Shown here piece by piece: positions 1-64,000 of a stretch of DNA of 64,000 bases (position 1 is the first letter of the stretch; each line of letters opens with the position of its first letter). Source of the DNA: Hyphomicrobiales bacterium (lineage in GTDB: Bacteria; Pseudomonadota; Alphaproteobacteria; Rhizobiales; Rhizobiaceae); the NCBI GenBank assembly GCA_900468625.1, contig UBUL01000010.1, positions 1-64,000 of the forward strand, written 5' to 3'. A program made the position numbers and the translations under genes. Under the pieces are notes generated by a model that saw nothing but the letters and a program-made list of their open reading frames with translations, was not told where the DNA came from and searched no databases.

Positions 1-205
1 GGATAGGGTGGGGAATTTCAAGGGGTTGATGGCCGCCGCTTCGATTAACCGACAAATCTATTATTTTCAGATCTCACAATAAGCGTGCTTCTTATTGGTA
101 AGGCAATGATCGAGCGCCCGGGCCGCCCCCTTGGGATATGGAGCGCCCGTTGCCACCTTTGTTAAAGTCGTTATCTTGCGGTAATACAACCAGTAATAAT
201 CGAAG

Positions 206-751
206 ATGCAGGACCGTATCATGCAACCGGATGACGATCACATGATGGGGCTTGCCTTAGCCGAGGCGAAAGTTGCTCTGGGTCAAGGCATATTTCCCGT
301 GGGCGCTGTGCTTGCGTCGGGAACGCAAATTCTGGGGCGATCCCATAAGACCATGGTCTCGAATCATTTGAACCATGCGGAGATGAATCTGTTTCATCAA
401 GTATTTACAGGCGATTACACGTTCTCGCGGAACGACGGTCTGACGCTTTATACGACGCTGGAGCCCTGCATCATGTGCTTTGGCACCATGTTGCATTTGC
501 CGATAACTCGACTTGTGTTTGCGATGCCCGATGCATATGGCGGATGCGGGCAAGTCAGGCTCGAAAATTCGCCGCCTCGCCATGTTGCGAGAGCGATGGA
601 GGTCATTGGCGGCGTACGTCGCGCCGATGCTTGCAAGCTCTTCGCTGAGTTTCTTGCCAGCACCACGGAAGCATTTTGGCTGACGGGCGGCGCTTCGCAT
701 TTTCAGGCTGCCGTTAAGGCGGGGCTTCAATCAGATATCGCTCAGGTCTGA
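206..751 (+). CDS. Nucleoside/cytidine deaminase-family zinc enzyme
   Basis: Predicted cytosolic deaminase of the CMP/dCMP and tRNA-adenosine deaminase superfamily. The two zinc-binding signatures are visible: His58-Ala-Glu60 (HAE; Glu is the proton shuttle) and the PCxxC motif with Cys88 and Cys91. At 181 residues the length suits a stand-alone small nucleoside deaminase (guanine or cytosine deaminase type, or a TadA relative). The substrate cannot be read from the sequence. A second in-frame ATG at 221 has a better-placed AGGA (210-213), so the true protein may be 176 residues. It stands alone, with its 3' end facing the minus-strand cyclase gene. Confidence 0.82.
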   Translation: MQDRIMQPDDDHMMGLALAEAKVALGQGIFPVGAVLASGTQILGRSHKTMVSNHLNHAEMNLFHQVFTGDYTFSRNDGLTLYTTLEPCIMCFGTMLHLPITRLVFAMPDAYGGCGQVRLENSPPRHVARAMEVIGGVRRADACKLFAEFLASTTEAFWLTGGASHFQAAVKAGLQSDIAQV

Positions 752-769
752 CGATTTCAGCCTACAGTT

Positions 770-1858
770 TCAGCTTTCCGCCAACGTAAACACCGCACAA
801 GGCGCCGCAATGCCCCGCAGCTCATAACTCCCCAAGGCCAGCAGCGGCATCGTCGTCTCCGCCGCAAGTGCGCCCGAGATCAGCACAGTGCGGCCGAGCG
901 GCTTGCACAGGCCCTCCAGCCGGCTAACCAGGTTGACGGCGGGGCCGATGGCGGTGAAGTCGAGGCGGTCGGCGGCGCCGACATTGCCCCAGAGCATGTC
1001 GCCGAAATGCAGGGCGGCGCCGAAGGGGAGCGGCGGCAGGCCCTGGCTTGTCCGTGTCGCGTCAAGATGCGCCATGCCGGCGCGAATGGCGGTGACGGCG
1101 CGCAAGGCCGCTTCGCAGGCTTCCCCCGGTGTTGCGGTGACCGGGAAAATTGCCAGCACGCCATCGCCCATGAATTTCAGCACTTCGCCGCCGAAGGCGT
1201 GCACTGCGCCGGCGACCCGGTCGAACCAGGCATCGAGGGCCGCGATCATGACGGTCGGTTCCGTCGCTTCGGAAAGAGCGGTGAAATCCCGCAGATCGGC
1301 GCAAAGCAGGGCTGCGCGGATGGTCTCGCCGCCGTTGCGGCTGAGCGCGCCTGCCTGCACGCGCGCCGCGCTTCTGCGGCCAAGATAGGCTTGGAGCAGG
1401 GTCGATAGCGTGGCGCGGGCAGCCAATCCCGCCAAGGGAGCAGCGGCAAAGCGGGCGATCTCGCGCAGGCTGTCCACTTCGGAAGGGGTGAAGGGCCGGG
1501 TGCCGGCCCAGGCAAGCACGGAATTGCCGGGCGCAATCCCGATCGTTTCCTCGCATGTCGGGCCGAGATCGCCTAGCCAGTCGCGGCCTGCCTGTCCGAG
1601 CGCCGTACCGGCGAAGCCGAGAGCTTCGGTTACCGCTCCGGTCTCGGCGGCGCGCCAGAGCCATGTGTGCTGCGTGATGATCGGATGGGGTGCTGCCAGC
1701 GTCAGGGCGCTGCCGGCGAGCGGCAGCCCGGCAGCCAGCAGGTGTCCGCCCAGATCGGCCAGAAAGCGTTCGGGGCTGGGCGAGGTGCCGGCTTCGTCGA
1801 CCAGCCAGGCAAGAGGGGCGGGCAGATCCATGCCGCGATCATGCCATGGCGGCCGCAT
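770..1858 (-). CDS. Class III adenylate cyclase, soluble, one catalytic domain
   Basis: Predicted to make cAMP from ATP. From the chosen ATG (AAGGA eight bases upstream) the protein has 362 residues. The C-terminal half, about residues 180-350, is a class III cyclase domain. Metal-binding aspartates sit at about 188 (CADLRDF) and 232 (KFMGDGVLAIF). Lys228 and Asp300 (RLDFTAIG) are the pair that selects adenine in this family. Asn309 and Arg313 (VNLVSRLE) match the transition-state residues. The N-terminal 150 residues have no clear transmembrane segment and look like a degenerate sensory domain. An alternative start at 1831 would remove nine residues. Rhizobia carry many such cyclases, so a specific role cannot be assigned. 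Confidence 0.85.
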   Translation of the reverse strand: MRPPWHDRGMDLPAPLAWLVDEAGTSPSPERFLADLGGHLLAAGLPLAGSALTLAAPHPIITQHTWLWRAAETGAVTEALGFAGTALGQAGRDWLGDLGPTCEETIGIAPGNSVLAWAGTRPFTPSEVDSLREIARFAAAPLAGLAARATLSTLLQAYLGRRSAARVQAGALSRNGGETIRAALLCADLRDFTALSEATEPTVMIAALDAWFDRVAGAVHAFGGEVLKFMGDGVLAIFPVTATPGEACEAALRAVTAIRAGMAHLDATRTSQGLPPLPFGAALHFGDMLWGNVGAADRLDFTAIGPAVNLVSRLEGLCKPLGRTVLISGALAAETTMPLLALGSYELRGIAAPCAVFTLAES

Positions 1859-1996
1859 GCTGTCATCCTTGCCGGTGCAACCTTTATGGCGGTGCACGGA
1901 CCTTCACAATCCCGACGGGGAGGCTGTAGATCACCGATCGGTGACGCGTCGCCGCATCGAGCCCTCCGAGCCCGATGGCGATGCGCCAAGACGTCG

Positions 1997-2452
1997 TCAG
2001 CTTCTGCCGTCGTGACCCCGCATCGGATCAGGACCCGGGTCGCGTCCCGCGGCCACTGCGGCCATGCGATCGAGATAATGCGCCCAGCCTTTGGCATGGG
2101 CCTCACATTGTCCGGCCGTCGGCAGGCCGGTGTGGGTAAGGCGGACCAAGGTTCCCTCGGGCTGCTCGATCAGGTCGATTTCCACAAGGCTCGATCCCGG
2201 AGGCACTTCCTCGCTGCCTTCCCAGCCGAAGCTGTAGGCGAGGCGATGCACCGGCACGACTTCGCGGAATGAGCCGCGGGCGACGCGCGCTCCGGTGACG
2301 TTGACGAGATAGATGCCGCCCGGCTGCGGCTCTGTCCGGGCCTCCGTGCCCATCCAGCGCAGGATCTTCTCAGGATCGGTCAGCAGTGCGAATATGGCGG
2401 CAGGCGGCGCCGGGACATGGGTCTCGCGGCGGACGATGAAAGGCTCTGGCAT
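1997..2452 (-). CDS. SRPBCC / AHSA1-type START-fold protein
   Basis: A 151-residue protein of the AHSA1 branch of the SRPBCC (START-like) superfamily, a fold with a deep hydrophobic ligand pocket. The typical N-terminal strand and helix (VPAPPAAIFALLTDPEKILRW) and the late motif (HAKGWAHYLDRMAAV) are visible. The ATG at 2452 is preceded by a purine-rich GGGAGAGAG on the coding strand; longer in-frame starts up to 2548 lack support. Relatives are often encoded next to an ArsR repressor, but none is adjacent here. The ligand and role are unknown. Confidence 0.8.
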   Translation of the reverse strand: MPEPFIVRRETHVPAPPAAIFALLTDPEKILRWMGTEARTEPQPGGIYLVNVTGARVARGSFREVVPVHRLAYSFGWEGSEEVPPGSSLVEIDLIEQPEGTLVRLTHTGLPTAGQCEAHAKGWAHYLDRMAAVAAGRDPGPDPMRGHDGRS

Positions 2453-2637
2453 CGGTCTCTCTCCCATGGTTGCTGTCGCTTCCCACCATGGGACGGCGCG
2501 CAATCCAGCACCTTCCGTCCCTCCGTGGGTCTCCTCATATGAGGGCATGCAGGTGCTGCCGGCTTACCGGCAAGACATTTCTCGATGGCCGCAGACGCCC
2601 CTCGCAAAATCCGCAGTTTCGGGCGGAGGCCGCAGCC

Positions 2638-5538
<2,901 letters not shown>

Positions 5539-5810
5539 TGGGGGAATATGGAGACAGATCGCGCGGATGTGAAGAGGCAAAGAGTACAAAAGGGAAACGG
5601 AATTGCGGATTTTTCCATTCGCCGAAGATGTCAAATATGTTACAACCCAAGGGCGGCCGATGCGTTATCGCCGATCTGAAAGTCCGCATAGCGCGATCCT
5701 TGCAGGCGTCAAGGGCCGTAACGTCGGCCCGGCCGCTTGCCGGGTTCCCCCAGCTTCGACGGCATCCGGTATTGCCCGCCTCGCCGCCGCCATCCGGTCG
5801 GAGGATCATG

Positions 5811-7061
5811 ATGACCGCATTGGATAGCTTACGCTCCCTGTCCCCCCAGCAACGAAATACCGTCATCGCAGCCTATCTGGGCTGGACGCTGGACGCATTC
5901 GATTTCTTCATTCTGGTTTTCGTTCTCAAGCATATAGCCGAAGAATTCCACACCGACATTCCGGCGGTCGCCGCCGCAATTTTCCTTACCCTCGCCATGC
6001 GGCCGCTTGGAGCCTTGATCTTCGGTCTGGCCGCGGATCGCTTCGGGAGACGCGCGACCTTGATGGTCGATGTGCTGCTTTATTCCGTCTTCGAATTTCT
6101 GACCGGCTTTTCGACCGGCTTGACGATGTTTCTCGTGTTGCGTGCGCTCTTCGGCATCGCCATGGGCGGGGAATGGGGCGTGGGCGCATCGCTGACCATG
6201 GAGACCATATCCGAAGAGTCGCGCGGCCTTGTCTCGGGGATCCTGCAAGCCGGTTATCCTTCCGGCTATCTGATCGCCTCGATCGTCTTCTTCCTCCTGT
6301 TTCCGATTATCGGATGGCGCGGCATGTTCATCGTCGGAGCGTTGCCGGCGCTGCTGGTGCTCTATATCAGGCGCAATGTGCAGGAATCGCCGGCTTTCAT
6401 GCAGAGGCAATCCAAGCCGCAGCGGTCGTTCCTCACCGTATTGCGCGAAAACATTCCGCTGTTCATCTGGGCGGTACTGCTGATGACGGCCTTCAACTTC
6501 TTCAGCCACGGCACCCAGGATCTCTACCCGACGTTCCTGGAAGCGCAGCGGCAATATGATTCCTATACGGTCGGCGCCATCGCCATCGTCTACAATATCG
6601 GCGCGATCGTCGGCGGTCTGTCTTTCGGCGTGCTGTCACAACGTATCGGTCGGCGCCGAGCCATCGTCATCGCGGCCCTCCTGGCGATTCCGGTTGCGCC
6701 GCTCTGGGTCTATGGGCATGGGCCTGTGATGCTCGCAATCGGCGCTTTTCTGATGCAGCTTTTCGTCCAGGGCGCCTGGGGCATCGTCCCCGTGCATCTC
6801 AACGAATTGTCGCCGGACGAGGTGCGCGGCACGTTCCCGGGATTTGCCTATCAGCTCGGCAATCTGCTGGCTTCCGGCAATGCCACCATCCAGGCGGGGC
6901 TGGCAAAACAATGGAATGGCGATTATGCCTTTGCGCTGTTGATCGTTGCCTGCATAGTCGCCGTCGTCGTGGCGCTGTTCGCAGGCTTCGGCTTCGAGAA
7001 GAAAGGTGTCCGGTTCGGCAGCAAGGACACCGCGCAAGCGGATAGCGCGATGCAGACATGA
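5811..7061 (+). CDS. MFS transporter, carboxylate/sialate symporter-like
   Basis: A 416-residue inner-membrane protein with about 12 hydrophobic segments. The MFS motif between helices 2 and 3 is present (GLAADRFGRRATL), and an MGGEWGVGASL segment is typical of the sugar-acid and lactate-type symporters (NanT/JEN-like). The substrate is not determined; a monocarboxylate or organic acid is likely from the family. GGAGG at 5800-5804 precedes two adjacent ATGs (5808 and 5811), and the spacing favours 5811. It is divergent from uvrB across a 272-bp gap and no partner genes adjoin it. Confidence 0.85.
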   Translation: MTALDSLRSLSPQQRNTVIAAYLGWTLDAFDFFILVFVLKHIAEEFHTDIPAVAAAIFLTLAMRPLGALIFGLAADRFGRRATLMVDVLLYSVFEFLTGFSTGLTMFLVLRALFGIAMGGEWGVGASLTMETISEESRGLVSGILQAGYPSGYLIASIVFFLLFPIIGWRGMFIVGALPALLVLYIRRNVQESPAFMQRQSKPQRSFLTVLRENIPLFIWAVLLMTAFNFFSHGTQDLYPTFLEAQRQYDSYTVGAIAIVYNIGAIVGGLSFGVLSQRIGRRRAIVIAALLAIPVAPLWVYGHGPVMLAIGAFLMQLFVQGAWGIVPVHLNELSPDEVRGTFPGFAYQLGNLLASGNATIQAGLAKQWNGDYAFALLIVACIVAVVVALFAGFGFEKKGVRFGSKDTAQADSAMQT

Positions 7062-7117
7062 TTTGGTTTGTCCCTGTTTGTGGGACGAGGGGCGGCGGTT
7101 GACGCCGGCTCTCTTGT

Positions 7118-7633
7118 CTATTTTCCGCAGATCTCCGAGATTTTGGCCTGGGCAAAGCCGCGGGCGAGGTCCTGCAGTCCGCCGACGGAAGATATCAGCT
7201 CGCCGATCGGACCGTTGATCCCGAGATGCATGTCGGTGATGCGGCAGGCGCCGACATCGACCGTCATGGATGCGTCCAGCTCACCCTTGATCGTCGTCTT
7301 CAATACGCCATGCGACTTGCAGGCCATGTCGGCATGCGCATTGATCTGGACGCCGCCGCCTGGAGCGTCGCAGACGTCGAGCGACTTCACCTCGAATTTG
7401 TCCTTGTGATCGACACCCGGCAGTTTCTGGCAGGGATCGGCTTCGTTCACCGATTTCTCGATCTGCGGACCGAACTTGCCCTGCAGCAGCGACCAACAGG
7501 AGCCGGGTGCTGCTTGCGCCGGTCTTGCCAACATCGGCAGCGGTGAAAGCGGCGACAGGATCATGGTCGCAACCAATACCATGCGAAGCATTCGCAACCG
7601 CGGAAAGGACGGTATGGGATAATTCAGGTTCAC
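7118..7633 (-). CDS. Secreted protein of unknown function
   Basis: A 171-residue protein with an N-terminal signal peptide: Arg-rich n-region, hydrophobic core around residues 18-33 and a probable cut after AQA at about 41. The mature part contains five to six cysteines, which would suit disulfides in the periplasm, and no recognisable domain. The start is a GTG at 7633 supported by GAGGA nine bases upstream; ATGs at 7591 and 7582 would still leave a signal peptide. It lies downstream of, and on the same strand as, two Sel1-repeat genes, so it might belong to the same transcription unit. Function unknown. Confidence 0.65.
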   Translation of the reverse strand: MNLNYPIPSFPRLRMLRMVLVATMILSPLSPLPMLARPAQAAPGSCWSLLQGKFGPQIEKSVNEADPCQKLPGVDHKDKFEVKSLDVCDAPGGGVQINAHADMACKSHGVLKTTIKGELDASMTVDVGACRITDMHLGINGPIGELISSVGGLQDLARGFAQAKISEICGK

Positions 7634-7863
7634 GGCGATCTATCCTCGCAAGAGAAGAAGCAGCAAATCAGGCCCGGAGCGGCGACAGTCTTCCATGTCT
7701 TCTTTCGCCAAGGCAATCCCTACATTTTGCCGATCGGGCCTTGACGAGCATGGGGTCGCAGAGCACGCAGCATCACCACGCATCTCAAGTTTTGCCACGA
7801 TTCGCGGGAGTGGAGGCGGACTATCGGCAGGACATGACGATATCGGTCGGCCCGTTCATTCCG

Positions 7864-8934
7864 TCATATCGGAATGGTCCGTCCGCCCGATGGTTCATTC
7901 GGTTGTTCGTCCGTGTCGCCGTCATAGCCCAGATGCTTCGCTTTGCGGAACCACTCCGTTGCTTTGGCTGCATCCGCGGCAATGCCGTCGCCGTTGCGGT
8001 ACATCATAGCGAGATTATAGGCGGCGCCGGCGTAGCGATGTGCCGCCGCCCGCTCGAACCAATAGACCGCCTGCGGGCCGTTCTTGGCAACGCCTTCGCC
8101 ATCGCGGAACATGACGCCGAGATTATATTCGGCTTCGACGTCGTTCTGCGCCGCGGCTTTCAGGAACCACGCGATCGCCTGGGCATCGTCCTGCTTGATC
8201 CCGTCGCCATCGGCATACATGGCGCCGATATTGAACTGGGAGCTGGCATCTCCTTGCTCGGCCGCCTTTTTGAACCAGGAGAAGGCCACGGCACCATCCT
8301 TGGCGATACCCTCGCCATCGCGATACATGATGCCCAGATTGTATTGCGCCTCGACTTTTCCCTGCTCGGCGGCCTTGCGATACCACATGACGGCTTTGGC
8401 CTTATCCTTCGAAGTGCCGTCGCCCTGGTCGTACATTGTGCCGACATTGAACTGCGCATCCGCGTCGCCTTGTTCGGCGGCCTTGCTGTACCAGGCAAAA
8501 GCCTGAGGCTTGTCCTTGAGAACGCCTTCTCCGGTGTCGTAGACGACGCCCAGATTGTACTGCGCATTGAGATATCCTTGAGCCGCGGCCTTCTTGTACC
8601 AGAGAACGGCTTGGCTCTTGTCGGCGGCGACGCCTTCGCCCTGATCGTACATCGTGCCGACGTTGAACTGCGCCTCGGCGCTGCCTTGATCTGCTGCTCT
8701 TCTGTACCAGCCAAGAGCTTCGGTCAGGTTTTTCCCGACGCCGTTTCCTTCCTCGTACATTTGTCCGAGTTTGATCTGCGCCGCGACATTGCCTTTGTTC
8801 GCCAGGGGACGCCAGTACTCCAGGCCGGATTTGAAATCGCCGCGATCATAACCGTTTCGTCCGACGTCGGCATGCGCCGACCCCATGGATGCCAGCGCGA
8901 AGAGCAAACCAACTGCCCCCTTCTTCCAATTCAC
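7864..8934 (-). CDS. Sel1-repeat periplasmic protein, 8 repeats
   Basis: A 356-residue secreted protein: signal peptide at residues 1-22 (cut after AHA), then eight consecutive 36-residue Sel1-like (TPR-related) repeats with the consensus AQYNLGxMYxxGxGVxxDxxxAxxWYxKAAxQG. Sel1 proteins are alpha-solenoid scaffolds that bind other proteins; the rhizobial example ExoR holds the ExoS/ChvI sensor inactive in the periplasm. This protein is longer than ExoR and is not claimed to be it. The start is a GTG with GAGGG eight bases upstream. It follows a second Sel1 gene after 56 bp, which suggests co-transcription. The partner is unknown. Confidence 0.85.
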   Translation of the reverse strand: MNWKKGAVGLLFALASMGSAHADVGRNGYDRGDFKSGLEYWRPLANKGNVAAQIKLGQMYEEGNGVGKNLTEALGWYRRAADQGSAEAQFNVGTMYDQGEGVAADKSQAVLWYKKAAAQGYLNAQYNLGVVYDTGEGVLKDKPQAFAWYSKAAEQGDADAQFNVGTMYDQGDGTSKDKAKAVMWYRKAAEQGKVEAQYNLGIMYRDGEGIAKDGAVAFSWFKKAAEQGDASSQFNIGAMYADGDGIKQDDAQAIAWFLKAAAQNDVEAEYNLGVMFRDGEGVAKNGPQAVYWFERAAAHRYAGAAYNLAMMYRNGDGIAADAAKATEWFRKAKHLGYDGDTDEQPNEPSGGRTIPI

Positions 8935-8990
8935 GATCTAACCCTCGGTCGAAATTCCGTTGAACGACGATGGTGAACTTTTCGCGGCGG

Positions 8991-10583
8991 TCACGGCACG
9001 AGCACCATCAGCAAATGAAATATGACCCAGCCCGTCATATCGCCGGCACCCTTCTTTCCGGCGGTCCCTTGGCCCAATGGTCCGAGATCCTTGATCGGCC
9101 CCTCGCCATTGGCCTCCATATAGCTTAGCCCATGCTGTGCTTCCGGCAATCCTTTCGCCGCCGCCTTGTTGAACCAATCGGCAGCGATTGTGGAGTCCTT
9201 CGGTACGCCATAGCCGTTATAGTACATATATCCAAGACCATATTCGGCACGCGCATCGCCCTGATCCGCAGCTTTGCGAAACAGTTCGGCAGCCTGGCCA
9301 TAGTCTTTGGCGATACCGGCGCCCTGATAGTAGAGGGAGGCGAGGGCATACTCGCCTCGCGAGTTATTCTGGTCGACGGCCTTGCGATACCAGCTTGCCG
9401 CAGCCGCTTTGTCCGGCCGTGTCCCCTGGCCATTGTCATACATGTAGCCAAGCGCATATTGCGCATCCGCATGGCCCTGAGCCGCAGCCTTCCCGTACCA
9501 TTCGAAGGCTCTGGCATTATCCTTTGCGATGCCGAGCCCGCCCGCATACATGCAGGCGAGGGCGTATTGGCCCTGCGCATATCCCCGCTCGGCGGACTTG
9601 CGATACCATTTGACCGCATTGACGTCGTCGACCTTCACGCCCTGACCGTTGGCATATAGATAGCCGATGGCATATTGCGCGTCGGGACGTCCTTGATCGG
9701 CGGCTTTGCGGTACCAGCCAAGCGCCTGGCGATAGTCCCGTGCGACGCCCGATCCGTTCGCAAGACTGTAGCCGACTGCGTATTGCGCATCAGCGCGGCC
9801 CTTCTCCGCGGCTCTCAGATACCAGGAATATGCCTCGGTTTCGTTCCGCTCGACACCCCTGCCGTTTTCATAGGCATAGCCGACGGCATACAAGCCCTGT
9901 GCGTCTCCCTGATCGCCCGCCTTCTTGTACCAGGCGAGGGCCTGTTCCTGATCTTCTTCCGTGCCCTGGCCGCTGTCGTACATGTACCCGACCGCATACT
10001 GGGCGTCGGACCGGCCCTGATCGGCTGCTTTGCGATACCAGCCAAGCGCGATCGCCTTGTCCTGATGGACGCCGAGGCCGTTGGCATACATGTAACCAAG
10101 TGCATATTGCGCCTGTGCCTGATCCTGGGCCGCGGCTTTCTGGTACCAAGTGACGGCCTCTTCCCGGTCGACATTCATGCCCCGGCCATTCGCAAAGGAA
10201 TAGCCGATGGCGTATTGGGCGTCTGCATTGCCACGTTGCGCCGCCTTCAGATACCAGTCGTTCGCCTGTTTCAGATCCGCATCGACGCCGCGACCGCTGG
10301 CATACATATAGGCCAGCGCATATTGCGCCTGCGCATTGCCTTGCTCTGCCGATTTCCGATACCAATCGACGGCCTGGGCATCATCCTGCTCCACGCCCTG
10401 GCCATTGGCATAGCGATAGCCGAGACCGTATTGTGCTGCCGGATTGCCTTGCTTTGCGAACTCCACCCAATATTTCAGGTCGATCGTGGTATTGGCCGGT
10501 CCCGGGGCAGGATCCTCGGCATGAGCAAGCCAGGGCAGCGAAAGAGCAAGCGCCAATCCCAATGCATAGCTCTTTGTCTTCAA
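8991..10583 (-). CDS. Sel1-repeat exported protein, about 12 repeats
   Basis: A 530-residue protein with a signal peptide (cut near AHA at residue 22) and twelve full plus one partial Sel1-like repeats of exactly 36 residues. Most repeats read AQYALGYMYxxGxGVxxDxxxAxxWYRKAADQG. After the solenoid comes a Gly-rich linker and a short hydrophobic C-terminal tail (GWVIFHLLMVLVP), which could anchor the protein. The start codon appears to be TTG at 10583, after a GGGGGGA stretch; no ATG lies near the signal peptide. The repeats are more alike to each other than to those of the neighbouring Sel1 protein, which suggests internal repeat expansion. The function is unknown; a periplasmic scaffold or regulator is likely from the family. 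Confidence 0.83.
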   Translation of the reverse strand: MKTKSYALGLALALSLPWLAHAEDPAPGPANTTIDLKYWVEFAKQGNPAAQYGLGYRYANGQGVEQDDAQAVDWYRKSAEQGNAQAQYALAYMYASGRGVDADLKQANDWYLKAAQRGNADAQYAIGYSFANGRGMNVDREEAVTWYQKAAAQDQAQAQYALGYMYANGLGVHQDKAIALGWYRKAADQGRSDAQYAVGYMYDSGQGTEEDQEQALAWYKKAGDQGDAQGLYAVGYAYENGRGVERNETEAYSWYLRAAEKGRADAQYAVGYSLANGSGVARDYRQALGWYRKAADQGRPDAQYAIGYLYANGQGVKVDDVNAVKWYRKSAERGYAQGQYALACMYAGGLGIAKDNARAFEWYGKAAAQGHADAQYALGYMYDNGQGTRPDKAAAASWYRKAVDQNNSRGEYALASLYYQGAGIAKDYGQAAELFRKAADQGDARAEYGLGYMYYNGYGVPKDSTIAADWFNKAAAKGLPEAQHGLSYMEANGEGPIKDLGPLGQGTAGKKGAGDMTGWVIFHLLMVLVP

Positions 10584-10702
10584 GGCCAGAGTCCCCCCAA
10601 ATCTGCGTCGCAGACGGCAATCGATCTGAACAATATGGCGATGTCTTGGTCAAGAATCGCAGCGCATCGAATCGCAGCGGTTCTCCCCAAGCCATGTGAT
10701 CC

Positions 10703-11293
10703 CTATCCAGGAAGCACGTCGTAGAGGCGGAAGATCCATGTGATCTGGTAGATCAGCCCTATGACCACGAATGCTGCCTGGAAACGCCGGTTGGCGGTGA
10801 TCGAGGCAATGATGCAAAGGATGATGTAGACGATATTGCGCGCCGGATATTCCCAGCCGAGAGATCGAAAATAGGCCTCTCCCTTCAGCATCGTGTCCAC
10901 GAGGTCGACGGCGTAGGTGACGGCAAGCAGGCCGAAGAACCAGTGACGGCGGGAGATGAAATACTCCTCGAAGCCGCCATAGTCCTCCACCGACGGCGGA
11001 TTCAGCAATACGCAGAGGAAGTAAAAGAGGCAGCAGAAGCAGATGAGAAAGAGATAGACGCCGAAACTGATCTGCGCGACGGATTGCAGCCGGTATTCCC
11101 ACCACCAGAAATGGATGATGAAGAGGAACATGGACAATACCCAGCCGATGTGGACCATGTATATCTTGTTCTTGCCCGGCGATTGCACGAAGCCGGCAAG
11201 CCGGGTCAGGAGCTGGGCGAGCGAAAGGCCGATCACCATGCTCATGACCGTTCTGATATAGACGTAGACCTCCGGTGTGTGCGCGGAATCCAT
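10703..11293 (-). CDS. Multi-pass membrane protein of unknown function
   Basis: A 196-residue hydrophobic protein with about five to six predicted transmembrane helices (for example MSMVIGLSLAQLLTRLAGFV near the N-terminus and VYLFLICFCCLFYFLCVLL in the middle). No family motif was recognised. The ATG at 11293 lies four bases past the stop of the upstream thioesterase gene on the same strand, so the two are probably co-transcribed. A longer frame from 11398 would overlap the thioesterase and is not supported. Confidence 0.7.
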   Translation of the reverse strand: MDSAHTPEVYVYIRTVMSMVIGLSLAQLLTRLAGFVQSPGKNKIYMVHIGWVLSMFLFIIHFWWWEYRLQSVAQISFGVYLFLICFCCLFYFLCVLLNPPSVEDYGGFEEYFISRRHWFFGLLAVTYAVDLVDTMLKGEAYFRSLGWEYPARNIVYIILCIIASITANRRFQAAFVVIGLIYQITWIFRLYDVLPG

Positions 11294-11297
11294 CGCG

Positions 11298-11687
11298 TCA
11301 GCTCTCCTCTGGTACAGCCTTCGGCGAGCCGTTTTCATCGAGCGCGACCATGATGAACGTCGCCGCCGTGACTTTCTCAAGGCTGTTATAACGGGCACGG
11401 TGCGCCCATGCTTCGACGCTCAGGGTGATCGAGGTGCGACCAACACGTTCGATATCGGTGAAGACGCTCAGCGTGTCGCCGATCTTGACCGGCAATTCGA
11501 ACGCCATCTCCTTGACCGCGGCCGTCACTACGCGGCCGCGCGCGCGTTCGGCAGCGCGAATGCCGCTTGCCAAGTCCATCTGCGCCATGACCCAGCCGCC
11601 GAAAATATCGCCGGCAGGATTGGCGTCGGCGGGCATGGCAAGCGTGCGCAATGTCAGCTCACCTCTCGGTTTGACGCTGTCGTTCAT
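11298..11687 (-). CDS. YciA-type acyl-CoA thioesterase (hotdog fold)
   Basis: A 129-residue hotdog-fold protein expected to hydrolyse acyl-CoA to fatty acid and CoA in the cytoplasm. The family hallmark is clear: NPAGDIFGGWVMAQMDLASG, with the catalytic Asp-containing segment at residues 23-42. The length matches the single-domain YciA/BACH-like group, which acts as a hexamer in studied cases. It starts the unit with the downstream membrane protein. Physiological acyl length and role are not visible. Confidence 0.87.
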   Translation of the reverse strand: MNDSVKPRGELTLRTLAMPADANPAGDIFGGWVMAQMDLASGIRAAERARGRVVTAAVKEMAFELPVKIGDTLSVFTDIERVGRTSITLSVEAWAHRARYNSLEKVTAATFIMVALDENGSPKAVPEES

Positions 11688-11932
11688 TCATCTGCTCCTG
11701 TTTCACGGCCCGATTCCAAAACTTAACCTATGCAATCCGGATAGGATGGAAAAGCCTTGCCGGCGTTTCCGTGGAGACGTCTTGTGGGCTGGGAGCATTG
11801 CTTCATGCGTTCCGCCCGTCCGCATGGAACCGATCCGAACCATTGCGATCGGCTGCGGTAAGCATTCGTTCACCCTTCCCATTTAGGATTTGTAACCGTT
11901 ACCGACCGTGGCTGGGGCAGCGGATCAGGACT

Positions 11933-13123
11933 ATGGCCATCTTACCCATTCTGCGGCGGGTCGCGCTGCCATTGCTATTGTCGTCGGCGCTGGTCGCCTG
12001 CACGGCAGACAGTCTCTTGCCGCCCTCCAGCATCGATAGTTCCTCGCGCGTCGGCTCCATCAAGCCGTATCGGAGCGTGCAGCAGCGACAATTCGCCTAT
12101 CAGGGCGTTCGGGACCCCGTCGTTTCTGCTTCGAGCAATTACAACGGCGGCCCTGTTCGCTCCACGGGAACCGGCGAGGCCGTGACCACGTCCGACGTCG
12201 AATCCGGTCTGGCGCAGCAATCGAACATTCCGTCTCAAGGCGTCAACATGGATGCCGAGCTCGGCGTCGGCCCGAGTGAGGAGGCTCAGTCCGGATCGGT
12301 GGTCGGATTGGCACAGGAAGAACAGCAGAATATTGCCGAAGGTCAGTCCGATCAGCCTGTGGTCGACGGCATCGGCACCGACGCGCCGGTGCAGACCAAC
12401 CGCTCCACTCTTCAGCGCCCGGCCGCACAGGCCGAACTCAACCAATCGCGGATACCAAGGTCGCTGCCGGGAACGCAGGTCGCAATGCTGCCGCGCGTCG
12501 AAAATCCGATACCGCGCCTCGATCAGCAGTTCGAGGCGCCGCAATCGACGCCCGGCATGATGCCGCCTTCGGAAATCGCCTGCCGTCAGGAGCTGCGGCG
12601 CCTGGGCGTCGTCTATACGGATAGGCCGGCCATATCGAATGGTCCGGCATGCCAGGTTCCTTATCCGATTTCGCTCGGTGGTCTCTCCGGCAACATCGCC
12701 GTCAGGCCGGCAGTCACACTGAACTGTCAAGTGACGCTCGCCTTTGCCAAATGGGTGAAGAACGAGCTCGCTCCGGCGGCGCGCACGCGCTACTGGTCCG
12801 GCATCGGCACGATCGTTCCGCTCGGCGGCTATTCCTGCCGACGCATGAACAATAGCCGGCAACGCTATAATCCGATGTCGGAGCACGCTCACGGCAACGC
12901 GATCGACGTCGGCACCTTCGTCCTGAAGAACGGCCACGTGATCGACATACGCAGAAAGGGCCTCTTTTCCTTCAGGGAAGGTGCGCTGCTCAAGGCGGTG
13001 CGCAGCGACAGCTGCCGCTATTTCGATACGGTGCTCGGGCCGGGCAGCAATCCGGAACATTGGAACCATTTCCACTTCGATCTCAGGGATCGGAAGGGCG
13101 GCCGGCGCTATTGCAGCCTGTGA
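11933..13123 (+). CDS. Extensin-like lipoprotein, LAS-peptidase-like motifs
   Basis: A 396-residue predicted lipoprotein. The signal ends in a lipobox (LVAC, Cys about 23). A long Gln/Pro/Ser-rich linker follows, and the C-terminal 180 residues form the bacterial extensin-like C-terminal domain (from about ACRQELRRLGVVYTD). Within it, SEHAHGNAIDVG and HWNHFHFDL reproduce the spaced H...D...HxH zinc ligands of LAS metallopeptidases (VanY/MepA group), so peptidoglycan amidase or carboxypeptidase activity is possible. The family is generally unstudied. The ATG at 11933 was preferred because a lipoprotein signal begins there; the longer frame from 11771 has no such feature. Confidence 0.85.
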   Translation: MAILPILRRVALPLLLSSALVACTADSLLPPSSIDSSSRVGSIKPYRSVQQRQFAYQGVRDPVVSASSNYNGGPVRSTGTGEAVTTSDVESGLAQQSNIPSQGVNMDAELGVGPSEEAQSGSVVGLAQEEQQNIAEGQSDQPVVDGIGTDAPVQTNRSTLQRPAAQAELNQSRIPRSLPGTQVAMLPRVENPIPRLDQQFEAPQSTPGMMPPSEIACRQELRRLGVVYTDRPAISNGPACQVPYPISLGGLSGNIAVRPAVTLNCQVTLAFAKWVKNELAPAARTRYWSGIGTIVPLGGYSCRRMNNSRQRYNPMSEHAHGNAIDVGTFVLKNGHVIDIRRKGLFSFREGALLKAVRSDSCRYFDTVLGPGSNPEHWNHFHFDLRDRKGGRRYCSL

Positions 13124-13229
13124 TTGGCGTTCGCCGGAACAGCATCCATCCTTGCCGAACGGAGAAGCTGATTTACCTATCGGGTGAATCGCGCTTTAAG
13201 TGGGCTGTCCGAGAGCATAAGAGGGTTTT

Positions 13230-13484
13230 ATGGAAGACGTGCCGAGACGAAAGAAAAGCCTGGGAAGAGCGCTCGCCGCCGCACTGATCGCTATCGTCAT
13301 CGTCATCGGCGGCCGCTGGTATGCCTATGTCGCCTATGCCGACGATCCGTTCGATGAGGTCGGCATCGGCCTTAATTCCATGATGCCCGGCCCCATCCGC
13401 GACAAGGGCTGCGAAATGCTGAAGGCTCGCTTCGAGCGCAAGACCCTGCCGCCGGCGGGCTGCGGCGTGAACGGCAGCTGGTGA
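13230..13484 (+). CDS. Small single-pass membrane protein, unknown function
   Basis: An 84-residue protein with a basic N-terminus (RRKKSLGR), one hydrophobic helix at about residues 14-29, and a C-terminal soluble part with two cysteines (KGCEMLKARF and AGCGVNGSW). Such a topology suggests an inner-membrane anchor with a periplasmic tail. The ATG at 13230 lies about 100 bp after the extensin-like gene on the same strand. No family is recognised. Confidence 0.55.
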   Translation: MEDVPRRKKSLGRALAAALIAIVIVIGGRWYAYVAYADDPFDEVGIGLNSMMPGPIRDKGCEMLKARFERKTLPPAGCGVNGSW

Positions 13485-13510
13485 GCTTCGCTCTTCGGAT
13501 CGTAAGCCGG

Positions 13511-13540
13511 CAAAAAAAGAAAAGCCGGCTAGGCCGGCTT
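13511..13540 (-). terminator. Rho-independent terminator, minus strand
   Basis: Perfect 8-bp stem AAGCCGGC/GCCGGCTT (13540-13533 and 13529-13522) with a 3-base loop, followed on the minus strand by a run of T interrupted once by C. No minus-strand protein gene precedes it, which is why a small RNA is proposed. Confidence 0.75.
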
Positions 13541-13635
13541 GAGTGGCGCATGGCAACGACGGGGGATCCTTGCCTGCTCCAGAAAAGAACTTCATGTTGC
13601 AATGATGCATGCAATATGAATGCGAGGGCAATAAA
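13512..13635 (-). ncRNA. Candidate small RNA, about 124 nt
   Basis: In the 383-bp gap 13485-13867 there is no credible gene, yet the minus strand carries a promoter-like pair (TTGGCG at 13670-13665, 17-base spacer, TGTATT at 13647-13642) and, about 100 bases on, a factor-independent terminator (13540-13511). A transcript would start near 13635 and end near 13512. No open frame of note lies in it. This is a prediction from sequence signals only; the rest of the gap (13671-13867) holds the leader of the ABC exporter gene and nothing else recognised. Confidence 0.45.
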
Positions 13636-13641
13636 TCGGCC

Positions 13642-13670
13642 AATACAGCAGGCGCTGACGGTGTCGCCAA
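13642..13670 (-). promoter_or_regulatory. Sigma-70-like promoter for the candidate sRNA
   Basis: On the minus strand TTGGCG (-35) and TGTATT (-10) are separated by exactly 17 bases. Each matches four of six consensus positions, and the -35 resembles the rhizobial CTTGGC variant. Confidence 0.4.
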
Positions 13671-13867
13671 GAGGCGTTGGGCGGAGTTGCGACAAACGTT
13701 GCTCACCTAAGGAGCTATATGCCCGACCAAGGTCACGATTTGATGACAGCTTATTTGGGTTAAGCGAACGCTGTGTTTCGTCGTCTCGGGGTGGTCAAAG
13801 CTTAAAACCGGTTATATAGCGGGCAAACGCCGCGAAATTCATCACAAAAGCCGGAATTTGCCTGACC

Positions 13868-14794
13868 ATGGCTCCGATCATTTCGATTCGCAATCTTAGG
13901 AAAACATACTCCAACGGATTTCAGGCACTGAAAGGTGTCGATCTCGATATCGAGCGGGGTGAAATCCTGGCGCTGCTCGGGCCGAATGGTGCTGGCAAGA
14001 CGACATTGATTTCCATCGTCTGCGGGATCGCCAACCCGAGCAGCGGCTCGGTGACGGTCGGCGGGCATGACGTCGTGCGCGATTTCCGCGCTACGCGCAG
14101 CATGATCGGCCTCGTGCCGCAGGAGCTGACGACCGATCAGTTCGAAACGGTCTGGAATACGGTGAGCTTCTCGCGCGGGCTGCACGGCAAGAAGCCGAAC
14201 CCTGAACATATCGAGAAAATCCTGCGCGATCTTTCGCTCTGGGAGAAGAAGGACAACATGCTTCGCCAGCTTTCCGGCGGCATGAAGCGGCGTGTATTGA
14301 TCGCCAAGGCGCTCTCGCACGAACCGGAGATACTTTTCCTCGACGAGCCGACGGCTGGCGTCGATGTGACGCTGCGAAAGGACATGTGGCATGTGGTCGA
14401 ACGTCTGCGCGCGTCCGGCGTCACGATCATTCTGACGACGCATTACATCGAGGAGGCCGAGGAAGCTGCCGATCGCGTCGGCGTCATCAATGGCGGCGAG
14501 TTGCTGCTGGTGGAGGAGAAGAAGGCACTAATGGCCAAGCTCGGGCGCAAGCAGCTCATCCTCGATTTGAACGAGCCGCTGGACGCCGTCCCGCACCGTC
14601 TCGAAGGCAATGGGCTTTCGCTCGGACCGAGCGGTCTGACGCTGATCTATGATTTCGATGCCCAAAACGAGCAGTCGAGCATCGCGGCTCTGCTGTCGAA
14701 GCTGGCCGAGCAGGGAATTCACTTCAAGGATCTCTCGACGCGTCAAAGTTCGCTCGAGGATATTTTCGTCTCGCTGGTGGAGGCAGGCAAATGA
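13868..14794 (+). CDS. ABC-2 exporter ATP-binding protein
   Basis: A 308-residue cytoplasmic ATPase of the ABC-2 (NodI/CcmA/drug-exporter) type. Walker A (GPNGAGKTT) is at 38-46, the signature LSGGMKRRV at about 137-145, and Walker [11 protein letters not shown] follows. The C-terminal 70 residues form the usual extra domain of this branch. The stop overlaps the permease start by four bases (ATGA), so the two are translationally coupled and form an exporter with two permease copies. The substrate is unknown; NodI/NodJ-like polysaccharide or drug export are family options. Confidence 0.92.
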
Positions 14795-15552
14795 ACTTCG
14801 AAGCGGTCAAATCCATCTACGCTTTCGAAATGGCCCGCACGCGCCGCACTCTGCTCCAGAGCGTCGTTTCGCCGGTCATTTCCACGTCACTCTATTTCAT
14901 CGTCTTCGGTGCGGCGATCGGTTCGCGCATCAATCTGGTCGAGGGTGTCTCCTATGGGGCGTTCATCACACCCGGCCTGATCATGCTGACCCTGCTTGGC
15001 CAGTGCATCAGCAACGGCTCCTTCGGCATCTATTTCCCGAAGTTTACGGGCACGATCTACGAGGTGCTGTCGGCACCCGTCGCCATGGCCGAGATCGTTC
15101 TCGGCTATGTCGGCGCGGCGGCGACCAAGGGGATGCTGATCGGCCTGATCATCCTGGCGACCGCGAGCTTCTTCGTCGACATCAGGATCGAGCATCCGTT
15201 CATGATGATCCTTTTCTTCGTGCTGACGGCCGTAACCTTCAGCCTGTTCGGCTTCATGATCGGCATATGGGCCGGGAATTTCGAGCAGCTGAACCTCATC
15301 CCGATGCTGGTCGTGCCGCCGCTGACCTTCCTTGGCGGCAGCTTCTATTCGATCAACATGCTGCCGCCTTTCTGGCAGGCCGTCAGCCACCTCAATCCGG
15401 TCCTCTATCTCGTCAGTGGCTTCCGCTGGAGCTTCTACGGCATCGCCGATGTCAATCCGGCACTGAGCCTGGCCATGATCACGCTTTTCCTCGTCATCTG
15501 CCTGGTCATCCTTGGATGGATTTTCAAAACCGGTTATCGGTTGCGGAACTGA
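14791..15552 (+). CDS. ABC-2 type exporter permease
   Basis: A 253-residue membrane protein with about six hydrophobic segments and the ABC-2 family pattern, including the late segment [20 protein letters not shown], which is diagnostic of NodJ-like permeases. It partners the preceding ATPase through a four-base overlap. The operon seems to end here, since an interspersed repeat follows immediately. Confidence 0.9.
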
Positions 15553-15583
15553 CGGCGATGCCGGGCTGGCGGGTCTACAGCGC

Positions 15584-15675
15584 CGCGCGTCATATATGAC
15601 GTGCAAAGGTCGCTGTAGTACCTTAAATTCACTGCATAATTCCTTAAATCGATGCCGATTTAAGGAATTATGCAG
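15584..15675. repeat. Rhizobial intergenic palindromic element
   Basis: The core is a perfect 20-bp inverted repeat (15632-15651 and 15656-15675; arm reads CTGCATAATTCCTTAAATCG) with a 4-base centre. It is preceded by a second small palindrome (GCGTCATATATGACG-like, 15587-15602) and the phrase AAAGGTCGCTGTAG. This combination is familiar from many rhizobial intergenic regions. It sits between the ABC exporter permease and folC and could form a strong hairpin on either strand. Confidence 0.75.
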
Positions 15676-15723
15676 GAAGCCCGCGGCTTTTGCTGCCGCA
15701 ACACACGTCCTAGAAAGCATCCA

Positions 15724-17055
15724 ATGTCGCAGGCTGATCCCAATCCTTCGCTATCCCAAGCACTTTCCCGGCTCGATCAATTGACCAATTGGGAGCGCAA
15801 GCCGCGCGGGGAGATGCGGGTCGGTCTCGAGCCGATGCTCGATCTCATGCAGCGCCTGGGTAATCCGCATCTGAGCTTTCGTGCCATTCATGTCGCCGGC
15901 ACAAAGGGCAAGGGGTCGGTGTCGGCGCTTCTCGAGGCCGGATTGCTGCGGGCCGGCTGGCAGGTTGGCCGCTATGCGTCGCCGCATGTCGACCGTGTGA
16001 ACGAACGTATCAGCGTTCTCGGTCGTGAGGTCGAGGACGATGCGCTGGCACAGGCGATCATGCAGGTGCTGGACAGCTATGAGGGCGCAAAGCAGGCAGC
16101 GACTGCCGGAGAGGACGCTACCTGGTTCGACGTGATAACGGCCGCCGCCTTCGTCGTCTTCAGAGATGCCGGTTTGAACTGGGTCGTGGTCGAGGTCGGG
16201 CTCGGCGGCAGGCTGGACTCGACGAACGTGGTTTTCGGCGAAGTGGCCATCGTCATCAATATCGGGCTCGAGCATACGGAAATTCTCGGGGGTACGCGCG
16301 AGGCGATCGCGCGGGAGAAGGTCGGCATATTGAAGCCCGGCGCGACGCTCGCCACCACGCTTGCCGCTGGCGACGCCGCGGGACGGATCTTGCAGCAAAG
16401 GGCCGATGAACTTGGCTGCGACGTGCTTCGAACAGATCTTCCCGAAGATGCAACGATTGCGGAAACGAACATTTCGCTGGTCGGTCTGGTGTTCGATCAC
16501 CTTGGTCGACAGGGCGAAGGCGTGCAGGAGGAGGGTGCAAAGGGCCGGCCCATCGGTGCGTGGCTGCTCGAACCGGCGGTGATCGCGAGGGCACATCTGC
16601 CGGGCCGGATGGAACGCTTTGACTTCGTGCTGCCGCCGGCGCTGCGGCACGGACGTCAGACCTTGCCGTTGGTGATGGACGGCGCGCATGTGCCGTTCAA
16701 TATCGAGGCTGTCCTGCGCGATATCACGCGCTCGCCCGGCATCGGCGGCGATTGTGTCGTCATCGCGGCACTGGCCTCCGACAAGGATGCAATGGGCTTT
16801 CTGGGAGTCCTGTCCCGATATGTCTCCTATGCTGTGTTTAGCGAAGCATCCGGTTCCGGTCGCGCGCATGCCGCAAGCGAGTTGGAAGCGCTTGGGACGT
16901 CCATGGGGATGGCTTGCGAAGCCGAGCCGGACCCGCACAAGGCGCTGGATCGGGCCGTCGCGGCGGCTGCTGCGCGCGGCGGCTGGATGCTTGTCACCGG
17001 TTCGCTCTATCTCGTCGGTGCGCTGCGCGGCACCGTTATCGGAAATGCGAAATGA
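15724..17055 (+). CDS. folC: Folylpolyglutamate / dihydrofolate synthase
   Basis: FolC adds glutamate to dihydropteroate or folates in the cytoplasm, using ATP. The 443-residue protein carries the Mur-ligase-type P-loop HVAGTKGKGSVSA (56-68), the omega-loop sequence around YASPHVDRVNERI, and the VEVGLGGRLDSTN motif, all typical of FolC. The ATG at 15724 is chosen because the upstream in-frame part (15670-15723) runs into the palindromic repeat. In many alphaproteobacteria folC follows accD in the trpFBA-accD cluster; here it follows an ABC exporter and is coupled to a GNAT gene. Confidence 0.93.
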   Translation: MSQADPNPSLSQALSRLDQLTNWERKPRGEMRVGLEPMLDLMQRLGNPHLSFRAIHVAGTKGKGSVSALLEAGLLRAGWQVGRYASPHVDRVNERISVLGREVEDDALAQAIMQVLDSYEGAKQAATAGEDATWFDVITAAAFVVFRDAGLNWVVVEVGLGGRLDSTNVVFGEVAIVINIGLEHTEILGGTREAIAREKVGILKPGATLATTLAAGDAAGRILQQRADELGCDVLRTDLPEDATIAETNISLVGLVFDHLGRQGEGVQEEGAKGRPIGAWLLEPAVIARAHLPGRMERFDFVLPPALRHGRQTLPLVMDGAHVPFNIEAVLRDITRSPGIGGDCVVIAALASDKDAMGFLGVLSRYVSYAVFSEASGSGRAHAASELEALGTSMGMACEAEPDPHKALDRAVAAAAARGGWMLVTGSLYLVGALRGTVIGNAK

Positions 17056-17582
17056 CCACGGAGGTCTCGATCAAGCCGGCTCTCGCCGAAGATGTCGCCG
17101 ACATTGCCAGGCTGCATCGCGCGGTCTGGTGCGACACCTATCGCGATCTTGCGCCTGCCGAGGTATATCGTGTCCTTGATGAAGATTTCCGCCGTGCGCG
17201 ATGGGCCGATATTCTGGCCAATCCGCATGGAGATCAGCGGGTGCTTCTGGCCAAGCAAGGTGAACGGCTCGTCGGCATCGGTGCGACTGCGGCGCCGTCC
17301 GAGCCGGCATTCGGGGCACGCGGTGAGATCAAGTCGCTCTATGTCGATCCCTCCGTCAAGCGTCAGGGACTTGGCCGCCGGCTGATGCGGGCAATGATGG
17401 AGGAGCTCGCATCCATGGGATATTCGGGTGCGGCACTCGGGGTCGTCACCGGTAACGAACCCGCCATCGCCTTCTATCGGGCGCTCGGAGGGCGATTGAT
17501 CGGCCAGTATACCGATCCAGGGCCGATCTGGCGTTCCGACAATCTCATTTTCGCATGGGACGACTTATCCCTTCCGATCTGA
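17052..17582 (+). CDS. GNAT-family N-acetyltransferase
   Basis: A 176-residue acetyltransferase. The acetyl-CoA binding motif A is visible as VDPSVKRQGLGRRLM, followed by the GVVTGNEPAIAFYRALGG segment (motif B). The start ATG overlaps the folC stop (ATGA), so translation is coupled to folC. The acceptor substrate (an amine on a small molecule or protein) cannot be told from sequence. Confidence 0.88.
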   Translation: MTTEVSIKPALAEDVADIARLHRAVWCDTYRDLAPAEVYRVLDEDFRRARWADILANPHGDQRVLLAKQGERLVGIGATAAPSEPAFGARGEIKSLYVDPSVKRQGLGRRLMRAMMEELASMGYSGAALGVVTGNEPAIAFYRALGGRLIGQYTDPGPIWRSDNLIFAWDDLSLPI

Positions 17583-17612
17583 TCCGCGCATGCGAGCCGA
17601 CCTGGATTGATT

Positions 17613-18518
17613 TTATCCGGCTGCAATCCGCTTGCGCGGTGCGATGGTCATGGCCATGACACCTGCCACGACGCAGACGAGGCCGACGGCTGCCGTCGGA
17701 GACAGAGGTTCGCCGAGCAAGGCGACGCCGATGCCGACGCCGATCGGGACGCGCAGATAGGCCTGCGCGGTCGTGCCGACCGAACCGAGGGTTTGAATGA
17801 GCCGAAAGTAGATGCTGAAGGCGAGGGCGGTTGAAACGACGGACAGGCCGAGGAGCGCCAGAATCGAAGCCGTGGATGGCGCAATCTGCCAGGGGTGCTC
17901 GACAATCAGACTGGCTGGGATCAGGAGAGCGGCACCGCAAAGCAACGAGCCTGCCGCCGGCATCATCGGATCCAACCCTTTGAAATTGCGGCCGAACAGG
18001 GCCGCGCATGCATAGCAGACCGATGCTGCAACGACGGCGAGCTGCGGCAGCGACTGACGGCCCATGCCATTCAGCGCATCGAGGCCGATGATCAGGCAAA
18101 TCCCCGCCATGCCGGCACTTACGCCGAAAAGCTTGCGCCCCGACATCGGCTCGCTGCGCAGCACGAAAGCAGCGATCAGGAAGGTGAAGATCGGTGTCGT
18201 CGAATTCAATATGGTCGCGAGACCAGCATCGACGGTCTGTTCCGCCCAGGCGATCAGCGTGAAGGGAATGGCGCTGTTGAGGCAGGATTGAATGAGAAAA
18301 CGCTTCCAAGTGGCTGCGTCTTTCGGCAGGCTCAGGCCACGCCAGCGGATGATCGCGAGCAGAACGAGACCGGCGATCATGGTACGCGCGGCGATCAGCG
18401 TGATCGGCGGAATGGTCGCTACCCCGACGCGGATGAAGGTATAGGAGGCGCCCCAGCAGGTTGCAAGTGCAAGGAGAAGCAGCAGTTCGGTCGATATATT
18501 GGTTCTTACGGGCGCCAT
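17613..18518 (-). CDS. DMT-superfamily transporter (EamA)
   Basis: A 301-residue inner-membrane protein with ten predicted transmembrane helices arranged as two EamA repeats (first begins LLLLLALATCWGASYTFIRVG; second near LAVVAASVCYACAALFG). Members export amino acids or other metabolites. The ATG at 18518 begins just before the first helix. It converges with the GNAT gene and has no partner gene. Confidence 0.86.
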   Translation of the reverse strand: MAPVRTNISTELLLLLALATCWGASYTFIRVGVATIPPITLIAARTMIAGLVLLAIIRWRGLSLPKDAATWKRFLIQSCLNSAIPFTLIAWAEQTVDAGLATILNSTTPIFTFLIAAFVLRSEPMSGRKLFGVSAGMAGICLIIGLDALNGMGRQSLPQLAVVAASVCYACAALFGRNFKGLDPMMPAAGSLLCGAALLIPASLIVEHPWQIAPSTASILALLGLSVVSTALAFSIYFRLIQTLGSVGTTAQAYLRVPIGVGIGVALLGEPLSPTAAVGLVCVVAGVMAMTIAPRKRIAAG

Positions 18519-18623
18519 GATGTCTCACTCTTCCTGTGTTCGGATATGCCCGTCTTTTAGAGTGAAGGCACCGGCGAATGCTTCGGTCCGAGCCGAACTA
18601 TCGAATCCGGCCGCTCGTTTCCT

Positions 18624-19325
18624 TCAATCCCGCAGCCGAAGCTCGTCGGTCTGCATCTGCATCGATCCCAGGGTTTCGAGAAAGCTCATGCCGAGAAGGC
18701 TTTGATCGAGCTTGCCGGCTTCGGCTACGCTCGCCTCGACATCCCTCCGCTTGATCGGGCCGATCGCCACCGAGCCGAGTTCCACGGGGGCCGCGCGGGC
18801 TCGACCGTTCGCAGTCAGCACTGTCATGGAATAGGTGAGGTTTTCCGGAATGATGCCGACGCGTTCGGCGTCTTCAGGCGAAAGAGCGATGGTGCTGGCG
18901 CCGGTATCGATCAGCATGTCGATCGGCTGGCCATTGATTTTGACCCGCGCCTCGAAATGGCCGTTCGAGCGCTTGTGGAGGATGACTTCCTGGCCGCCTT
19001 CACTTGTGGTGACGACGACGGCATGGCCGGGCATCAAGCCTGCGAAGACGCGATTGCCGACCTGCTCGGCATCCTGGCGATAGATATAGGCGGTCGCGAG
19101 CGCCATGATGATGACGAACCAGATCAGAAGATTGCGGATCGACTGGCTGACGGTATGGCGGCTTGCCCAGACCGCTGCGCTCATCATCACAGCGATCGGC
19201 ACAAGATAGACGACGCGTGCGAAATCGTCGTTGTGCATGCCGAAGGTGGTGCCGCCATTGTTGTTGAAGATGAGCAGTGCGAGGCCGATGCCGAGAATGG
19301 CGAGAACGATGTTCAGGCGGTTCAT
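18624..19325 (-). CDS. Membrane-anchored retropepsin-like aspartic protease
   Basis: A 233-residue protein of the clan AA, TIGR02281-type single-domain aspartic proteases. About three hydrophobic segments occupy residues 5-22, 38-55 and 65-82, followed by a soluble domain with the catalytic motif LIDTGASTIALS (Asp140). Retropepsin-like proteases of this size act as dimers. Its start overlaps the stop of the upstream DUF1289 gene by four bases, a pairing that suggests co-translation. The substrate is unknown. Confidence 0.86.
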   Translation of the reverse strand: MNRLNIVLAILGIGLALLIFNNNGGTTFGMHNDDFARVVYLVPIAVMMSAAVWASRHTVSQSIRNLLIWFVIIMALATAYIYRQDAEQVGNRVFAGLMPGHAVVVTTSEGGQEVILHKRSNGHFEARVKINGQPIDMLIDTGASTIALSPEDAERVGIIPENLTYSMTVLTANGRARAAPVELGSVAIGPIKRRDVEASVAEAGKLDQSLLGMSFLETLGSMQMQTDELRLRD

Positions 19326-19543
19326 ACGGCGCTGCGCTCCCGTGCCATTCTTTGACGGCGGGTTTCCCTGCGCGGCTTGCGTTCGACCTTCGTCAGGCGT
19401 TCGGGAAGCGTTTCCATGATCTGGCGGCGCTGGTCGTCACTGTAGTTCATCCACGCGCCGATCTCCGCCGATGTGCGGCCGCAGCCGAAGCAATAGCCGG
19501 TCGCTTGGTCGATGGAGCAGACAAGGATGCAAGGTGTCAGCAT
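19322..19543 (-). CDS. DUF1289-family small Cys-rich protein
   Basis: A 73-residue protein with the DUF1289 cysteine pattern near its N-terminus (TPCILVCSIDQATGYCFGCG; four cysteines likely binding a metal or Fe-S cluster), followed by the W-x(3-6)-R-x-x-I-M segment and a basic tail. The ATG at 19543 begins right at the family start. It overlaps the downstream protease gene (ATGA). Family function unknown. Confidence 0.88.
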   Translation of the reverse strand: MLTPCILVCSIDQATGYCFGCGRTSAEIGAWMNYSDDQRRQIMETLPERLTKVERKPRRETRRQRMARERSAV

Positions 19544-19562
19544 GAGATCATATATCGATGCT

Positions 19563-20339
19563 TCAAACGCACATGACAAGAGTACACAGGGAAGCGATCT
19601 CGCAAATCTGTTGCGTCGCGCCGATCGTATCGCCAGTGTGGCCGGACAGTTTTTGCTGCACGTATCTGGTCGCAAGAAGTGTCGCGGCACTGGTTGCCAG
19701 GAGGCAGGCGACCAGTGCTGCAACGCTGAGGACAGGACCTATGAGCAGCACGGCAAGGCCAAGTGCGGTAATCAAAGCCAGTTGCATGGCATCGCCATCC
19801 GGCTTGCCTGCGGACGCGGCTACTCCGTCAGGTTTGGCGGGTGGAAGGGCATACCAGTGCCAGACCATGGCGCCGCGGCTCAATGCGGCGGTTGCGAGAA
19901 GGGCAATCGCGCAGTCGAAAGGCGGCAGGTGGCGGGCGAGGGCGGCCAGCGCCGCGCCGCGCAGGCCGAAGGACAGGATGAGCGCGGCTGCGCCATAGGT
20001 GCCGATGCGGCTATCCTTCATGATTTCAAGGGCGCGGTCGCGGTCCTTACCGCCTCCGAGCCCGTCGGCGGTATCGCTCAGCCCGTCCTCATGAAGCGCG
20101 CCGGTCGTGACCGTCTGCACGACGAGTGTCAGCAGCGCCGCCATCAACGGATCGGCCTTGAGATCCAGCAGCACACCGAAAGTCAGCGCGGCGGGTACGA
20201 CGATCAGCAGGCCGGCAAGGGGGAAGGTGCGGGACACATGCGAGAGCTTGCCGTCATAGCCTTCGAAGAAGGATGGCGACACCGAAATACGGCTGAGAAA
20301 GGCGACGGCGCGTGCGATGTCGCGCATATATTCCCGCAT
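19563..20339 (-). CDS. cobS: Adenosylcobinamide-GDP ribazoletransferase (cobalamin synthase)
   Basis: CobS joins adenosylcobinamide-GDP with alpha-ribazole to complete adenosylcobalamin in the inner membrane. The 258-residue protein has five to six hydrophobic helices and the conserved acidic motif [20 protein letters not shown]. The ATG at 20339 has GAGGAAG just upstream; the longer frame to 20687 runs antisense to cobT and is not real. It is divergent from cobT, whose product makes the alpha-ribazole phosphate precursor, so the two act in consecutive steps. No cobalamin riboswitch was recognised in the 127-bp gap. Confidence 0.94.
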
Positions 20340-20466
20340 TTCTTCCTCTCCCCGCCATACGCACGACAGTATCGGGCGCTTTTGGAGTTGTTTGCGCCGA
20401 TTCCGAAGATTAATAGAGTCGCACGCAAAGAACCCGATTTGAGACGAAAAGACAAGGAACGCATTC

Positions 20467-21483
20467 ATGAGCGTCAGCGGCCTCCCATTCGACGATTTCC
20501 GCGCATTGCTGCGCGATCTGCCAGGCCCGGATGCCCGGGCGCTTGTGGCAGCGCGCGAGCGTGATGCGCAGCTCACCAAACCGCCGGGTGCGCTCGGCAG
20601 GCTCGAGGAAATCGCTTTCTGGCTAGCCGCCTGGACCGGCCGCGCCCCGGCCGTAACCCGGCCGCTGGTGGCGATCTTTGCCGGCAATCATGGTGTCACC
20701 AAGCAGGGAATTACGCCGTTTCCGCCTTCCGTCACGCAGCAGATGGTGGAGAACTTCGCCGCGGGCGGCGCGGCGATCAACCAAATCTGCGTTGCATATG
20801 ATCTCGGTCTCAAGGTCTTCGACCTGGCGCTTGATTTTCCCACGGGCGACATCACCGAAGAGCCGGCGCTGACGGAGCGCGACTGTGCAGCCACCATGGC
20901 CTTCGGCATGGAGGCGATTGCCGGCGGTACGGATCTGCTTTGCGTCGGCGAAATGGGTATCGGCAACACCACGATCGCTGCAGCCATTCACTACGCTCTT
21001 TATGGCGGCAAGGCTGAAGACTGGGTCGGCCCCGGCACCGGTTCGGAAGGCGAGATGCTGAAGCGCAAGATCGCCGCCGTCGAGAAGGCGGTGGCACTGC
21101 ACCGCGATCATCTCTCCGATCCGCTGGAAATCCTGCGCCGCCTCGGCGGCCGCGAGATTGCCGCCATGGCCGGAGCCATCCTTGCCGCACGCATGGAACG
21201 CATCCCGGTGATCATCGACGGTTATGTCGCGACCGCTGCCGCCTCCATTCTGAAGGCCGCCAATCCCTCTGCGCTCGATCATTGCCTGATCGGCCATGTT
21301 TCGGCGGAGCCGGGCCATCTGCGCTCCATCGAGAAGCTCGGCAAGACGCCGCTTTTGGCGCTCGGCATGCGGCTTGGCGAAGGTACGGGAGCCGCATTGG
21401 CCGCGGGTATCGTCAAGGCTGCGGCTGCCTGCCATTCGGGCATGGCGACATTCGAAAGCGCCGGCGTCTCCAACAAGCACTGA
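20467..21483 (+). CDS. cobT: Nicotinate-nucleotide-dimethylbenzimidazole phosphoribosyltransferase
   Basis: The product transfers phosphoribose from nicotinate mononucleotide to dimethylbenzimidazole, giving alpha-ribazole phosphate. At 338 residues it matches the family length. Visible motifs are [42 protein letters not shown] and the late acidic [13 protein letters not shown] with the catalytic-type Glu. The name follows the enteric CobT (CobU in the Pseudomonas denitrificans scheme). It is divergent from cobS. Confidence 0.96.
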
Positions 21484-21490
21484 AAATAAA

Positions 21491-21524
21491 AGCGGCGAGG
21501 TGTTGAGATAAGCGTTTCGCCGCT
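21491..21524 (+). terminator. Terminator-like hairpin after cobT
   Basis: AGCGGCGA and TCGCCGCT pair perfectly across an 18-base loop, followed by AAATTT. The loop is long and the T-run short, so it is moderate evidence only. Confidence 0.45.
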
Positions 21525-21548
21525 AAATTTCCTGTGGATTATCGGCTT

Positions 21549-21566
21549 CGGTCATAAATCTGTAAT
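21549..21566 (+). promoter_or_regulatory. PHO-box-like site upstream of dgkA
   Basis: CGGTCAT-AAAT-CTGTAAT matches 12 of 14 fixed positions of the PhoB consensus (two CTGTCAT repeats separated by four bases). It lies about 100 bases before the dgkA ATG and points toward it. PhoB activation of dgkA under phosphate limitation would fit lipid remodelling, but is inferred. Confidence 0.55.
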
Positions 21567-21668
21567 GAATTCTAAGAGTGACTAAAGGCACCGCCTTGCT
21601 TCGCTCACGGTGAGGCGGTATTCGCAAAGCATCCAACTTGCAACCGGAACGTTACGGGCAGAACGGCA

Positions 21669-22061
21669 ATGGCCGAGTTTTCGAAACCAGCAGTTACCAA
21701 GGAAACCGGTCTCCGGCATTTCCTCGCCGCTGCCGGCTATTCCTGGGGCGGTTTTCGGCGCTTGTTGCAGGAGTCGGCCTTCCGCCAGGAGCTCCTTTTT
21801 GCGGCGATAGCGCTGATCCTGTTGATCACCGTCGGCGCCACCGTCGGGGAGATCGTGGTCGCCATGGTACTGTTCCTCGGCGTATTTGCGGTCGAGGCGA
21901 TGAATACAGCGGTGGAAGAGGTGATCGACCGGATTTCGCCGGAGATTTCCAATGTCGGCAAACACGCCAAGGACCTCGGCTCGTTTGCCGTCCTCTGCAT
22001 GCTGGTCGCTTCCGGCATTTACCTGGTTTACGTGATCGGCAGCCACCTGATTTTCCGCTAA
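21669..22061 (+). CDS. dgkA: Diacylglycerol kinase
   Basis: A 130-residue integral membrane kinase that phosphorylates diacylglycerol to phosphatidic acid with ATP. It has three hydrophobic helices and the family signature EAMNTAVEEVIDRISPE (residues about 76-92), plus HAKDLGSFAV, which contributes to the active site. The length equals E. coli DgkA. A PHO-box-like sequence and a GC-rich hairpin (ACCGCCT/AGGCGGT, about 21590-21616) lie in the leader. In rhizobia the diacylglycerol left after phospholipid breakdown or glucan modification is recycled by this enzyme. Confidence 0.95.
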   Translation: MAEFSKPAVTKETGLRHFLAAAGYSWGGFRRLLQESAFRQELLFAAIALILLITVGATVGEIVVAMVLFLGVFAVEAMNTAVEEVIDRISPEISNVGKHAKDLGSFAVLCMLVASGIYLVYVIGSHLIFR

Positions 22062-22152
22062 GCATTTCCAGGAAAAAGTGCGTAGCGGTTTTCCGTCCGG
22101 AAATGCGTTGGGAAATAAGAAGATAGAGCGTTTTTGCGATTCGAAGAAAAGC
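22061..22152 (-). repeat. Interspersed mosaic repeat, copy A
   Basis: Contains AGCATTTCCAGGAAAA, GTGCGTAGCGGTTTTCCGTC, CGGAAATGCG and ATAGAGCGTTTTTGCGATTC in this order. The same blocks appear in reverse orientation at 29141-29241 and 36461-36566, so the family has three copies in the window. It resembles the RIME-type intergenic elements of rhizobia. It starts at the dgkA stop codon. Confidence 0.8.
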
Positions 22153-22184
22153 AAAATCTTTAGGCGGCGGAACTGACGCTTCGC

Positions 22185-23714
22185 TCAGGCGAAGCTCTTC
22201 CTGCGTCGCTCGACGAGGGGCGCATCTTCGACGGCCGGCAGGCTTTGCAGCACGCGTTTTGCCGGCAATATGGCAATGACTTCCGTGCCTTCCCGCAGCT
22301 TGGATTTCAGCACGAACTGGCCGTCATGCTTGGCGAGAATGGCCTGGACGATCGGCAAGCCCAGGCCCGTGCCCTGTTCCGCGCTTTTGATGGCGATCGA
22401 ACCCTGGCCGAAGGCGGACAGCACGACCGGTATCTCTTCCTCGGGAATGCCAGGTCCGTTGTCCTTGATCGCTACATATTCGCCGCCGCCCGCCGTCCAG
22501 CCGACCTTCACGCTGATCTCGCCACCTTGCGGCGTGAATTTTACTGCGTTCGATAGGAGATTGAGGATCACCTGGCGCATCGATTTCTCATCGGCCCAAA
22601 CCGAAGGGAGCTGTGCTTCGAATTGCGAGGAGATTGAAATGTTCTTGCCGCGCGCGCGCAGCTGCACCATGCCGATGCAGTCTTCGGCAATGTCGAGGAG
22701 AGAAATCGCCTCTTCGTTCAATTCATATTTGCCGGCCTCGATGCGTGAGAGATCGAGGATTTCGTTGATCAGGTTGAGCAGATGCTGGCCGGACCGATGG
22801 ATATCGGTGGTGTATTCGCGATAGGTCGGATTGTTGAGCGGCCCCATGACCTCAGCCGACATCACTTCGGAAAAACCAAGAATGGCGTTGAGGGGTGTCC
22901 TGAGTTCGTGCGACATGGAGGCGAGGAAGCGCGATTTGGCGAGATTTGCTTCTTCTGCCCGTCTGCGCGCCTCGTCGGACATGGATTTCGCCACTTCCAG
23001 TTCCGCGATCAGATCGTCCTTCTCCGACTGGAAGGAAAGAATTTTTAAATTCGATTGATACATGCGGTTGGTGATGAAGGTGAAGAATATCACGGCGACC
23101 GAGATAGCTGCTGTCAGCGCGATATCTGAGGGTTTTCGCGTGAGAGCGGCCGTGACGACCAACGCCACGGTGGCCGGTGCGAAGGAAAACGGAACCGCCC
23201 GCGGCAGCATGAAGCTGGACATGGCGGTGATACAGATCGCCACCAGCAGGATCGTGCCCTTGTAGAGCGCGAAACTGTCGCCACTGCACGTCGGGCAATT
23301 CTGTGTGGCGAAAATGGCCCAGCAGGAGCCCACCAGCAATTGTCCAAGTAACAGGAGCTGCCGCCACTTTCTGGCGCCTTCGGCAGTGATTTCCTGCTTC
23401 CTGGCGCGCCGACCGATCAGCATGTTGATGGCATGGGCCGTCAGGATCGGAATGGTCCAGAAGAAAATGCTCGCGTCTCGCGTCAAATAGACGCCGAAGA
23501 CGGCGACGAGGAGGACGAAAATCGGCACGACGGCGGCACTCTGCCGCAGCGTGTCGATGTGCATCATTATCAGTTCGCGGTCAAAATTGTGGTTATGGCC
23601 GTTCTGCAGGCGCTCGCGCGTTTGCCGCACGGCCTTCGACACAGCCCGGTTACGGTGACTGCGCGATCGGTCGACGATGTTTTTATCTGTCGATGTGCTG
23701 ACGCCGGTGCTCAT
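22185..23714 (-). CDS. Membrane sensor histidine kinase (PleC/PdhS-like kinase core)
   Basis: A 509-residue histidine kinase. About six hydrophobic segments between residues 60 and 216 form a membrane sensor, followed by a coiled-coil linker (219-262), the H-box SMSHELRTPLNAILGFSEVM with His269, the N-box around Asn389 (NLLSNAVKFTP), and the G-boxes DNGPGIP and GTGLGLPI. The sequence around the H-box, with its LNAILGFSE pattern, is that of the DivJ/PleC/PdhS kinases that act on DivK. Assignment to that pathway is inference, because no response regulator is adjacent. It converges with dgkA across repeat copy A. Confidence 0.88.
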   Translation of the reverse strand: MSTGVSTSTDKNIVDRSRSHRNRAVSKAVRQTRERLQNGHNHNFDRELIMMHIDTLRQSAAVVPIFVLLVAVFGVYLTRDASIFFWTIPILTAHAINMLIGRRARKQEITAEGARKWRQLLLLGQLLVGSCWAIFATQNCPTCSGDSFALYKGTILLVAICITAMSSFMLPRAVPFSFAPATVALVVTAALTRKPSDIALTAAISVAVIFFTFITNRMYQSNLKILSFQSEKDDLIAELEVAKSMSDEARRRAEEANLAKSRFLASMSHELRTPLNAILGFSEVMSAEVMGPLNNPTYREYTTDIHRSGQHLLNLINEILDLSRIEAGKYELNEEAISLLDIAEDCIGMVQLRARGKNISISSQFEAQLPSVWADEKSMRQVILNLLSNAVKFTPQGGEISVKVGWTAGGGEYVAIKDNGPGIPEEEIPVVLSAFGQGSIAIKSAEQGTGLGLPIVQAILAKHDGQFVLKSKLREGTEVIAILPAKRVLQSLPAVEDAPLVERRRKSFA

Positions 23715-23837
23715 GGTTACATTGAAACTTGGCTTGCCTGAGGTTACACACTAGCGTCCAAATCTTAAGAAGATGCTGCGCTGAAATGATTTGTTTGCCA
23801 TCTTCGCCAAGGATTTATTCTTAAAGGAGGCAAGAAC

Positions 23838-24413
23838 GTGATGCGGCCAGGCCGCCTGTTTCGCGACGGTGCGGCCACTTTCGCCTTGCTTGCTGTTCTT
23901 GCATTGTTCGCATCAAAGATGAACAATCGACCGGAAATCGTTCAAAAGGGCAAGTTTTATGTCATCGATGGCGATACTCTTTCCATCGAGGGTGAGCGCT
24001 TGAGGCTCAAGGGTATCGATGCCCCGGAATATCGGCAGCGTTGCCGGCGCGATGACGGAGACTGGTCCTGCGGCGAAGAAGCGCGCAAAGCGCTTGCCAC
24101 AATGGTTAAAACGGGAGTGCCTGAATGCAGGGGGCGTGAGAGGGATCGCTACGGTCGCCTGCTGGTGACTTGCGCCGCTGGCAATCTCGATATCAACGCT
24201 GCGATGGTTCGCAACGGCATGGCTGTTTCATACGGTGCCTATGGCGGTGAGGAACAGATTGCGCGACAGGCGAAAGCCGGACTTTGGGCCGGCGATTTCG
24301 AGAGGCCGAGCGACTACCGGCGCGAAGAGCATATGGCGCATGACGGGGCAGACGGTTCGATTGCGGGATTGTTCGGCTACCTTCGCCAACTCGTCGGATG
24401 GAGCACGCCATGA
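23838..24413 (+). CDS. Thermonuclease (staphylococcal nuclease)-family protein
   Basis: A 191-residue protein with an N-terminal hydrophobic helix (about 13-26, membrane anchor or signal) followed by an SNase-like OB-fold domain: VIDGDTLSIEGERLRLKGIDAPE carries the Asp and Arg of the family, and RERDRYGRLLVTC the second Arg. It would cut single- or double-stranded nucleic acid outside the cytoplasm. AGGAGG (23825-23830) precedes GTG 23838 and ATG 23841. Its stop overlaps the next gene start (ATGA). If translation began at ATG 23919 the hydrophobic helix would be lost; see the LexA-like site. Confidence 0.85.
   Translation: MMRPGRLFRDGAATFALLAVLALFASKMNNRPEIVQKGKFYVIDGDTLSIEGERLRLKGIDAPEYRQRCRRDDGDWSCGEEARKALATMVKTGVPECRGRERDRYGRLLVTCAAGNLDINAAMVRNGMAVSYGAYGGEEQIARQAKAGLWAGDFERPSDYRREEHMAHDGADGSIAGLFGYLRQLVGWSTP
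23895..23909 (+). promoter_or_regulatory. GTTC-N7-GTTC, LexA-box-like sequence
   Basis: A perfect match to the alphaproteobacterial LexA consensus lies inside the 5' coding part of the nuclease gene, 10 bases before an in-frame ATG at 23919. About two such matches are expected by chance in 64 kb counting both strands, so this is weak evidence. Confidence 0.25.
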
Positions 24414-25042
24414 AGCAAGAAAGCGAACTGCAGATCCTGCGTTCGGCGATTGCTGCTTGTCGCCTCTGCCGGGACGCGCCGGCCAAGGGGGAGGCGGATC
24501 GCCTGCCGCACGAGCCGCGGCCGGTTGCCACGCTGTCGTCGACCGCTCGGATACTCATCGCAGGTCAGGCGCCGGGATTGCGTGTCCACGAAAGCGGCCT
24601 GCCGTTCAACGATGCTTCCGGCGACCGGTTGCGGCAGTGGCTCGCGGTGGATCGTGAAAGCTTCTACAACCCGGACCATTTCGCCATAATGGGCATGGGT
24701 TTCTGTTTTCCGGGCTATGATGCGGCCGGGAGCGATCTGCCGCCGCGCAGGGAGTGCGCGCAATTGTGGCGGCAGCGTGCGATGGATGCGATGCCGCAGA
24801 TCGAATTGATCCTGACGATCGGTCAATATGCGCAAGCCTGGCATCTCGGGGCGGAGCGCATGGGCTCGATGACGGAAACTGTTGCGCAATGGCGGCGTTA
24901 CCTCCTGACCAACCGGTCGCCGGCCATCCTGCCGTTGCCGCATCCGAGCTGGCGCAACAGCGGCTGGCTCAAACGTCATCCCTGGTTCGAGACCGAACTG
25001 CTTCCGGTTTTGCAACAACGTGTGAAAACCCTGCTTTCCTGA
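24410..25042 (+). CDS. Uracil-DNA glycosylase-family protein
   Basis: A 210-residue member of the uracil-DNA glycosylase superfamily (COG1573-like, Fe-S type family). Near the N-terminus it has a CxxC-type pair (AACRLCRDA). The active-site motif A is seen as GQAPGLRVHESGLPFND and motif B as PLPHPSWRN near residue 182. This group removes uracil or other altered bases from DNA, or is catalytically uncertain. The ATG at 24410 overlaps the nuclease stop (ATGA), so the two are translationally coupled, which suggests a shared role in nucleic acid processing or repair. Confidence 0.83.
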   Translation: MKQESELQILRSAIAACRLCRDAPAKGEADRLPHEPRPVATLSSTARILIAGQAPGLRVHESGLPFNDASGDRLRQWLAVDRESFYNPDHFAIMGMGFCFPGYDAAGSDLPPRRECAQLWRQRAMDAMPQIELILTIGQYAQAWHLGAERMGSMTETVAQWRRYLLTNRSPAILPLPHPSWRNSGWLKRHPWFETELLPVLQQRVKTLLS

Positions 25043-25107
25043 GAAAAAGTTTCTTTTCTCTCGCTTAAAATGAGCTATAGAGAGAATATAATTCGAAGGG
25101 ATGCTAA

Positions 25108-25596
25108 ATGGACCGCCTTGACCGCAAGATTCTGCGCCTGCTGCAGGAAGATTCCACTCTGGCTGTTGCCGATCTCGCCAAGAAGGTCGGTCTGTCGACA
25201 ACGCCTTGCTGGCGCCGTATCCAGAAGATGGAAGAGGATGGCGTCATTCGCCGCCGCGTCGCCCTGCTCGATCCGGAGAAGGTCAATACGAAGGTTACGG
25301 TTTTCGTTTCCATCCGCACCAACAGCCACTCCATAGAATGGCTGAAGCGCTTTTCCGAAGTCATCGCCGATTTTCCGGAAGTGGTCGAATTCTATCGCAT
25401 GAGCGGCGATGTCGATTATCTGCTGCGCGTCGTCGTCCCGGATATCGCCGCCTACGATGCATTCTACAAGCGCATGATCGCCAAGATCGAGATCCGCGAC
25501 GTTTCCTCTGCCTTTGCGATGGAGCAAATCAAGTATTCGACGGAGCTGCCGCTCGACTACATGCTGCTGGAGAACGCAAAGTCCAACGAGGACTGA
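25108..25596 (+). CDS. Lrp/AsnC-family transcriptional regulator
   Basis: A 162-residue regulator. Residues 1-60 are the winged-type HTH (LDRKILRLLQEDSTLAVADL, then KKVGLSTTPCWRRIQKME); the rest is the RAM ligand-binding domain (VEFYRMSGDVDYLLRVVVPD). Such proteins bind amino acids and control amino acid metabolism or transport genes. A bidirectional terminator separates it from the next gene, so it is transcribed alone. The target is not visible. Confidence 0.92.
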   Translation: MDRLDRKILRLLQEDSTLAVADLAKKVGLSTTPCWRRIQKMEEDGVIRRRVALLDPEKVNTKVTVFVSIRTNSHSIEWLKRFSEVIADFPEVVEFYRMSGDVDYLLRVVVPDIAAYDAFYKRMIAKIEIRDVSSAFAMEQIKYSTELPLDYMLLENAKSNED

Positions 25597-25608
25597 GCAA
25601 CTTTTCGC

Positions 25609-25646
25609 AAAGCGCTCAGCCGAAATAGATATCGGCTGAGCGCTTT
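25609..25646. terminator. Bidirectional terminator
   Basis: A perfect 15-bp inverted repeat (25609-25623 and 25632-25646, arm AAAGCGCTCAGCCGA) with an 8-base loop, flanked by TTTT on the plus side and AAAA on the other, between convergent lrp-like and dehydrogenase genes. Confidence 0.85.
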
Positions 25647-25655
25647 TATATATTG

Positions 25656-26528
25656 TCATTTCTTATCCAGGCGTGCGAGCAGCGAGGAGGTATCCCAGCG
25701 ATTGCCTCCCATCGCCTGGACATCGCCATAGAACTGGTCGACGAGGGCCGTGAGCGGCAACTTGGCTTGATTGCGGCGCGCTTCCTCCAGAACGATGCCG
25801 AGATCCTTGCGCATCCAATCCACAGCGAAGCCGAAATCATATTTGCCCGCGTTCATGGTCTTGTGGCGGTTTTCCATCTGCCAGGAGCCGGCGGCCCCCT
25901 TGGAAATGACTTCCACGACCTTTTCGATATCGAGGCCGGCCTGCTTGCCGAAGTGAATGCCTTCGGCAAGGCCCTGGACGATGCCGGCAATGCAGACCTG
26001 ATTGATCATCTTGGTCAGCTGACCGGCACCCACCGGTCCCATCAGGCCGACCATGCGGGCATAAGCGTCGATGACGGGGCGGGCCTTTTCGAATACCGCT
26101 TCATTGCCGCCGCACATGACGGTCAGCACGCCATTCTCTGCCCCGGCCTGTCCGCCGGAAACTGGGGCGTCGATGAAGTCGATGCCTTTTTCCTTGGCGG
26201 CTGCGTGAAGTTCGCGGGCGACTTCGGCGCTGGCGGTGGTGTTGTCGATGAGAATCGAGCCCGGCTTCATGCTTGAAAGGACGCCGTTCTCACCCGTGGT
26301 CACCGAACGCAAGTCGTCATCGTTACCGACACAGGTGAAGACGAAATCGGCACCTTCGGCTGCTTTGGCCGGAGTAGGGGCGAACTTGCCGTCATATTGC
26401 TTGGCCCAAGATTCGGCCTTGGCAACGGTGCGGTTGTAGACGGTTACGTCGTGCCCGCCCTTGACCTTGAGATGCCCGGCCATGGGATAGCCCATGACGC
26501 CCATGCCGATGAATGAGACCTTTGCCAT
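25656..26528 (-). CDS. 3-hydroxyisobutyrate / tartronate semialdehyde dehydrogenase family
   Basis: A 290-residue NAD(P)-dependent beta-hydroxyacid dehydrogenase. The Rossmann motif is FIGMGVMGYPMAGHL at residues 5-19, the substrate-site motif DAPVSGGQAGAENG follows, and the catalytic Lys lies in GAGQLTKMINQV. Candidate activities are 3-hydroxyisobutyrate dehydrogenase (valine breakdown) or 2-hydroxy-3-oxopropionate reductase (GarR, glyoxylate route). The sequence alone does not decide between them. The ATG at 26528 is preferred over the longer frame because the Rossmann strand starts right after it. It is divergent from the ssu operon. Confidence 0.87.
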   Translation of the reverse strand: MAKVSFIGMGVMGYPMAGHLKVKGGHDVTVYNRTVAKAESWAKQYDGKFAPTPAKAAEGADFVFTCVGNDDDLRSVTTGENGVLSSMKPGSILIDNTTASAEVARELHAAAKEKGIDFIDAPVSGGQAGAENGVLTVMCGGNEAVFEKARPVIDAYARMVGLMGPVGAGQLTKMINQVCIAGIVQGLAEGIHFGKQAGLDIEKVVEVISKGAAGSWQMENRHKTMNAGKYDFGFAVDWMRKDLGIVLEEARRNQAKLPLTALVDQFYGDVQAMGGNRWDTSSLLARLDKK

Positions 26529-26701
26529 TTCATAACTCCCTGACCGAATTTGTTCCGAAGGCTTAGCGGAAAGGCCAGGGGGACGAAAGGCCGATTTGTC
26601 GGCCAACTTGTCACTGTGGCATATGATTTGAAATCTGATTCCATATTATCGCCAACATTGGAATGGAATTTCGTTTTCGGCATGAATCTTCATAATATCC
26701 T

Positions 26702-26715
26702 TTGTCGATATAATC
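26702..26715 (+). promoter_or_regulatory. Shared ssu promoter motif, copy 1 (before ssuA)
   Basis: TTGTCGATATAATC, which contains a perfect TATAAT (26709-26714), lies 80 bases before ssuA. The identical 14-mer occurs at 27865-27878 before ssuD. No good -35 hexamer stands 17 bases upstream, which would suit an activator-dependent promoter. Confidence 0.5.
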
Positions 26716-26794
26716 TATGGATTTGCGATCTTAAACCATCGACAACGAGCCGATGGCGGCGGAAGCGCCGGGGCCTCATGAAAAGGGAACTTCG

Positions 26795-27763
26795 ATGATT
26801 TCGCGCAGACAGACACTTGGCCTTCTCGGCGCCACAGCGGCCGCTTTCGCTTTGCCTTCCATCCGGTCGGCACGTGCGGCCGCGGCGACGACGCTTCGGA
26901 TCGGCTGGCAGAAGAATGGCGTATTGGCATTGGCGAAACGTCAAGGAGCATTGGAAAAGCGGCTTTCCGATCGCGGCATTTCCGTCGAATGGTCGGAATT
27001 CACATCCGGCCCGCCGCTGCTGGAAGCGCTCGGCGCAGGTGCTCTCGATTTCGGTGCGACCGGCGACGTGCCGCCGCTCTTTGCGCAGGCTGCCAATGGC
27101 AATCTGCTTTATGTCGGTCTTTATACCGGCAGCCCCGAAAGCTCTGCCATTCTCGTGCGAAAGGATTCGCCGATCCAGACGCTTGCCGATCTCAAGGGAA
27201 AGAAGGTTGCCTTCAAGCGTGGATCCAGCGCCCACAACGTGACCGTCAAGGCACTTCGCAAAGGTGGGCTGGCGATCACAGATATCCAGCCGCTCGATCT
27301 CGCACCGTCGGATGCGTCCGCTGCGTTCAAGACCGGCGCCGTCGATGCCTGGTCGATCTGGGATCCCTACCTCGCCATTGCAGAGGCCGATCCGGATACG
27401 CGCATCCTGACGACGGCGCGCGGTATCGTCGATTCCTTCAGCTATTTCCTGGCGAATGGCGATTTCACCAAGGGCAACCCGCAGGTCATCGTCGATGTCA
27501 TCGACGAGTTGGCGAAAGTAGGGGCGGCGGCACAAGCCAATCTGGACAAGAGCATTACGGCGCTGGCGGAGATCACCGGTGTCCCAGCCGAGGTGACGCG
27601 GGTGACTCTGACGCGCCCTGGCGCCAATCTCGGCGGCGTCTCGACTATCACCGATGCCGCAATCGCCTATCAGCAGGGGCTCGCCGACGAATTCTACAAT
27701 CTCGGGGGCATTCCGAAAAAGCTGACTGTTACGGATATCGTCTGGCGGCCGAAGGCGAGCTGA
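26795..27763 (+). CDS. ssuA: Aliphatic sulfonate ABC transporter, substrate-binding protein
   Basis: A 322-residue periplasmic binding protein. The N-terminal signal begins MISRRQTLGLLG, with an RR-containing motif that suggests Tat export, and is probably cut after ARA at about 28. The mature domain has the SsuA/NrtA-type sequence TLRIGWQKNGVLALAKRQG at its start and FKRGSSAHNVTVKALRKGGL in the middle. It delivers alkanesulfonates to SsuCB. The ATG at 26795 is set by the signal peptide. It is followed after 192 bp by ssuD, with a second promoter-like motif between. Confidence 0.9.
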   Translation: MISRRQTLGLLGATAAAFALPSIRSARAAAATTLRIGWQKNGVLALAKRQGALEKRLSDRGISVEWSEFTSGPPLLEALGAGALDFGATGDVPPLFAQAANGNLLYVGLYTGSPESSAILVRKDSPIQTLADLKGKKVAFKRGSSAHNVTVKALRKGGLAITDIQPLDLAPSDASAAFKTGAVDAWSIWDPYLAIAEADPDTRILTTARGIVDSFSYFLANGDFTKGNPQVIVDVIDELAKVGAAAQANLDKSITALAEITGVPAEVTRVTLTRPGANLGGVSTITDAAIAYQQGLADEFYNLGGIPKKLTVTDIVWRPKAS

Positions 27764-27864
27764 GACCGACAAGCGCCGGCAGCTATCGCCGCGCCTGAAA
27801 CACTACGGGCGCGGGCTTTTCCGGCAAAATATTTCGTCACGCACCAGCAATTGGAAAATCCATA

Positions 27865-27878
27865 TTGTCGATATAATC
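27865..27878 (+). promoter_or_regulatory. Shared ssu promoter motif, copy 2 (before ssuD)
   Basis: Identical to the 14-mer before ssuA, with TATAAT at 27872-27877. It is embedded in dyad symmetry (TCGAT-ATA-ATCGA at 27868-27880) and wider ATATTG/CAATAT halves. A TTGGAA sits 15 bases upstream of the TATAAT. Confidence 0.5.
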
Positions 27879-27955
27879 GATAGTCTATGTCAATATCAGG
27901 ATCGAACATCGGGAGTGGCTCCCGACCACGCGCATCCAGAAAGCAGGAAAGCTTC

Positions 27956-29131
27956 ATGACCGCGACCGCAAAACCCATCGATTTCCTCTGGTTCATTCCG
28001 ACCTCCGGCGACGGCACCTATCTGGGTACGACCGATCTCAACCGCGGCCCGGAGATCGGCTATCTCCAGCAGATCGCGCAGGCGGTCGACCGGCTTGGTT
28101 ATACCGGCGTGTTGCTTCCGACGGGGGTCTCCTGCGAAGAGTCCTTCGTGACGGCCGCAGCGCTCTCGGCCCATACACAAAAGCTGAAATTCCTGGTCGC
28201 GATCCGTCCGGGTACGGCGTCGCCGGCCTATTATGCGCGCCTTGCCTCGACACTCGATCGTGTCTCGAATGGCCGCGTGCTGCTCAACATCGTTGTCGGC
28301 GGCAGCCCGGCCGAGTTGGCCGGCGATGGTATTCATTTGGAGCATGACGAACGCTATGCCCATGCCGACGAGTTCTTCCATGTGTGGGAGGAGCTGCTGG
28401 AAAAGGGCTCTTCCACCTTCGAAGGCAAGTATATCAAGGCGACCAATGCAAAGCTCGGCCTGCCGCCAGTGCAGGCGCCGCGGCCGCCGCTCTATTTCGG
28501 CGGCTCTTCGGATGCGGGCATCGAATTCTCCGTTGGCCGTGTCGATAAGTATCTGACCTGGGGCGAACCGCCGGCACTGGTGGCCGAAAAAATTGCAAAG
28601 GTGCGGGCCGCAGCCGCCAAGCGCGGACGCGAGGTCAGCTTCGGCATTCGCCTCCACTTCATTGTTCGTGAAACGGACGAGGAGGCATGGGCCGCAGCGG
28701 ACAAGCTGATTTCCAAGCTTGACGACGAGACGATCCGCGAAGCGCAGGAGCAATTCGTCAACCAGTCGGATTCCGTTGGGCAGAAGCGCATGGCCGCACT
28801 GCATGGCGGCCGCCGCGACAAGCTTGAAGTATCGCCGAACCTCTGGGCTGGCGTCGGCCTGGTGCGTGCCGGAGCGGGCACAGCGCTCGTCGGCTCGCCG
28901 AAGACAGTAGCTGCAAGGCTGCGGGAATATCAGGAGCTCGGTATCGAAACCGTAATCGGCTCCGGCTATCCGCATCTGGAGGAAGCCTATCGTGTGGCCG
29001 AACTGCTCTTCCCCGAGCTGGGACTGAAGCGCGACGAGCAGCGTGCCGGATTCCGCAACGAGTTCGGAGCCAAGCAGATTTTCGCCGGCGGCAGCCATGG
29101 TGGCAATCTGAAGGTCGTTTCCGGCTCGTAA
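27956..29131 (+). CDS. ssuD: FMNH2-dependent alkanesulfonate monooxygenase
   Basis: SsuD cleaves alkanesulfonates to aldehyde and sulfite using FMNH2 and O2, giving sulfur for cysteine synthesis. The 391-residue protein fits the bacterial luciferase-like TIM-barrel family: [18 protein letters not shown] at the start, [14 protein letters not shown], and [20 protein letters not shown] near the end, matching E. coli SsuD well. The ATG at 27956 has AGGAAAG upstream. No flavin reductase gene (ssuE) lies in the operon, so reduced FMN must come from elsewhere. Confidence 0.95.
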
Positions 29132-29140
29132 CGCCTCTAC

Positions 29141-29241
29141 CGCGTTTCCGCTTTTCTTCGAATCGCGAAAGCGCTCTATGTTCCTGTTTCTTTGCGCATT
29201 CCGGACGGAAAACCGCTGCGCACTTTTCCTGGAAATGCTCT
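29141..29241 (+). repeat. Interspersed mosaic repeat, copy B
   Basis: Blocks CGCGTTTCCGCTTTTCTTCG, AATCGCGAAAGCGCTCTATG, GCATTCCGGACGGAAAACCG and TGCGCACTTTTCCTGGAAAT, the reverse of copy A and the same orientation as copy C. It fills most of the gap between ssuD and ssuC, and so lies inside the ssu transcript. Confidence 0.82.
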
Positions 29242-29258
29242 TTTGAAGGGAGATCCCC

Positions 29259-30095
29259 ATGTCGGCATTCGACACGTCTTTCGTCCGCGTGGTCTCGGCA
29301 CGGCACACGCGCCCGGTAAAGGTCGCGCGGCAAGGCATCTCGTTCCAGAGATTTCTGCCGTTCCTGCTGCCGGTTGTCGTCATCGCGGCATGGCAGCTCG
29401 GCTCGTCGTTCGGCTGGATCTCCACTCGCATCATGCCGTCTCCGGCGGCAGTCGTGGTCGCCTTCTGGCAGACCACGATCTCCGGGCAGCTGCCGAACAA
29501 TATCCTCGTCAGCGCCGGCCGCGCCTTCGCCGGTCTGCTGGTCGGCGGCTCGATCGGCTTCCTGCTCGGCATCGCCAATGGCGTATCGCGGCCTTCGGAG
29601 CAATTGACCGATACGACGCTGCAGATGCTGCGCACCATTCCGCACCTTGCCATGGTGCCGCTCGTCATTCTCTGGTTCGGGATCGGCGAGGAATCGAAGC
29701 TGTTCCTGACGGCGCTCGGCGTGCTCTTTCCGATCTATCTCAACACCTATCACGGCGTGCGCAATGTCGACCGCGGGCTTATCGAGATGGGCCGGGTCTA
29801 CGGTATGAGCAACTGGACGCTGTTCCGAAAGGTCATCTTTCCCGGCGCGCTTCCGTCCATCCTCGTCGGGCTGCGCTTCGCCCTTGGTATCATGTGGCTG
29901 ACGCTCATCGTCGCCGAATCCATCGCGGCGTCGTCAGGCATCGGCTACATGGCAAACAATGCCCGCGAATTCGGCATGACCGATGTGGTGGTGCTGACCC
30001 TGGTTATCTACGCCATTCTCGGCAAGTTCGCCGATGTCGTTGCGCGGGCGATCGAGCGCAGAGCCTTGCGCTGGAACCCGGCCTATCAGAATTGA
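29259..30095 (+). CDS. ssuC: Aliphatic sulfonate ABC transporter permease
   Basis: A 278-residue inner-membrane permease with about six helices and the binding-protein-dependent transport (EAA) loop at about residues 170-190 ([20 protein letters not shown]). The [20 protein letters not shown] first helix and [20 protein letters not shown] segment are typical of SsuC/TauC. It precedes ssuB by 10 bp and acts with SsuA and SsuB. Confidence 0.93.
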
Positions 30096-30105
30096 GGAAG
30101 TTCCC

Positions 30106-30906
30106 ATGAGCGTCACCGTACTTGATCGCCCACGGCGGGAAGCCAGGAATGCCGCGTCGCAAGTTACGGGCGCCGCAGCGATCCATATCAAGGGTCTGGA
30201 GAAGAGCTTCGGCAGCAACCGCGTCCTGCGCGGCATCGATCTCGATATTCCCGCTGGCCAGTTCGTGGCCGTCATCGGCAAAAGCGGCTGCGGCAAGAGC
30301 ACGCTGCTGCGCATCCTGATGGGGCTTGAAGAGCCGACAGGCGGCCATCTGCACTTTGAAGCGGTCGATGGCGATGACACACAGCCCAATACGCGCATCG
30401 TCTTTCAGGAGCCGCGGCTTCTGCCCTGGCTTTCCGTCGCCGCCAATGTGGCTGTCGGCTTGGGGGAGGGCGTGCCGCACGATTTGTTGCGGAAGGAAAC
30501 GGTGTCGGTTCTCTCCGAGGTGCAGCTTTCCGAAAAGGCCGGCGAATGGCCGTCCAGCCTTTCCGGCGGACAGAAGCAGCGCGTGGCGCTTGCCCGAGCA
30601 CTTGTCAGCAGGCCCGGGATCCTTGCTCTCGATGAGCCGCTCGGTGCGCTGGATGCTTTGACCCGCATCAGCATGCAGGAACTACTGAACAGCGTCTGGC
30701 GCGAGCTTGGCTTTACGGCCGTGCTTGTGACGCATGACGTCGGCGAGGCCGTGCATCTGGCTGATCGCGTCGTCGTTCTGGATGAGGGCCGGATCGTGCT
30801 CGACCTTGCCATTCCCTATCCGCATCCACGCCCCTATGGCAATCCAGCCCTGGCGGAGCTTGAAGGGCAGCTGCTTGCGGCCATCCTCGGCGAGGCGCGC
30901 GGCTAG
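30106..30906 (+). CDS. ssuB: Aliphatic sulfonate ABC transporter ATPase
   Basis: A 266-residue ATPase: Walker [10 protein letters not shown] at 58-66, signature [15 protein letters not shown], Walker [13 protein letters not shown]. The ATG at 30106 follows a GAGGAAG ribosome site. It closes the ssuADCB cluster. Its TAG stop overlaps the stop of the convergent SRPBCC gene (shared CTAG), leaving no room for a terminator between the two units. Confidence 0.95.
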
Positions 30907-31379
30907 TTTACCTTGGCGTCATCCGCCTCGACGAAGAGCCTGAGATTATCGAAGCCGATTTCGGTGCCCACCAGACGGGAGCCGTTGTCGCTGTAACCGT
31001 CGAGGAAGACGACCTGTTCGACGAAGGTCATCTTCGTGCCACCGGGCTCGGCGGCGAAGCTGACCGTTGCCAGAGATACGGAAATTCTGACGTCGTCGAG
31101 CATCATGTCGAAGGCATAAATGAAGCGCTCGTTGTGAACGACGTCGATATAGCGCGCCTGATAGGCATGCACGATGCCGTCCGTCGAGGCGATGCGATTG
31201 CTTTCGCTGCCGCCGGTGCGGAAGTCGAGCTGGAATTCCAGCGGCTTCCAGTCGCCGTGACAGGCAAACCATTGCTGCTTCTGCTCGGGCACTGCCCAGG
31301 CATTGAAGACCTTCGGCAGCGGCGCCTTGAAATGACGTTCTATGGTGATCGTCGTATGGTCTGTCGATCGTGCGCTCAT
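30903..31379 (-). CDS. AHSA1/SRPBCC-family protein
   Basis: A 158-residue START-fold protein of the AHSA1 type ([28 protein letters not shown] at the N-terminus, [15 protein letters not shown] near the end). This type is often encoded with an ArsR repressor, as here: its ATG overlaps the ArsR stop by four bases. The ligand is unknown. It is the last gene of the GST-ArsR-SRPBCC operon and converges with ssuB with overlapping stops. Confidence 0.85.
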
Positions 31380-31720
31380 TCGTCTGTCGTCTCCGTCGAT
31401 GTATCGGTCAGGAAGAGGTCGAGGCGGTCGAAGGTTCTGTTCCAGGATGCCTTGCGTTCGGCGATCCAGCGTTCGACGGTTGCCAGTGCCTCCTTGCGAA
31501 GATGGTAGGTGCGCACCCGGCCGGTCTTTTCCGACAGCACGAGGCCGCTCGTCTCGAGCACCTGCAGATGTTTCATCACGGTCGGCAGCGCCATGTCGAG
31601 TGGCTGCGCCAGTTCCGAGACGGATGCAGGTCCACGCCCGAGCCGATCGATCATGCCGCGGCGGCTCTGATCGGAAAGGGCCTGGAACATGCGGTCGAGC
31701 GCCAGCGGTTCTTCAAGCAT
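31376..31720 (-). CDS. ArsR-family transcriptional regulator
   Basis: A 114-residue winged-helix repressor: MFQALSDQSRRGMIDRL, then PASVSELAQPLDMALPTVMK with the recognition helix, then the wing (TGRVRTYHLR). No ArsR metal-binding Cys motif (CxC) is visible, so it probably senses something other than metal, as in many AHSA1-linked ArsR proteins. The ATG at 31720 overlaps the GST coding end by eight bases; the longer frame to 31759 would overlap more and begin with a basic stretch unlike the family. Confidence 0.88.
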   Translation of the reverse strand: MLEEPLALDRMFQALSDQSRRGMIDRLGRGPASVSELAQPLDMALPTVMKHLQVLETSGLVLSEKTGRVRTYHLRKEALATVERWIAERKASWNRTFDRLDLFLTDTSTETTDE

Positions 31721-32405
31721 TCGGCTTTTCCGGCCGGAACTGCGCCGGTAGCTTGTCACTATAAGGGTACATATGGAAATAGGGCGTGGCTTCCCGCAGG
31801 ACGCGGGCGAAGGAAGGGCGGTCGAGGAGGCGCTGATAATAGGCCTTCAGCCGATCATGCTCTCTGCCAAAGGGAACCAGGGTTTCGGCGTAGAACAGGG
31901 CCGGTGCGGCGGCGCAATCCGCCATGGTCACATCGTCTCCGGTGATCCAGATTTTACCGTCCAGCTGCTTTTCAACCATTCCATAGGCGGTGCGCAGCAG
32001 TGACTGCGCTTCGGCAACGCTCTGCACCCTCCGGTCCTTTTCTGGCCGGCGCACATCCGCGACGATCGCTTGCATCGGCTCCTGCACATAAAGGTCGAAG
32101 AAGCGATCCCAGAGCCGCACGCACAAGGCATCAGAGAGCTCCGTCGGCAGTAGTTGCGTTGCACCGGGATAATGCCGATCGAGATACTCGATGATGATGC
32201 TGGTCTCGGGAATGGTGCTGTCGAGAGCTTCGTCGCGAAGCACCGGAAATTTGGCGAGCGGCCAGAGGCGCACCAGCGAGGCTCGCGATTCCGTATTGCC
32301 GAGATCGATAATCCTGCTTTCGAACGGCGTCCCGTTTTCATAGAGCGCCATCAAGACCTTGTGGCAGAATGAGGCGAGGGGATGCTGATAGAGGACAAGG
32401 GACAT
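31713..32405 (-). CDS. Glutathione S-transferase family protein
   Basis: A 230-residue protein with an N-terminal thioredoxin-like domain (LVLYQHPLASFCHKVLMAL, containing a possible active-site Ser12/Cys14; PETSIIIEYLD for glutathione binding) and an alpha-helical C-terminal domain (GDDVTMADCAAAPALFY). It would conjugate or reduce substrates with glutathione in the cytoplasm. It heads the operon with ArsR and AHSA1 genes. The ATG at 32405 was chosen by homology to the family start. The upstream region holds two large inverted repeats. Confidence 0.9.
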   Translation of the reverse strand: MSLVLYQHPLASFCHKVLMALYENGTPFESRIIDLGNTESRASLVRLWPLAKFPVLRDEALDSTIPETSIIIEYLDRHYPGATQLLPTELSDALCVRLWDRFFDLYVQEPMQAIVADVRRPEKDRRVQSVAEAQSLLRTAYGMVEKQLDGKIWITGDDVTMADCAAAPALFYAETLVPFGREHDRLKAYYQRLLDRPSFARVLREATPYFHMYPYSDKLPAQFRPEKPNA

Positions 32406-32430
32406 GCGACGACCTTTCCGAGATCGAAGT

Positions 32431-32470
32431 TCGAGATGATACTTACCTAAGTGGCTAAGTATCATCTCGA
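32431..32470. promoter_or_regulatory. Operator-like inverted repeat 1 before the GST operon
   Basis: A perfect 15-bp inverted repeat (32431-32445 and 32456-32470, arm TCGAGATGATACTTA) around a 10-base centre CCTAAGTGGC. Its centre is exactly 50 bases from that of the next repeat. Likely a repressor site. Confidence 0.6.
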
Positions 32471-32486
32471 TTGCTGCCTTGCAAGA

Positions 32487-32514
32487 AAATAGTTATCCAA
32501 ATGGATAGCTATTT
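32487..32514. promoter_or_regulatory. Operator-like inverted repeat 2 before the GST operon
   Basis: AAATAGTTATCC and GGATAGCTATTT pair at 11 of 12 positions around AAAT. Its middle (CCAAATGG) resembles that of repeat 1 (CCTAAGTGG). Confidence 0.6.
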
Positions 32515-32535
32515 CCCTCGCTGCCGTCTGTCGTA

Positions 32536-33360
32536 TCAATCGGCGATGTAGCGTGCGATGACCAGATGGCCCGGCGTCGGCTGGCCGTCTTCCATGCGGA
32601 CATTGATGTCGGTGATTTCGACGAGTTCGAAGCCGGTGGCGGTCAGCCGCTCGCGTATATAGGCATCGGAATGGGCGAAGCGCTGATGCGGGCCGACCAT
32701 ATAAAGACGTCCCGCCATAGTGGCATCCGGCAGGGTCTCGGAGGAGAAGATGAAGAGACCTCCCGGCGTCATGTTCTCGGCGGCGCCGAAAAAGAGCGGT
32801 TCCAACGCGCCGAGATAGGGCAGGACATCAGTTGCGGTGATGAGATCGAAGGCATCTTCATCGTTGTCATCAAGGAAATCCTCGACCTCAGCGACAAAGA
32901 GCGTTTCGTAGACGTCCTTTTCATGGGCAACTTCGACCATGTTTTCGGAGATATCGATGCCGGTGATATCCTCGACGATATCGCGCAGCGTACCGCCCGT
33001 CAGCCCCGTGCCGCAGCCGAGATCGAGCATGCGCTTGAAGGGGCCGAGGCCGAGCGCCTGCAGACGTTGGCGAACGAGGACCGGCACATGGTAGCCGAGC
33101 TGTTCGACCAGCACGTCTTCGAAAACTTCGGCGTGCTGGTCGAAAAGGGTCTCGACATAGGCGTCCGGCGCCTTCACCGGCGTTTCGCCGCGGCCCATTG
33201 AGGCGATGCGGACGGCTGCGCCGCCATGGTCTTCCGGATCGAGGGCCAGGACCTCCTCATAGGCTCGCACCGCAGCGTCGATGTCGCCCGCTTTTTCCAA
33301 CGCCAAGGCGTGATTATAGGCTTTTGCGAGTGCGTCTTCGTCGATCTTCTTCTTTGCCAT
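32536..33360 (-). CDS. TPR-containing class I SAM methyltransferase
   Basis: A 274-residue protein. Residues 5-45 form one or two TPR-like helices (ALAKAYNHALALEKAGD and AAVRAYEEVLALDPED), and a class I methyltransferase fold follows with motif I MLDLGCGTGLTG at about 111 and the acidic ITGIDISENMVEVA. Such TPR-methyltransferase fusions are widespread in alphaproteobacteria. Its substrate is not known. It is a single gene, upstream of the GST operon on the same strand and separated from it by the inverted repeats. Confidence 0.85.
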   Translation of the reverse strand: MAKKKIDEDALAKAYNHALALEKAGDIDAAVRAYEEVLALDPEDHGGAAVRIASMGRGETPVKAPDAYVETLFDQHAEVFEDVLVEQLGYHVPVLVRQRLQALGLGPFKRMLDLGCGTGLTGGTLRDIVEDITGIDISENMVEVAHEKDVYETLFVAEVEDFLDDNDEDAFDLITATDVLPYLGALEPLFFGAAENMTPGGLFIFSSETLPDATMAGRLYMVGPHQRFAHSDAYIRERLTATGFELVEITDINVRMEDGQPTPGHLVIARYIAD

Positions 33361-33504
33361 GGATGCCGGCCCTTCCGTTTGTCACGCAGGCATTAAGACG
33401 CCTGTTCAGCTTTTGCAATGCTTGCCGTGCAGGCGCAGAATATCGTTTTCTGTAAAGGCGAATTTCGGAACCTTATCCGATAAAAGAACAAGGGAGGAAC
33501 GACA

Positions 33505-34230
33505 ATGGATACCGAATTGACCGCATCGAATCCGACAGGCGGTCCGCCGGAGCGAGGCCGCCCTTCCCTGCCGGCGACATCGGCCGAAATCACCAACACA
33601 TTGACCCATTATTACCGGGGCGAACTGGCAAGGATGACGAGCTGGCGCGACCGCATCGACCGAACCTCGAACTGGGCGATCACAGTGGTTGCGGCGCTGC
33701 TTTCCGTGTCGCTATCGACGCCCGCATCGCATCATGGCGTGCTGCTGTTCGGGATGATGCTGATAAGCCTGCTGCTGATGATCGAGGCGCGGCGATACCG
33801 CTTCTTCGATGTCTACCGCTCGCGCGTGCGGCAACTGGAGCGGCACTATTTTGCGCAGATCCTGGCGCCGCAGACCGACCCTACCGCAGACTGGGCGTCG
33901 CCGATTGCGGCGAGTCTGCGCGCTCCGCGGCTGCTGCTGAGCTATGCCGAAGCGGCGCAGCGGCGGTTGCGGCGCAATTATTGCTGGATGTATGCGATCC
34001 TGTTGCTTGCGTGGATCCTGAAGATTTCGACGCCGAGGCTTCAAACGGACGGCCTGACGCAGGAGCAGGCGCATTCATGGGGCTATATTGTAGACAACGC
34101 GGCTCTCGGACCGATGCCCGGCTTTATTGTTATCATTCTTGTCGCAGCCTTCTATACCGCCATTCTTTACGGCACGTTGCGTCGCGGGCCGGATGACGGG
34201 GATTTCGTGCATGGCGAGGCGCATGTTTGA
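33505..34230 (+). CDS. DUF2270 membrane protein
   Basis: A 241-residue protein with the conserved DUF2270 start (ITNTLTHYYRGELARMTSWR at about 30-50) and three to four predicted membrane helices (about 55-90, 160-175, 206-225). The RRYRFFDVYRSRVRQLER segment lies between helices and is probably cytoplasmic. AGGGAGG precedes the ATG. Family function unknown. Confidence 0.9.
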   Translation: MDTELTASNPTGGPPERGRPSLPATSAEITNTLTHYYRGELARMTSWRDRIDRTSNWAITVVAALLSVSLSTPASHHGVLLFGMMLISLLLMIEARRYRFFDVYRSRVRQLERHYFAQILAPQTDPTADWASPIAASLRAPRLLLSYAEAAQRRLRRNYCWMYAILLLAWILKISTPRLQTDGLTQEQAHSWGYIVDNAALGPMPGFIVIILVAAFYTAILYGTLRRGPDDGDFVHGEAHV

Positions 34231-34271
34231 TGCCGGCGATGTCGCCGCGCGGACAACGCCCGGCGCGATGT

Positions 34272-34538
34272 TCAGTGCAGGATGAACTCTCCCTTTACGG
34301 CGCGCCATTCGGTTGCTGAAATCAGCTTGCGATGGACATAGCGCACGGAGTGAAGCGGGCCGTCCAGCGTCTCCTGCCAGAATTTCAAGAATCCGTGCAT
34401 TTCCGGGAAATTCGGGGCGAGGTCATAGTCCTGCCAGATGTAGGTCTGGAGAAACTGGGGATGATCGGGCAGGCGGTAGAAGATCTGTGCCGTCGTCAAC
34501 CCATAACCCTGCAACTGCTTTTGCATGTCTTCGTGCAT
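34272..34538 (-). CDS. usg: Usg family protein
   Basis: An 88-residue member of the Usg family (TAQIFYRLPDHPQFLQTYIW; LKFWQETLDGPLHSVRYVH), first described next to trpF in Caulobacter and suggested to act with phosphoribosylanthranilate isomerase. Here no trp genes adjoin it: it converges with a DUF2270 gene and lies downstream of an amino acid ABC operon. Function remains unproven. Confidence 0.88.
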   Translation of the reverse strand: MHEDMQKQLQGYGLTTAQIFYRLPDHPQFLQTYIWQDYDLAPNFPEMHGFLKFWQETLDGPLHSVRYVHRKLISATEWRAVKGEFILH

Positions 34539-34690
34539 GAGCTTTCTCTTTGCGTTCCCATTTTTTCGTGACTCATGGTCACAGAGATATGGAAACAGCT
34601 GATGGTAAACTCAAGCTTTACAAAACTGTCATGACGATAATTTTATTACAGAAATCAATACGTTAGCAGCGACGCGGCGAGAGTGCTGCC

Positions 34691-34717
34691 AAATGCGGCG
34701 TTTCAGGCGCCGCATTT
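34691..34717 (-). terminator. Terminator-like hairpin after the amino acid ABC operon
   Basis: A perfect 10-bp inverted repeat (34691-34700 and 34708-34717, arm AAATGCGGCG) with a 7-base loop, just past the permease stop at 34724. The T-run is only three bases long. Confidence 0.6.
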
Positions 34718-34723
34718 GAAGGA

Positions 34724-35554
34724 TCAGCGTTTGAGGTGCTTGGTCAGCCGGCCTTCCATGCGCGCCCAGCCGTTGCGCATCAGCTCGACGATCACCAGGT
34801 AGAAAATCGCCGCCCAGAGATAGATCTGGTAGTCGTAGGTGCGTGAAAAGGCGTAGCGCGTCTCTCCCATCAAGTCGTAGACCGTGATGATGGAGACGGT
34901 TGCCGAGCTCTTGATCAGCAGAATGATCTCATTGCCGTAAGGTCGCAGCGCCACGATAAGGGCCTGCGGAATGATGATCTTGCGGAACGCGATCCATGTA
35001 TGGATGCCAAGGGCGCTGGCGGCCTCCCTCTGACCCTTCGGCACACTCTGGATGGCGCCTCTGACGATTTCCGTCTGATAGGCCGCTGTGTTCAGCGTCA
35101 TGGCGAAGACGCCGCAATAGAAGGGATCCTTGAAGAACCACCAGAGGCCTATATCCTCGAAGAACCAGCGAAAGCTCGGAAAGCCGTAATATACCATGAA
35201 TATCTGCGCCAGCAGCGGAGTGCCGCGGAAGAGATAGACATAGCAGTAGGTCAGCGTGCTCAAGATCTTGTTGCTCGACATGCGGGCGAAAGCGAGCGGT
35301 ACCGATAGGATTGCGCCGAGGATAAAGGATGTGGCGACGAGTTTGACGGTAATACCCAGACCATGCAGAAGCCTGGGTCCGTAGGTTTGGAGCTTGTCGA
35401 CGTCCCAGCCGAAGACGATCATCGCCAGCAGCGAAATGCCGAGAATGGCCCAAAGGGTCAGAAAGAAATAACCGGCGATGCGCGCCTTGGACAGCTTTCT
35501 GACCGTCTTCGGCGGTGCCGGTTGTGCCGCGATCAGAACTTCGGCATGGCTCAT
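34724..35554 (-). CDS. Polar amino acid ABC transporter permease (HisM/ArtM type)
   Basis: A 276-residue inner-membrane permease with five to six helices and the EAA loop (GQREAASALGIHTWIAFRKI IIPQ region, residues about 165-187). It belongs to the HisMQ branch that imports basic amino acids or opines. Its ATG overlaps the stop of the upstream permease (ATGA). Unlike complete systems, no ATPase gene follows; the next gene is usg. Confidence 0.9.
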   Translation of the reverse strand: MSHAEVLIAAQPAPPKTVRKLSKARIAGYFFLTLWAILGISLLAMIVFGWDVDKLQTYGPRLLHGLGITVKLVATSFILGAILSVPLAFARMSSNKILSTLTYCYVYLFRGTPLLAQIFMVYYGFPSFRWFFEDIGLWWFFKDPFYCGVFAMTLNTAAYQTEIVRGAIQSVPKGQREAASALGIHTWIAFRKIIIPQALIVALRPYGNEIILLIKSSATVSIITVYDLMGETRYAFSRTYDYQIYLWAAIFYLVIVELMRNGWARMEGRLTKHLKR

Positions 35555-36363
35555 CGATGGATCTCCGCACGTTTAGCCCATCGATCGAGATAGAAAAGGC
35601 CGACCGAGGAAATGACGGCGAGCGTCAGATAGAAAAGGCAGGCGATGGAATAGAAGGTGAAGGGCGCCTTGGTGGCGCGCACGGCGATGCCGGTCTGGCG
35701 GATGATGTCGGCAAGGCCGATGATGGACACATAGGACGTATCCTTCAGCAGGTTCATCCAAAGGTTCCCGAGGTTCGGCAAGGAAATGCGCACGAGTTGC
35801 GGTACGATGATAAGCCGCATGGTCCGTGCCCGATGAAATCCAAGGGCATCGCCCGCTTCGTACTGGCCTTTGGGAATGGCTTTGAACGCAGAGAGGAGGA
35901 CTTCCGAGCAATAGGCGGAAAAGACGATTGCCAACGCCACCATGCCGGCAGCGAACGCATTGATCTCGACGGGGCCATCGTAGCCGAACTTGGCAAGCAG
36001 CGATTGCAGGAGGATCTGCATGCCGTAGTAAATGATGAAAAGCGTCAGCAGTTCCGGCAGGCCGCGGAAAATCGTCGTGAAAACACCTGCCGCAAGCCGT
36101 AACGGCCTTTCTTCGGATTGCTGCGCAAGGGCGACAAAGAAACCGATGACTATGCCGAGCGGCAACGTCAGGACCGAGACGGCTATGGTTATCTTCAATC
36201 CGCCGGCCAGCTCGTCGCCCCAGCCCGTGTCGCCGCAAGCGAGCATGGTGTCCGGGCGGAACATGCTGAACACGGTGAACAGTCCCGCGGGACCGCACAA
36301 TGGATCAAAAATCGTACTCAACCAGGTCCACAAGGAACCAAGGGCGGAAAACAATCCGCTCAT
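35551..36363 (-). CDS. Polar amino acid ABC transporter permease (HisQ type)
   Basis: A 270-residue permease of the same family, with the EAA loop PKGQYEAGDALGFHRARTMR and about five helices. With the downstream HisM-type permease it would form the heterodimeric channel. It starts 219 bp after the binding-protein gene; a terminator hairpin and repeat copy C lie in that gap, so its expression is likely lower than that of the binding protein. Confidence 0.9.
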   Translation of the reverse strand: MSGLFSALGSLWTWLSTIFDPLCGPAGLFTVFSMFRPDTMLACGDTGWGDELAGGLKITIAVSVLTLPLGIVIGFFVALAQQSEERPLRLAAGVFTTIFRGLPELLTLFIIYYGMQILLQSLLAKFGYDGPVEINAFAAGMVALAIVFSAYCSEVLLSAFKAIPKGQYEAGDALGFHRARTMRLIIVPQLVRISLPNLGNLWMNLLKDTSYVSIIGLADIIRQTGIAVRATKAPFTFYSIACLFYLTLAVISSVGLFYLDRWAKRAEIHR

Positions 36364-36418
36364 GCTGCATTTCCCCTAGCGGCTTTTGCCGCGTTTCTGC
36401 TTATAATCTTCTCGTTGT

Positions 36419-36453
36419 CAAACAAAAACGGCGGAAGGGCAAGCTTCCGCCGT
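36419..36453 (-). terminator. Attenuating terminator between binding-protein and permease genes
   Basis: A 10-bp perfect stem (36428-36437 and 36444-36453, arm ACGGCGGAAG) with a 6-base loop, followed on the minus strand by TTTTTGTTTG. Its place inside a transport operon fits partial termination that keeps binding protein in excess. Confidence 0.75.
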
Positions 36454-36460
36454 CGTCTTT

Positions 36461-36566
36461 CCTAGAGTTTTTCCGCTTTTCCTCGGATCGCGAAAATGCT
36501 CTATCCCTTTGTTTTCACGCAATTCCGGACGGAAAACCGCTACGCACTTTTCCTGGAATTGCTTTA
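36461..36566 (+). repeat. Interspersed mosaic repeat, copy C
   Basis: Same block order and orientation as copy B: TTTTCCGCTTTTCCTCGGAT, CGCGAAAATGCTCTAT, AATTCCGGACGGAAAACCGC and TACGCACTTTTCCTGGAATT. It lies between the binding-protein gene stop and the terminator. Confidence 0.82.
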
Positions 36567-36582
36567 GGGAATCGACGGGCGA

Positions 36583-37365
36583 TCACTCGCCGTAGACGTC
36601 GAAATCGAAATACTTGTCCTGAATCTTCTTGTAGGTGCCGTTGGTGCGGATTGCAGCGATCGCGGCGTTCAGCTTATCCTTAAGAGCCGTATCGCCCTTG
36701 CGGACAGCGATGCCGGCGCCGGCGCCGTTGATGACCGGATCGATCTTCAGCGTTCCCAGCATCTTGCAGCAGTTGCCCGCATCGGACTTTACCCATTCCG
36801 ACAGCACGACCACATCGTCGATGGCGGCGTCGATGCGGCCATTGCTGAGGTCGAGCTTGTATTCGTCGGCCGACGGATAAAGCTTCAGCTCGGCATCCTT
36901 CAGGTGCGCCGAGGCGTAGTTCGCGTGCGTCGTGGACGACTGGGCGCCAATCGTCTTGCCCTTCAGAGCTTCGTCGGTGGCTTCCTTGAGGGTGGAGTCC
37001 TTCGGAACGGCGATGGCCGGCGGCGTATTGTAGTACTTCTTGGTGAAGTCGACGATCTTCTCACGCTCGGGCGTGATCGACATCGAAGAAACGATCGCGT
37101 CGAACTTCTTGGCCTGCAGGGCCGGAATGATGCCGTCGAAATCCTGGTTCACGAAGGTGCACTTGACCTTCATCTGATCGCAAAGCGCGTTGGCTATATC
37201 GATGTCGAAGCCGACGAACTTGCCGCCGGCATCGAGTGATTCGAACGGCGGGTAGGTCGCGTCGGTGCCGATGACGAGCGTGTCGCCGTCGGCGAGCGCC
37301 GCGCCAGCGACGAGCGACATCGCGGCGAAGGACGCGGCAGCAAGAAGACGAGTGGAGATGCGCAT
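36583..37365 (-). CDS. Polar amino acid ABC transporter, substrate-binding protein
   Basis: A 260-residue periplasmic binding protein of the lysine/arginine/ornithine and opine (HisJ/NocT) group. The signal peptide ends at about ALA-DG (residue 24). The mature start TLVIGTDATYPPFESLDAGG and GFDIDIANALCDQMKVKCTF are typical, and the DGIIPALQAKKFDAIVSSM segment forms the ligand cleft. Likely ligands are basic amino acids. The ATG at 37365 was set by the signal peptide. Confidence 0.92.
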   Translation of the reverse strand: MRISTRLLAAASFAAMSLVAGAALADGDTLVIGTDATYPPFESLDAGGKFVGFDIDIANALCDQMKVKCTFVNQDFDGIIPALQAKKFDAIVSSMSITPEREKIVDFTKKYYNTPPAIAVPKDSTLKEATDEALKGKTIGAQSSTTHANYASAHLKDAELKLYPSADEYKLDLSNGRIDAAIDDVVVLSEWVKSDAGNCCKMLGTLKIDPVINGAGAGIAVRKGDTALKDKLNAAIAAIRTNGTYKKIQDKYFDFDVYGE

Positions 37366-37732
37366 ATTGACCCTCTCTGTTGGTGCCGCCAGCTCATTAT
37401 TGTTTCTTGGCAGACGGCTCGAATGGAGCGGGCCGATGGCCCGCCGTGCGGCGATATTCGTACTTTTTTTTCGGAAATTGCAACTGGAATTACGAGGGCA
37501 GTCGCCTTTGCGCAATCCAGCGGCAACGAAAACGCGCCAAAGAGAAAGCTGAACGAAAGCTATCCGTTACGTTCAGCCGGGGTTAATTGCGGCAATCTCA
37601 TAGTTTGGGAACATATAGCGGCTTGCCGCGATTCAGCCTCACGAGAACCGAAAATTGGTCGGGATCTTAAGGCATCGCCTTGCCTGCTGAGATTCGCAAT
37701 TCGGCAGACGAAGATCATTAGAGGAGACCCAT
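37366..37732. other. Divergent intergenic region, 367 bp
   Basis: Lies between the amino acid binding protein and the OmpA-like gene. It should hold both promoters, but no convincing -35/-10 pair was picked. AGGAGA (about 37721-37726) is the ribosome site of the OmpA-like gene. GCGGC-TT-GCCGC (37618-37629) is a small hairpin. No gene is supported here. Confidence 0.5.
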
Positions 37733-40186
37733 ATGGGAAAGCGATCCAGACTATTTGCCAGCGCCGCGTTTCCGCTGCTTTCGTTATCGCTCGCATTCGA
37801 GCCGGCAGCAGCAGCGGCGCTTCGTGAACAGCCCATCGCACCGCTGGACAGTGGCATCGGCGGTGCCGCCACGACTGGCGCACGCGCAAGTTTCGAGGTG
37901 GCGCAGCAGGAAGCCCCGGCCGCACAGCCGGACGAAGAGCAGCTCAAGCACAAGAAGCCCGCCGAGGGGCAGCCGCAGGGCGGGAAACATCAAGGCGAGC
38001 CGGCACCCCAGGGCGGCGCCGAGCAGCAGCATCAGATGAAGCAGGCGGCACCGGAAGCCGAACCGCAGCAGAAGCCGGCAAAGCAGCCGCCGGAAGCGCA
38101 GCCGCCCAAGGCGCAGCATCAGCAGCCTGCCGAGCAGGAGCAGCCGAAACCCCAGCGTCAGCAGCCGGCCGCTGAAGCTCAGCCGGAGCCGAAAAAGCAG
38201 CATCAGCAACCGGCCGAGGCTCCGCAGGCTCAGCCCGAAGCCAAGCCGCTGCCGAAGGCCGCCGCTCCCGAGGCGGCACCCGAAACGCCGCAGCCCAAAC
38301 ACAATGCGCAGCAGCCCGCCCAGCAACCGCCCAAGCAGCCGGAAGCAAAGCAGCCCGCCGCGCCGCAGCCAAAGGTGGAGCAGCAGCCCGCAGTAGAATC
38401 GCAGCCGCAGGTCAAGCCCGAACCGAAGGCGCAACAGCCGGTACCGGCTCAGAAGGAAGCGCAGCCTCAGCAGAACGCTCATCCCAAGCAGCAGGGCCAG
38501 ACGCAGGCCCCGGCCCAGCAACCGGCCGTACAGCCGCAAGCGCCTGCCGGCGAGCCGACGCAGGGCCATAAGGCTCAGCCGGGCACGCAAGCGCAGCCGG
38601 GGACGCAGGTCCAGCCTGAAGCTCAGCCGGCAACACCAGCAACGCCTGGCGCCCAGCAGGGGCAGAAGCCAGGCGTAGGGCAGACGCATGGCAAGCAGCC
38701 GCAGACTGAGCAGCCTGGCGCCAATCCGCAGCAGCCGGCCCAGAAGGGCGAGCCGCAGGCGCAGCCCCCACAAGCCGGCAGCAATCAAGCGGCGCCGCAG
38801 CCCGGCAAGCAGCAGCCGGCAAACGGTGCTGCCGCACCGGCTCAGGGCAACGCAGTGCCCGCACCGGCCAACGGCACCGGCCAGCAGGCCGGCGAAATTC
38901 AGGTGCCTCCGGCCGAGCAGGTCTCGCCGCAGGAACTGGAGCGCCGCAAGAAGGTCGCCGAGAATCCAGCCACCGCCAGCGGCCCGGTCATCCTACCTGT
39001 GGCAAACGGCAGCGCGGTTCTGGACAGCCAGAAGGATGCGGTTCGTCGGGGCGAGCATCTGAACAACGGACAGAACCCCGCTGTGCCGGGCGCCCAGGGC
39101 GGCCGCGGACAGGTGGGTCAGGGACAGCCGAACGGGCAGGTTCAGAATGCCCCGGCCCAACAGCCGTCGCCGGCTTACACCAAGCCGCCGACTTCTGACG
39201 CCGAGGCGCAGCGCGCGGCTGCCGGCGGCCAGCCGCAACCTCCGGTCAAAATGGAAGCCGTGACCAGCGAGCAGGGGCGCCGGATCGATCGCCGGCCGGA
39301 TTTTGTCCCTCCGCAGGGAACGACGATCCAAACGGTCATCAACCAGGACAATCGTACGGTCGTGAATGTCGACAATACCTATGTCGTTCGCCATGACGAT
39401 AGCGATCGTTTCATTCGTGGCGGCGAGCAGCCGATCTATGAACAGCTGCCGCGCGACCGCTACCGCGAGACGATCGATCAGCCCGACGGCGATCGCATCG
39501 TAACGATCCGCAACCGCTATGGCGACATCATCCAGCGTTCGCGCATCGATGGCAGCGGCCGCGAATACGTGCTGTTCTATTCGCCGGAACTGGAAAATCG
39601 GCCTGACAATGACGACTATTACCGCGATCCGGGCGAGGATCTGCCGCCGATGCGCCTGCTCATTCCGTTGAGCCAGTACATCATCGATACGGCTTCGAAC
39701 CGCAACGCGGATTACTATGACTTCCTGCGCGAGCCGCCGGTCGAGCCGGTCGAGCGCATCTATTCGGTCAACGAAGTCCGTTACTCGGCTCGTATCCGCG
39801 ACAAGATCCGCCGTATCGACCTCGACACGATCACTTTCGCAACGGGCAGCGCCGACATTCCGATGTCGCAGGCCAGCACGCTGCGCGGTGTTGCCGACGG
39901 CATGTCGAAGATCATCAAGCGCGATCCGACCGAAACCTTCCTCATCGAGGGCCATACGGATGCGGTCGGCTCGGCCCAGAGCAACCTGATCCTGTCGGAC
40001 CAGCGCGCGGAATCGGTCGCCAACGTGCTGACGGATGTCTATGGCATTCCGGCTGCAAACCTGGTTACGCAGGGCTATGGCGAGCAGTATCTCAAGGTGA
40101 ATACGCTCGGACCGTCGCAGGAAAACCGGCGCGTAACGATCCGCCGCATCACACCGCTGGTGCGGCCGGTTGCCTCCAATCAGTAA
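37733..40186 (+). CDS. OmpA-family protein with a long Pro/Gln-rich region
   Basis: An 817-residue exported protein. The signal peptide is about 1-29 (cut in the AAAAA run). About residues 60-400 are made almost entirely of Pro, Gln, Ala, Lys and Glu in QP-rich repeats, a likely extended spacer through the periplasm or envelope. A middle part (about 500-640) is rich in charged residues (RPDFVPPQGTTIQTVINQDN; ITIRNRYGD-like). The C-terminal OmpA-like domain (about 695-805; ITFATGSADIPMSQASTLRG; IEGHTDAVGSAQSNLILSDQ; ENRRVTIRRI) should bind peptidoglycan. No beta-barrel is evident. A terminator follows directly. Confidence 0.9.
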   Translation: MGKRSRLFASAAFPLLSLSLAFEPAAAAALREQPIAPLDSGIGGAATTGARASFEVAQQEAPAAQPDEEQLKHKKPAEGQPQGGKHQGEPAPQGGAEQQHQMKQAAPEAEPQQKPAKQPPEAQPPKAQHQQPAEQEQPKPQRQQPAAEAQPEPKKQHQQPAEAPQAQPEAKPLPKAAAPEAAPETPQPKHNAQQPAQQPPKQPEAKQPAAPQPKVEQQPAVESQPQVKPEPKAQQPVPAQKEAQPQQNAHPKQQGQTQAPAQQPAVQPQAPAGEPTQGHKAQPGTQAQPGTQVQPEAQPATPATPGAQQGQKPGVGQTHGKQPQTEQPGANPQQPAQKGEPQAQPPQAGSNQAAPQPGKQQPANGAAAPAQGNAVPAPANGTGQQAGEIQVPPAEQVSPQELERRKKVAENPATASGPVILPVANGSAVLDSQKDAVRRGEHLNNGQNPAVPGAQGGRGQVGQGQPNGQVQNAPAQQPSPAYTKPPTSDAEAQRAAAGGQPQPPVKMEAVTSEQGRRIDRRPDFVPPQGTTIQTVINQDNRTVVNVDNTYVVRHDDSDRFIRGGEQPIYEQLPRDRYRETIDQPDGDRIVTIRNRYGDIIQRSRIDGSGREYVLFYSPELENRPDNDDYYRDPGEDLPPMRLLIPLSQYIIDTASNRNADYYDFLREPPVEPVERIYSVNEVRYSARIRDKIRRIDLDTITFATGSADIPMSQASTLRGVADGMSKIIKRDPTETFLIEGHTDAVGSAQSNLILSDQRAESVANVLTDVYGIPAANLVTQGYGEQYLKVNTLGPSQENRRVTIRRITPLVRPVASNQ

Positions 40187-40208
40187 GCGGCAGGTTACCC
40201 TGTCCAAT

Positions 40209-40239
40209 GGCCGCCGGGAAACCGGCGGCCTTCTATTTT
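40209..40239 (+). terminator. Terminator after the OmpA-like gene
   Basis: GGCCGCCGG-GAAA-CCGGCGGCC (40209-40230) followed by TTCTATTTT. The T-run overlaps the stop of the convergent mobB gene. Confidence 0.88.
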
Positions 40240-40763
40240 GCCGGTTTGCCAAGACCGACCGTGGCGGCGATGAAATCGGTGATAGCAAAAGTGTCGTCGA
40301 GATCGAAAACGGAAAGCGAGCCGGCATCATCAACCGAATGGTCAGCGGCGATGGCGACGATATGCGGATCATCCGGAGCGAGCGGTTCGCGCTTGGCCGC
40401 TTCCAATCGACGGGCCTCGATCTTCGGTATGGGTTCGCGCTTGTATCCTTCGATCAAAACGAGATCGCAAGGGGCGAGGCGCGCCAGTATCTCTTCGAAA
40501 CTCGGTTCTGGGTTGCCGCGCAATTCATGCATGATGGCGTAGCGCGTGCCGGAAACGATCGTGACCTCGTGCGCTCCGGCCTCGCGATGACGAAAGCTGT
40601 CGGCGCCGACCTTGTCGATATCGAAATCATGATGCGCATGCTTAATGGTCGAGATGCGATAGCCGCGCTGGGTGAACTCCGCGACCAGCCGTACGGCAAG
40701 TCCCGTCTTACCGGAATTCTTCCAGCCGGCAATGCCGAAGATCCTGGGACGAGATTTCGTCAT
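40233..40763 (-). CDS. mobB: Molybdopterin-guanine dinucleotide biosynthesis adaptor MobB
   Basis: A 176-residue GTP-binding protein with the P-loop GWKNSGKTGLAVRL at about residues 12-25 and the MobB motifs TIKHAHHDFDIDKVGADSFR and LVLIEGYKREPIPKIE. It helps MobA convert molybdopterin into the bis-MGD form used by DMSO-reductase-family enzymes. The ATG at 40763 overlaps the mobA stop (ATGA). An upstream in-frame ATG at 40790 is unlikely given that overlap. Confidence 0.94.
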   Translation of the reverse strand: MTKSRPRIFGIAGWKNSGKTGLAVRLVAEFTQRGYRISTIKHAHHDFDIDKVGADSFRHREAGAHEVTIVSGTRYAIMHELRGNPEPSFEEILARLAPCDLVLIEGYKREPIPKIEARRLEAAKREPLAPDDPHIVAIAADHSVDDAGSLSVFDLDDTFAITDFIAATVGLGKPAK

Positions 40764-41410
40764 GACATGCTTTCCGTTGCCGCCAGCCATTTTTCCGCTT
40801 CGAGCAGGTCTGCAGGCGTATTGATGTTGAAAAAGGGATCGAGAGGTCCGATCGGTGTCGTGACCGGGGGGAAATCCACGCGCCGAACGTGATGGCGAGC
40901 AAGAAAATCCGTGACACGCCGTTTTTCGTCCGAGACGATCCAGCCTTCAAGATCTGTGGCGATGGAAAGCGGCCAGAGACCGAAGACGGGATGGTCACGA
41001 TCAAGGGATGCGGCGATCGCGATTTCATCGGCACCTTCTACGGGATGCGCCAATCGCGCGATGAGATCGGGAGGGAAGAAAGGGCTATCTATGGGGATCG
41101 TGGCGACGTGCGAGGCCCGCGGGTAACGCGATTGGGTGTCCTGCATCGCGGCGAGTACGCCTGCAAGTGGCCCCAGCCTGCCGGGAATCCTGTCCGGAAC
41201 CAGCATCATGCCCATGGTATCCGGCCAATCGGCATCCGCGTTGAGAGCGATCGGCCACGTCTGCCGCTGCGCAATACGGGCAGCGATGCGGGCGAGCAGG
41301 CTTTCGTTGCCGAGCAAGGAAAAAGCCTTGTTCGAGCCCATGCGGCTCGAACGGCCGCCCGCAAGCAGAACGACGGGAACGTCTTCGGGATTGACGATGA
41401 AGCCTTGCAT
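40760..41410 (-). CDS. mobA: Molybdenum cofactor guanylyltransferase
   Basis: A 216-residue nucleotidyltransferase that adds GMP from GTP to Mo-molybdopterin. The GTP-binding start VVLLAGGRSSRMGSNKAFSL, IPIDSPFFPPDLIARL and the late FFNINTPADLLEAE are clear family marks. The ATG at 41410 was chosen because the longer frame (to 41566) reads into the neighbouring transporter. It is coupled to mobB. moaA lies 4 kb away with a transporter and chemoreceptor gene between. Confidence 0.94.
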   Translation of the reverse strand: MQGFIVNPEDVPVVLLAGGRSSRMGSNKAFSLLGNESLLARIAARIAQRQTWPIALNADADWPDTMGMMLVPDRIPGRLGPLAGVLAAMQDTQSRYPRASHVATIPIDSPFFPPDLIARLAHPVEGADEIAIAASLDRDHPVFGLWPLSIATDLEGWIVSDEKRRVTDFLARHHVRRVDFPPVTTPIGPLDPFFNINTPADLLEAEKWLAATESMS

Positions 41411-41420
41411 GGTTGCGACC

Positions 41421-42332
41421 TCAGGCGGGAACGCGTTGCTTTGATTCCTGCGCGACGGGCTCGGCCCTTCGCCGCTTGCTTTCCCGATAGAAGGTATAGA
41501 TGCCGGAAGCGATGACAATGGCCGCGCCGAGGAGCGACCATCGATCCGGCATTTCGCCGAAGGCAATCAGGCCCAGCAAGGCAGACCAGATGAGGCTTAG
41601 ATAGCGGAACGGTGCGACGAAGGAGATTTCACCGGTGCGCATCGCCAGAATCACCATCTGATAGCCGATCAGCACGAGCACGGAAGCTGCCAGGATCTGC
41701 ATGAACGAAGCCGAGCTCACCGGATGCCATCCCCCGAAAGGAATAATGCACAAGGCGCCGAAGATCGATATCGATATGGCGGTGCAGAGCGTGACCATCA
41801 GCGATGGCACATCCTTGCCGATGCAGCGTGTCGAGAGATCCCGGGCGGCGGTTGCGAACATGCAGGCGATAACGAGAAGGGCTGCCGTCGTGAAGCCTTC
41901 CGGACCCGGCCGGATGATGATCAGCACGCCGATGAAGCCGACGGCAATGGCCGTCCATCGTCGCCATCCCACAGGCTCCTTCAGGAAAATCATCGCGCCA
42001 AGCGTCACGGCAAGGGGAACGGCCTGCTGGATGGCGGAGGCGTTGGCGATGGGCATCATTCCAAGAGCGGTGATGAAGGTTGCGGCGGCTATTGCTTCGC
42101 AGGCGATGCGCAGCGCGATCATCGGCTGCAGGATGACCCTCCAAGAGCGCAGGGCGCCCATCCTGCGTGCAAGAAGATAGACGAAAAGGGACGTAAACAC
42201 GCCACGGATGAAGATGATTTCTCCGGCATTCATCGAGGCAATGACCGATTTGGACAAAGCGTCGCTGCAGGAGAAACCCGCCATGGAGGTCGCCATGAAG
42301 AGCGCACCCTGCGTATTCTTAGTCAGTCGCAT
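41421..42332 (-). CDS. DMT-superfamily transporter (EamA)
   Basis: A 303-residue membrane protein with ten predicted helices in two EamA repeats (first helices around MATSMAGFSCSDALSKSVI; second repeat near TAALLVIACMFATAARDLS). It ends with a basic cytoplasmic tail (RESKRRRAEP). Its stop is 10 bases before the mobA ATG, so mobA and mobB are probably co-transcribed from it. The transported compound is unknown. Confidence 0.86.
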   Translation of the reverse strand: MRLTKNTQGALFMATSMAGFSCSDALSKSVIASMNAGEIIFIRGVFTSLFVYLLARRMGALRSWRVILQPMIALRIACEAIAAATFITALGMMPIANASAIQQAVPLAVTLGAMIFLKEPVGWRRWTAIAVGFIGVLIIIRPGPEGFTTAALLVIACMFATAARDLSTRCIGKDVPSLMVTLCTAISISIFGALCIIPFGGWHPVSSASFMQILAASVLVLIGYQMVILAMRTGEISFVAPFRYLSLIWSALLGLIAFGEMPDRWSLLGAAIVIASGIYTFYRESKRRRAEPVAQESKQRVPA

Positions 42333-42666
42333 GAAAAAATGAGTCCCCCGGATCTGTCGATCTGGATTAACGCCGTTTCCCGCAAATTGGAATCACTTGT
42401 GATTTCGCTGCGGCCGAATTCGATTGTGCGCTGCGATAGAATTGTTGCGATCGGCATCGGTTTTTCGCGCCTTGGTCGCAGAATGATACGCCGGTTGCAA
42501 GTTTTTTGCCGATAAAGCAGGCTTTTAGGTGAGCAATTAATTCTTATTCAATCTTATTTCCCGAGGCTCGCTGTGGTTTTGCATGAGGCAGAAGCACCTA
42601 CCGCAGCGCAGCAGGAATGACGATCCCGCCTTCGCTGGAGATTTTCGTAATCCAGTCGAGGCGCCT
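42333..42666. other. Divergent intergenic region, 334 bp
   Basis: Separates the EamA gene and the chemoreceptor gene. A perfect small palindrome AATCAC-TT-GTGATT lies at 42391-42404 and could bind a dimeric regulator. A T-rich stretch (42535-42560) precedes the chemoreceptor leader. No open frame here looks coding. Confidence 0.45.
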
Positions 42667-45216
42667 ATGTTTTTCATTGATCGTCTTCTGCAAGGCCGCA
42701 GGATTGTCACCAAGGTACTGATTTTTGTGGTGCCGCTGGTGGTCCTCATCGCCGGTGTCGGCCTCGTGGGCTATCACACGGCGAATATTTTGAACGGTCA
42801 TATGACTGTGACGCGCGCCACGATCGAGAATATCAGCGACTTTGAAAACCTGCAGGCAGCCTTGCAGGAGTTCACGGCTTCCCCTTCGGACGATACGCGC
42901 AAGGGACTTGCGGAAAAGATCGATGCGCAGGAGCAAGGCGTGCGTCGGCTGAGCGGGCTGCTGAGCGACGAACAGCGTGCCAAGATCGTTGCGGTCGGCG
43001 AGCTCGCTTCTAAGATGCGCGCGCAGCAGGCGACGCTCTGGGCCATCAGGCAGAAGCAGGATGGCGACGTCGAAACCATCCAGAAGGCGGTGCAAAGCAT
43101 CGGGGCGACCGCCAAGGCGGCCGGCAAGCAGATCGACATCATTCGCAAGGAATTCGGCGACAAGGAAACCTTTGCCAAGGAGCTGCTTTACGATGCCGCT
43201 GCTTACAAGGGCCTGTCGGAGAAGATGAGCAATCTGCGTATCCAGGTGCAGATGGCCGCCGATTCCACAGAGGAGATTTCGGATGCGCGCACTTACGCCG
43301 ACGCCATTCTCAAGCAGGTAACGGTTTCCAAGGCGCTGGTCTCCAAGCGCGGCGCCAGCCTTGTCGCCAATGCCTCCGATGCTGCCGACAAGCTCGATGC
43401 GGTTCTGAAGAGTTCAGGCACGCCCGACCAGAAGGTCGAAGCCATGGGGCCGGTGCTGCAGAGCTTCGTGAAGATCGAAGGCGAAATGACCCTTCAGTCG
43501 GCCAAGAACAGCGATACGGCCGCCGACCGCTTCGTCAGCCTGGATAAGATCATCGACGGTCAGAAGGAGCTTCTGGATCATGTCGATCAGGCACTTGGCA
43601 TCGTGGATCGCCTGACGCTGCATGCCTCGCGCATGGAAAACGTCCGCGATGCGGCTTCGCGCGATCCCGTGCTTGCGGACCTCAAGGATTTGCAGACCGT
43701 TGCGGCCAGAATTTCGGAACTTGGCCAAACGAATGCGACCATGCGTGATTTCGCGGCTCACATGAAGCCGCTGATCGATGGCTTGACCAGCGGATCGGCT
43801 GATTTGCTGCAAACGGCGACCGATTGGAAAACAACGCGTATTCGGTCCAACGGATTGCTCGCCGATGCCATGACCTCGCTGCGCAGCTTCGTTGCCCAGG
43901 CACAGGAACTCGGAAAGGAAGACAGCGAGCGCTCGGCGAATGTCTCGGTCATTGCCATGATCGTCGGTACGCTGCTTGCCATCGTCGGCGGCCTGATGCT
44001 GGTGGAAACCCTGCGCGCCCCGCTGAAGCGCGTTACCGAAATCATGACGCGCCTTGCAAGCGGCGATCTGGAAGTGGCGATCGACGGCCGCAATCGCGGC
44101 GACGAAATTGGCGACATGGTACGCTCCGTCAGCGTCTTCCGCGATGCAGCGCTTGAAAACGTCCGGCTCGAGCGTGAGGCTGAAAGCGCCCGCGCGCTCT
44201 CCGAAGAGGATGCGTCCCGCCGCGCCGCCGAACGCGCCCGTATCGAGGCCGAACAGAAGCAGGCGCTCAATGCGCTGGCGGACGTTCTGGCCAAGCTTGC
44301 CGACGGCAATCTGGAAGAGGGCATGCGCGAGGATCTGTCCGCGGACTTCGTGGAAATGGCCTTTACCTATAATCACGCGGTTGAGGCCCTTCGCGAGACC
44401 TTGACCGACGTTCGCTACACGGCGGAAGAGATCAAGGGCGGCACCGGCAACCTTGCCATGTCCGCAGACGACCTCGCACGGCGCACCGAACAGCAGGCGG
44501 CCGCGCTCGAAGAAAGCTCTCGTGCGCTGCGTCGCTTGAGCGACGTCGTGCGTTCGACCGCCGATCGCGCCCGGCAGACGGCAAGTTCCGTCAACGAGAC
44601 GCAGGCCTATGCGACGCAGTCAGGCGAAGTGGTCGCCAAAGCCGTAGGCGCCATGAGCGAAATCAACCGCTCGTCCGAGAAAATTGCCACGATCATCGGC
44701 GTTATCGACGAGATCGCTTTCCAGACCAATCTGCTGGCGCTGAATGCCGGCGTCGAGGCTGCCCGTGCCGGCGAGGCAGGGCGCGGCTTTGCCGTCGTTG
44801 CTCAGGAGGTGCGCGAGCTGGCACAGCGCTGTGCCAATGCGGCGAAGGAAATCAAGGGCCTGATTTCGGCAAGTTCCGCCCAAGTGCAGAACGGTGTCCA
44901 TCTGGTCGAGCAGACCGGTGCGGCGCTTACGGAGATCATCAACCACGTCACCGGCGTCCAGAGGCTCGTTGCGGACATTTCTTCGGCGACGACCGAACAG
45001 TCGACCGGTATCGAGGAAGTGACCCGTGCCGTTTCCGAAGTCGAGCTGATCACGCAGCGCAATGCCGCGATGGTCGAGGAGAACAATGCCGAGATCCATG
45101 GTCTGCGCCAGCGTGTCGACATGCTGTCCGAGAAGATCGATCGCTTCCGCACCGGCGACGGCGAGATGGACTATGCAGATTACGGCAATACGGGTACGCG
45201 CCATCGCGCCGCTTGA
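42667..45216 (+). CDS. Methyl-accepting chemotaxis protein
   Basis: An 849-residue transmembrane chemoreceptor. TM1 is about residues 12-36 (VTKVLIFVVPLVVLIAGVG), a long all-helical periplasmic domain of about 385 residues follows, and TM2 is about 424-446 (VIAMIVGTLLAIVGGLMLVE). A HAMP domain comes next, then a second HAMP-like stretch (ALADVLAKLADGNLEEGM), and the signalling domain with the hairpin tip DEIAFQTNLLALNAGVEAAR (about 681-700). No NWETF-type CheR-binding pentapeptide ends the protein (it ends RHRAA). The ligand is unknown. The ATG at 42667 is set by TM1. Confidence 0.94.
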   Translation: MFFIDRLLQGRRIVTKVLIFVVPLVVLIAGVGLVGYHTANILNGHMTVTRATIENISDFENLQAALQEFTASPSDDTRKGLAEKIDAQEQGVRRLSGLLSDEQRAKIVAVGELASKMRAQQATLWAIRQKQDGDVETIQKAVQSIGATAKAAGKQIDIIRKEFGDKETFAKELLYDAAAYKGLSEKMSNLRIQVQMAADSTEEISDARTYADAILKQVTVSKALVSKRGASLVANASDAADKLDAVLKSSGTPDQKVEAMGPVLQSFVKIEGEMTLQSAKNSDTAADRFVSLDKIIDGQKELLDHVDQALGIVDRLTLHASRMENVRDAASRDPVLADLKDLQTVAARISELGQTNATMRDFAAHMKPLIDGLTSGSADLLQTATDWKTTRIRSNGLLADAMTSLRSFVAQAQELGKEDSERSANVSVIAMIVGTLLAIVGGLMLVETLRAPLKRVTEIMTRLASGDLEVAIDGRNRGDEIGDMVRSVSVFRDAALENVRLEREAESARALSEEDASRRAAERARIEAEQKQALNALADVLAKLADGNLEEGMREDLSADFVEMAFTYNHAVEALRETLTDVRYTAEEIKGGTGNLAMSADDLARRTEQQAAALEESSRALRRLSDVVRSTADRARQTASSVNETQAYATQSGEVVAKAVGAMSEINRSSEKIATIIGVIDEIAFQTNLLALNAGVEAARAGEAGRGFAVVAQEVRELAQRCANAAKEIKGLISASSAQVQNGVHLVEQTGAALTEIINHVTGVQRLVADISSATTEQSTGIEEVTRAVSEVELITQRNAAMVEENNAEIHGLRQRVDMLSEKIDRFRTGDGEMDYADYGNTGTRHRAA

Positions 45217-45240
45217 GACATAGGCTTTGCCGGATTGTCA

Positions 45241-45281
45241 AACAATGGGCGCGAGGTTTCTGCCTCGCGCCCATTGTTTTT
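45241..45281. terminator. Strong terminator between mcp and moaA
   Basis: A perfect 16-bp inverted repeat (45241-45256 and 45263-45278, arm AACAATGGGCGCGAGG) with the loop TTTCTG, followed by TTTTTC. It serves the chemoreceptor gene and probably moaA from the other side. Confidence 0.92.
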
Positions 45282-45295
45282 CTGAGGAAACAATA

Positions 45296-46345
45296 TCAGC
45301 CGCCGGTCACGCTCATGTGGCGCGCCACTGCTGGCCGGTTGTGCGTGCGGTCGATGATGAAGTCATGGCCTTTCGGCTTGCGGGTAATCGCTTCGTCGAT
45401 CGCAGCCCGGAGCAGGTCATCGTTCTCGCTGGCGCGCAACGCCGTGCGCAGGTCTGCCGCATCGTTCTGTCCAAGGCACATATAGAGCGTGCCTGTACAG
45501 GTGAGCCGCACGCGGTTGCAGCTCTCGCAGAAATTGTGGGTCATCGGCGTAATGAAGCCCAGTCGGCCGCCGGTTTCGGCGACTTCCACATAGCGGGCAG
45601 GGCCGCCCGTCCTGAAGGGGATGTCGGTCAGCGTGAACTGACGATCGAGATCGGCCCGCAGCTCGGAGAGCGGCAGATACTGATCGGTGCGATCCTCTTC
45701 GATCTCGCCCATGGGCATGGTTTCGATGACGGTCAGGTCCATGCCGCGGCCGTGAGCGAAACGCAGCAGTTCCGGAATTTCGGCCTCGTTGAAGCCCTTG
45801 AGCGCGACGGCATTCAGCTTGATCTTTAGGCCGGCTCTCTGCGCGGCATCGATGCCCTCCATCACCTTGGAGAAATCGCCCCAGCGCGTGATGGTTCGGA
45901 ACTTGTCGGGATCGAGCGTGTCGAGGGAGACGTTGATGCGTCTGACGCCGCAACCGTAAAGTTCGTCGGCGTGGCGGGCCAGCTGCGATCCGTTGGTGGT
46001 CAGGGTCAGTTCGTCAAGTTCGCCATTTCCGATATGCTTGCCGAGTTCGCGAACGAGGAACATGATGTTCTTGCGCACCAGGGGCTCGCCGCCGGTGAGC
46101 CTGATCTTGCGCACGCCCTTGGCGATAAAGGCGGAACAGAGCCGATGGAGTTCTTCGAGCGTCAGAAGATCCTTCTTGGGCAGAAAGGTCATGTTCTCCG
46201 CCATGCAGTAGGTGCAGCGGAAATCGCAGCGGTCCGTGACCGAAACACGCAAATAGGTGACAGCGCGCCCGAAAGGGTCGATCATGGGAGCAGCATGCGC
46301 CTGAACCGGCGATGCGTTGCCTAAGCTGCCGACGATACTGTTCAC
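45296..46345 (-). CDS. moaA: GTP 3',8-cyclase MoaA
   Basis: A radical SAM enzyme that, with MoaC, turns GTP into cyclic pyranopterin monophosphate, the first step of molybdenum cofactor synthesis. The 349-residue protein has the radical SAM cluster motif CDFRCTYC (Cys40, 44, 47) and the second-cluster cysteines in the C-terminal part ([15 protein letters not shown]). It ends in Gly-Gly (TGG), the conserved MoaA tail. The start is a GTG with GGAGG six bases upstream. Confidence 0.96.
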
Positions 46346-46466
46346 TCGTGCCTCCGTTAGACCTCTAATGTGGGCATAGGCGATTGTTGCGTCAAGGAAA
46401 ATGCTTTTCGATTACACTTGCGCGTGAACGAACGGCGGCATAATTCTCGGAAGAACACTGAAAGGC

Positions 46467-46853
46467 ATGGGAAAATCGATGGGCGACGTTTGGCCAACCG
46501 AATTGCGGGTATCGAAGGATCGCCGTCATGTCGTGGTGACATTCGACGATGGCGCGAGCTTCGATTTGCCGGCGGAAATGCTGCGGGTGCTCTCGCCTTC
46601 CGCCGAGGTGCAGGGGCATGGGCCGGGCCAGAAAGTTACCGTACCTGGCAAGCGCAATGTCGGCATCGTGTCGATGACGCCGACCGGCAATTATGCCGTG
46701 CGCATCGGTTTCGACGACATGCACGATACCGGTATTTTCACATGGTCCTATCTGCACGAACTCGGCGAAAAGGGCGGTGAGCTTTTTGCGGCCTATGAAG
46801 CCGAATTGAAGGAAAAGGGTCTCAGTCGCGACCCGACGGGAAGGCCGCATTAG
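46467..46853 (+). CDS. DUF971 domain protein
   Basis: A 128-residue protein that is essentially one DUF971 domain, also seen at the N-terminus of gamma-butyrobetaine hydroxylase (WPTELRVSKDRRHVVVTFDD; SAEVQGHGPGQ; GIFTWSYLHELG). In that enzyme the domain binds zinc, but the bacterial stand-alone form has no assigned role. A second ATG at 46479 would shorten it by four residues. The next gene starts 33 bp later on the same strand. Confidence 0.9.
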   Translation: MGKSMGDVWPTELRVSKDRRHVVVTFDDGASFDLPAEMLRVLSPSAEVQGHGPGQKVTVPGKRNVGIVSMTPTGNYAVRIGFDDMHDTGIFTWSYLHELGEKGGELFAAYEAELKEKGLSRDPTGRPH

Positions 46854-46886
46854 CACGGCCTCGACGAACGAAAGAAGGGCGTAGGC

Positions 46887-48086
46887 ATGATCCTTGCGGG
46901 TAGGGAAAATTGGCTTCGCGCCAAGGGCAGCAAGAACGAGAGCAAGGTTTCCTTCGTTGAGCTGTTTTTCGATCTGGTGTTCGTTTTCTCGATTTCGCAG
47001 CTTGCCCATACCTTGGCGGAGCATTTCACTCCGCTGGGCGGGCTGGAAGCCGTCATGCTGATCTTTGCGGTATGGTGGGTATGGGTCTTTACCGCATGGG
47101 TCACGAACTGGCTCGATCCGGACCGCATGCCGGTGCGCATCATGCTGTTCACGCTGATGTTTGCGGGGCTCATCCTCTCGGCCTCGATCCCTGAGGCTTT
47201 CGGCGAGAAGGCCATCTATTTTGCCGGCGCCTATGTCTTCATGCAGGTCGGGCGGTCGCTGTTTACCGTTTATGCCCTTAAAAACGCGAGCGTGGCCAAC
47301 CATCGCAATTTCCTTCGCATCACCAGCTGGCTCGTCCTGTCCGGTGTCTTCTGGATCGCAGGCGCGCTGATGGAAGGCGGGATGCGGGTCATCTTTTGGC
47401 TGGTGGCGCTCGTTATCGAGTATTCAGCTCCGGCACTCGGCTTCAGGGTCCCCGGCCTCGGCAAATCGACGACGGCGGACTGGAACGTATCGGGCGCCCA
47501 TCTGGCCGAGCGTTGTGCGCTGTTCATCATCATTTGCCTCGGCGAGGCCGTTCTGCAGGCCGGCAAGACCTTTGCCGAGCAGCCGGTGACGCCGCTGATC
47601 GTCGCAGTATTCATTACCGCTTTTGTCGGCACGGTTGCCCTCTGGTGGATCTACTTTCAGTTCGGCCATGAAAGGGCGGCGCATCGCATCGAACACGACG
47701 ATGCGCCCGGAAGCCTTGCGCGGCAGGCATTCACCTATGCGCATATTCCGATTCTGGCCGGCATCATCCTGAGCGTCGTCGGCGATGAATTCCTCTTTGC
47801 GCATCCTCACGATGCCGCCGACATGCGTATCGCGGCAGCTCTTCTCGGCGGCCCTGCGGTCTTTCTGCTCGGAAATCTCTGGTTCAAGGGAGTGACGACC
47901 GGCCGCCCGCCGCTGTCGCACATGGTGGGGCTCGCCGGGCTCGCGCTGCTGCTGCTTACCCTGCCTATGGTCATGGTCTACCAGCTCGGCATTCTCGCCA
48001 CGGCCGTACTTCTCGTCGTTGCCATATGGGAGTTTGCCTCTTTGAACCGGGTCGTTCCTTCGGCTCGTTCTGCCGGCGATCACTGA
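46887..48086 (+). CDS. Low temperature requirement protein A (LtrA) family
   Basis: A 399-residue membrane protein with about ten helices and the family start KVSFVELFFDLVFVFSISQL, followed by WWVWVFTAWVTNWLDP. LtrA proteins are widespread and their biochemical role is not established; the name comes from a Listeria cold-growth phenotype. It probably shares a transcript with the DUF971 gene. Its end overlaps that of the convergent MarR gene by seven bases. Confidence 0.9.
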   Translation: MILAGRENWLRAKGSKNESKVSFVELFFDLVFVFSISQLAHTLAEHFTPLGGLEAVMLIFAVWWVWVFTAWVTNWLDPDRMPVRIMLFTLMFAGLILSASIPEAFGEKAIYFAGAYVFMQVGRSLFTVYALKNASVANHRNFLRITSWLVLSGVFWIAGALMEGGMRVIFWLVALVIEYSAPALGFRVPGLGKSTTADWNVSGAHLAERCALFIIICLGEAVLQAGKTFAEQPVTPLIVAVFITAFVGTVALWWIYFQFGHERAAHRIEHDDAPGSLARQAFTYAHIPILAGIILSVVGDEFLFAHPHDAADMRIAAALLGGPAVFLLGNLWFKGVTTGRPPLSHMVGLAGLALLLLTLPMVMVYQLGILATAVLLVVAIWEFASLNRVVPSARSAGDH

Positions 48087-48565
48087 TCGCCGACAGGTTC
48101 CAGCGGTTCGCGCTCCTCCTGCATGAGGAGGCTGACGACGCGCTCCATATGCTCAGCAATCGACTCGCACTCCTCGATCGGCGCGTCCGAGAGAGTCCGA
48201 TCGATCAAGGCGGTCTGGATGGCCATGGCTTCTTCCGTTACCCGCCGGCCCTCCTCGGTCAGATAAAGCCGCAACACGCGCTTGTCCTGCTTGTCGCCGC
48301 GCCGTTCGATCAGGCCGCGTTTTTCCATCTGCGGCAGCAGCATGCTCATATTGGAACGGCCGACCAGCAGCTTGCGGGCGAGTTCCTGCTGGGAAATGCC
48401 TTCGAAGCGAAACAGATTGACCAGAATGTCGAGATGCGGCGACTTGATATCGAGATGCGCCAATGAACGGGCCAGCGATTGCTGCATGAGTTGGCAGGCG
48501 CGCGCAACGGCGATCCAGCTTCGAAAACGCGGATGGTCCCAGGGAAGGGATTGATTTTTGTTCAT
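48080..48565 (-). CDS. MarR-family transcriptional regulator
   Basis: A 161-residue winged-helix regulator. LDILVNLFRFEGISQQELARKLLVGRSN is the HTH entry, with RSNMSMLLPQMEKRGLIERR the recognition helix and DKRVLRLYLTEEGRRV the wing. Helices at both ends would form the dimer. It is divergent from an alpha/beta hydrolase gene across 45 bp that hold two repeated operator-like sequences, so it likely represses itself and the hydrolase. Confidence 0.93.
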   Translation of the reverse strand: MNKNQSLPWDHPRFRSWIAVARACQLMQQSLARSLAHLDIKSPHLDILVNLFRFEGISQQELARKLLVGRSNMSMLLPQMEKRGLIERRGDKQDKRVLRLYLTEEGRRVTEEAMAIQTALIDRTLSDAPIEECESIAEHMERVVSLLMQEEREPLEPVGDQ

Positions 48566-48594
48566 CGTTGTACTTTATTGTTCATAGTTGAACA
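48559..48594. promoter_or_regulatory. Tandem MarR operator-like sites
   Basis: TGTTCA-TAGT-TGAACA (48579-48594) is a perfect dyad. A diverged copy TGTTCA-TCGT-TGTACT (48559-48574) starts exactly 20 bases earlier and covers the MarR start codon. Confidence 0.65.
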
Positions 48595-48610
48595 TTATTG
48601 GATTCCCACT

Positions 48611-49576
48611 ATGCCATCCTTTGCGCTCAAGGTCACCCGGTCGGGTCTGTCCGGTCTTGGAAGGCTGTCTCCCCAGCTTGCCGGCAAGGCAGCATTTCGA
48701 ATTTTCTGCCTGACGCCCTCGCGTCGCCCACGCGGCGCCAAGGCCAGAGCAGCCCATATGGAGGGCAGGGAACGGCTTTTAGCGGCGGAGCAGGTCATGC
48801 TGCCGTTTCCGGGCGGTCGCGCCGTGGCCTACCGTTTCAACGGCGGCGCGAAAGGGCCGCGAAAGCGCTATCTCGTCGTACATGGCTGGGGCTCCAGCAG
48901 CGAATATATGTCCGAGCTGACGGCGTTCCTTGCGGAAGGCGGAGCGGAAGTCATCTCGCTCGATCTTCCAGGCCACGGCCGCTCCGGCGGGCGGTTCCTG
49001 AATGTACGTCTGGCCGTTTCCGCCATCGCGGCGGCGTCGGCCCGGTTCGGTGTCTTCGATGCCGCAATCGGGCATTCCTTCGGCGGAGCGTCTCTGGCGC
49101 TGGCGTCTGCGAGCTTTTTGCCCGATGTCGATCCGTTTCGTCCGGGCAAACTGGTGCTGATCGGCGCGCCGAGCGCGATGGGGTGGCTGTTCAAGGACTT
49201 CGGCCGCGCGATGGGCCTTGGACCGGCGACCCAGGCCGCCTTGGAAGACGAGGTTCGCCGGGTGACAGGCAGAACGCTTGCTTCCTACGACCAGAAGCGC
49301 GGCATGCTCGACCCGAGCCGGCCGGTGCTCGTCATCCACGCCGAGGACGACAAGGAGGTCCATGCCGATCACGCGCGCGCCTATGCCGCGGAGGGATCGC
49401 ACGTGCGTCTTTTCTGGGCCAATGGCTTCGGGCACCGGCGCATCGTTACCGCTCTCCCGGTGTTCGAGACGATCGGTGCCTTTCTGTCTGAGCCCGTGGA
49501 CACGGAAAATCCGCTCGAAAACGGCGAGGGGACGGTGCTATCGTTTTATCGAACCCCGTTGCGGCGCACATCATAG
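48611..49576 (+). CDS. Alpha/beta hydrolase
   Basis: A 321-residue alpha/beta-hydrolase fold protein: oxyanion-hole motif VVHGWGSSSEYM, nucleophile elbow AIGHSFGGASLAL, acid around VIHAEDDKEVHADHA and the catalytic His in NGFGHRRIV. The substrate is unknown; esters and lactones are common. The divergent MarR regulator suggests induction by a small aromatic or lipophilic molecule (inference). The ATG at 48611 was chosen because the longer frame from 48479 crosses the operators and the MarR start. Confidence 0.9.
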   Translation: MPSFALKVTRSGLSGLGRLSPQLAGKAAFRIFCLTPSRRPRGAKARAAHMEGRERLLAAEQVMLPFPGGRAVAYRFNGGAKGPRKRYLVVHGWGSSSEYMSELTAFLAEGGAEVISLDLPGHGRSGGRFLNVRLAVSAIAAASARFGVFDAAIGHSFGGASLALASASFLPDVDPFRPGKLVLIGAPSAMGWLFKDFGRAMGLGPATQAALEDEVRRVTGRTLASYDQKRGMLDPSRPVLVIHAEDDKEVHADHARAYAAEGSHVRLFWANGFGHRRIVTALPVFETIGAFLSEPVDTENPLENGEGTVLSFYRTPLRRTS

Positions 49577-49639
49577 CAAAGACTGCGTTGTGCAGGCTTC
49601 GGGGCAGATCACCATAGCCATAAGGAAGCGCGAGGCAGC

Positions 49640-50248
49640 ATGCGTATCGTTACGTCGGTCGAGGAATTGAAAGAACTCTACGGCGGGGCGGGTGAGGCCT
49701 CGATAACCAAGGTGACGAGCGTGCTGACACCGTTTTATCGCCAGATGATCGAAGCATCACCATTCCTGGCGCTGGCGACGGTGGGGCCGGAGGGGCTGGA
49801 TTGCTCACCGCGCGGTGACCTGGGCGGCGTCGTTGGCGTGGCGGATGAAAAGACGCTGCATCTGCCGGATTGGCGCGGCAACAACCGCGTCGATTCGCTT
49901 GCGAATATCGTGCGCGATCCACGCATAGCGCTGATGTTCCTCGTTCCTGGGTCGAACACGACGATGCGGCTCAATGGCCGAGCGGTCGTCGCCATCGAGC
50001 CTGCCTTGCTGGACAGCTTCGAGATGGATGGCAAGCATCCGCGTTGCGTTATCGTGATTACGGTAGAGGAGGTTTATTTCCAGTGCGCGCGGGCGGTGAT
50101 GCGGGCCGAACTTTGGAATGCCGAGCGGTTCGCCGATCCGGCAAACCTGCCGAGCCCAGGAATGATGCTCAAGGCCGCGAGAGGCGATTTCGATCAGGAG
50201 GCCTATGATCGCGAATGGCCGGCGCGGGTCGCCAAGACGCTCTGGTAA
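49640..50248 (+). CDS. Pyridoxamine 5'-phosphate oxidase-like FMN-binding protein
   Basis: A 202-residue split-barrel flavoprotein of the pyridoxamine-phosphate-oxidase superfamily, MSMEG_1061-like group (SPFLALATVGPEGLDCSPRG; LHLPDWRGNNRVDSLANIVRD; LMFLVPGSNTTMRLNGRAVV). These proteins bind FMN or F420 and catalyse unknown redox reactions. It follows the hydrolase gene after 63 bp on the same strand and may belong to the MarR-controlled unit. Confidence 0.9.
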   Translation: MRIVTSVEELKELYGGAGEASITKVTSVLTPFYRQMIEASPFLALATVGPEGLDCSPRGDLGGVVGVADEKTLHLPDWRGNNRVDSLANIVRDPRIALMFLVPGSNTTMRLNGRAVVAIEPALLDSFEMDGKHPRCVIVITVEEVYFQCARAVMRAELWNAERFADPANLPSPGMMLKAARGDFDQEAYDREWPARVAKTLW

Positions 50249-50302
50249 GCAAGCCGCCGGCATGCCTGGGAAGGCAGCGCCGGCGGTTGGTCGGCTCCGT
50301 TT

Positions 50303-51370
50303 CTAATTCTTGTAGATGAGCCAACTTTTGGTGAAATCCTTCTGCAAGCCCTCCTGATAGACGCTGCTGCAGTTGCGACCGGCATTTTTCGCGCAATAGA
50401 GTGCAAGGTCGGCCTTGTTGTACAGTTCGCCGGAGTCCCTGGCTTGCGAAGCCATACAGATACCCAGCGATACGGTAACCGGACCATAATCGACCTTGGT
50501 GCGGGAATTCTTGAACGGCGTCACCTCCAGCGTATGGCGGATTCGTTCGCAGACATTCGTGGCATCTTCGACGTTGGTTGCTTCCAGAATCAATGCAAAC
50601 TCCTCGCCGCCGACACGGGCGATGAAGACATCGCGCCGGAGATTGGCGCGGATGATGGAGGCCACGGTGGCGAGAATCTTGTCGCCGACCGGATGGCCGA
50701 ACGTATCGTTGATCCTCTTGAAGTGATCGATGTCGGCCAGCACCAGCGCCGTTGTCGGCCGGGTCAACTCGTTGTCGAAGATGGAAATCAGGCGGTCTTC
50801 GAAAGCGCGGCGATTGGAAAGCCGGGTCAGGGCATCGGTGTTGGCAATGCGCTTGTATTCGTCCAGTTCCTTGCGGACCAGGTCCATTTCCTCGCTGCGC
50901 TGTGCGACGTTCTCGACGGTCTTTTCGCCGTGAGCCATGGTATCGCCGGTGGCAGTGGCGAGTATATCGATGGCGCTGCGCAGCAACTCGGCGCTGTGGT
51001 GGTTTCTGGAGCTTATGCTTTCGCAAGTCTCGCCGAGCAGGCGGTTGTAGCTCTGGAGTGTCGTCTGTTCCTGGCGCAATGCGCGCAGGACGGCATCCAG
51101 CTCGATGGAAAGGCGCGCATGTGCGTCATCGAAGACGCGGCCCGCGTGATGCGGAAAGTATTTTGCGCCGATCGCGTCCAGTTCTTCCTGCGTAGCGCGC
51201 TTGCCGAGAGCTGCCAGCTCACGCGTGAGAGCCGGATTGGAGCCGATATAGGCTTCGTAGAATAGCTCATAATTTCGCGGAATAGGTGCGATCCCCATGG
51301 ATCGCATCGCGTAGGTAATCTGCCCTGCCACGTCGGGAATTTGCGCCTTGGGCGCAATCGCCGTACTCAT
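50303..51370 (-). CDS. Diguanylate cyclase (GGDEF domain)
   Basis: A 355-residue protein predicted to make cyclic di-GMP from two GTP. The first 165 residues are helical with no transmembrane segment; a coiled coil leads to the GGDEF domain (about 175-335) with the active-site motif GGEEF at 254-258 and ADIDHFKRINDTFGH before it. The canonical RxxD inhibitory site at the usual distance is absent, so product feedback may be weak. The ATG at 51370 has GGAG just upstream. Confidence 0.93.
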   Translation of the reverse strand: MSTAIAPKAQIPDVAGQITYAMRSMGIAPIPRNYELFYEAYIGSNPALTRELAALGKRATQEELDAIGAKYFPHHAGRVFDDAHARLSIELDAVLRALRQEQTTLQSYNRLLGETCESISSRNHHSAELLRSAIDILATATGDTMAHGEKTVENVAQRSEEMDLVRKELDEYKRIANTDALTRLSNRRAFEDRLISIFDNELTRPTTALVLADIDHFKRINDTFGHPVGDKILATVASIIRANLRRDVFIARVGGEEFALILEATNVEDATNVCERIRHTLEVTPFKNSRTKVDYGPVTVSLGICMASQARDSGELYNKADLALYCAKNAGRNCSSVYQEGLQKDFTKSWLIYKN

Positions 51371-51518
51371 AGGTGAGCTCCGTAACATGTATTGGTTAAA
51401 TTCATTCTTTACTTACGCAAAGAATCTTTGAGAAAATATTAAGAGTTTAATTATGGAAAATCGATGCAATGTAAAGCTTTTATTTAAAAAGCTTGCACTC
51501 GAAGTATATTTTACAGAA

Positions 51519-51539
51519 GAAGGCGCCAACGGCGCCTTC
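51519..51539 (-). terminator. Terminator-like hairpin after fumarase class I gene
   Basis: GAAGGCGCC-AAC-GGCGCCTTC (51519-51539), perfect 9-bp stem, 27 bases past the stop. The following minus-strand bases are TTCTGTAAAATA, a weak T-run. Confidence 0.6.
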
Positions 51540-51565
51540 GTTTGAGTCAAATGACCGGCGTTACC

Positions 51566-53173
51566 TTATCCTAGGTTGAGCTCCTGGAAGAAATCGTTGC
51601 CCTTGTCGTCGATGACGATGAAGGCAGGGAAATCCTCCACTTCGATCTTCCATACGGCTTCCATGCCGAGCTCCGGATATTCCAGCACCTCGACCTTCTT
51701 GATGCAGTCCTGCGCAAGACGGGCTGCCGGGCCGCCGATGGAGCCGAGATAGAAGCCGCCATATGTCTTGCAGGCTTCGCGCACGGCACGCGAGCGGTTG
51801 CCCTTTGCCAGCATGACCATGGAGCCGCCGAAGGACTGGAACTGGTCGACATAGCTGTCCATGCGGCCGGCGGTCGTCGGGCCGAACGAGCCGGAGGCGT
51901 AGCCGGCCGGCGTCTTTGCCGGACCGGCGTAATAGACCGGATGGTTCTTCAGGTAGTCCGGCATGCCTTCGCCCTTTTCCAGGCGTTCGCGGATCTTGGC
52001 ATGTGCGAGGTCGCGCGCGACGATGATGGTGCCGGTGAGCGACAGACGCGTCTTGACCGGATGTTGCGACAGCTCGGCCAGGATATCGGCCATTGGCCGA
52101 TTGAGATCGATGCGCACCATCGATTCGGAGAGCTTCGCCTCGTCGATCTCGGGCATGTACTTGGACGGATCGGTCTCGAGCTGCTCGATGAAGATGCCGT
52201 CGCGCGTGATCTTGCCCTTGGCCTGGCGGTCGGCGGAGCAGGAAACGCCGAGGCCGATCGGCAGCGAGGCACCGTGGCGGGGCAGGCGGATGACGCGAAC
52301 GTCATGGCAGAAATACTTGCCGCCGAACTGCGCGCCGACGCCCAGGCTCTGCGTGAGCTTGTGGATTTCCTTTTCCATTTCGATGTCCCGGAAGGCGTGC
52401 CCGCTTTCGGAGCCTTCCGTGGGGAGACAGTCGAGATACCGCGTCGAGGCAAGTTTGACCGTCTTCAGGTTCATCTCCGCCGACGTGCCGCCGATGACGA
52501 TGGCAAGATGGTAGGGGGGGCAAGCTGCCGTGCCGAGCGTCAGGATCTTCTCTTTCAGGAAATCCAGCATGCGGTCATGCGTCAGGAGAGAGGGCGTACC
52601 CTGGTAGAGGAAAGTCTTGTTGGCCGAGCCGCCGCCCTTGGCGACAAAGAGGAATTCGTAGGCGTCGGTGCCTTCCTCGTAGATGTCGATCTGTGCCGGC
52701 AGATTGTTCCTGGTATTCTTTTCCTCGAACATCTTGATCGGCGCGAGCTGCGAATAGCGCAGGTTCTTCTTCTCGTAGGCGTCGAGCACGCCCTTGGCGA
52801 TCGCGCTGCTGTCGCCGCCTTCGGTCCAGACGCGGCGGCCCTTCTTGGCCATGACGATCGCCGTGCCGGTGTCCTGGCACATGGGAAGCACGCCGCCGGC
52901 GGCGATATTGGCGTTTTTCAGCAGATCGTAGGCGACAAAGCGGTCGTTATCGGTGGCTTCCGGGTCTTCGAGGATCGAGGCGAGCTGTTTCAGATGGCCG
53001 GGGCGCAGCAGATGGTTGATATCGGCAAAGGCCGTTTCGGCGAGCAGGCGGATGCCTTCGGGATCGACGGTCAGGATTTCCTGACCCTTGAAGGTGTCGA
53101 CCGCGACATAATCGCCGGAAATCTTGCGATAGGGGGTGGCGTCGTCGCCAAGGGGAAACAGATCGTCAGCCAT
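51566..53173 (-). CDS. fumA: Class I (iron-sulfur) fumarate hydratase
   Basis: A 535-residue cytosolic enzyme that interconverts fumarate and malate with an oxygen-sensitive [4Fe-4S] cluster. The three cluster cysteines seen in E. coli FumA align with Cys99 (LPMCQDTG), Cys218 (TAACPPYH) and Cys312 (SCSADRQ). The two domains (alpha and beta) are fused in one chain, as in FumA/FumB. It lies 349 bp after fumC on the same strand, so the organism keeps an iron-dependent and an iron-independent fumarase side by side. Confidence 0.95.
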
Positions 53174-53339
53174 ATGGGAAACCTTTCAAGCCGGATGCGC
53201 GGGAAGATGTTTGGAGACGATCTAAATCCGGCTCGAGTCAAAAGCAATTGTTTGGCTGCGATGTCGAAATTTCAAAATGGGAGATTGTCGACGGGGATGC
53301 GCAGGACGGGTGAGTCTTTTGATGCTGAAGCCCTGTGCC

Positions 53340-53466
53340 CGGCCCCTCACCCTAGCCCTCTCCCCGCTTGCAGGGAGAGGGAACTTGTTCCGGATTTGCA
53401 GCATCGACTGAAGCTGCTGATCTTGCACGATAAACTCCCTCTCCCCGCAGGAGCGGGGAGAGGGGC
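53340..53466. repeat. Hairpin-forming interspersed repeat between the fumarase genes
   Basis: Two hairpins: CCCTCTCCC/GGGAGAGGG (53356-53364 and 53373-53381) and a perfect 12-bp stem CCCTCTCCCCGC/GCGGGGAGAGGG (53437-53448 and 53453-53464) with an AGGA loop. The phrase CCCTCACCCTAGCCCTCTCC is typical of interspersed repeats in many proteobacteria. The rest of the 349-bp gap has no gene. Confidence 0.75.
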
Positions 53467-53522
53467 CATGCACATGGCTGCGGCATTGGAGGATTATACC
53501 TGGCGATCGCTGAAGGAGGAAC

Positions 53523-54914
53523 TTACTTCGGTCCGATCATCGTTTCCGGGCGGACGATGACGTCATATTCTTCCGAAGACACCAGTCCACTTGCCAGGGC
53601 TTCTTCCTTCAGCGTCGTGCCGTTCTTGTGGGCCGTCTTGGCGATCTTGGCCGCATTGTCGTAGCCGATCTTCGGTGCCAATGCGGTGACCAGCATCAGC
53701 GAGCGTTCGAGACCGGCCTTAATATTGTCCTCGCGAGCTTCGATGCCGACGACGCAATTATCGGTGAAGGAGATTGCGGCATCGCCGAGCAATTGCACCG
53801 ACTGCAGGAAATTATAGGCCATCATCGGATTGTAGACATTGAGCTCGAAATGGCCCTGGCTGCCGGCGAAGGTGAGCGCGGCATTGTTGCCGAAGACGTG
53901 AATGCAGACCTGCGTCAGCGCCTCGCACTGGGTCGGATTGACCTTGCCCGGCATGATCGACGAACCGGGTTCGTTTTCCGGCAGTGCCAGTTCGCCGAGA
54001 CCGGAACGAGGGCCGGAACCGAGCAGGCGGATGTCATTGGCGATCTTGAAGAGGGCGGCGGCGGCGGCGTTGACGGCGCCATGGCTGAAAACCATGGAAT
54101 CATGCGCGGCCAGCGCCTCGAATTTGTTTGGGGCGGTGACGAAAGGCAGGCCGGTGATTTCCGCGATCTCGTCGGCGACCTTTTCGGCAAAGCCGATCGG
54201 CGCATTGAGGCCGGTTCCGACCGCCGTGCCGCCCTGTGCGAGCTCGCAAAGGCCCGGCAGCGTCAGCTCGATGCGCTTGATCGAGGAGGCAACCTGCGCC
54301 GCGTAGCCCGAAAATTCCTGACCGAGCGTCAGCGGCGTCGCATCCTGCGTATGAGTGCGGCCGATCTTGATGATGTGGGCGAAGTCCGCGACCTTCTTTT
54401 CCAGGGCTGCGTGCAGGTGCCGCAGGGCCGGCAGCAGATGATGAACGATCTGCTCGGCGCAGGCGATGTGCATGGCCGTGGGGTACGTGTCGTTCGACGA
54501 TTGGCTCATGTTGACGTGGTCGTTCGGGTGGACCGGCTTCTTCGAGCCCATGACGCCGCCGAGCATCTCGATCGCCCGATTCGAGATCACCTCATTGGCG
54601 TTCATGTTGGACTGCGTGCCCGAGCCCGTCTGCCAGACGACGAGAGGAAAATGATCGTCGAGCTTGCCGTCGATGACTTCCTGTGCCGCGGCGACGATCG
54701 CCTTGCCGAGGGTGGGGTCCAGCTGGCCGAGCTCCATATTGGCGCGCGCCGCTGCCTGCTTGACGATGCCGAGGGCGCGGACGATCGATAGCGGCTGCTT
54801 TTCCCAGCCGATCTTGAAATTGCCGAGGGAGCGCTGCGCCTGCGCGCCCCAATAGCGGTCGCTGGCGACTTCGATCGGGCCAAAAGTATCGGTTTCGCGG
54901 CGGTTGGACGTCAT
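53523..54914 (-). CDS. fumC: Class II fumarate hydratase
   Basis: A 463-residue iron-independent fumarase of the aspartase/fumarase superfamily. The signature [15 protein letters not shown] is at 317-331, containing the catalytic-loop Ser (Ser318 or 319). [16 protein letters not shown] (94-109) and [16 protein letters not shown] (185-200) are the other conserved regions. The ATG at 54914 follows the family start; a start at 54935 would add seven residues. It forms a tandem with the class I gene. Confidence 0.96.
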
Positions 54915-55319
54915 GTTCCGGATCCTGCTTTCCATTGAGACGGATAGCAGTCATATAGGTCCGAACGACCCGCATGAAAACGTCAAGGCGTCACTTCATG
55001 ATTATAAAAATCATGTTTTCGGCTCCGCCCGGCGTGCTCTTTTTAACACGCCGCGCATATATTCGCGGAGCTGCATTTTCGGCGCTAAAAAAGCCCACGA
55101 AATTTCAATAAAGAATTAACCAATAATTTCATAATTTTGTGTGAACTGAAGCGCGGAAAACGCCGCTGCTTCGTGATGTGAAGCCGGGGCATTGAACGAA
55201 AGGCGGGGTCTCGCCGTTTTCATAATAGTAGGTATACGATGTCCTGGACATCGCGGCCGAGTTGAAAACAGCCCCGTCCGGCTCGAAGTTACCGCACGAT
55301 ACAGGGATCCGATTAAAGA
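54915..55319. other. Divergent intergenic region, 405 bp
   Basis: The longest gap without a gene, between fumC and an L,D-transpeptidase gene. It holds two small inverted repeats: CATGATT/AATCATG (54997-55003 and 55009-55015) and GGCGTG/CACGCC (55031-55036 and 55047-55052). An AT-rich stretch (55100-55140) may be a promoter zone for the transpeptidase. No coding frame or known RNA was recognised. Confidence 0.5.
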
Positions 55320-57230
55320 ATGAAACTTGCAGCCAAAGCCACAGCCTCCGTCCTGGCTCTTTCCTGTTGCCTTTCCACCGCCGGCGCCACCTCCGCCGGC
55401 GCCATGACCCTTATGGATTTTATCCGTGGCGGCCAGGGGCGTCAGCAGAGCACTCAGCTTTCGGCCCCGGTTTCCGCCAATCCGGCGCAGACGCTGGATC
55501 CCGGGCAGTCGTTGGGAGAGCCGCCGCGTGCCAAGACACCGATGCCGACGGTCGATGCGCCGAAATACTATACTTATAAAGCGGACGCGATGCGCCTGGT
55601 TTCTACTGCGCATTTTGCCGATCCGGTGGTAACCGGCGCCGTTGCCGATGCTTCACCGGCGCCGATTGCGGTCGATACCGAGGCTTCGCAGCGTCGCTAC
55701 CTGGCGGACGCGCGCGTCATGGCGACCAATGATATCGCCAAGGCGATCGAGACCTATTACGCCGATCAAAGCAAGCCGCTTCTCTGGGTTGCCGATCACG
55801 CTGTCAGCGACAAGGCGAAGGCGGCCATGGGCGTTCTCGCCGACGCCGCTTCCGTCGGCCTCGATCCCGCCGATTATGCGGTGACGCCGCCAAGCGCCGA
55901 TACCGCAAGTGCCGACCCGGTCATGCGCGACCGCGCCCTCATGCAATTCGAGCTGGCGCTGTCGAGCAAGGTGCTGATGTTCGTTCAGGATACGGTTCGC
56001 GGCCGGCTAGACCCGAACAAGATCTCCGGCTATCACGATTTCAAGCGCAAGGACGTCAATCTGACGGCAACTCTGGATGTATTGCGCGCCAGCACCGATG
56101 CTGCTGCCTATCTCAACAGCCGCGACCCGTCCAACCAGCAGTTCATGCAACTGAAGGCGGAGCTCGCGAAGCTGCGCGCCGAAGCCGGATCGGATGGCAG
56201 CCATATTTCCATTTCCCTGACAGGTACCTTGAAGCCGGGCGGCAGCTCGCCGGAAATGGCCAATATCGTCAAGGCGATCCAGCATCGCGGCTCCGATGCG
56301 CTGAAGGCCGCCCATGCGGATCTTTTCGATGCCTATCTGGGCACGCCGGACTATACGCCCGAGCTCGTGTCGCTCGTCGAGGACTTCCAGCGGGAAAAAG
56401 GGCTGACGGCTGATGGCGTCATCGGCCCGTCCTCCGTTCGCGCCATGGTCGGCGAGAACAATGACGCGAAGATCCAGAAGCTGATCATTGCGATGGAGCA
56501 GCTTCGCTGGCTGCCGGACGAACTTGGACCGCGCTACGTCTTCATCAACCAGCCGGCTTTCATGGTTTATTACCATAATAACAACCAGGAGCAGCTGTCG
56601 ATGCGCGTCGTCGTCGGCAGCAAGCAGCACCAGACCTTCTTCTTCGAAAATCAGGTGCAGACGGTCGAATTCAATCCGTTCTGGGGCGTTCCGCAGTCGA
56701 TCATCATCAATGAGATGCTGCCGAAGCTGCGTGCCGATCCGAACTATCTCGATCGCATGGGCTATCAGGTCGAGGTTGGCGGCCGTGCGGTCGCTTCGTC
56801 CAGCGTCGATTGGTACGGCTCGACAAAGAGCATCTCGGTCCGTCAGCCGCCGAGCAGCGACAATGCTCTGGGTGAGCTGAAGATCCTGTTCCCGAATTCA
56901 CATGCGATCTACATGCACGACACGCCGCAGAAGAGCTTCTTCAAGAAGGACATGCGCGCGCTTAGCCACGGCTGCGTCCGTCTCGCCGACCCGCGGGCAA
57001 TGGCAGCCGCCGTGTTGAACACGACGGTCGACGACGTCGCCAAGCAGATAGCCACTGGTCAGAACAAAGCCGTTCCCGTACCGCAGAAGTTCCCGATCTA
57101 TATCGCCTACTTCACGGCATGGCCGAACAAGGACGGCGTCGTCCAGTATTTCAACGATGTCTACGATCGTGACGCGGCTACTCAGAGGGCGCTCGATGCG
57201 ACCTCGAAGGCGCGTACTGCCCAGATTTGA
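55320..57230 (+). CDS. L,D-transpeptidase (YkuD) with peptidoglycan-binding domain
   Basis: A 636-residue exported protein, similar in length and layout to E. coli YcbB (LdtD). A signal peptide covers about residues 1-29. An N-terminal scaffold domain is followed by a peptidoglycan-binding-1 domain (LVEDFQREKGLTADGVIGPS, about 353-375) and a YkuD catalytic domain with the active site SHGCVRLADP (nucleophile Cys552). It would make 3-3 (or lipoprotein) cross-links in peptidoglycan, important in Rhizobiales, which rely on L,D-transpeptidases for polar growth. It is a single gene ending in a terminator. Confidence 0.94.
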   Translation: MKLAAKATASVLALSCCLSTAGATSAGAMTLMDFIRGGQGRQQSTQLSAPVSANPAQTLDPGQSLGEPPRAKTPMPTVDAPKYYTYKADAMRLVSTAHFADPVVTGAVADASPAPIAVDTEASQRRYLADARVMATNDIAKAIETYYADQSKPLLWVADHAVSDKAKAAMGVLADAASVGLDPADYAVTPPSADTASADPVMRDRALMQFELALSSKVLMFVQDTVRGRLDPNKISGYHDFKRKDVNLTATLDVLRASTDAAAYLNSRDPSNQQFMQLKAELAKLRAEAGSDGSHISISLTGTLKPGGSSPEMANIVKAIQHRGSDALKAAHADLFDAYLGTPDYTPELVSLVEDFQREKGLTADGVIGPSSVRAMVGENNDAKIQKLIIAMEQLRWLPDELGPRYVFINQPAFMVYYHNNNQEQLSMRVVVGSKQHQTFFFENQVQTVEFNPFWGVPQSIIINEMLPKLRADPNYLDRMGYQVEVGGRAVASSSVDWYGSTKSISVRQPPSSDNALGELKILFPNSHAIYMHDTPQKSFFKKDMRALSHGCVRLADPRAMAAAVLNTTVDDVAKQIATGQNKAVPVPQKFPIYIAYFTAWPNKDGVVQYFNDVYDRDAATQRALDATSKARTAQI

Positions 57231-57251
57231 ATTCTGTACGAAAAAGCAAGG

Positions 57252-57277
57252 AAGGCGGCTATCAGGCCGCCTTTTTT
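57252..57277. terminator. Bidirectional terminator between L,D-transpeptidase and gph
   Basis: AAGGCGGC-TATCAG-GCCGCCTT (57252-57273) followed by a T6 run on the plus strand and a T-rich stretch on the other. Confidence 0.9.
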
Positions 57278-57297
57278 CGTTTGAGGGATCGGGCGCC

Positions 57298-57972
57298 TCA
57301 GGCGGCAAGCAACCCTTCGACCAGCGCCGGCGTCAGCTCGTCATAGTGGTAGATGATGCGGTTCGGGCCGAGCGTTTCGATGCCGACATCGGAGTAGCCG
57401 AACGGCACGGCGATCGAGGGGACGCCCGCGTTGCGGGCGACAAGGATATCGTTGATGCTGTCGCCGATCATGATCGTGCGGGTGAGATCGCCGCCGGCGC
57501 GTTCGACCGTGCCGATCAGGTGCTCGGCATTCGGCTTGCGCACGGTGAAGGTGTCCCCGCCGGTAATGGCCTCGAAGTAATGAGTGAGCTTCAGCCGATC
57601 GAGCAGGGTGCGCGCCAGCGATTCCATCTTGTTGGTGCAGACGGCGAGCTTATAGCCCTGGCTCCTCAGCGCATCGAGGGCTGCAAGCAGCCCCGGGTAA
57701 GGCTGCGTGACCCCCGGCATCGTTTCGGAATAATGAGTGATGAAACGCTGCAGAAGGGCGGGCAGCTCTTCCGACGTGAGCATATAGCCATGCAGCTTGC
57801 AGGCCCGCTCGATCATGACCTGCGCGCCGTTGCCGACGAGATGCGTTACGTCGTCGTAGCTGACCGGCGGAAGCTTGAGCGCGTCAATCGTATGATTCAG
57901 GCTGACGATGAGATCCGCGTGCGTGTCGAGCAGCGTGCCATCGAGATCGAATACGACCAGAGGAGATTTCAC
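57298..57972 (-). CDS. gph: Phosphoglycolate phosphatase-like HAD hydrolase
   Basis: A 224-residue HAD-superfamily phosphatase. The nucleophile motif VFDLDGTLLDT (Asp9, Asp11) begins the protein, KLAVCTNKMESLA is motif II, and MIGDSINDILVARNAG is motif IV. The overall sequence suits Gph, which removes the phosphate from 2-phosphoglycolate. The start is a GTG at 57972. It is divergent from rpiA, so a sugar-phosphate context fits. Confidence 0.9.
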   Translation of the reverse strand: MKSPLVVFDLDGTLLDTHADLIVSLNHTIDALKLPPVSYDDVTHLVGNGAQVMIERACKLHGYMLTSEELPALLQRFITHYSETMPGVTQPYPGLLAALDALRSQGYKLAVCTNKMESLARTLLDRLKLTHYFEAITGGDTFTVRKPNAEHLIGTVERAGGDLTRTIMIGDSINDILVARNAGVPSIAVPFGYSDVGIETLGPNRIIYHYDELTPALVEGLLAA

Positions 57973-58167
57973 GAGGAATCGGCCCTTGCATGGAAAAGAG
58001 TGCGTCTCTTGGAGTTAAAAGATCACGCGGGCAATTGCAACCAAAGGAGCCGGGAAGCCTTGGCAAAGGGGTGCCGGGATTTCTATACCATGCCGTTATT
58101 TTGGCTTTCGTTTGACTGGAGAGCCGTGTAAACAGCAGACCAACGTAACAATGGGAGCAGGTGGCGC

Positions 58168-58869
58168 ATGGACGCCCGCCAGATGAAAACCGAGGCTGCG
58201 AGGGCCGCGCTGGCTCATGTCGAGAGCGGCATGCGGCTTGGGATCGGTACGGGCAGCACGGCGGAGGAGTTCGTTCGTCTGCTCGCCGAAAAGGTTGCGG
58301 CCGGCCTCACGATCCAGGGCGTCCCCACGTCTGAGAGAACGGCCAAGCTCTGCAATGAGCTCGGCGTCCCATTGAAGTCGCTGGACGAGCTTCCGGAACT
58401 CGATCTTACCATCGACGGCGCCGACGAGCTGGATGGTGCGTTGACGCTGATCAAGGGCGGCGGCGGTGCGTTGCTGCGCGAGAAGATCGTTGCGGCGTCG
58501 TCAGCCCGCATGATCGTCATTGCGGATCAGAGCAAGGTCGTCAAGACGCTCGGCGCATATCCACTGCCCATCGAGGTCAATCCGTTCGGCCTTGTTTCCA
58601 CTCGCATCCTCATCGAGAAGGCCGCATCGCGTCTCGGGCTTTCGGGCGCGCTCGACTTGCGCCGCTCGGGTGACGCCACCTTCGTCACCGATGGGGGGCA
58701 TTTCATCGTCGATGCATCTTTCGGCCGCATTCCTGATGCAGAGGCGCTGTCGAGCGAGCTCTATTCGATTCCCGGCGTTGTCGAACACGGGCTCTTTATC
58801 CATATGGCGACATTTGCGATCATTGCCGGCCCTGCCGGCGCGCGCACGTTGCAGGCAAACAATACATAG
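58168..58869 (+). CDS. rpiA: Ribose-5-phosphate isomerase A
   Basis: A 233-residue enzyme of the non-oxidative pentose phosphate pathway. [17 protein letters not shown] (about 26-42) and [11 protein letters not shown] are the substrate-binding motifs, and [14 protein letters not shown] contains the catalytic-region Lys. The length is that of the family. Its stop lies 13 bases before the DUF2059 gene, which suggests one transcript. Confidence 0.96.
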
Positions 58870-58882
58870 GAGCACTCATCTC

Positions 58883-59437
58883 ATGATCAAATTTGCGGGT
58901 CTTGGCCGTCTTGCCGCTGCAACCATCCTTCTTTCCGGCATTGCCTTCGGTTCCGTCAACGCTCAGGAAGTTTCCGAGGATCAGATCAAGGCTGCCCGCG
59001 CCGCGATCAACGCTCTCGGCATCACCAACCAGTTCGACAATATCCTGCCGAACCTTGCCGAGCAGCTGAAGAGCACGATGATCCAGGCAAACCCGAATTT
59101 CGGCGATGCGATCAACTCGACCGTCGATGCCACCGCTCTGGCGCTTGCTCCGCGTCGTGCGGATCTGGAGCGCGAAGCTGCCGTCACCTATGCCAAGGCC
59201 TTTTCGGCCGACGAATTGAAGGCGATCGCTGATTTCTACGGTTCGGCGGCAGGCAAGAAGCTTCTCAAGGATGGCCCGCTCGCGACCCGCGAACTCTACA
59301 AGGCTGCCGATATCTGGAGCCAGGGCATTTCGCGCGATCTCGCAAAGCAGAGCAACGATGCCTTGCAGAAGGTTGTGAAGCAGCCGGTCATTACGCCGGA
59401 TGCCGGTGCCGCCGCTCAGACCGCGCCGAAGCAGTAA
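58883..59437 (+). CDS. DUF2059 secreted protein
   Basis: A 184-residue protein with a signal peptide (cut after VNA, about residue 26) and a DUF2059 domain (AAVTYAKAFSADELKAIADF; GSAAGKKLLKDGPLATRELY). The domain is helical, with no known activity, and found in many alphaproteobacterial periplasmic proteins. AGGAG precedes the ATG. A terminator follows about 80 bases on. Confidence 0.9.
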   Translation: MIKFAGLGRLAAATILLSGIAFGSVNAQEVSEDQIKAARAAINALGITNQFDNILPNLAEQLKSTMIQANPNFGDAINSTVDATALALAPRRADLEREAAVTYAKAFSADELKAIADFYGSAAGKKLLKDGPLATRELYKAADIWSQGISRDLAKQSNDALQKVVKQPVITPDAGAAAQTAPKQ

Positions 59438-59514
59438 GCAGCGAGTCTTGCCGCGCTTGTTCCAGAAGGCAAATTTTGTCTTTCGGCACGAGCGGTAGAC
59501 GGTTGCAAATTCGA

Positions 59515-59545
59515 AGCCCGGATCGATTCCGGGCTTTTCTTTTTA
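59515..59545 (+). terminator. Terminator after rpiA-DUF2059
   Basis: AAGCCCGG/CCGGGCTT (59515-59522 and 59530-59537) with a 7-base loop, followed by TTTTCTTTTT. Confidence 0.9.
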
Positions 59546-59618
59546 GGTCGCGGCTTCCTATATGAATGCGACCCCCAATGGCGCTTCGTGCGCATCTTGA
59601 CGTCTACAGGAGCGATCC

Positions 59619-61004
59619 ATGCCTTCGTTTGATTTCGACCTTTTCGTGATTGGCGGCGGCTCCGGCGGCGTGCGCAGCGCGCGCGTGGCTGCGTCGCTCG
59701 GCAAGAAGGTCGGCATCGCCGAGGAGTATCGCTATGGCGGCACCTGCGTCATTCGCGGCTGCGTGCCGAAGAAGCTCTTCGTCTATGCCTCGCAGTACAG
59801 CGAGCATTTCGAGGACGCGGCCGGTTTTGGCTGGACGGTCGGCGAGAGCAGCTTCGACTGGAAGAAGCTGATCGAGGCCAAGGACAAGGAGATCGCCCGG
59901 CTGGAGGGCCTTTATCGCAAGGGTCTCGACAATGCCAAGGCTGAGATCTTCGACGCCCGCGCCGAGCTTGTGGATGCACATACGGTCAAGCTTTTGAAGA
60001 CCGGGCAGACCGTTACCGCCGAGACGATCGTTATTGCGACCGGGGGCAGGCCGAACCCGCATACGGCGCTACCGGGTCACGAGCTTTGCATCTCTTCGAA
60101 CGACGCCTTTCATCTGAAGGAGCTGCCGAAATCTATCCTGATCGCCGGCGGCGGTTACATCGCCGTCGAATTCGCCAATATCTTCCACGGCCTCGGCGTC
60201 GAGACGACGCTGATCTATCGTGGTGCCGAGATCCTGTCGCGTTTCGATCAGGACCTGCGCAAGGGCCTGCATGAGGCAATGGAGGAAAAGGGCATCCGCA
60301 TCCTCTGTCACGATATTATCGAGAACGTCGAGAAGGCAGATGGCAGGTTGAGCGTTCGGACGAAGAACGATAAATCCTTGACGGTCGATATCGTCATGCT
60401 GGCGCTCGGCCGCACGCCGAATACCGAAAATCTCGGGCTTGAAGCTGCTGGCGTCGCAATCAACGAGCAGGGCGCCATCGTCGTCGACGAATATTCGCGT
60501 ACCTCCGTTCCGAATATCTATGCGCTTGGCGACGTCACCGACCGGGTACAGCTGACGCCCGTGGCGATCCACGAGGCCATGTGTTTCATCGAGACCGTCT
60601 ACAAGGACAATCCGACCCGGCCGGATCACGAACTCATCCCGACGGCCGTCTTCTCGCAGCCGGAAATCGGCACGGTCGGATTGACCGAGGAAGACGCGGC
60701 CAAGCGCTATCCGGAACTCGAGATCTATCGTGCCCAGTTCAGGCCGATGAAGGCGACGCTTTCCGGCCGCAGCGAAAAGATGATCATGAAGCTAATCGTC
60801 AATGCCGCCGACCGCAAGGTGATCGGCGCCCATATTCTCGGCCATGATGCTGGCGAGATGGCGCAGCTTCTCGGTATCACGCTGAAGGCCGGCTGCACCA
60901 AGGACGATTTCGACCGCACCATGGCGGTGCATCCGACAGCGTCCGAAGAATTGGTGACGATGTATTCGCCGAGCTATCGTATCCGCAACGGCGAGCGTGT
61001 GTAA
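59619..61004 (+). CDS. gor: Glutathione-disulfide reductase
   Basis: A 461-residue FAD- and NADPH-dependent enzyme keeping glutathione reduced. The FAD motif GGGSGG is at 12-17, the redox-active disulfide is in GGTCVIRGCVPKKL (Cys43 and Cys48), the NADPH-binding GGGYIAVEFANIFHGLG lies near 178-194, and the catalytic HPTASEE (His about 445) ends the dimer domain. It supplies reduced glutathione for the GST encoded earlier in the window. Single gene. Confidence 0.96.
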   Translation: MPSFDFDLFVIGGGSGGVRSARVAASLGKKVGIAEEYRYGGTCVIRGCVPKKLFVYASQYSEHFEDAAGFGWTVGESSFDWKKLIEAKDKEIARLEGLYRKGLDNAKAEIFDARAELVDAHTVKLLKTGQTVTAETIVIATGGRPNPHTALPGHELCISSNDAFHLKELPKSILIAGGGYIAVEFANIFHGLGVETTLIYRGAEILSRFDQDLRKGLHEAMEEKGIRILCHDIIENVEKADGRLSVRTKNDKSLTVDIVMLALGRTPNTENLGLEAAGVAINEQGAIVVDEYSRTSVPNIYALGDVTDRVQLTPVAIHEAMCFIETVYKDNPTRPDHELIPTAVFSQPEIGTVGLTEEDAAKRYPELEIYRAQFRPMKATLSGRSEKMIMKLIVNAADRKVIGAHILGHDAGEMAQLLGITLKAGCTKDDFDRTMAVHPTASEELVTMYSPSYRIRNGERV

Positions 61005-61015
61005 CGCGCCCGTTT

Positions 61016-61089
61016 TTGCGCAGATATCGGCTGCACCATAAAAGATCGGCACAGTAGTATGCCCGCCTTTGCAAGCGGGCGGCAAAGGT
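61016..61089 (+). promoter_or_regulatory. Candidate promoter and hairpin leader of the DAHP synthase gene
   Basis: TTGCGC (61016-61021), a 17-base spacer and TAAAAG (61039-61044) form a weak promoter-like pair. Directly after it, two hairpins exclude one another: GCCCGC/GCGGGC (61061-61066 and 61075-61080) and CCTTTGC/GCAAAGG (61066-61072 and 61083-61089). Any switch role is speculative. Confidence 0.3.
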
Positions 61090-61158
61090 TTATAAGCGCG
61101 CGTTATTTACGACGACGGGCCGCCCGGCCAAGATCGGGCGCACAAGCAGGTGAGTGAG

Positions 61159-62532
61159 ATGGCACAGAATTGGACACCCAGCAGTTGGCGGCAAAAACCG
61201 ATCCAGCAGGTGCCGGATTTTCCGGACAAGGCAGCGCTTGCAGAAACCGAAGCGCAGCTTGCAAGCTATCCGCCGCTGGTTTTCGCCGGTGAAGCTCGTC
61301 GTCTGAAGGCTCATCTTGCCAATGTAGCGGAAGGCAACGGCTTTCTGCTGCAAGGCGGCGATTGCGCCGAAAGCTTTGCCGAGCATGGCGCCGATACGAT
61401 CCGCGACTTCTTCCGCGCCTTCCTGCAGATGGCCGTCGTGCTGACCTTCGGCGCGCAATTGCCGGTCGTCAAGGTCGGCCGCATTGCCGGTCAGTTCGCC
61501 AAGCCGCGTTCTTCGAATATCGAAACGCAGAACGGCGTCTCGCTGCCGAGCTATCGTGGTGACATCATCAATGGCATCGAGTTCACCGAAGATGCGCGCA
61601 TCCCCAATCCGGAGCGTCAGCTGATGGCCTACCGCCAGTCTGCCGCGACGCTGAATCTGCTGCGCGCCTTCGCGATGGGCGGCTATGCCAACCTCGAAAA
61701 CGTGCAGAAGTGGATGCTCGGCTTCGTCAAGGACAGCCCGCAGGGCGAGCGCTACCGCAAGCTTGCCGACCGTATCGGCGAAACCATGGATTTCATGCGC
61801 GCGATCGGCATTACCGCCGAGAGCAATGCGAGCCTGCGCGAGACCGATTTCTTCACCAGCCATGAAGCGCTGCTCCTCGGCTATGAAGAAGCCTTTACCC
61901 GCGTCGATTCCACGACCGGCGACTGGTATGCGACCTCAGGCCACATGCTCTGGATCGGCGACCGCACGCGCCAGGCCGACCATGCCCATGTCGAATATTT
62001 CCGTGGCATCAAGAACCCGATCGGTCTGAAGTGCGGTCCTTCGCTGCAAGCGGACGATTTGATCAACCTGATCGATATCCTGAATCCGGAGAACGAAGCC
62101 GGCCGCCTGACACTGATCTGCCGTTTCGGCCACGACAAGGTTGCCGACAACCTGCCGCGCCTCATCCGTGCCGTCGAGAAGGAAGGCCGTAAGGTCGTCT
62201 GGTCCTGCGATCCCATGCATGGCAACACGATCACGCTCAACAACTACAAGACGCGTCCATTCGAGCGCATCCTGTCGGAAGTCGAAAGCTTCTTCCAGAT
62301 CCATCGCGCCGAAGGCACGCATCCGGGCGGCATCCACATCGAGATGACCGGCAAGGATGTGACCGAGTGCACGGGCGGCGCCCGCGCCGTCGGCGCCGAG
62401 GATCTGCAGGATCGCTACCACACGCATTGCGATCCGCGCCTCAATGCAGACCAGGCGCTTGAACTCGCCTTCCTGCTTGCCGAACGGATGAAGGGCGGCC
62501 GCGACGAAAAGCGCATGCGCGCGCACGGCTGA
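61159..62532 (+). CDS. Class II 3-deoxy-7-phosphoheptulonate synthase
   Basis: A 457-residue plant-type (class II) DAHP synthase joining phosphoenolpyruvate and erythrose 4-phosphate in the first step of aromatic amino acid synthesis. [14 protein letters not shown] (metal-binding Cys), [15 protein letters not shown] and CDPMHGNTI (metal and PEP sites) are clear. The ATG at 61159 is preferred; a GTG nine bases earlier is in frame. The protein is longer than the E. coli class I enzymes. A strong terminator follows. Confidence 0.95.
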
Positions 62533-62555
62533 ACGGATCCGCATTCATGATCTCT

Positions 62556-62592
62556 CGAACGGGCCGGCGAAAAGCCGGCCCGTTCGCTTTTA
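62556..62592 (+). terminator. Terminator after DAHP synthase gene
   Basis: A perfect 13-bp stem (62556-62568 and 62574-62586, arm CGAACGGGCCGGC) with a 5-base loop, followed by CTTTTA. Confidence 0.9.
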
Positions 62593-62688
62593 GGCTGGAC
62601 GGATCAATGCCGTTGAACAGCGCTTCATTTCTTTGAGATTGACCAAATCATCGTTCTCGGAAAAGCTTCCTGAAAACGGGGAGCGACA

Positions 62689-63114
62689 ATGACGGACGAA
62701 CATACCGGAGCCTGCCTTTGCGGCAGCGTACGTTTCAGTACGCGCGGCAAACTGCGCGAAGTCGTGGCTTGCCATTGCTCGCAGTGCCGCAAGCAGACCG
62801 GCCTCTACTACGCCGCGACCAATATCCCGATCGGCAATCTTTCCATCGAGGGAGAAGAGGCGGTCACATGGTATCGCGCCAGCACATTCGCCCGCCGCGG
62901 CTTCTGCAAGACCTGCGGCTCGGCGCTGTTCTGGGCAGCCGATGGCGCGGACGAAATATCGATCATGGCGGGACTGTTCGACCAGCCGAGTGACCTGAAA
63001 CTCGCCTATCACATCTATTGCGCCGACAAAGGCGACTACTACGAAATCAGCGATGGACTGCCGCAATATCGGCAGGGGCGCCCCGGATTGCTGACGGCAG
63101 GCCCCTCCGACTGA
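62689..63114 (+). CDS. GFA/CENP-V family zinc-binding protein
   Basis: A 141-residue protein of the glutathione-dependent formaldehyde-activating (GFA) family. The zinc-binding cysteines are in TGACLCGSVRF, ACHCSQCRKQTG and FCKTCGSALFW. Despite the family name, most members have unproven activity. The ATG has GGGAG upstream. It is a single gene; a short minus-strand frame overlaps nothing downstream of it. Confidence 0.9.
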   Translation: MTDEHTGACLCGSVRFSTRGKLREVVACHCSQCRKQTGLYYAATNIPIGNLSIEGEEAVTWYRASTFARRGFCKTCGSALFWAADGADEISIMAGLFDQPSDLKLAYHIYCADKGDYYEISDGLPQYRQGRPGLLTAGPSD

Positions 63115-63117
63115 TCT

Positions 63118-63201
63118 TCACACGATGTCTTTTTCGACAACCGGTCCATGCAATTTTGCGATCTCCTTGCGGACGAGCGGCAATTCCGTCAATGCCTGCA
63201 T
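63118..63201 (-). pseudogene. Short frame, possible 3' remnant of a lost gene
   Basis: A 27-codon frame ends at 63118 and reads MQALTELPLVRKEI, then AKLHGPVVEKDIV. Its codon use looks like that of the neighbouring genes, but it has no clear ribosome site and is too short to judge. It could be the tail of a deleted gene or chance. Confidence 0.25.
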
Positions 63202-63312
63202 GCCGATTTAAGAATACACTCTTATGCTACCTGTGCGGGTGTGGCGATGTTTGATGCGTGTGGGAGAAGGAAGGCGGTTGCGGAAGAAAGACGCCATCGC
63301 TAAATGTATGGC

Positions 63313-64000
63313 ATGACAGAGCAAAGCCAAATTACACAGACGATCCGCATCGCAGTTGCGCAGCTCGATCCGACCGTCGGTGACGTCCCGGGCAACCTTT
63401 CCAAGGCGCGCGAGGCGCGGGCGGAAGCGGCGCGCGAGGGTGCGCAGATCGTGTTGCTGACGGAGCTGTTCATTTCCGGCTATCCACCGGAAGATCTGGT
63501 GCTGAAGCCGGCTTTCCTGCGCGCTTGCTGGAAAGCGGTGGAGAGCCTCGCAGCCGATACGGCCGATGGTGGCCCCGGTGTCGTCGTGGGTTTTCCGCGT
63601 CAGGATGATACCGGGCGGTACAATTCAGTGGCCGTATTGGATGGTGGCAAAGTCATCTTCATCAGAGACAAGGTCGATTTGCCGAACTACGGCGAGTTCG
63701 ACGAGAAGCGCGTCTTCGACGAAGGGACGATCTCTGGCCCCGTCAATTTCCGGGGTATCCGCATCGGCATACCGATTTGCGAGGAAATCTGGAACGATCT
63801 CGGCATCTGCGAGACGCTGGCCGAGAGCGGTGCGGAGATCCTGCTCGTTCCAAACGGTTCGCCTTATTACCGCGGCAAGGTCGATGTCCGTCATCAGGTC
63901 GTTTTGCGGCAGGTGATCGAGTCCGGCCTGCCGCTGATCTTCGCCGCGCAGGTTGGCGGTCAGGACGAGTTGGTTTTCGATGGCGCCAGCTTCGGTTTCA
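63313..64000 (+). CDS. nadE: Glutamine-dependent NAD+ synthetase, 5' part (runs off window)
   Basis: Only the first 229 codons are present, with no stop. They encode the N-terminal nitrilase-type glutaminase domain that supplies ammonia to the synthetase domain lying beyond the window. The start IRIAVAQLDPTVGDVPGN matches the family, and the Glu-Lys-Cys triad is visible: VLLTELFISGYPPEDL (Glu), DKVDLPNYGEFDEKRVF (Lys) and IGIPICEEIWND (Cys). The ATG at 63313 was chosen; ATGs at 63304 and 63308 are out of frame or too far from the family start. Confidence 0.93.
   Translation, partial: MTEQSQITQTIRIAVAQLDPTVGDVPGNLSKAREARAEAAREGAQIVLLTELFISGYPPEDLVLKPAFLRACWKAVESLAADTADGGPGVVVGFPRQDDTGRYNSVAVLDGGKVIFIRDKVDLPNYGEFDEKRVFDEGTISGPVNFRGIRIGIPICEEIWNDLGICETLAESGAEILLVPNGSPYYRGKVDVRHQVVLRQVIESGLPLIFAAQVGGQDELVFDGASFGF

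Follow-up and report, generated by a model that had tools for sequence, protein, structure and literature searches.

A conserved candidate small RNA gene divergent from a YadGH-type ABC exporter gene in rhizobia

Introduction

The trans-encoded small RNAs (sRNAs) of the Alphaproteobacteria, among them AbcR, EcpR1 and NfeR1, are typically intergenic transcripts of about 100-200 nt with their own promoter, an intrinsic terminator and a hairpin that exposes a C-rich loop. By analogy with these RNAs, a C-rich loop combined with a U-rich tail is expected of an sRNA that acts by base pairing. The locus described here, found in a window of 64,000 nucleotides (the whole stretch of DNA that was analysed), shares these traits, but it has no Rfam match, lies among other neighbours and has an activator-type promoter.

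A described parallel in regulation is ChvR of Caulobacter crescentus, an sRNA that is reported to be switched on by the OmpR-family system ChvGI, to act on the mRNA of an envelope protein, to be specific to C. crescentus and to lie upstream of recF/gyrB (PMC6237742). Control by an OmpR-family two-component system would be common to ChvR and the window sRNA, for which it is inferred, whereas the ChvI motifs quoted in PMC9731502 are unlike the box found in the window. At most, the window sRNA resembles ChvR in its mode of action, and it is not a member of that family.

Genome G009 in the present comparison is presumably that of R. etli CFN42. If so, no transcript is entered in Table 1 of PMC4167512 where the homologue would be expected. 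That paper and PMC2881028, catalogues of R. etli ncRNAs and so from the same genus as the window, are described as reporting 18 and 89 intergenic transcripts, respectively, from arrays or RNA-Seq (the ReC series). No description of the sRNA was found in the main text of open-licence papers, and a supplementary table may hold one.

Comparison with Rfam 15 gave no match above a gathering threshold anywhere in the window. Between 13400 and 13900 only Bacillaceae-1 (19.9 of 35 bits, on the other strand) and P5 (15.4 of 60 bits) were listed, and seven homologous loci gave nothing at E<=0.5. Membership in a known Rfam sRNA family was rejected for want of any score above threshold. The sequence comparisons suggest a conserved sRNA family of a known kind, new as a family within Rfam 15 and the main text of open-licence papers.

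Extent and identity of the gene

The features of the locus, numbered from the first letter of the window, are as follows.

13512..13708, minus strand: predicted sRNA gene, expected transcript about 197 nt long, from the A at 13708 into the T run
13732..13749, minus strand: PhoB-like box CTGTCAT-CAAA-TCGTGAC (CTGTCATCAAATCGTGAC), an 11-bp direct repeat GTCAT/GTGAC
13716..13721, minus strand: -10 element CATATA, 10 nt downstream of the box
13662..13694, minus strand: 5' hairpin UGUCGC...GCGACA with a C-rich loop (AACUCCGCCCAACGCCUCUUG), a candidate base-pairing region
13642..13670, minus strand: TTGGCG-N17-TGTATT, the previously proposed promoter pair, which lacks conservation in that role
13544..13581, minus strand: second hairpin (GGAGCAGGCAAGGAUC...GUUGCC...), from folding and covariation
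13522..13540, minus strand: intrinsic terminator stem AAGCCGGC-CTA-GCCGGCTT, 8 pairs and a loop of 3, with a T run at 13521-13512
13230..13484, plus strand: 84-aa open reading frame (orf84) converging on the sRNA 3' end, no family
13868..14794, plus strand: ATP-binding protein of an ABC transporter, the divergent neighbour, Pfam PF00005
14791..15552, plus strand: ABC-2 type permease, YadH-like, NCBIfam NF011648/PRK15066 (237.8 bits against a cut-off of 225)

A minus-strand sRNA gene at 13708-13512 is very probably real, and longer than had been proposed. The sequence features that argue for it are the conserved box and -10 element, the 5' hairpin with its C-rich loop, the second hairpin, the invariant terminator, the constant length and the divergent ABC transporter. 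The fuller reading, in which this stretch is an independent non-coding RNA gene of about 197 nt that is under the activator proposed below, carries a tail for Hfq and represses by loop pairing, is likely, though less secure. The 5' end at 13708 is inferred from the position of the -10 element. Both covariance models described in the next section match 13708-13512 of the window, and the homologous RNAs as excised measure 196-201 nt in 42 close and 191-199 nt in 22 divergent homologues.

Distribution

A blastn search with 13512-13740 gave matches to the region in 42 of the 148 genus genomes. These 42 places were aligned, and the first covariance model, R1, was built from their RNAs. R1 matched 114/148 genomes at E<=0.05, and many of the matches are far diverged in sequence, the stems included. 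Adding 22 divergent members to the R1 set gave the model R2, which at E<=0.001 matches 127/148 genomes; in the remaining 21 the gene may be absent or have been missed by the stricter filters. The sRNA occupies one place per genome, and no second copy was found in the window's own genome (best other match E 2.91). The terminator alone is weak evidence, since a terminator scan of 12500-15000 returned one site where shuffled sequence leads one to expect 2.6 (sd 1.6); the feature rises above chance because it is conserved, in the blastn and the covariance searches alike.

In a sample of the family, R2 matched 33 of 394 genomes at E<=0.1, eight of them in the genus and 25 outside it. The loci of 22 of these 25 were inspected, and L091-L093 and L095, which represent two other genera (three genomes and one), are convincing. 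L096-L099, L101-L105 and L106-L113 have no such box and were taken as chance matches. At L100 a box, TTTGTCATCAAACCGTGAT, lies near the ABC gene and the model placed the RNA off register; this is probably a more diverged homologue. A sample of the order gave eight matches in 397 genomes at E<=0.001, six in the genus and two in another genus of the same family. A similarity search in plasmids gave matches confined to the ABC coding part.

The promoter box lies outside both covariance models. All five of the strongest new hits in the family sample (L091-L095, four from other genera and one from the genus itself) nevertheless carry the box, separated by 10 nt from a -10-like ATA or ATT, and each adjoins the same ABC transporter gene. 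Because the models contain no promoter, these boxes independently confirm both the promoter and the RNA.

The conserved promoter

The box pattern [CT]GTCAT-N6-GTGA[CT] is present in 42/42 close and 22/23 divergent homologues; the twenty-third, L080, was excised short, and the promoter pattern matches on L136, a contig of equal length. The -10 element of the close homologues reads CATATA in 29 cases, CATATC/G in ten, and GATAAA, CATACC and CATAAA in one each; all 22 divergent homologues with the box have [CG]ATAA. When aligned, the conserved unit runs TGTCATYAAA--GTGAC, ten bases, CATAT and then AGGTGAGC..., through to the terminator.

The preliminary description had derived a transcript of 124 nt from TTGGCG (13670-13665), a spacer of 17 nt and TGTATT (13647-13642). 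That pair exists, with four of six matches in each hexamer, but it is not the conserved promoter. A promoter scan of 12500-15000 returned no promoter-like site against 0.8 expected, the pair itself failing the scan's criteria. TTGGCG is kept in 36 of the 42 close relatives, as the 3' arm of the conserved hairpin UGUCGC...GCGACA. The pair was rejected as a promoter because its -35 is a hairpin arm and because an acceptable -10 (a hexamer with at least four matches plus the A and T of a -10, at 16-18 nt) occurs in only 13/42 relatives. The 124-nt length and its 5' end are unsupported. Measured between the two -10 elements, the conserved promoter lies 74 nt farther upstream, which lengthens the predicted transcript to about 197 nt.

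A shorter sRNA from the TTGGCG pair, ending at the same terminator, nonetheless deserves a hearing, given the hexamer matches at the right spacing, a 129-nt stretch that folds well (z -3.80) and the possibility that its 5' end is a processed or secondary one. It is very unlikely as the primary account, as its -10 passes so rarely in relatives, the stretch 13649-13708, 5' of that -10, is among the most conserved parts of the alignment, and it is the upstream promoter, at fixed spacing, that is conserved instead. Of the conservation across relatives that had been predicted for the original candidate, the stems bear the prediction out, whereas its own promoter does not and a different one upstream does.

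Terminator and RNA structure

The terminator is where it had been placed, on the minus strand, with a stem at 13540-13522 followed by TTCTTTTTTT. In the alignment, seven pairs of its stem (helix 8) are invariant across 40 distinct sequences. Convergent genes often have a terminator between them, and orf84 points towards this hairpin, so it could be supposed that the hairpin merely ends transcription of the neighbouring genes and that there is no sRNA. This is extremely unlikely, since only its minus side has a T run, the terminator persists where orf84 and the extensin gene were not found beside it, and the whole 197 nt are conserved together with the upstream promoter.

Both hairpins upstream of the terminator vary in ways that preserve pairing. 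Compensatory changes occur in the 5' hairpin (helix 3 of the structure-fitted alignment), and in the second hairpin a G-C pair has become A-U at one position in 14 of the 42 close relatives. RNAalifold predicts 34 mostly invariant pairs for the 42 close RNAs, with double changes at four pairs, and 19 pairs, with double changes at five, for a mixed set aligned without structure (A3). When the RNAs are aligned against R1, 90.5% of cells are paired and 16/34 pairs show changes on both sides, counts that lean towards the structure because the alignment was fitted to it. None of 500 shuffles scored as high on four of five measures; the fifth, further pair types, was equalled by 31/500. Sliding the alignment lowers the paired fraction to 29-51%.

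Thermodynamic folding gives a more mixed picture. The full transcript of the window has only a moderate advantage over shuffles, with a z of -2.08 and 6/200 shuffles equally good. When the first 64 nt are folded alone, the hairpin appears in 20/20 close sequences but, by reading, in only 7/21 divergent ones, in which other folds compete with it.

Coding potential

It had been noted that the gap contains no minus-strand gene, and this is agreed, although open minus-strand frames of 177, 107 and 59 aa exist. The longest, from a GTG at 13706 and 177 aa long in the window, was tested and rejected as a gene, as in relatives it ranges from 9 codons to open and is crossed by frame-breaking indels. 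That the transcript is instead the mRNA of a small protein is scarcely credible: the window and some relatives do have an open frame there, but it is only 9 to 39 codons long in 25/42 relatives, 105 of 114 indels relative to the window have a length that is no multiple of three (in comparisons that share ancestry and are non-independent), and divergent homologues start AGGC or AGGA, without the GTG. No reading frame is conserved across the homologues, in keeping with a non-coding RNA. The existence of an unannotated minus-strand sRNA with an intrinsic terminator, as the preliminary description proposed, has behind it the promoter, hairpins and terminator conserved across relatives.

Genome-wide scan for the promoter

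The promoter pattern YGTCATYANNYNGTGAYNTTN7SATAW was scanned against one genome from each of 84,980 species. Because it was drawn from known members, the scan tests the pairing of promoter and RNA and not recall. The pattern alone selected 94 stretches, of which 85 contain an R2 match (71/80 and 14/14), and all 85 matches begin 7-9 nt past the pattern on the same strand. Seven of the nine stretches without a match come from unrelated organisms and were taken as chance; the available sequence of L186 stops at the promoter, and in the rhizobial L189 the RNA is recognisable by eye and scores below threshold. Carriers include R. johnstonii 3841, R. leguminosarum, R. phaseoli, R. tropici, R. freirei and R. 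lusitanum, as well as R. rhizogenes, R. mongolense, R. sullae and Metarhizobium album. In R. johnstonii 3841 the homologue (L196) is on the plus strand of NC_008380.1, at about 2,945,648-2,945,841.

Genomic neighbourhood

The promoter of the sRNA and the YadGH-type ABC ATP-binding gene are arranged back to back at 86 of 87 rhizobial loci, 118-269 bases apart in 82 loci and about 1 kb apart in four. The 87th, L183, ends before the ABC gene, which is present in the overlapping L083. The other side varies, with an extensin-like gene in 43/94 stretches and orf84 in 33/94.

Some diverged loci (L075, L077, L082 and L083) carry extra DNA between the sRNA and the ABC gene; the insert of L075 contains a reading frame that we take to resemble a TauE/SafE-type membrane protein. 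Between the box and the ABC gene, at 13765-13825, the relatives in the window's clade have further conserved blocks, whose consensus on the minus strand reads CTTTTACCACCCC, GCTATATAGCC and, palindrome-like, GAACACAGCGTTC; these may serve the ABC operon as promoter or operator. Elsewhere in the window, a 530-aa reading frame at 8991-10583 (minus strand) contains, by eye, many Sel1-like repeats.

Regulator of the promoter

As in promoters under OmpR/PhoB-family regulators, the box is an 11-bp direct repeat that replaces the -35 element. No -35 hexamer occurs at the position of the box in the window, and the box is probably the target of an activator of this family, PhoB being the probable member on sequence grounds. 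The PhoB boxes of S. meliloti that overlap the -35 are described as lying 22-25 nt upstream of the start, with an 11-bp direct repeat replacing the -35 (PMC3616915). The window promoter agrees with such Pho-box promoters of rhizobia in the repeat and in the spacing, its box ending at 13732, 24 nt before the predicted start at 13708, and differs in its second half-site, where the homologues examined have GTGA[CT] instead of GTCA[CT]; regulation by phosphate is here a prediction. Against CTGTCAT(N4)CTGTCAT the box has 10/14 matches, exactly the limit of four mismatches used in PMC2573895. Matches of this grade are common, at least 20 sites with ten or more occurring in the 64-kb window alone. 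The first 11 letters of the box, CTGTCATCAAA, are also the first 11 of a box that precedes pstS in the window's own genome; the chance of such an identity to the 510-base pstS stretch is about 2 in 10,000, uncorrected for having looked.

If the sRNA is real, the case for PhoB as its regulator is slightly better than even. The same sRNA could instead answer to another OmpR-family or an unrelated regulator, a substantial possibility that falls somewhat short of even. Other OmpR-family regulators exist in rhizobia, GTGA recurs consistently as the second half-site, and the window's own genome has the exact architecture GTCAY-N6-GTSAY-N10-SATAW at no other place, so no regulon sharing it was found. 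Set against this are the PhoB-like spacing and first half-site and the poorer fit of published motifs for FeuP (TTCA-N7-TTCA) and ChvI; neither of the ChvI motifs quoted in PMC9731502, GCC-N8-GCC and TTGC-N3-GCAA, is seen by eye in the box. Elsewhere in the same genome (L088, C54:39557-39573), a triple repeat, TTGTCATCCGGCTGTCACCTGGTTGTCAT, upstream of a porin-like frame that starts MNIKSLLIGSAAALCVVSGAHAADAIVA..., resembles a Pho box.

In the proposed mechanism, a response regulator of the OmpR/PhoB family would bind the box that replaces the -35 and would recruit sigma-70 RNA polymerase to the sRNA promoter; the most likely candidate is PhoB, phosphorylated when phosphate is short.

Possible function and targets

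By analogy with known alphaproteobacterial sRNAs, the RNA is most likely a trans-acting repressor of translation. A U-rich tail is present at its 3' end and would suit Hfq, and the C-rich loop may pair with the G-rich ribosome-binding regions of target mRNAs, lowering their translation. The neighbouring exporter may be either such a target or merely the sharer of a control region.

Two crude searches for targets gave no candidate. With up to three mismatches, the loop seed GAGGCGTTGGGCGGAG finds 117 places (66 + 51) in its own genome, against 111 (60 + 51) for a reversed control, and the only exact match is the sRNA gene itself. For antisense pairing to the beginning of the ABC mRNA, the 18 of 70 loci that were covered gave z values of -1.78 to 1.42, no better than shuffles, by duplexfold without accessibility, a crude measure.

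A more specific picture may be offered tentatively: a genus-wide phosphate-starvation sRNA, induced by PhoB, whose C-rich loop silences envelope or transport mRNAs and which forms an ancient paired unit with the divergent YadGH-type exporter. It is possible rather than probable. If it were true, it would link the phosphate supply of legume symbionts to their cell surface. The sRNA family would extend to 127 of the 148 species genomes of the genus, among them that of R. johnstonii (formerly R. leguminosarum) 3841 and those of R. leguminosarum, R. phaseoli and R. tropici group strains; catalogues based on S. meliloti may have overlooked it there. The promoter names a testable regulator, and with it the condition under which to look, and the fixed pairing with an uncharacterised exporter provides a starting point for function.
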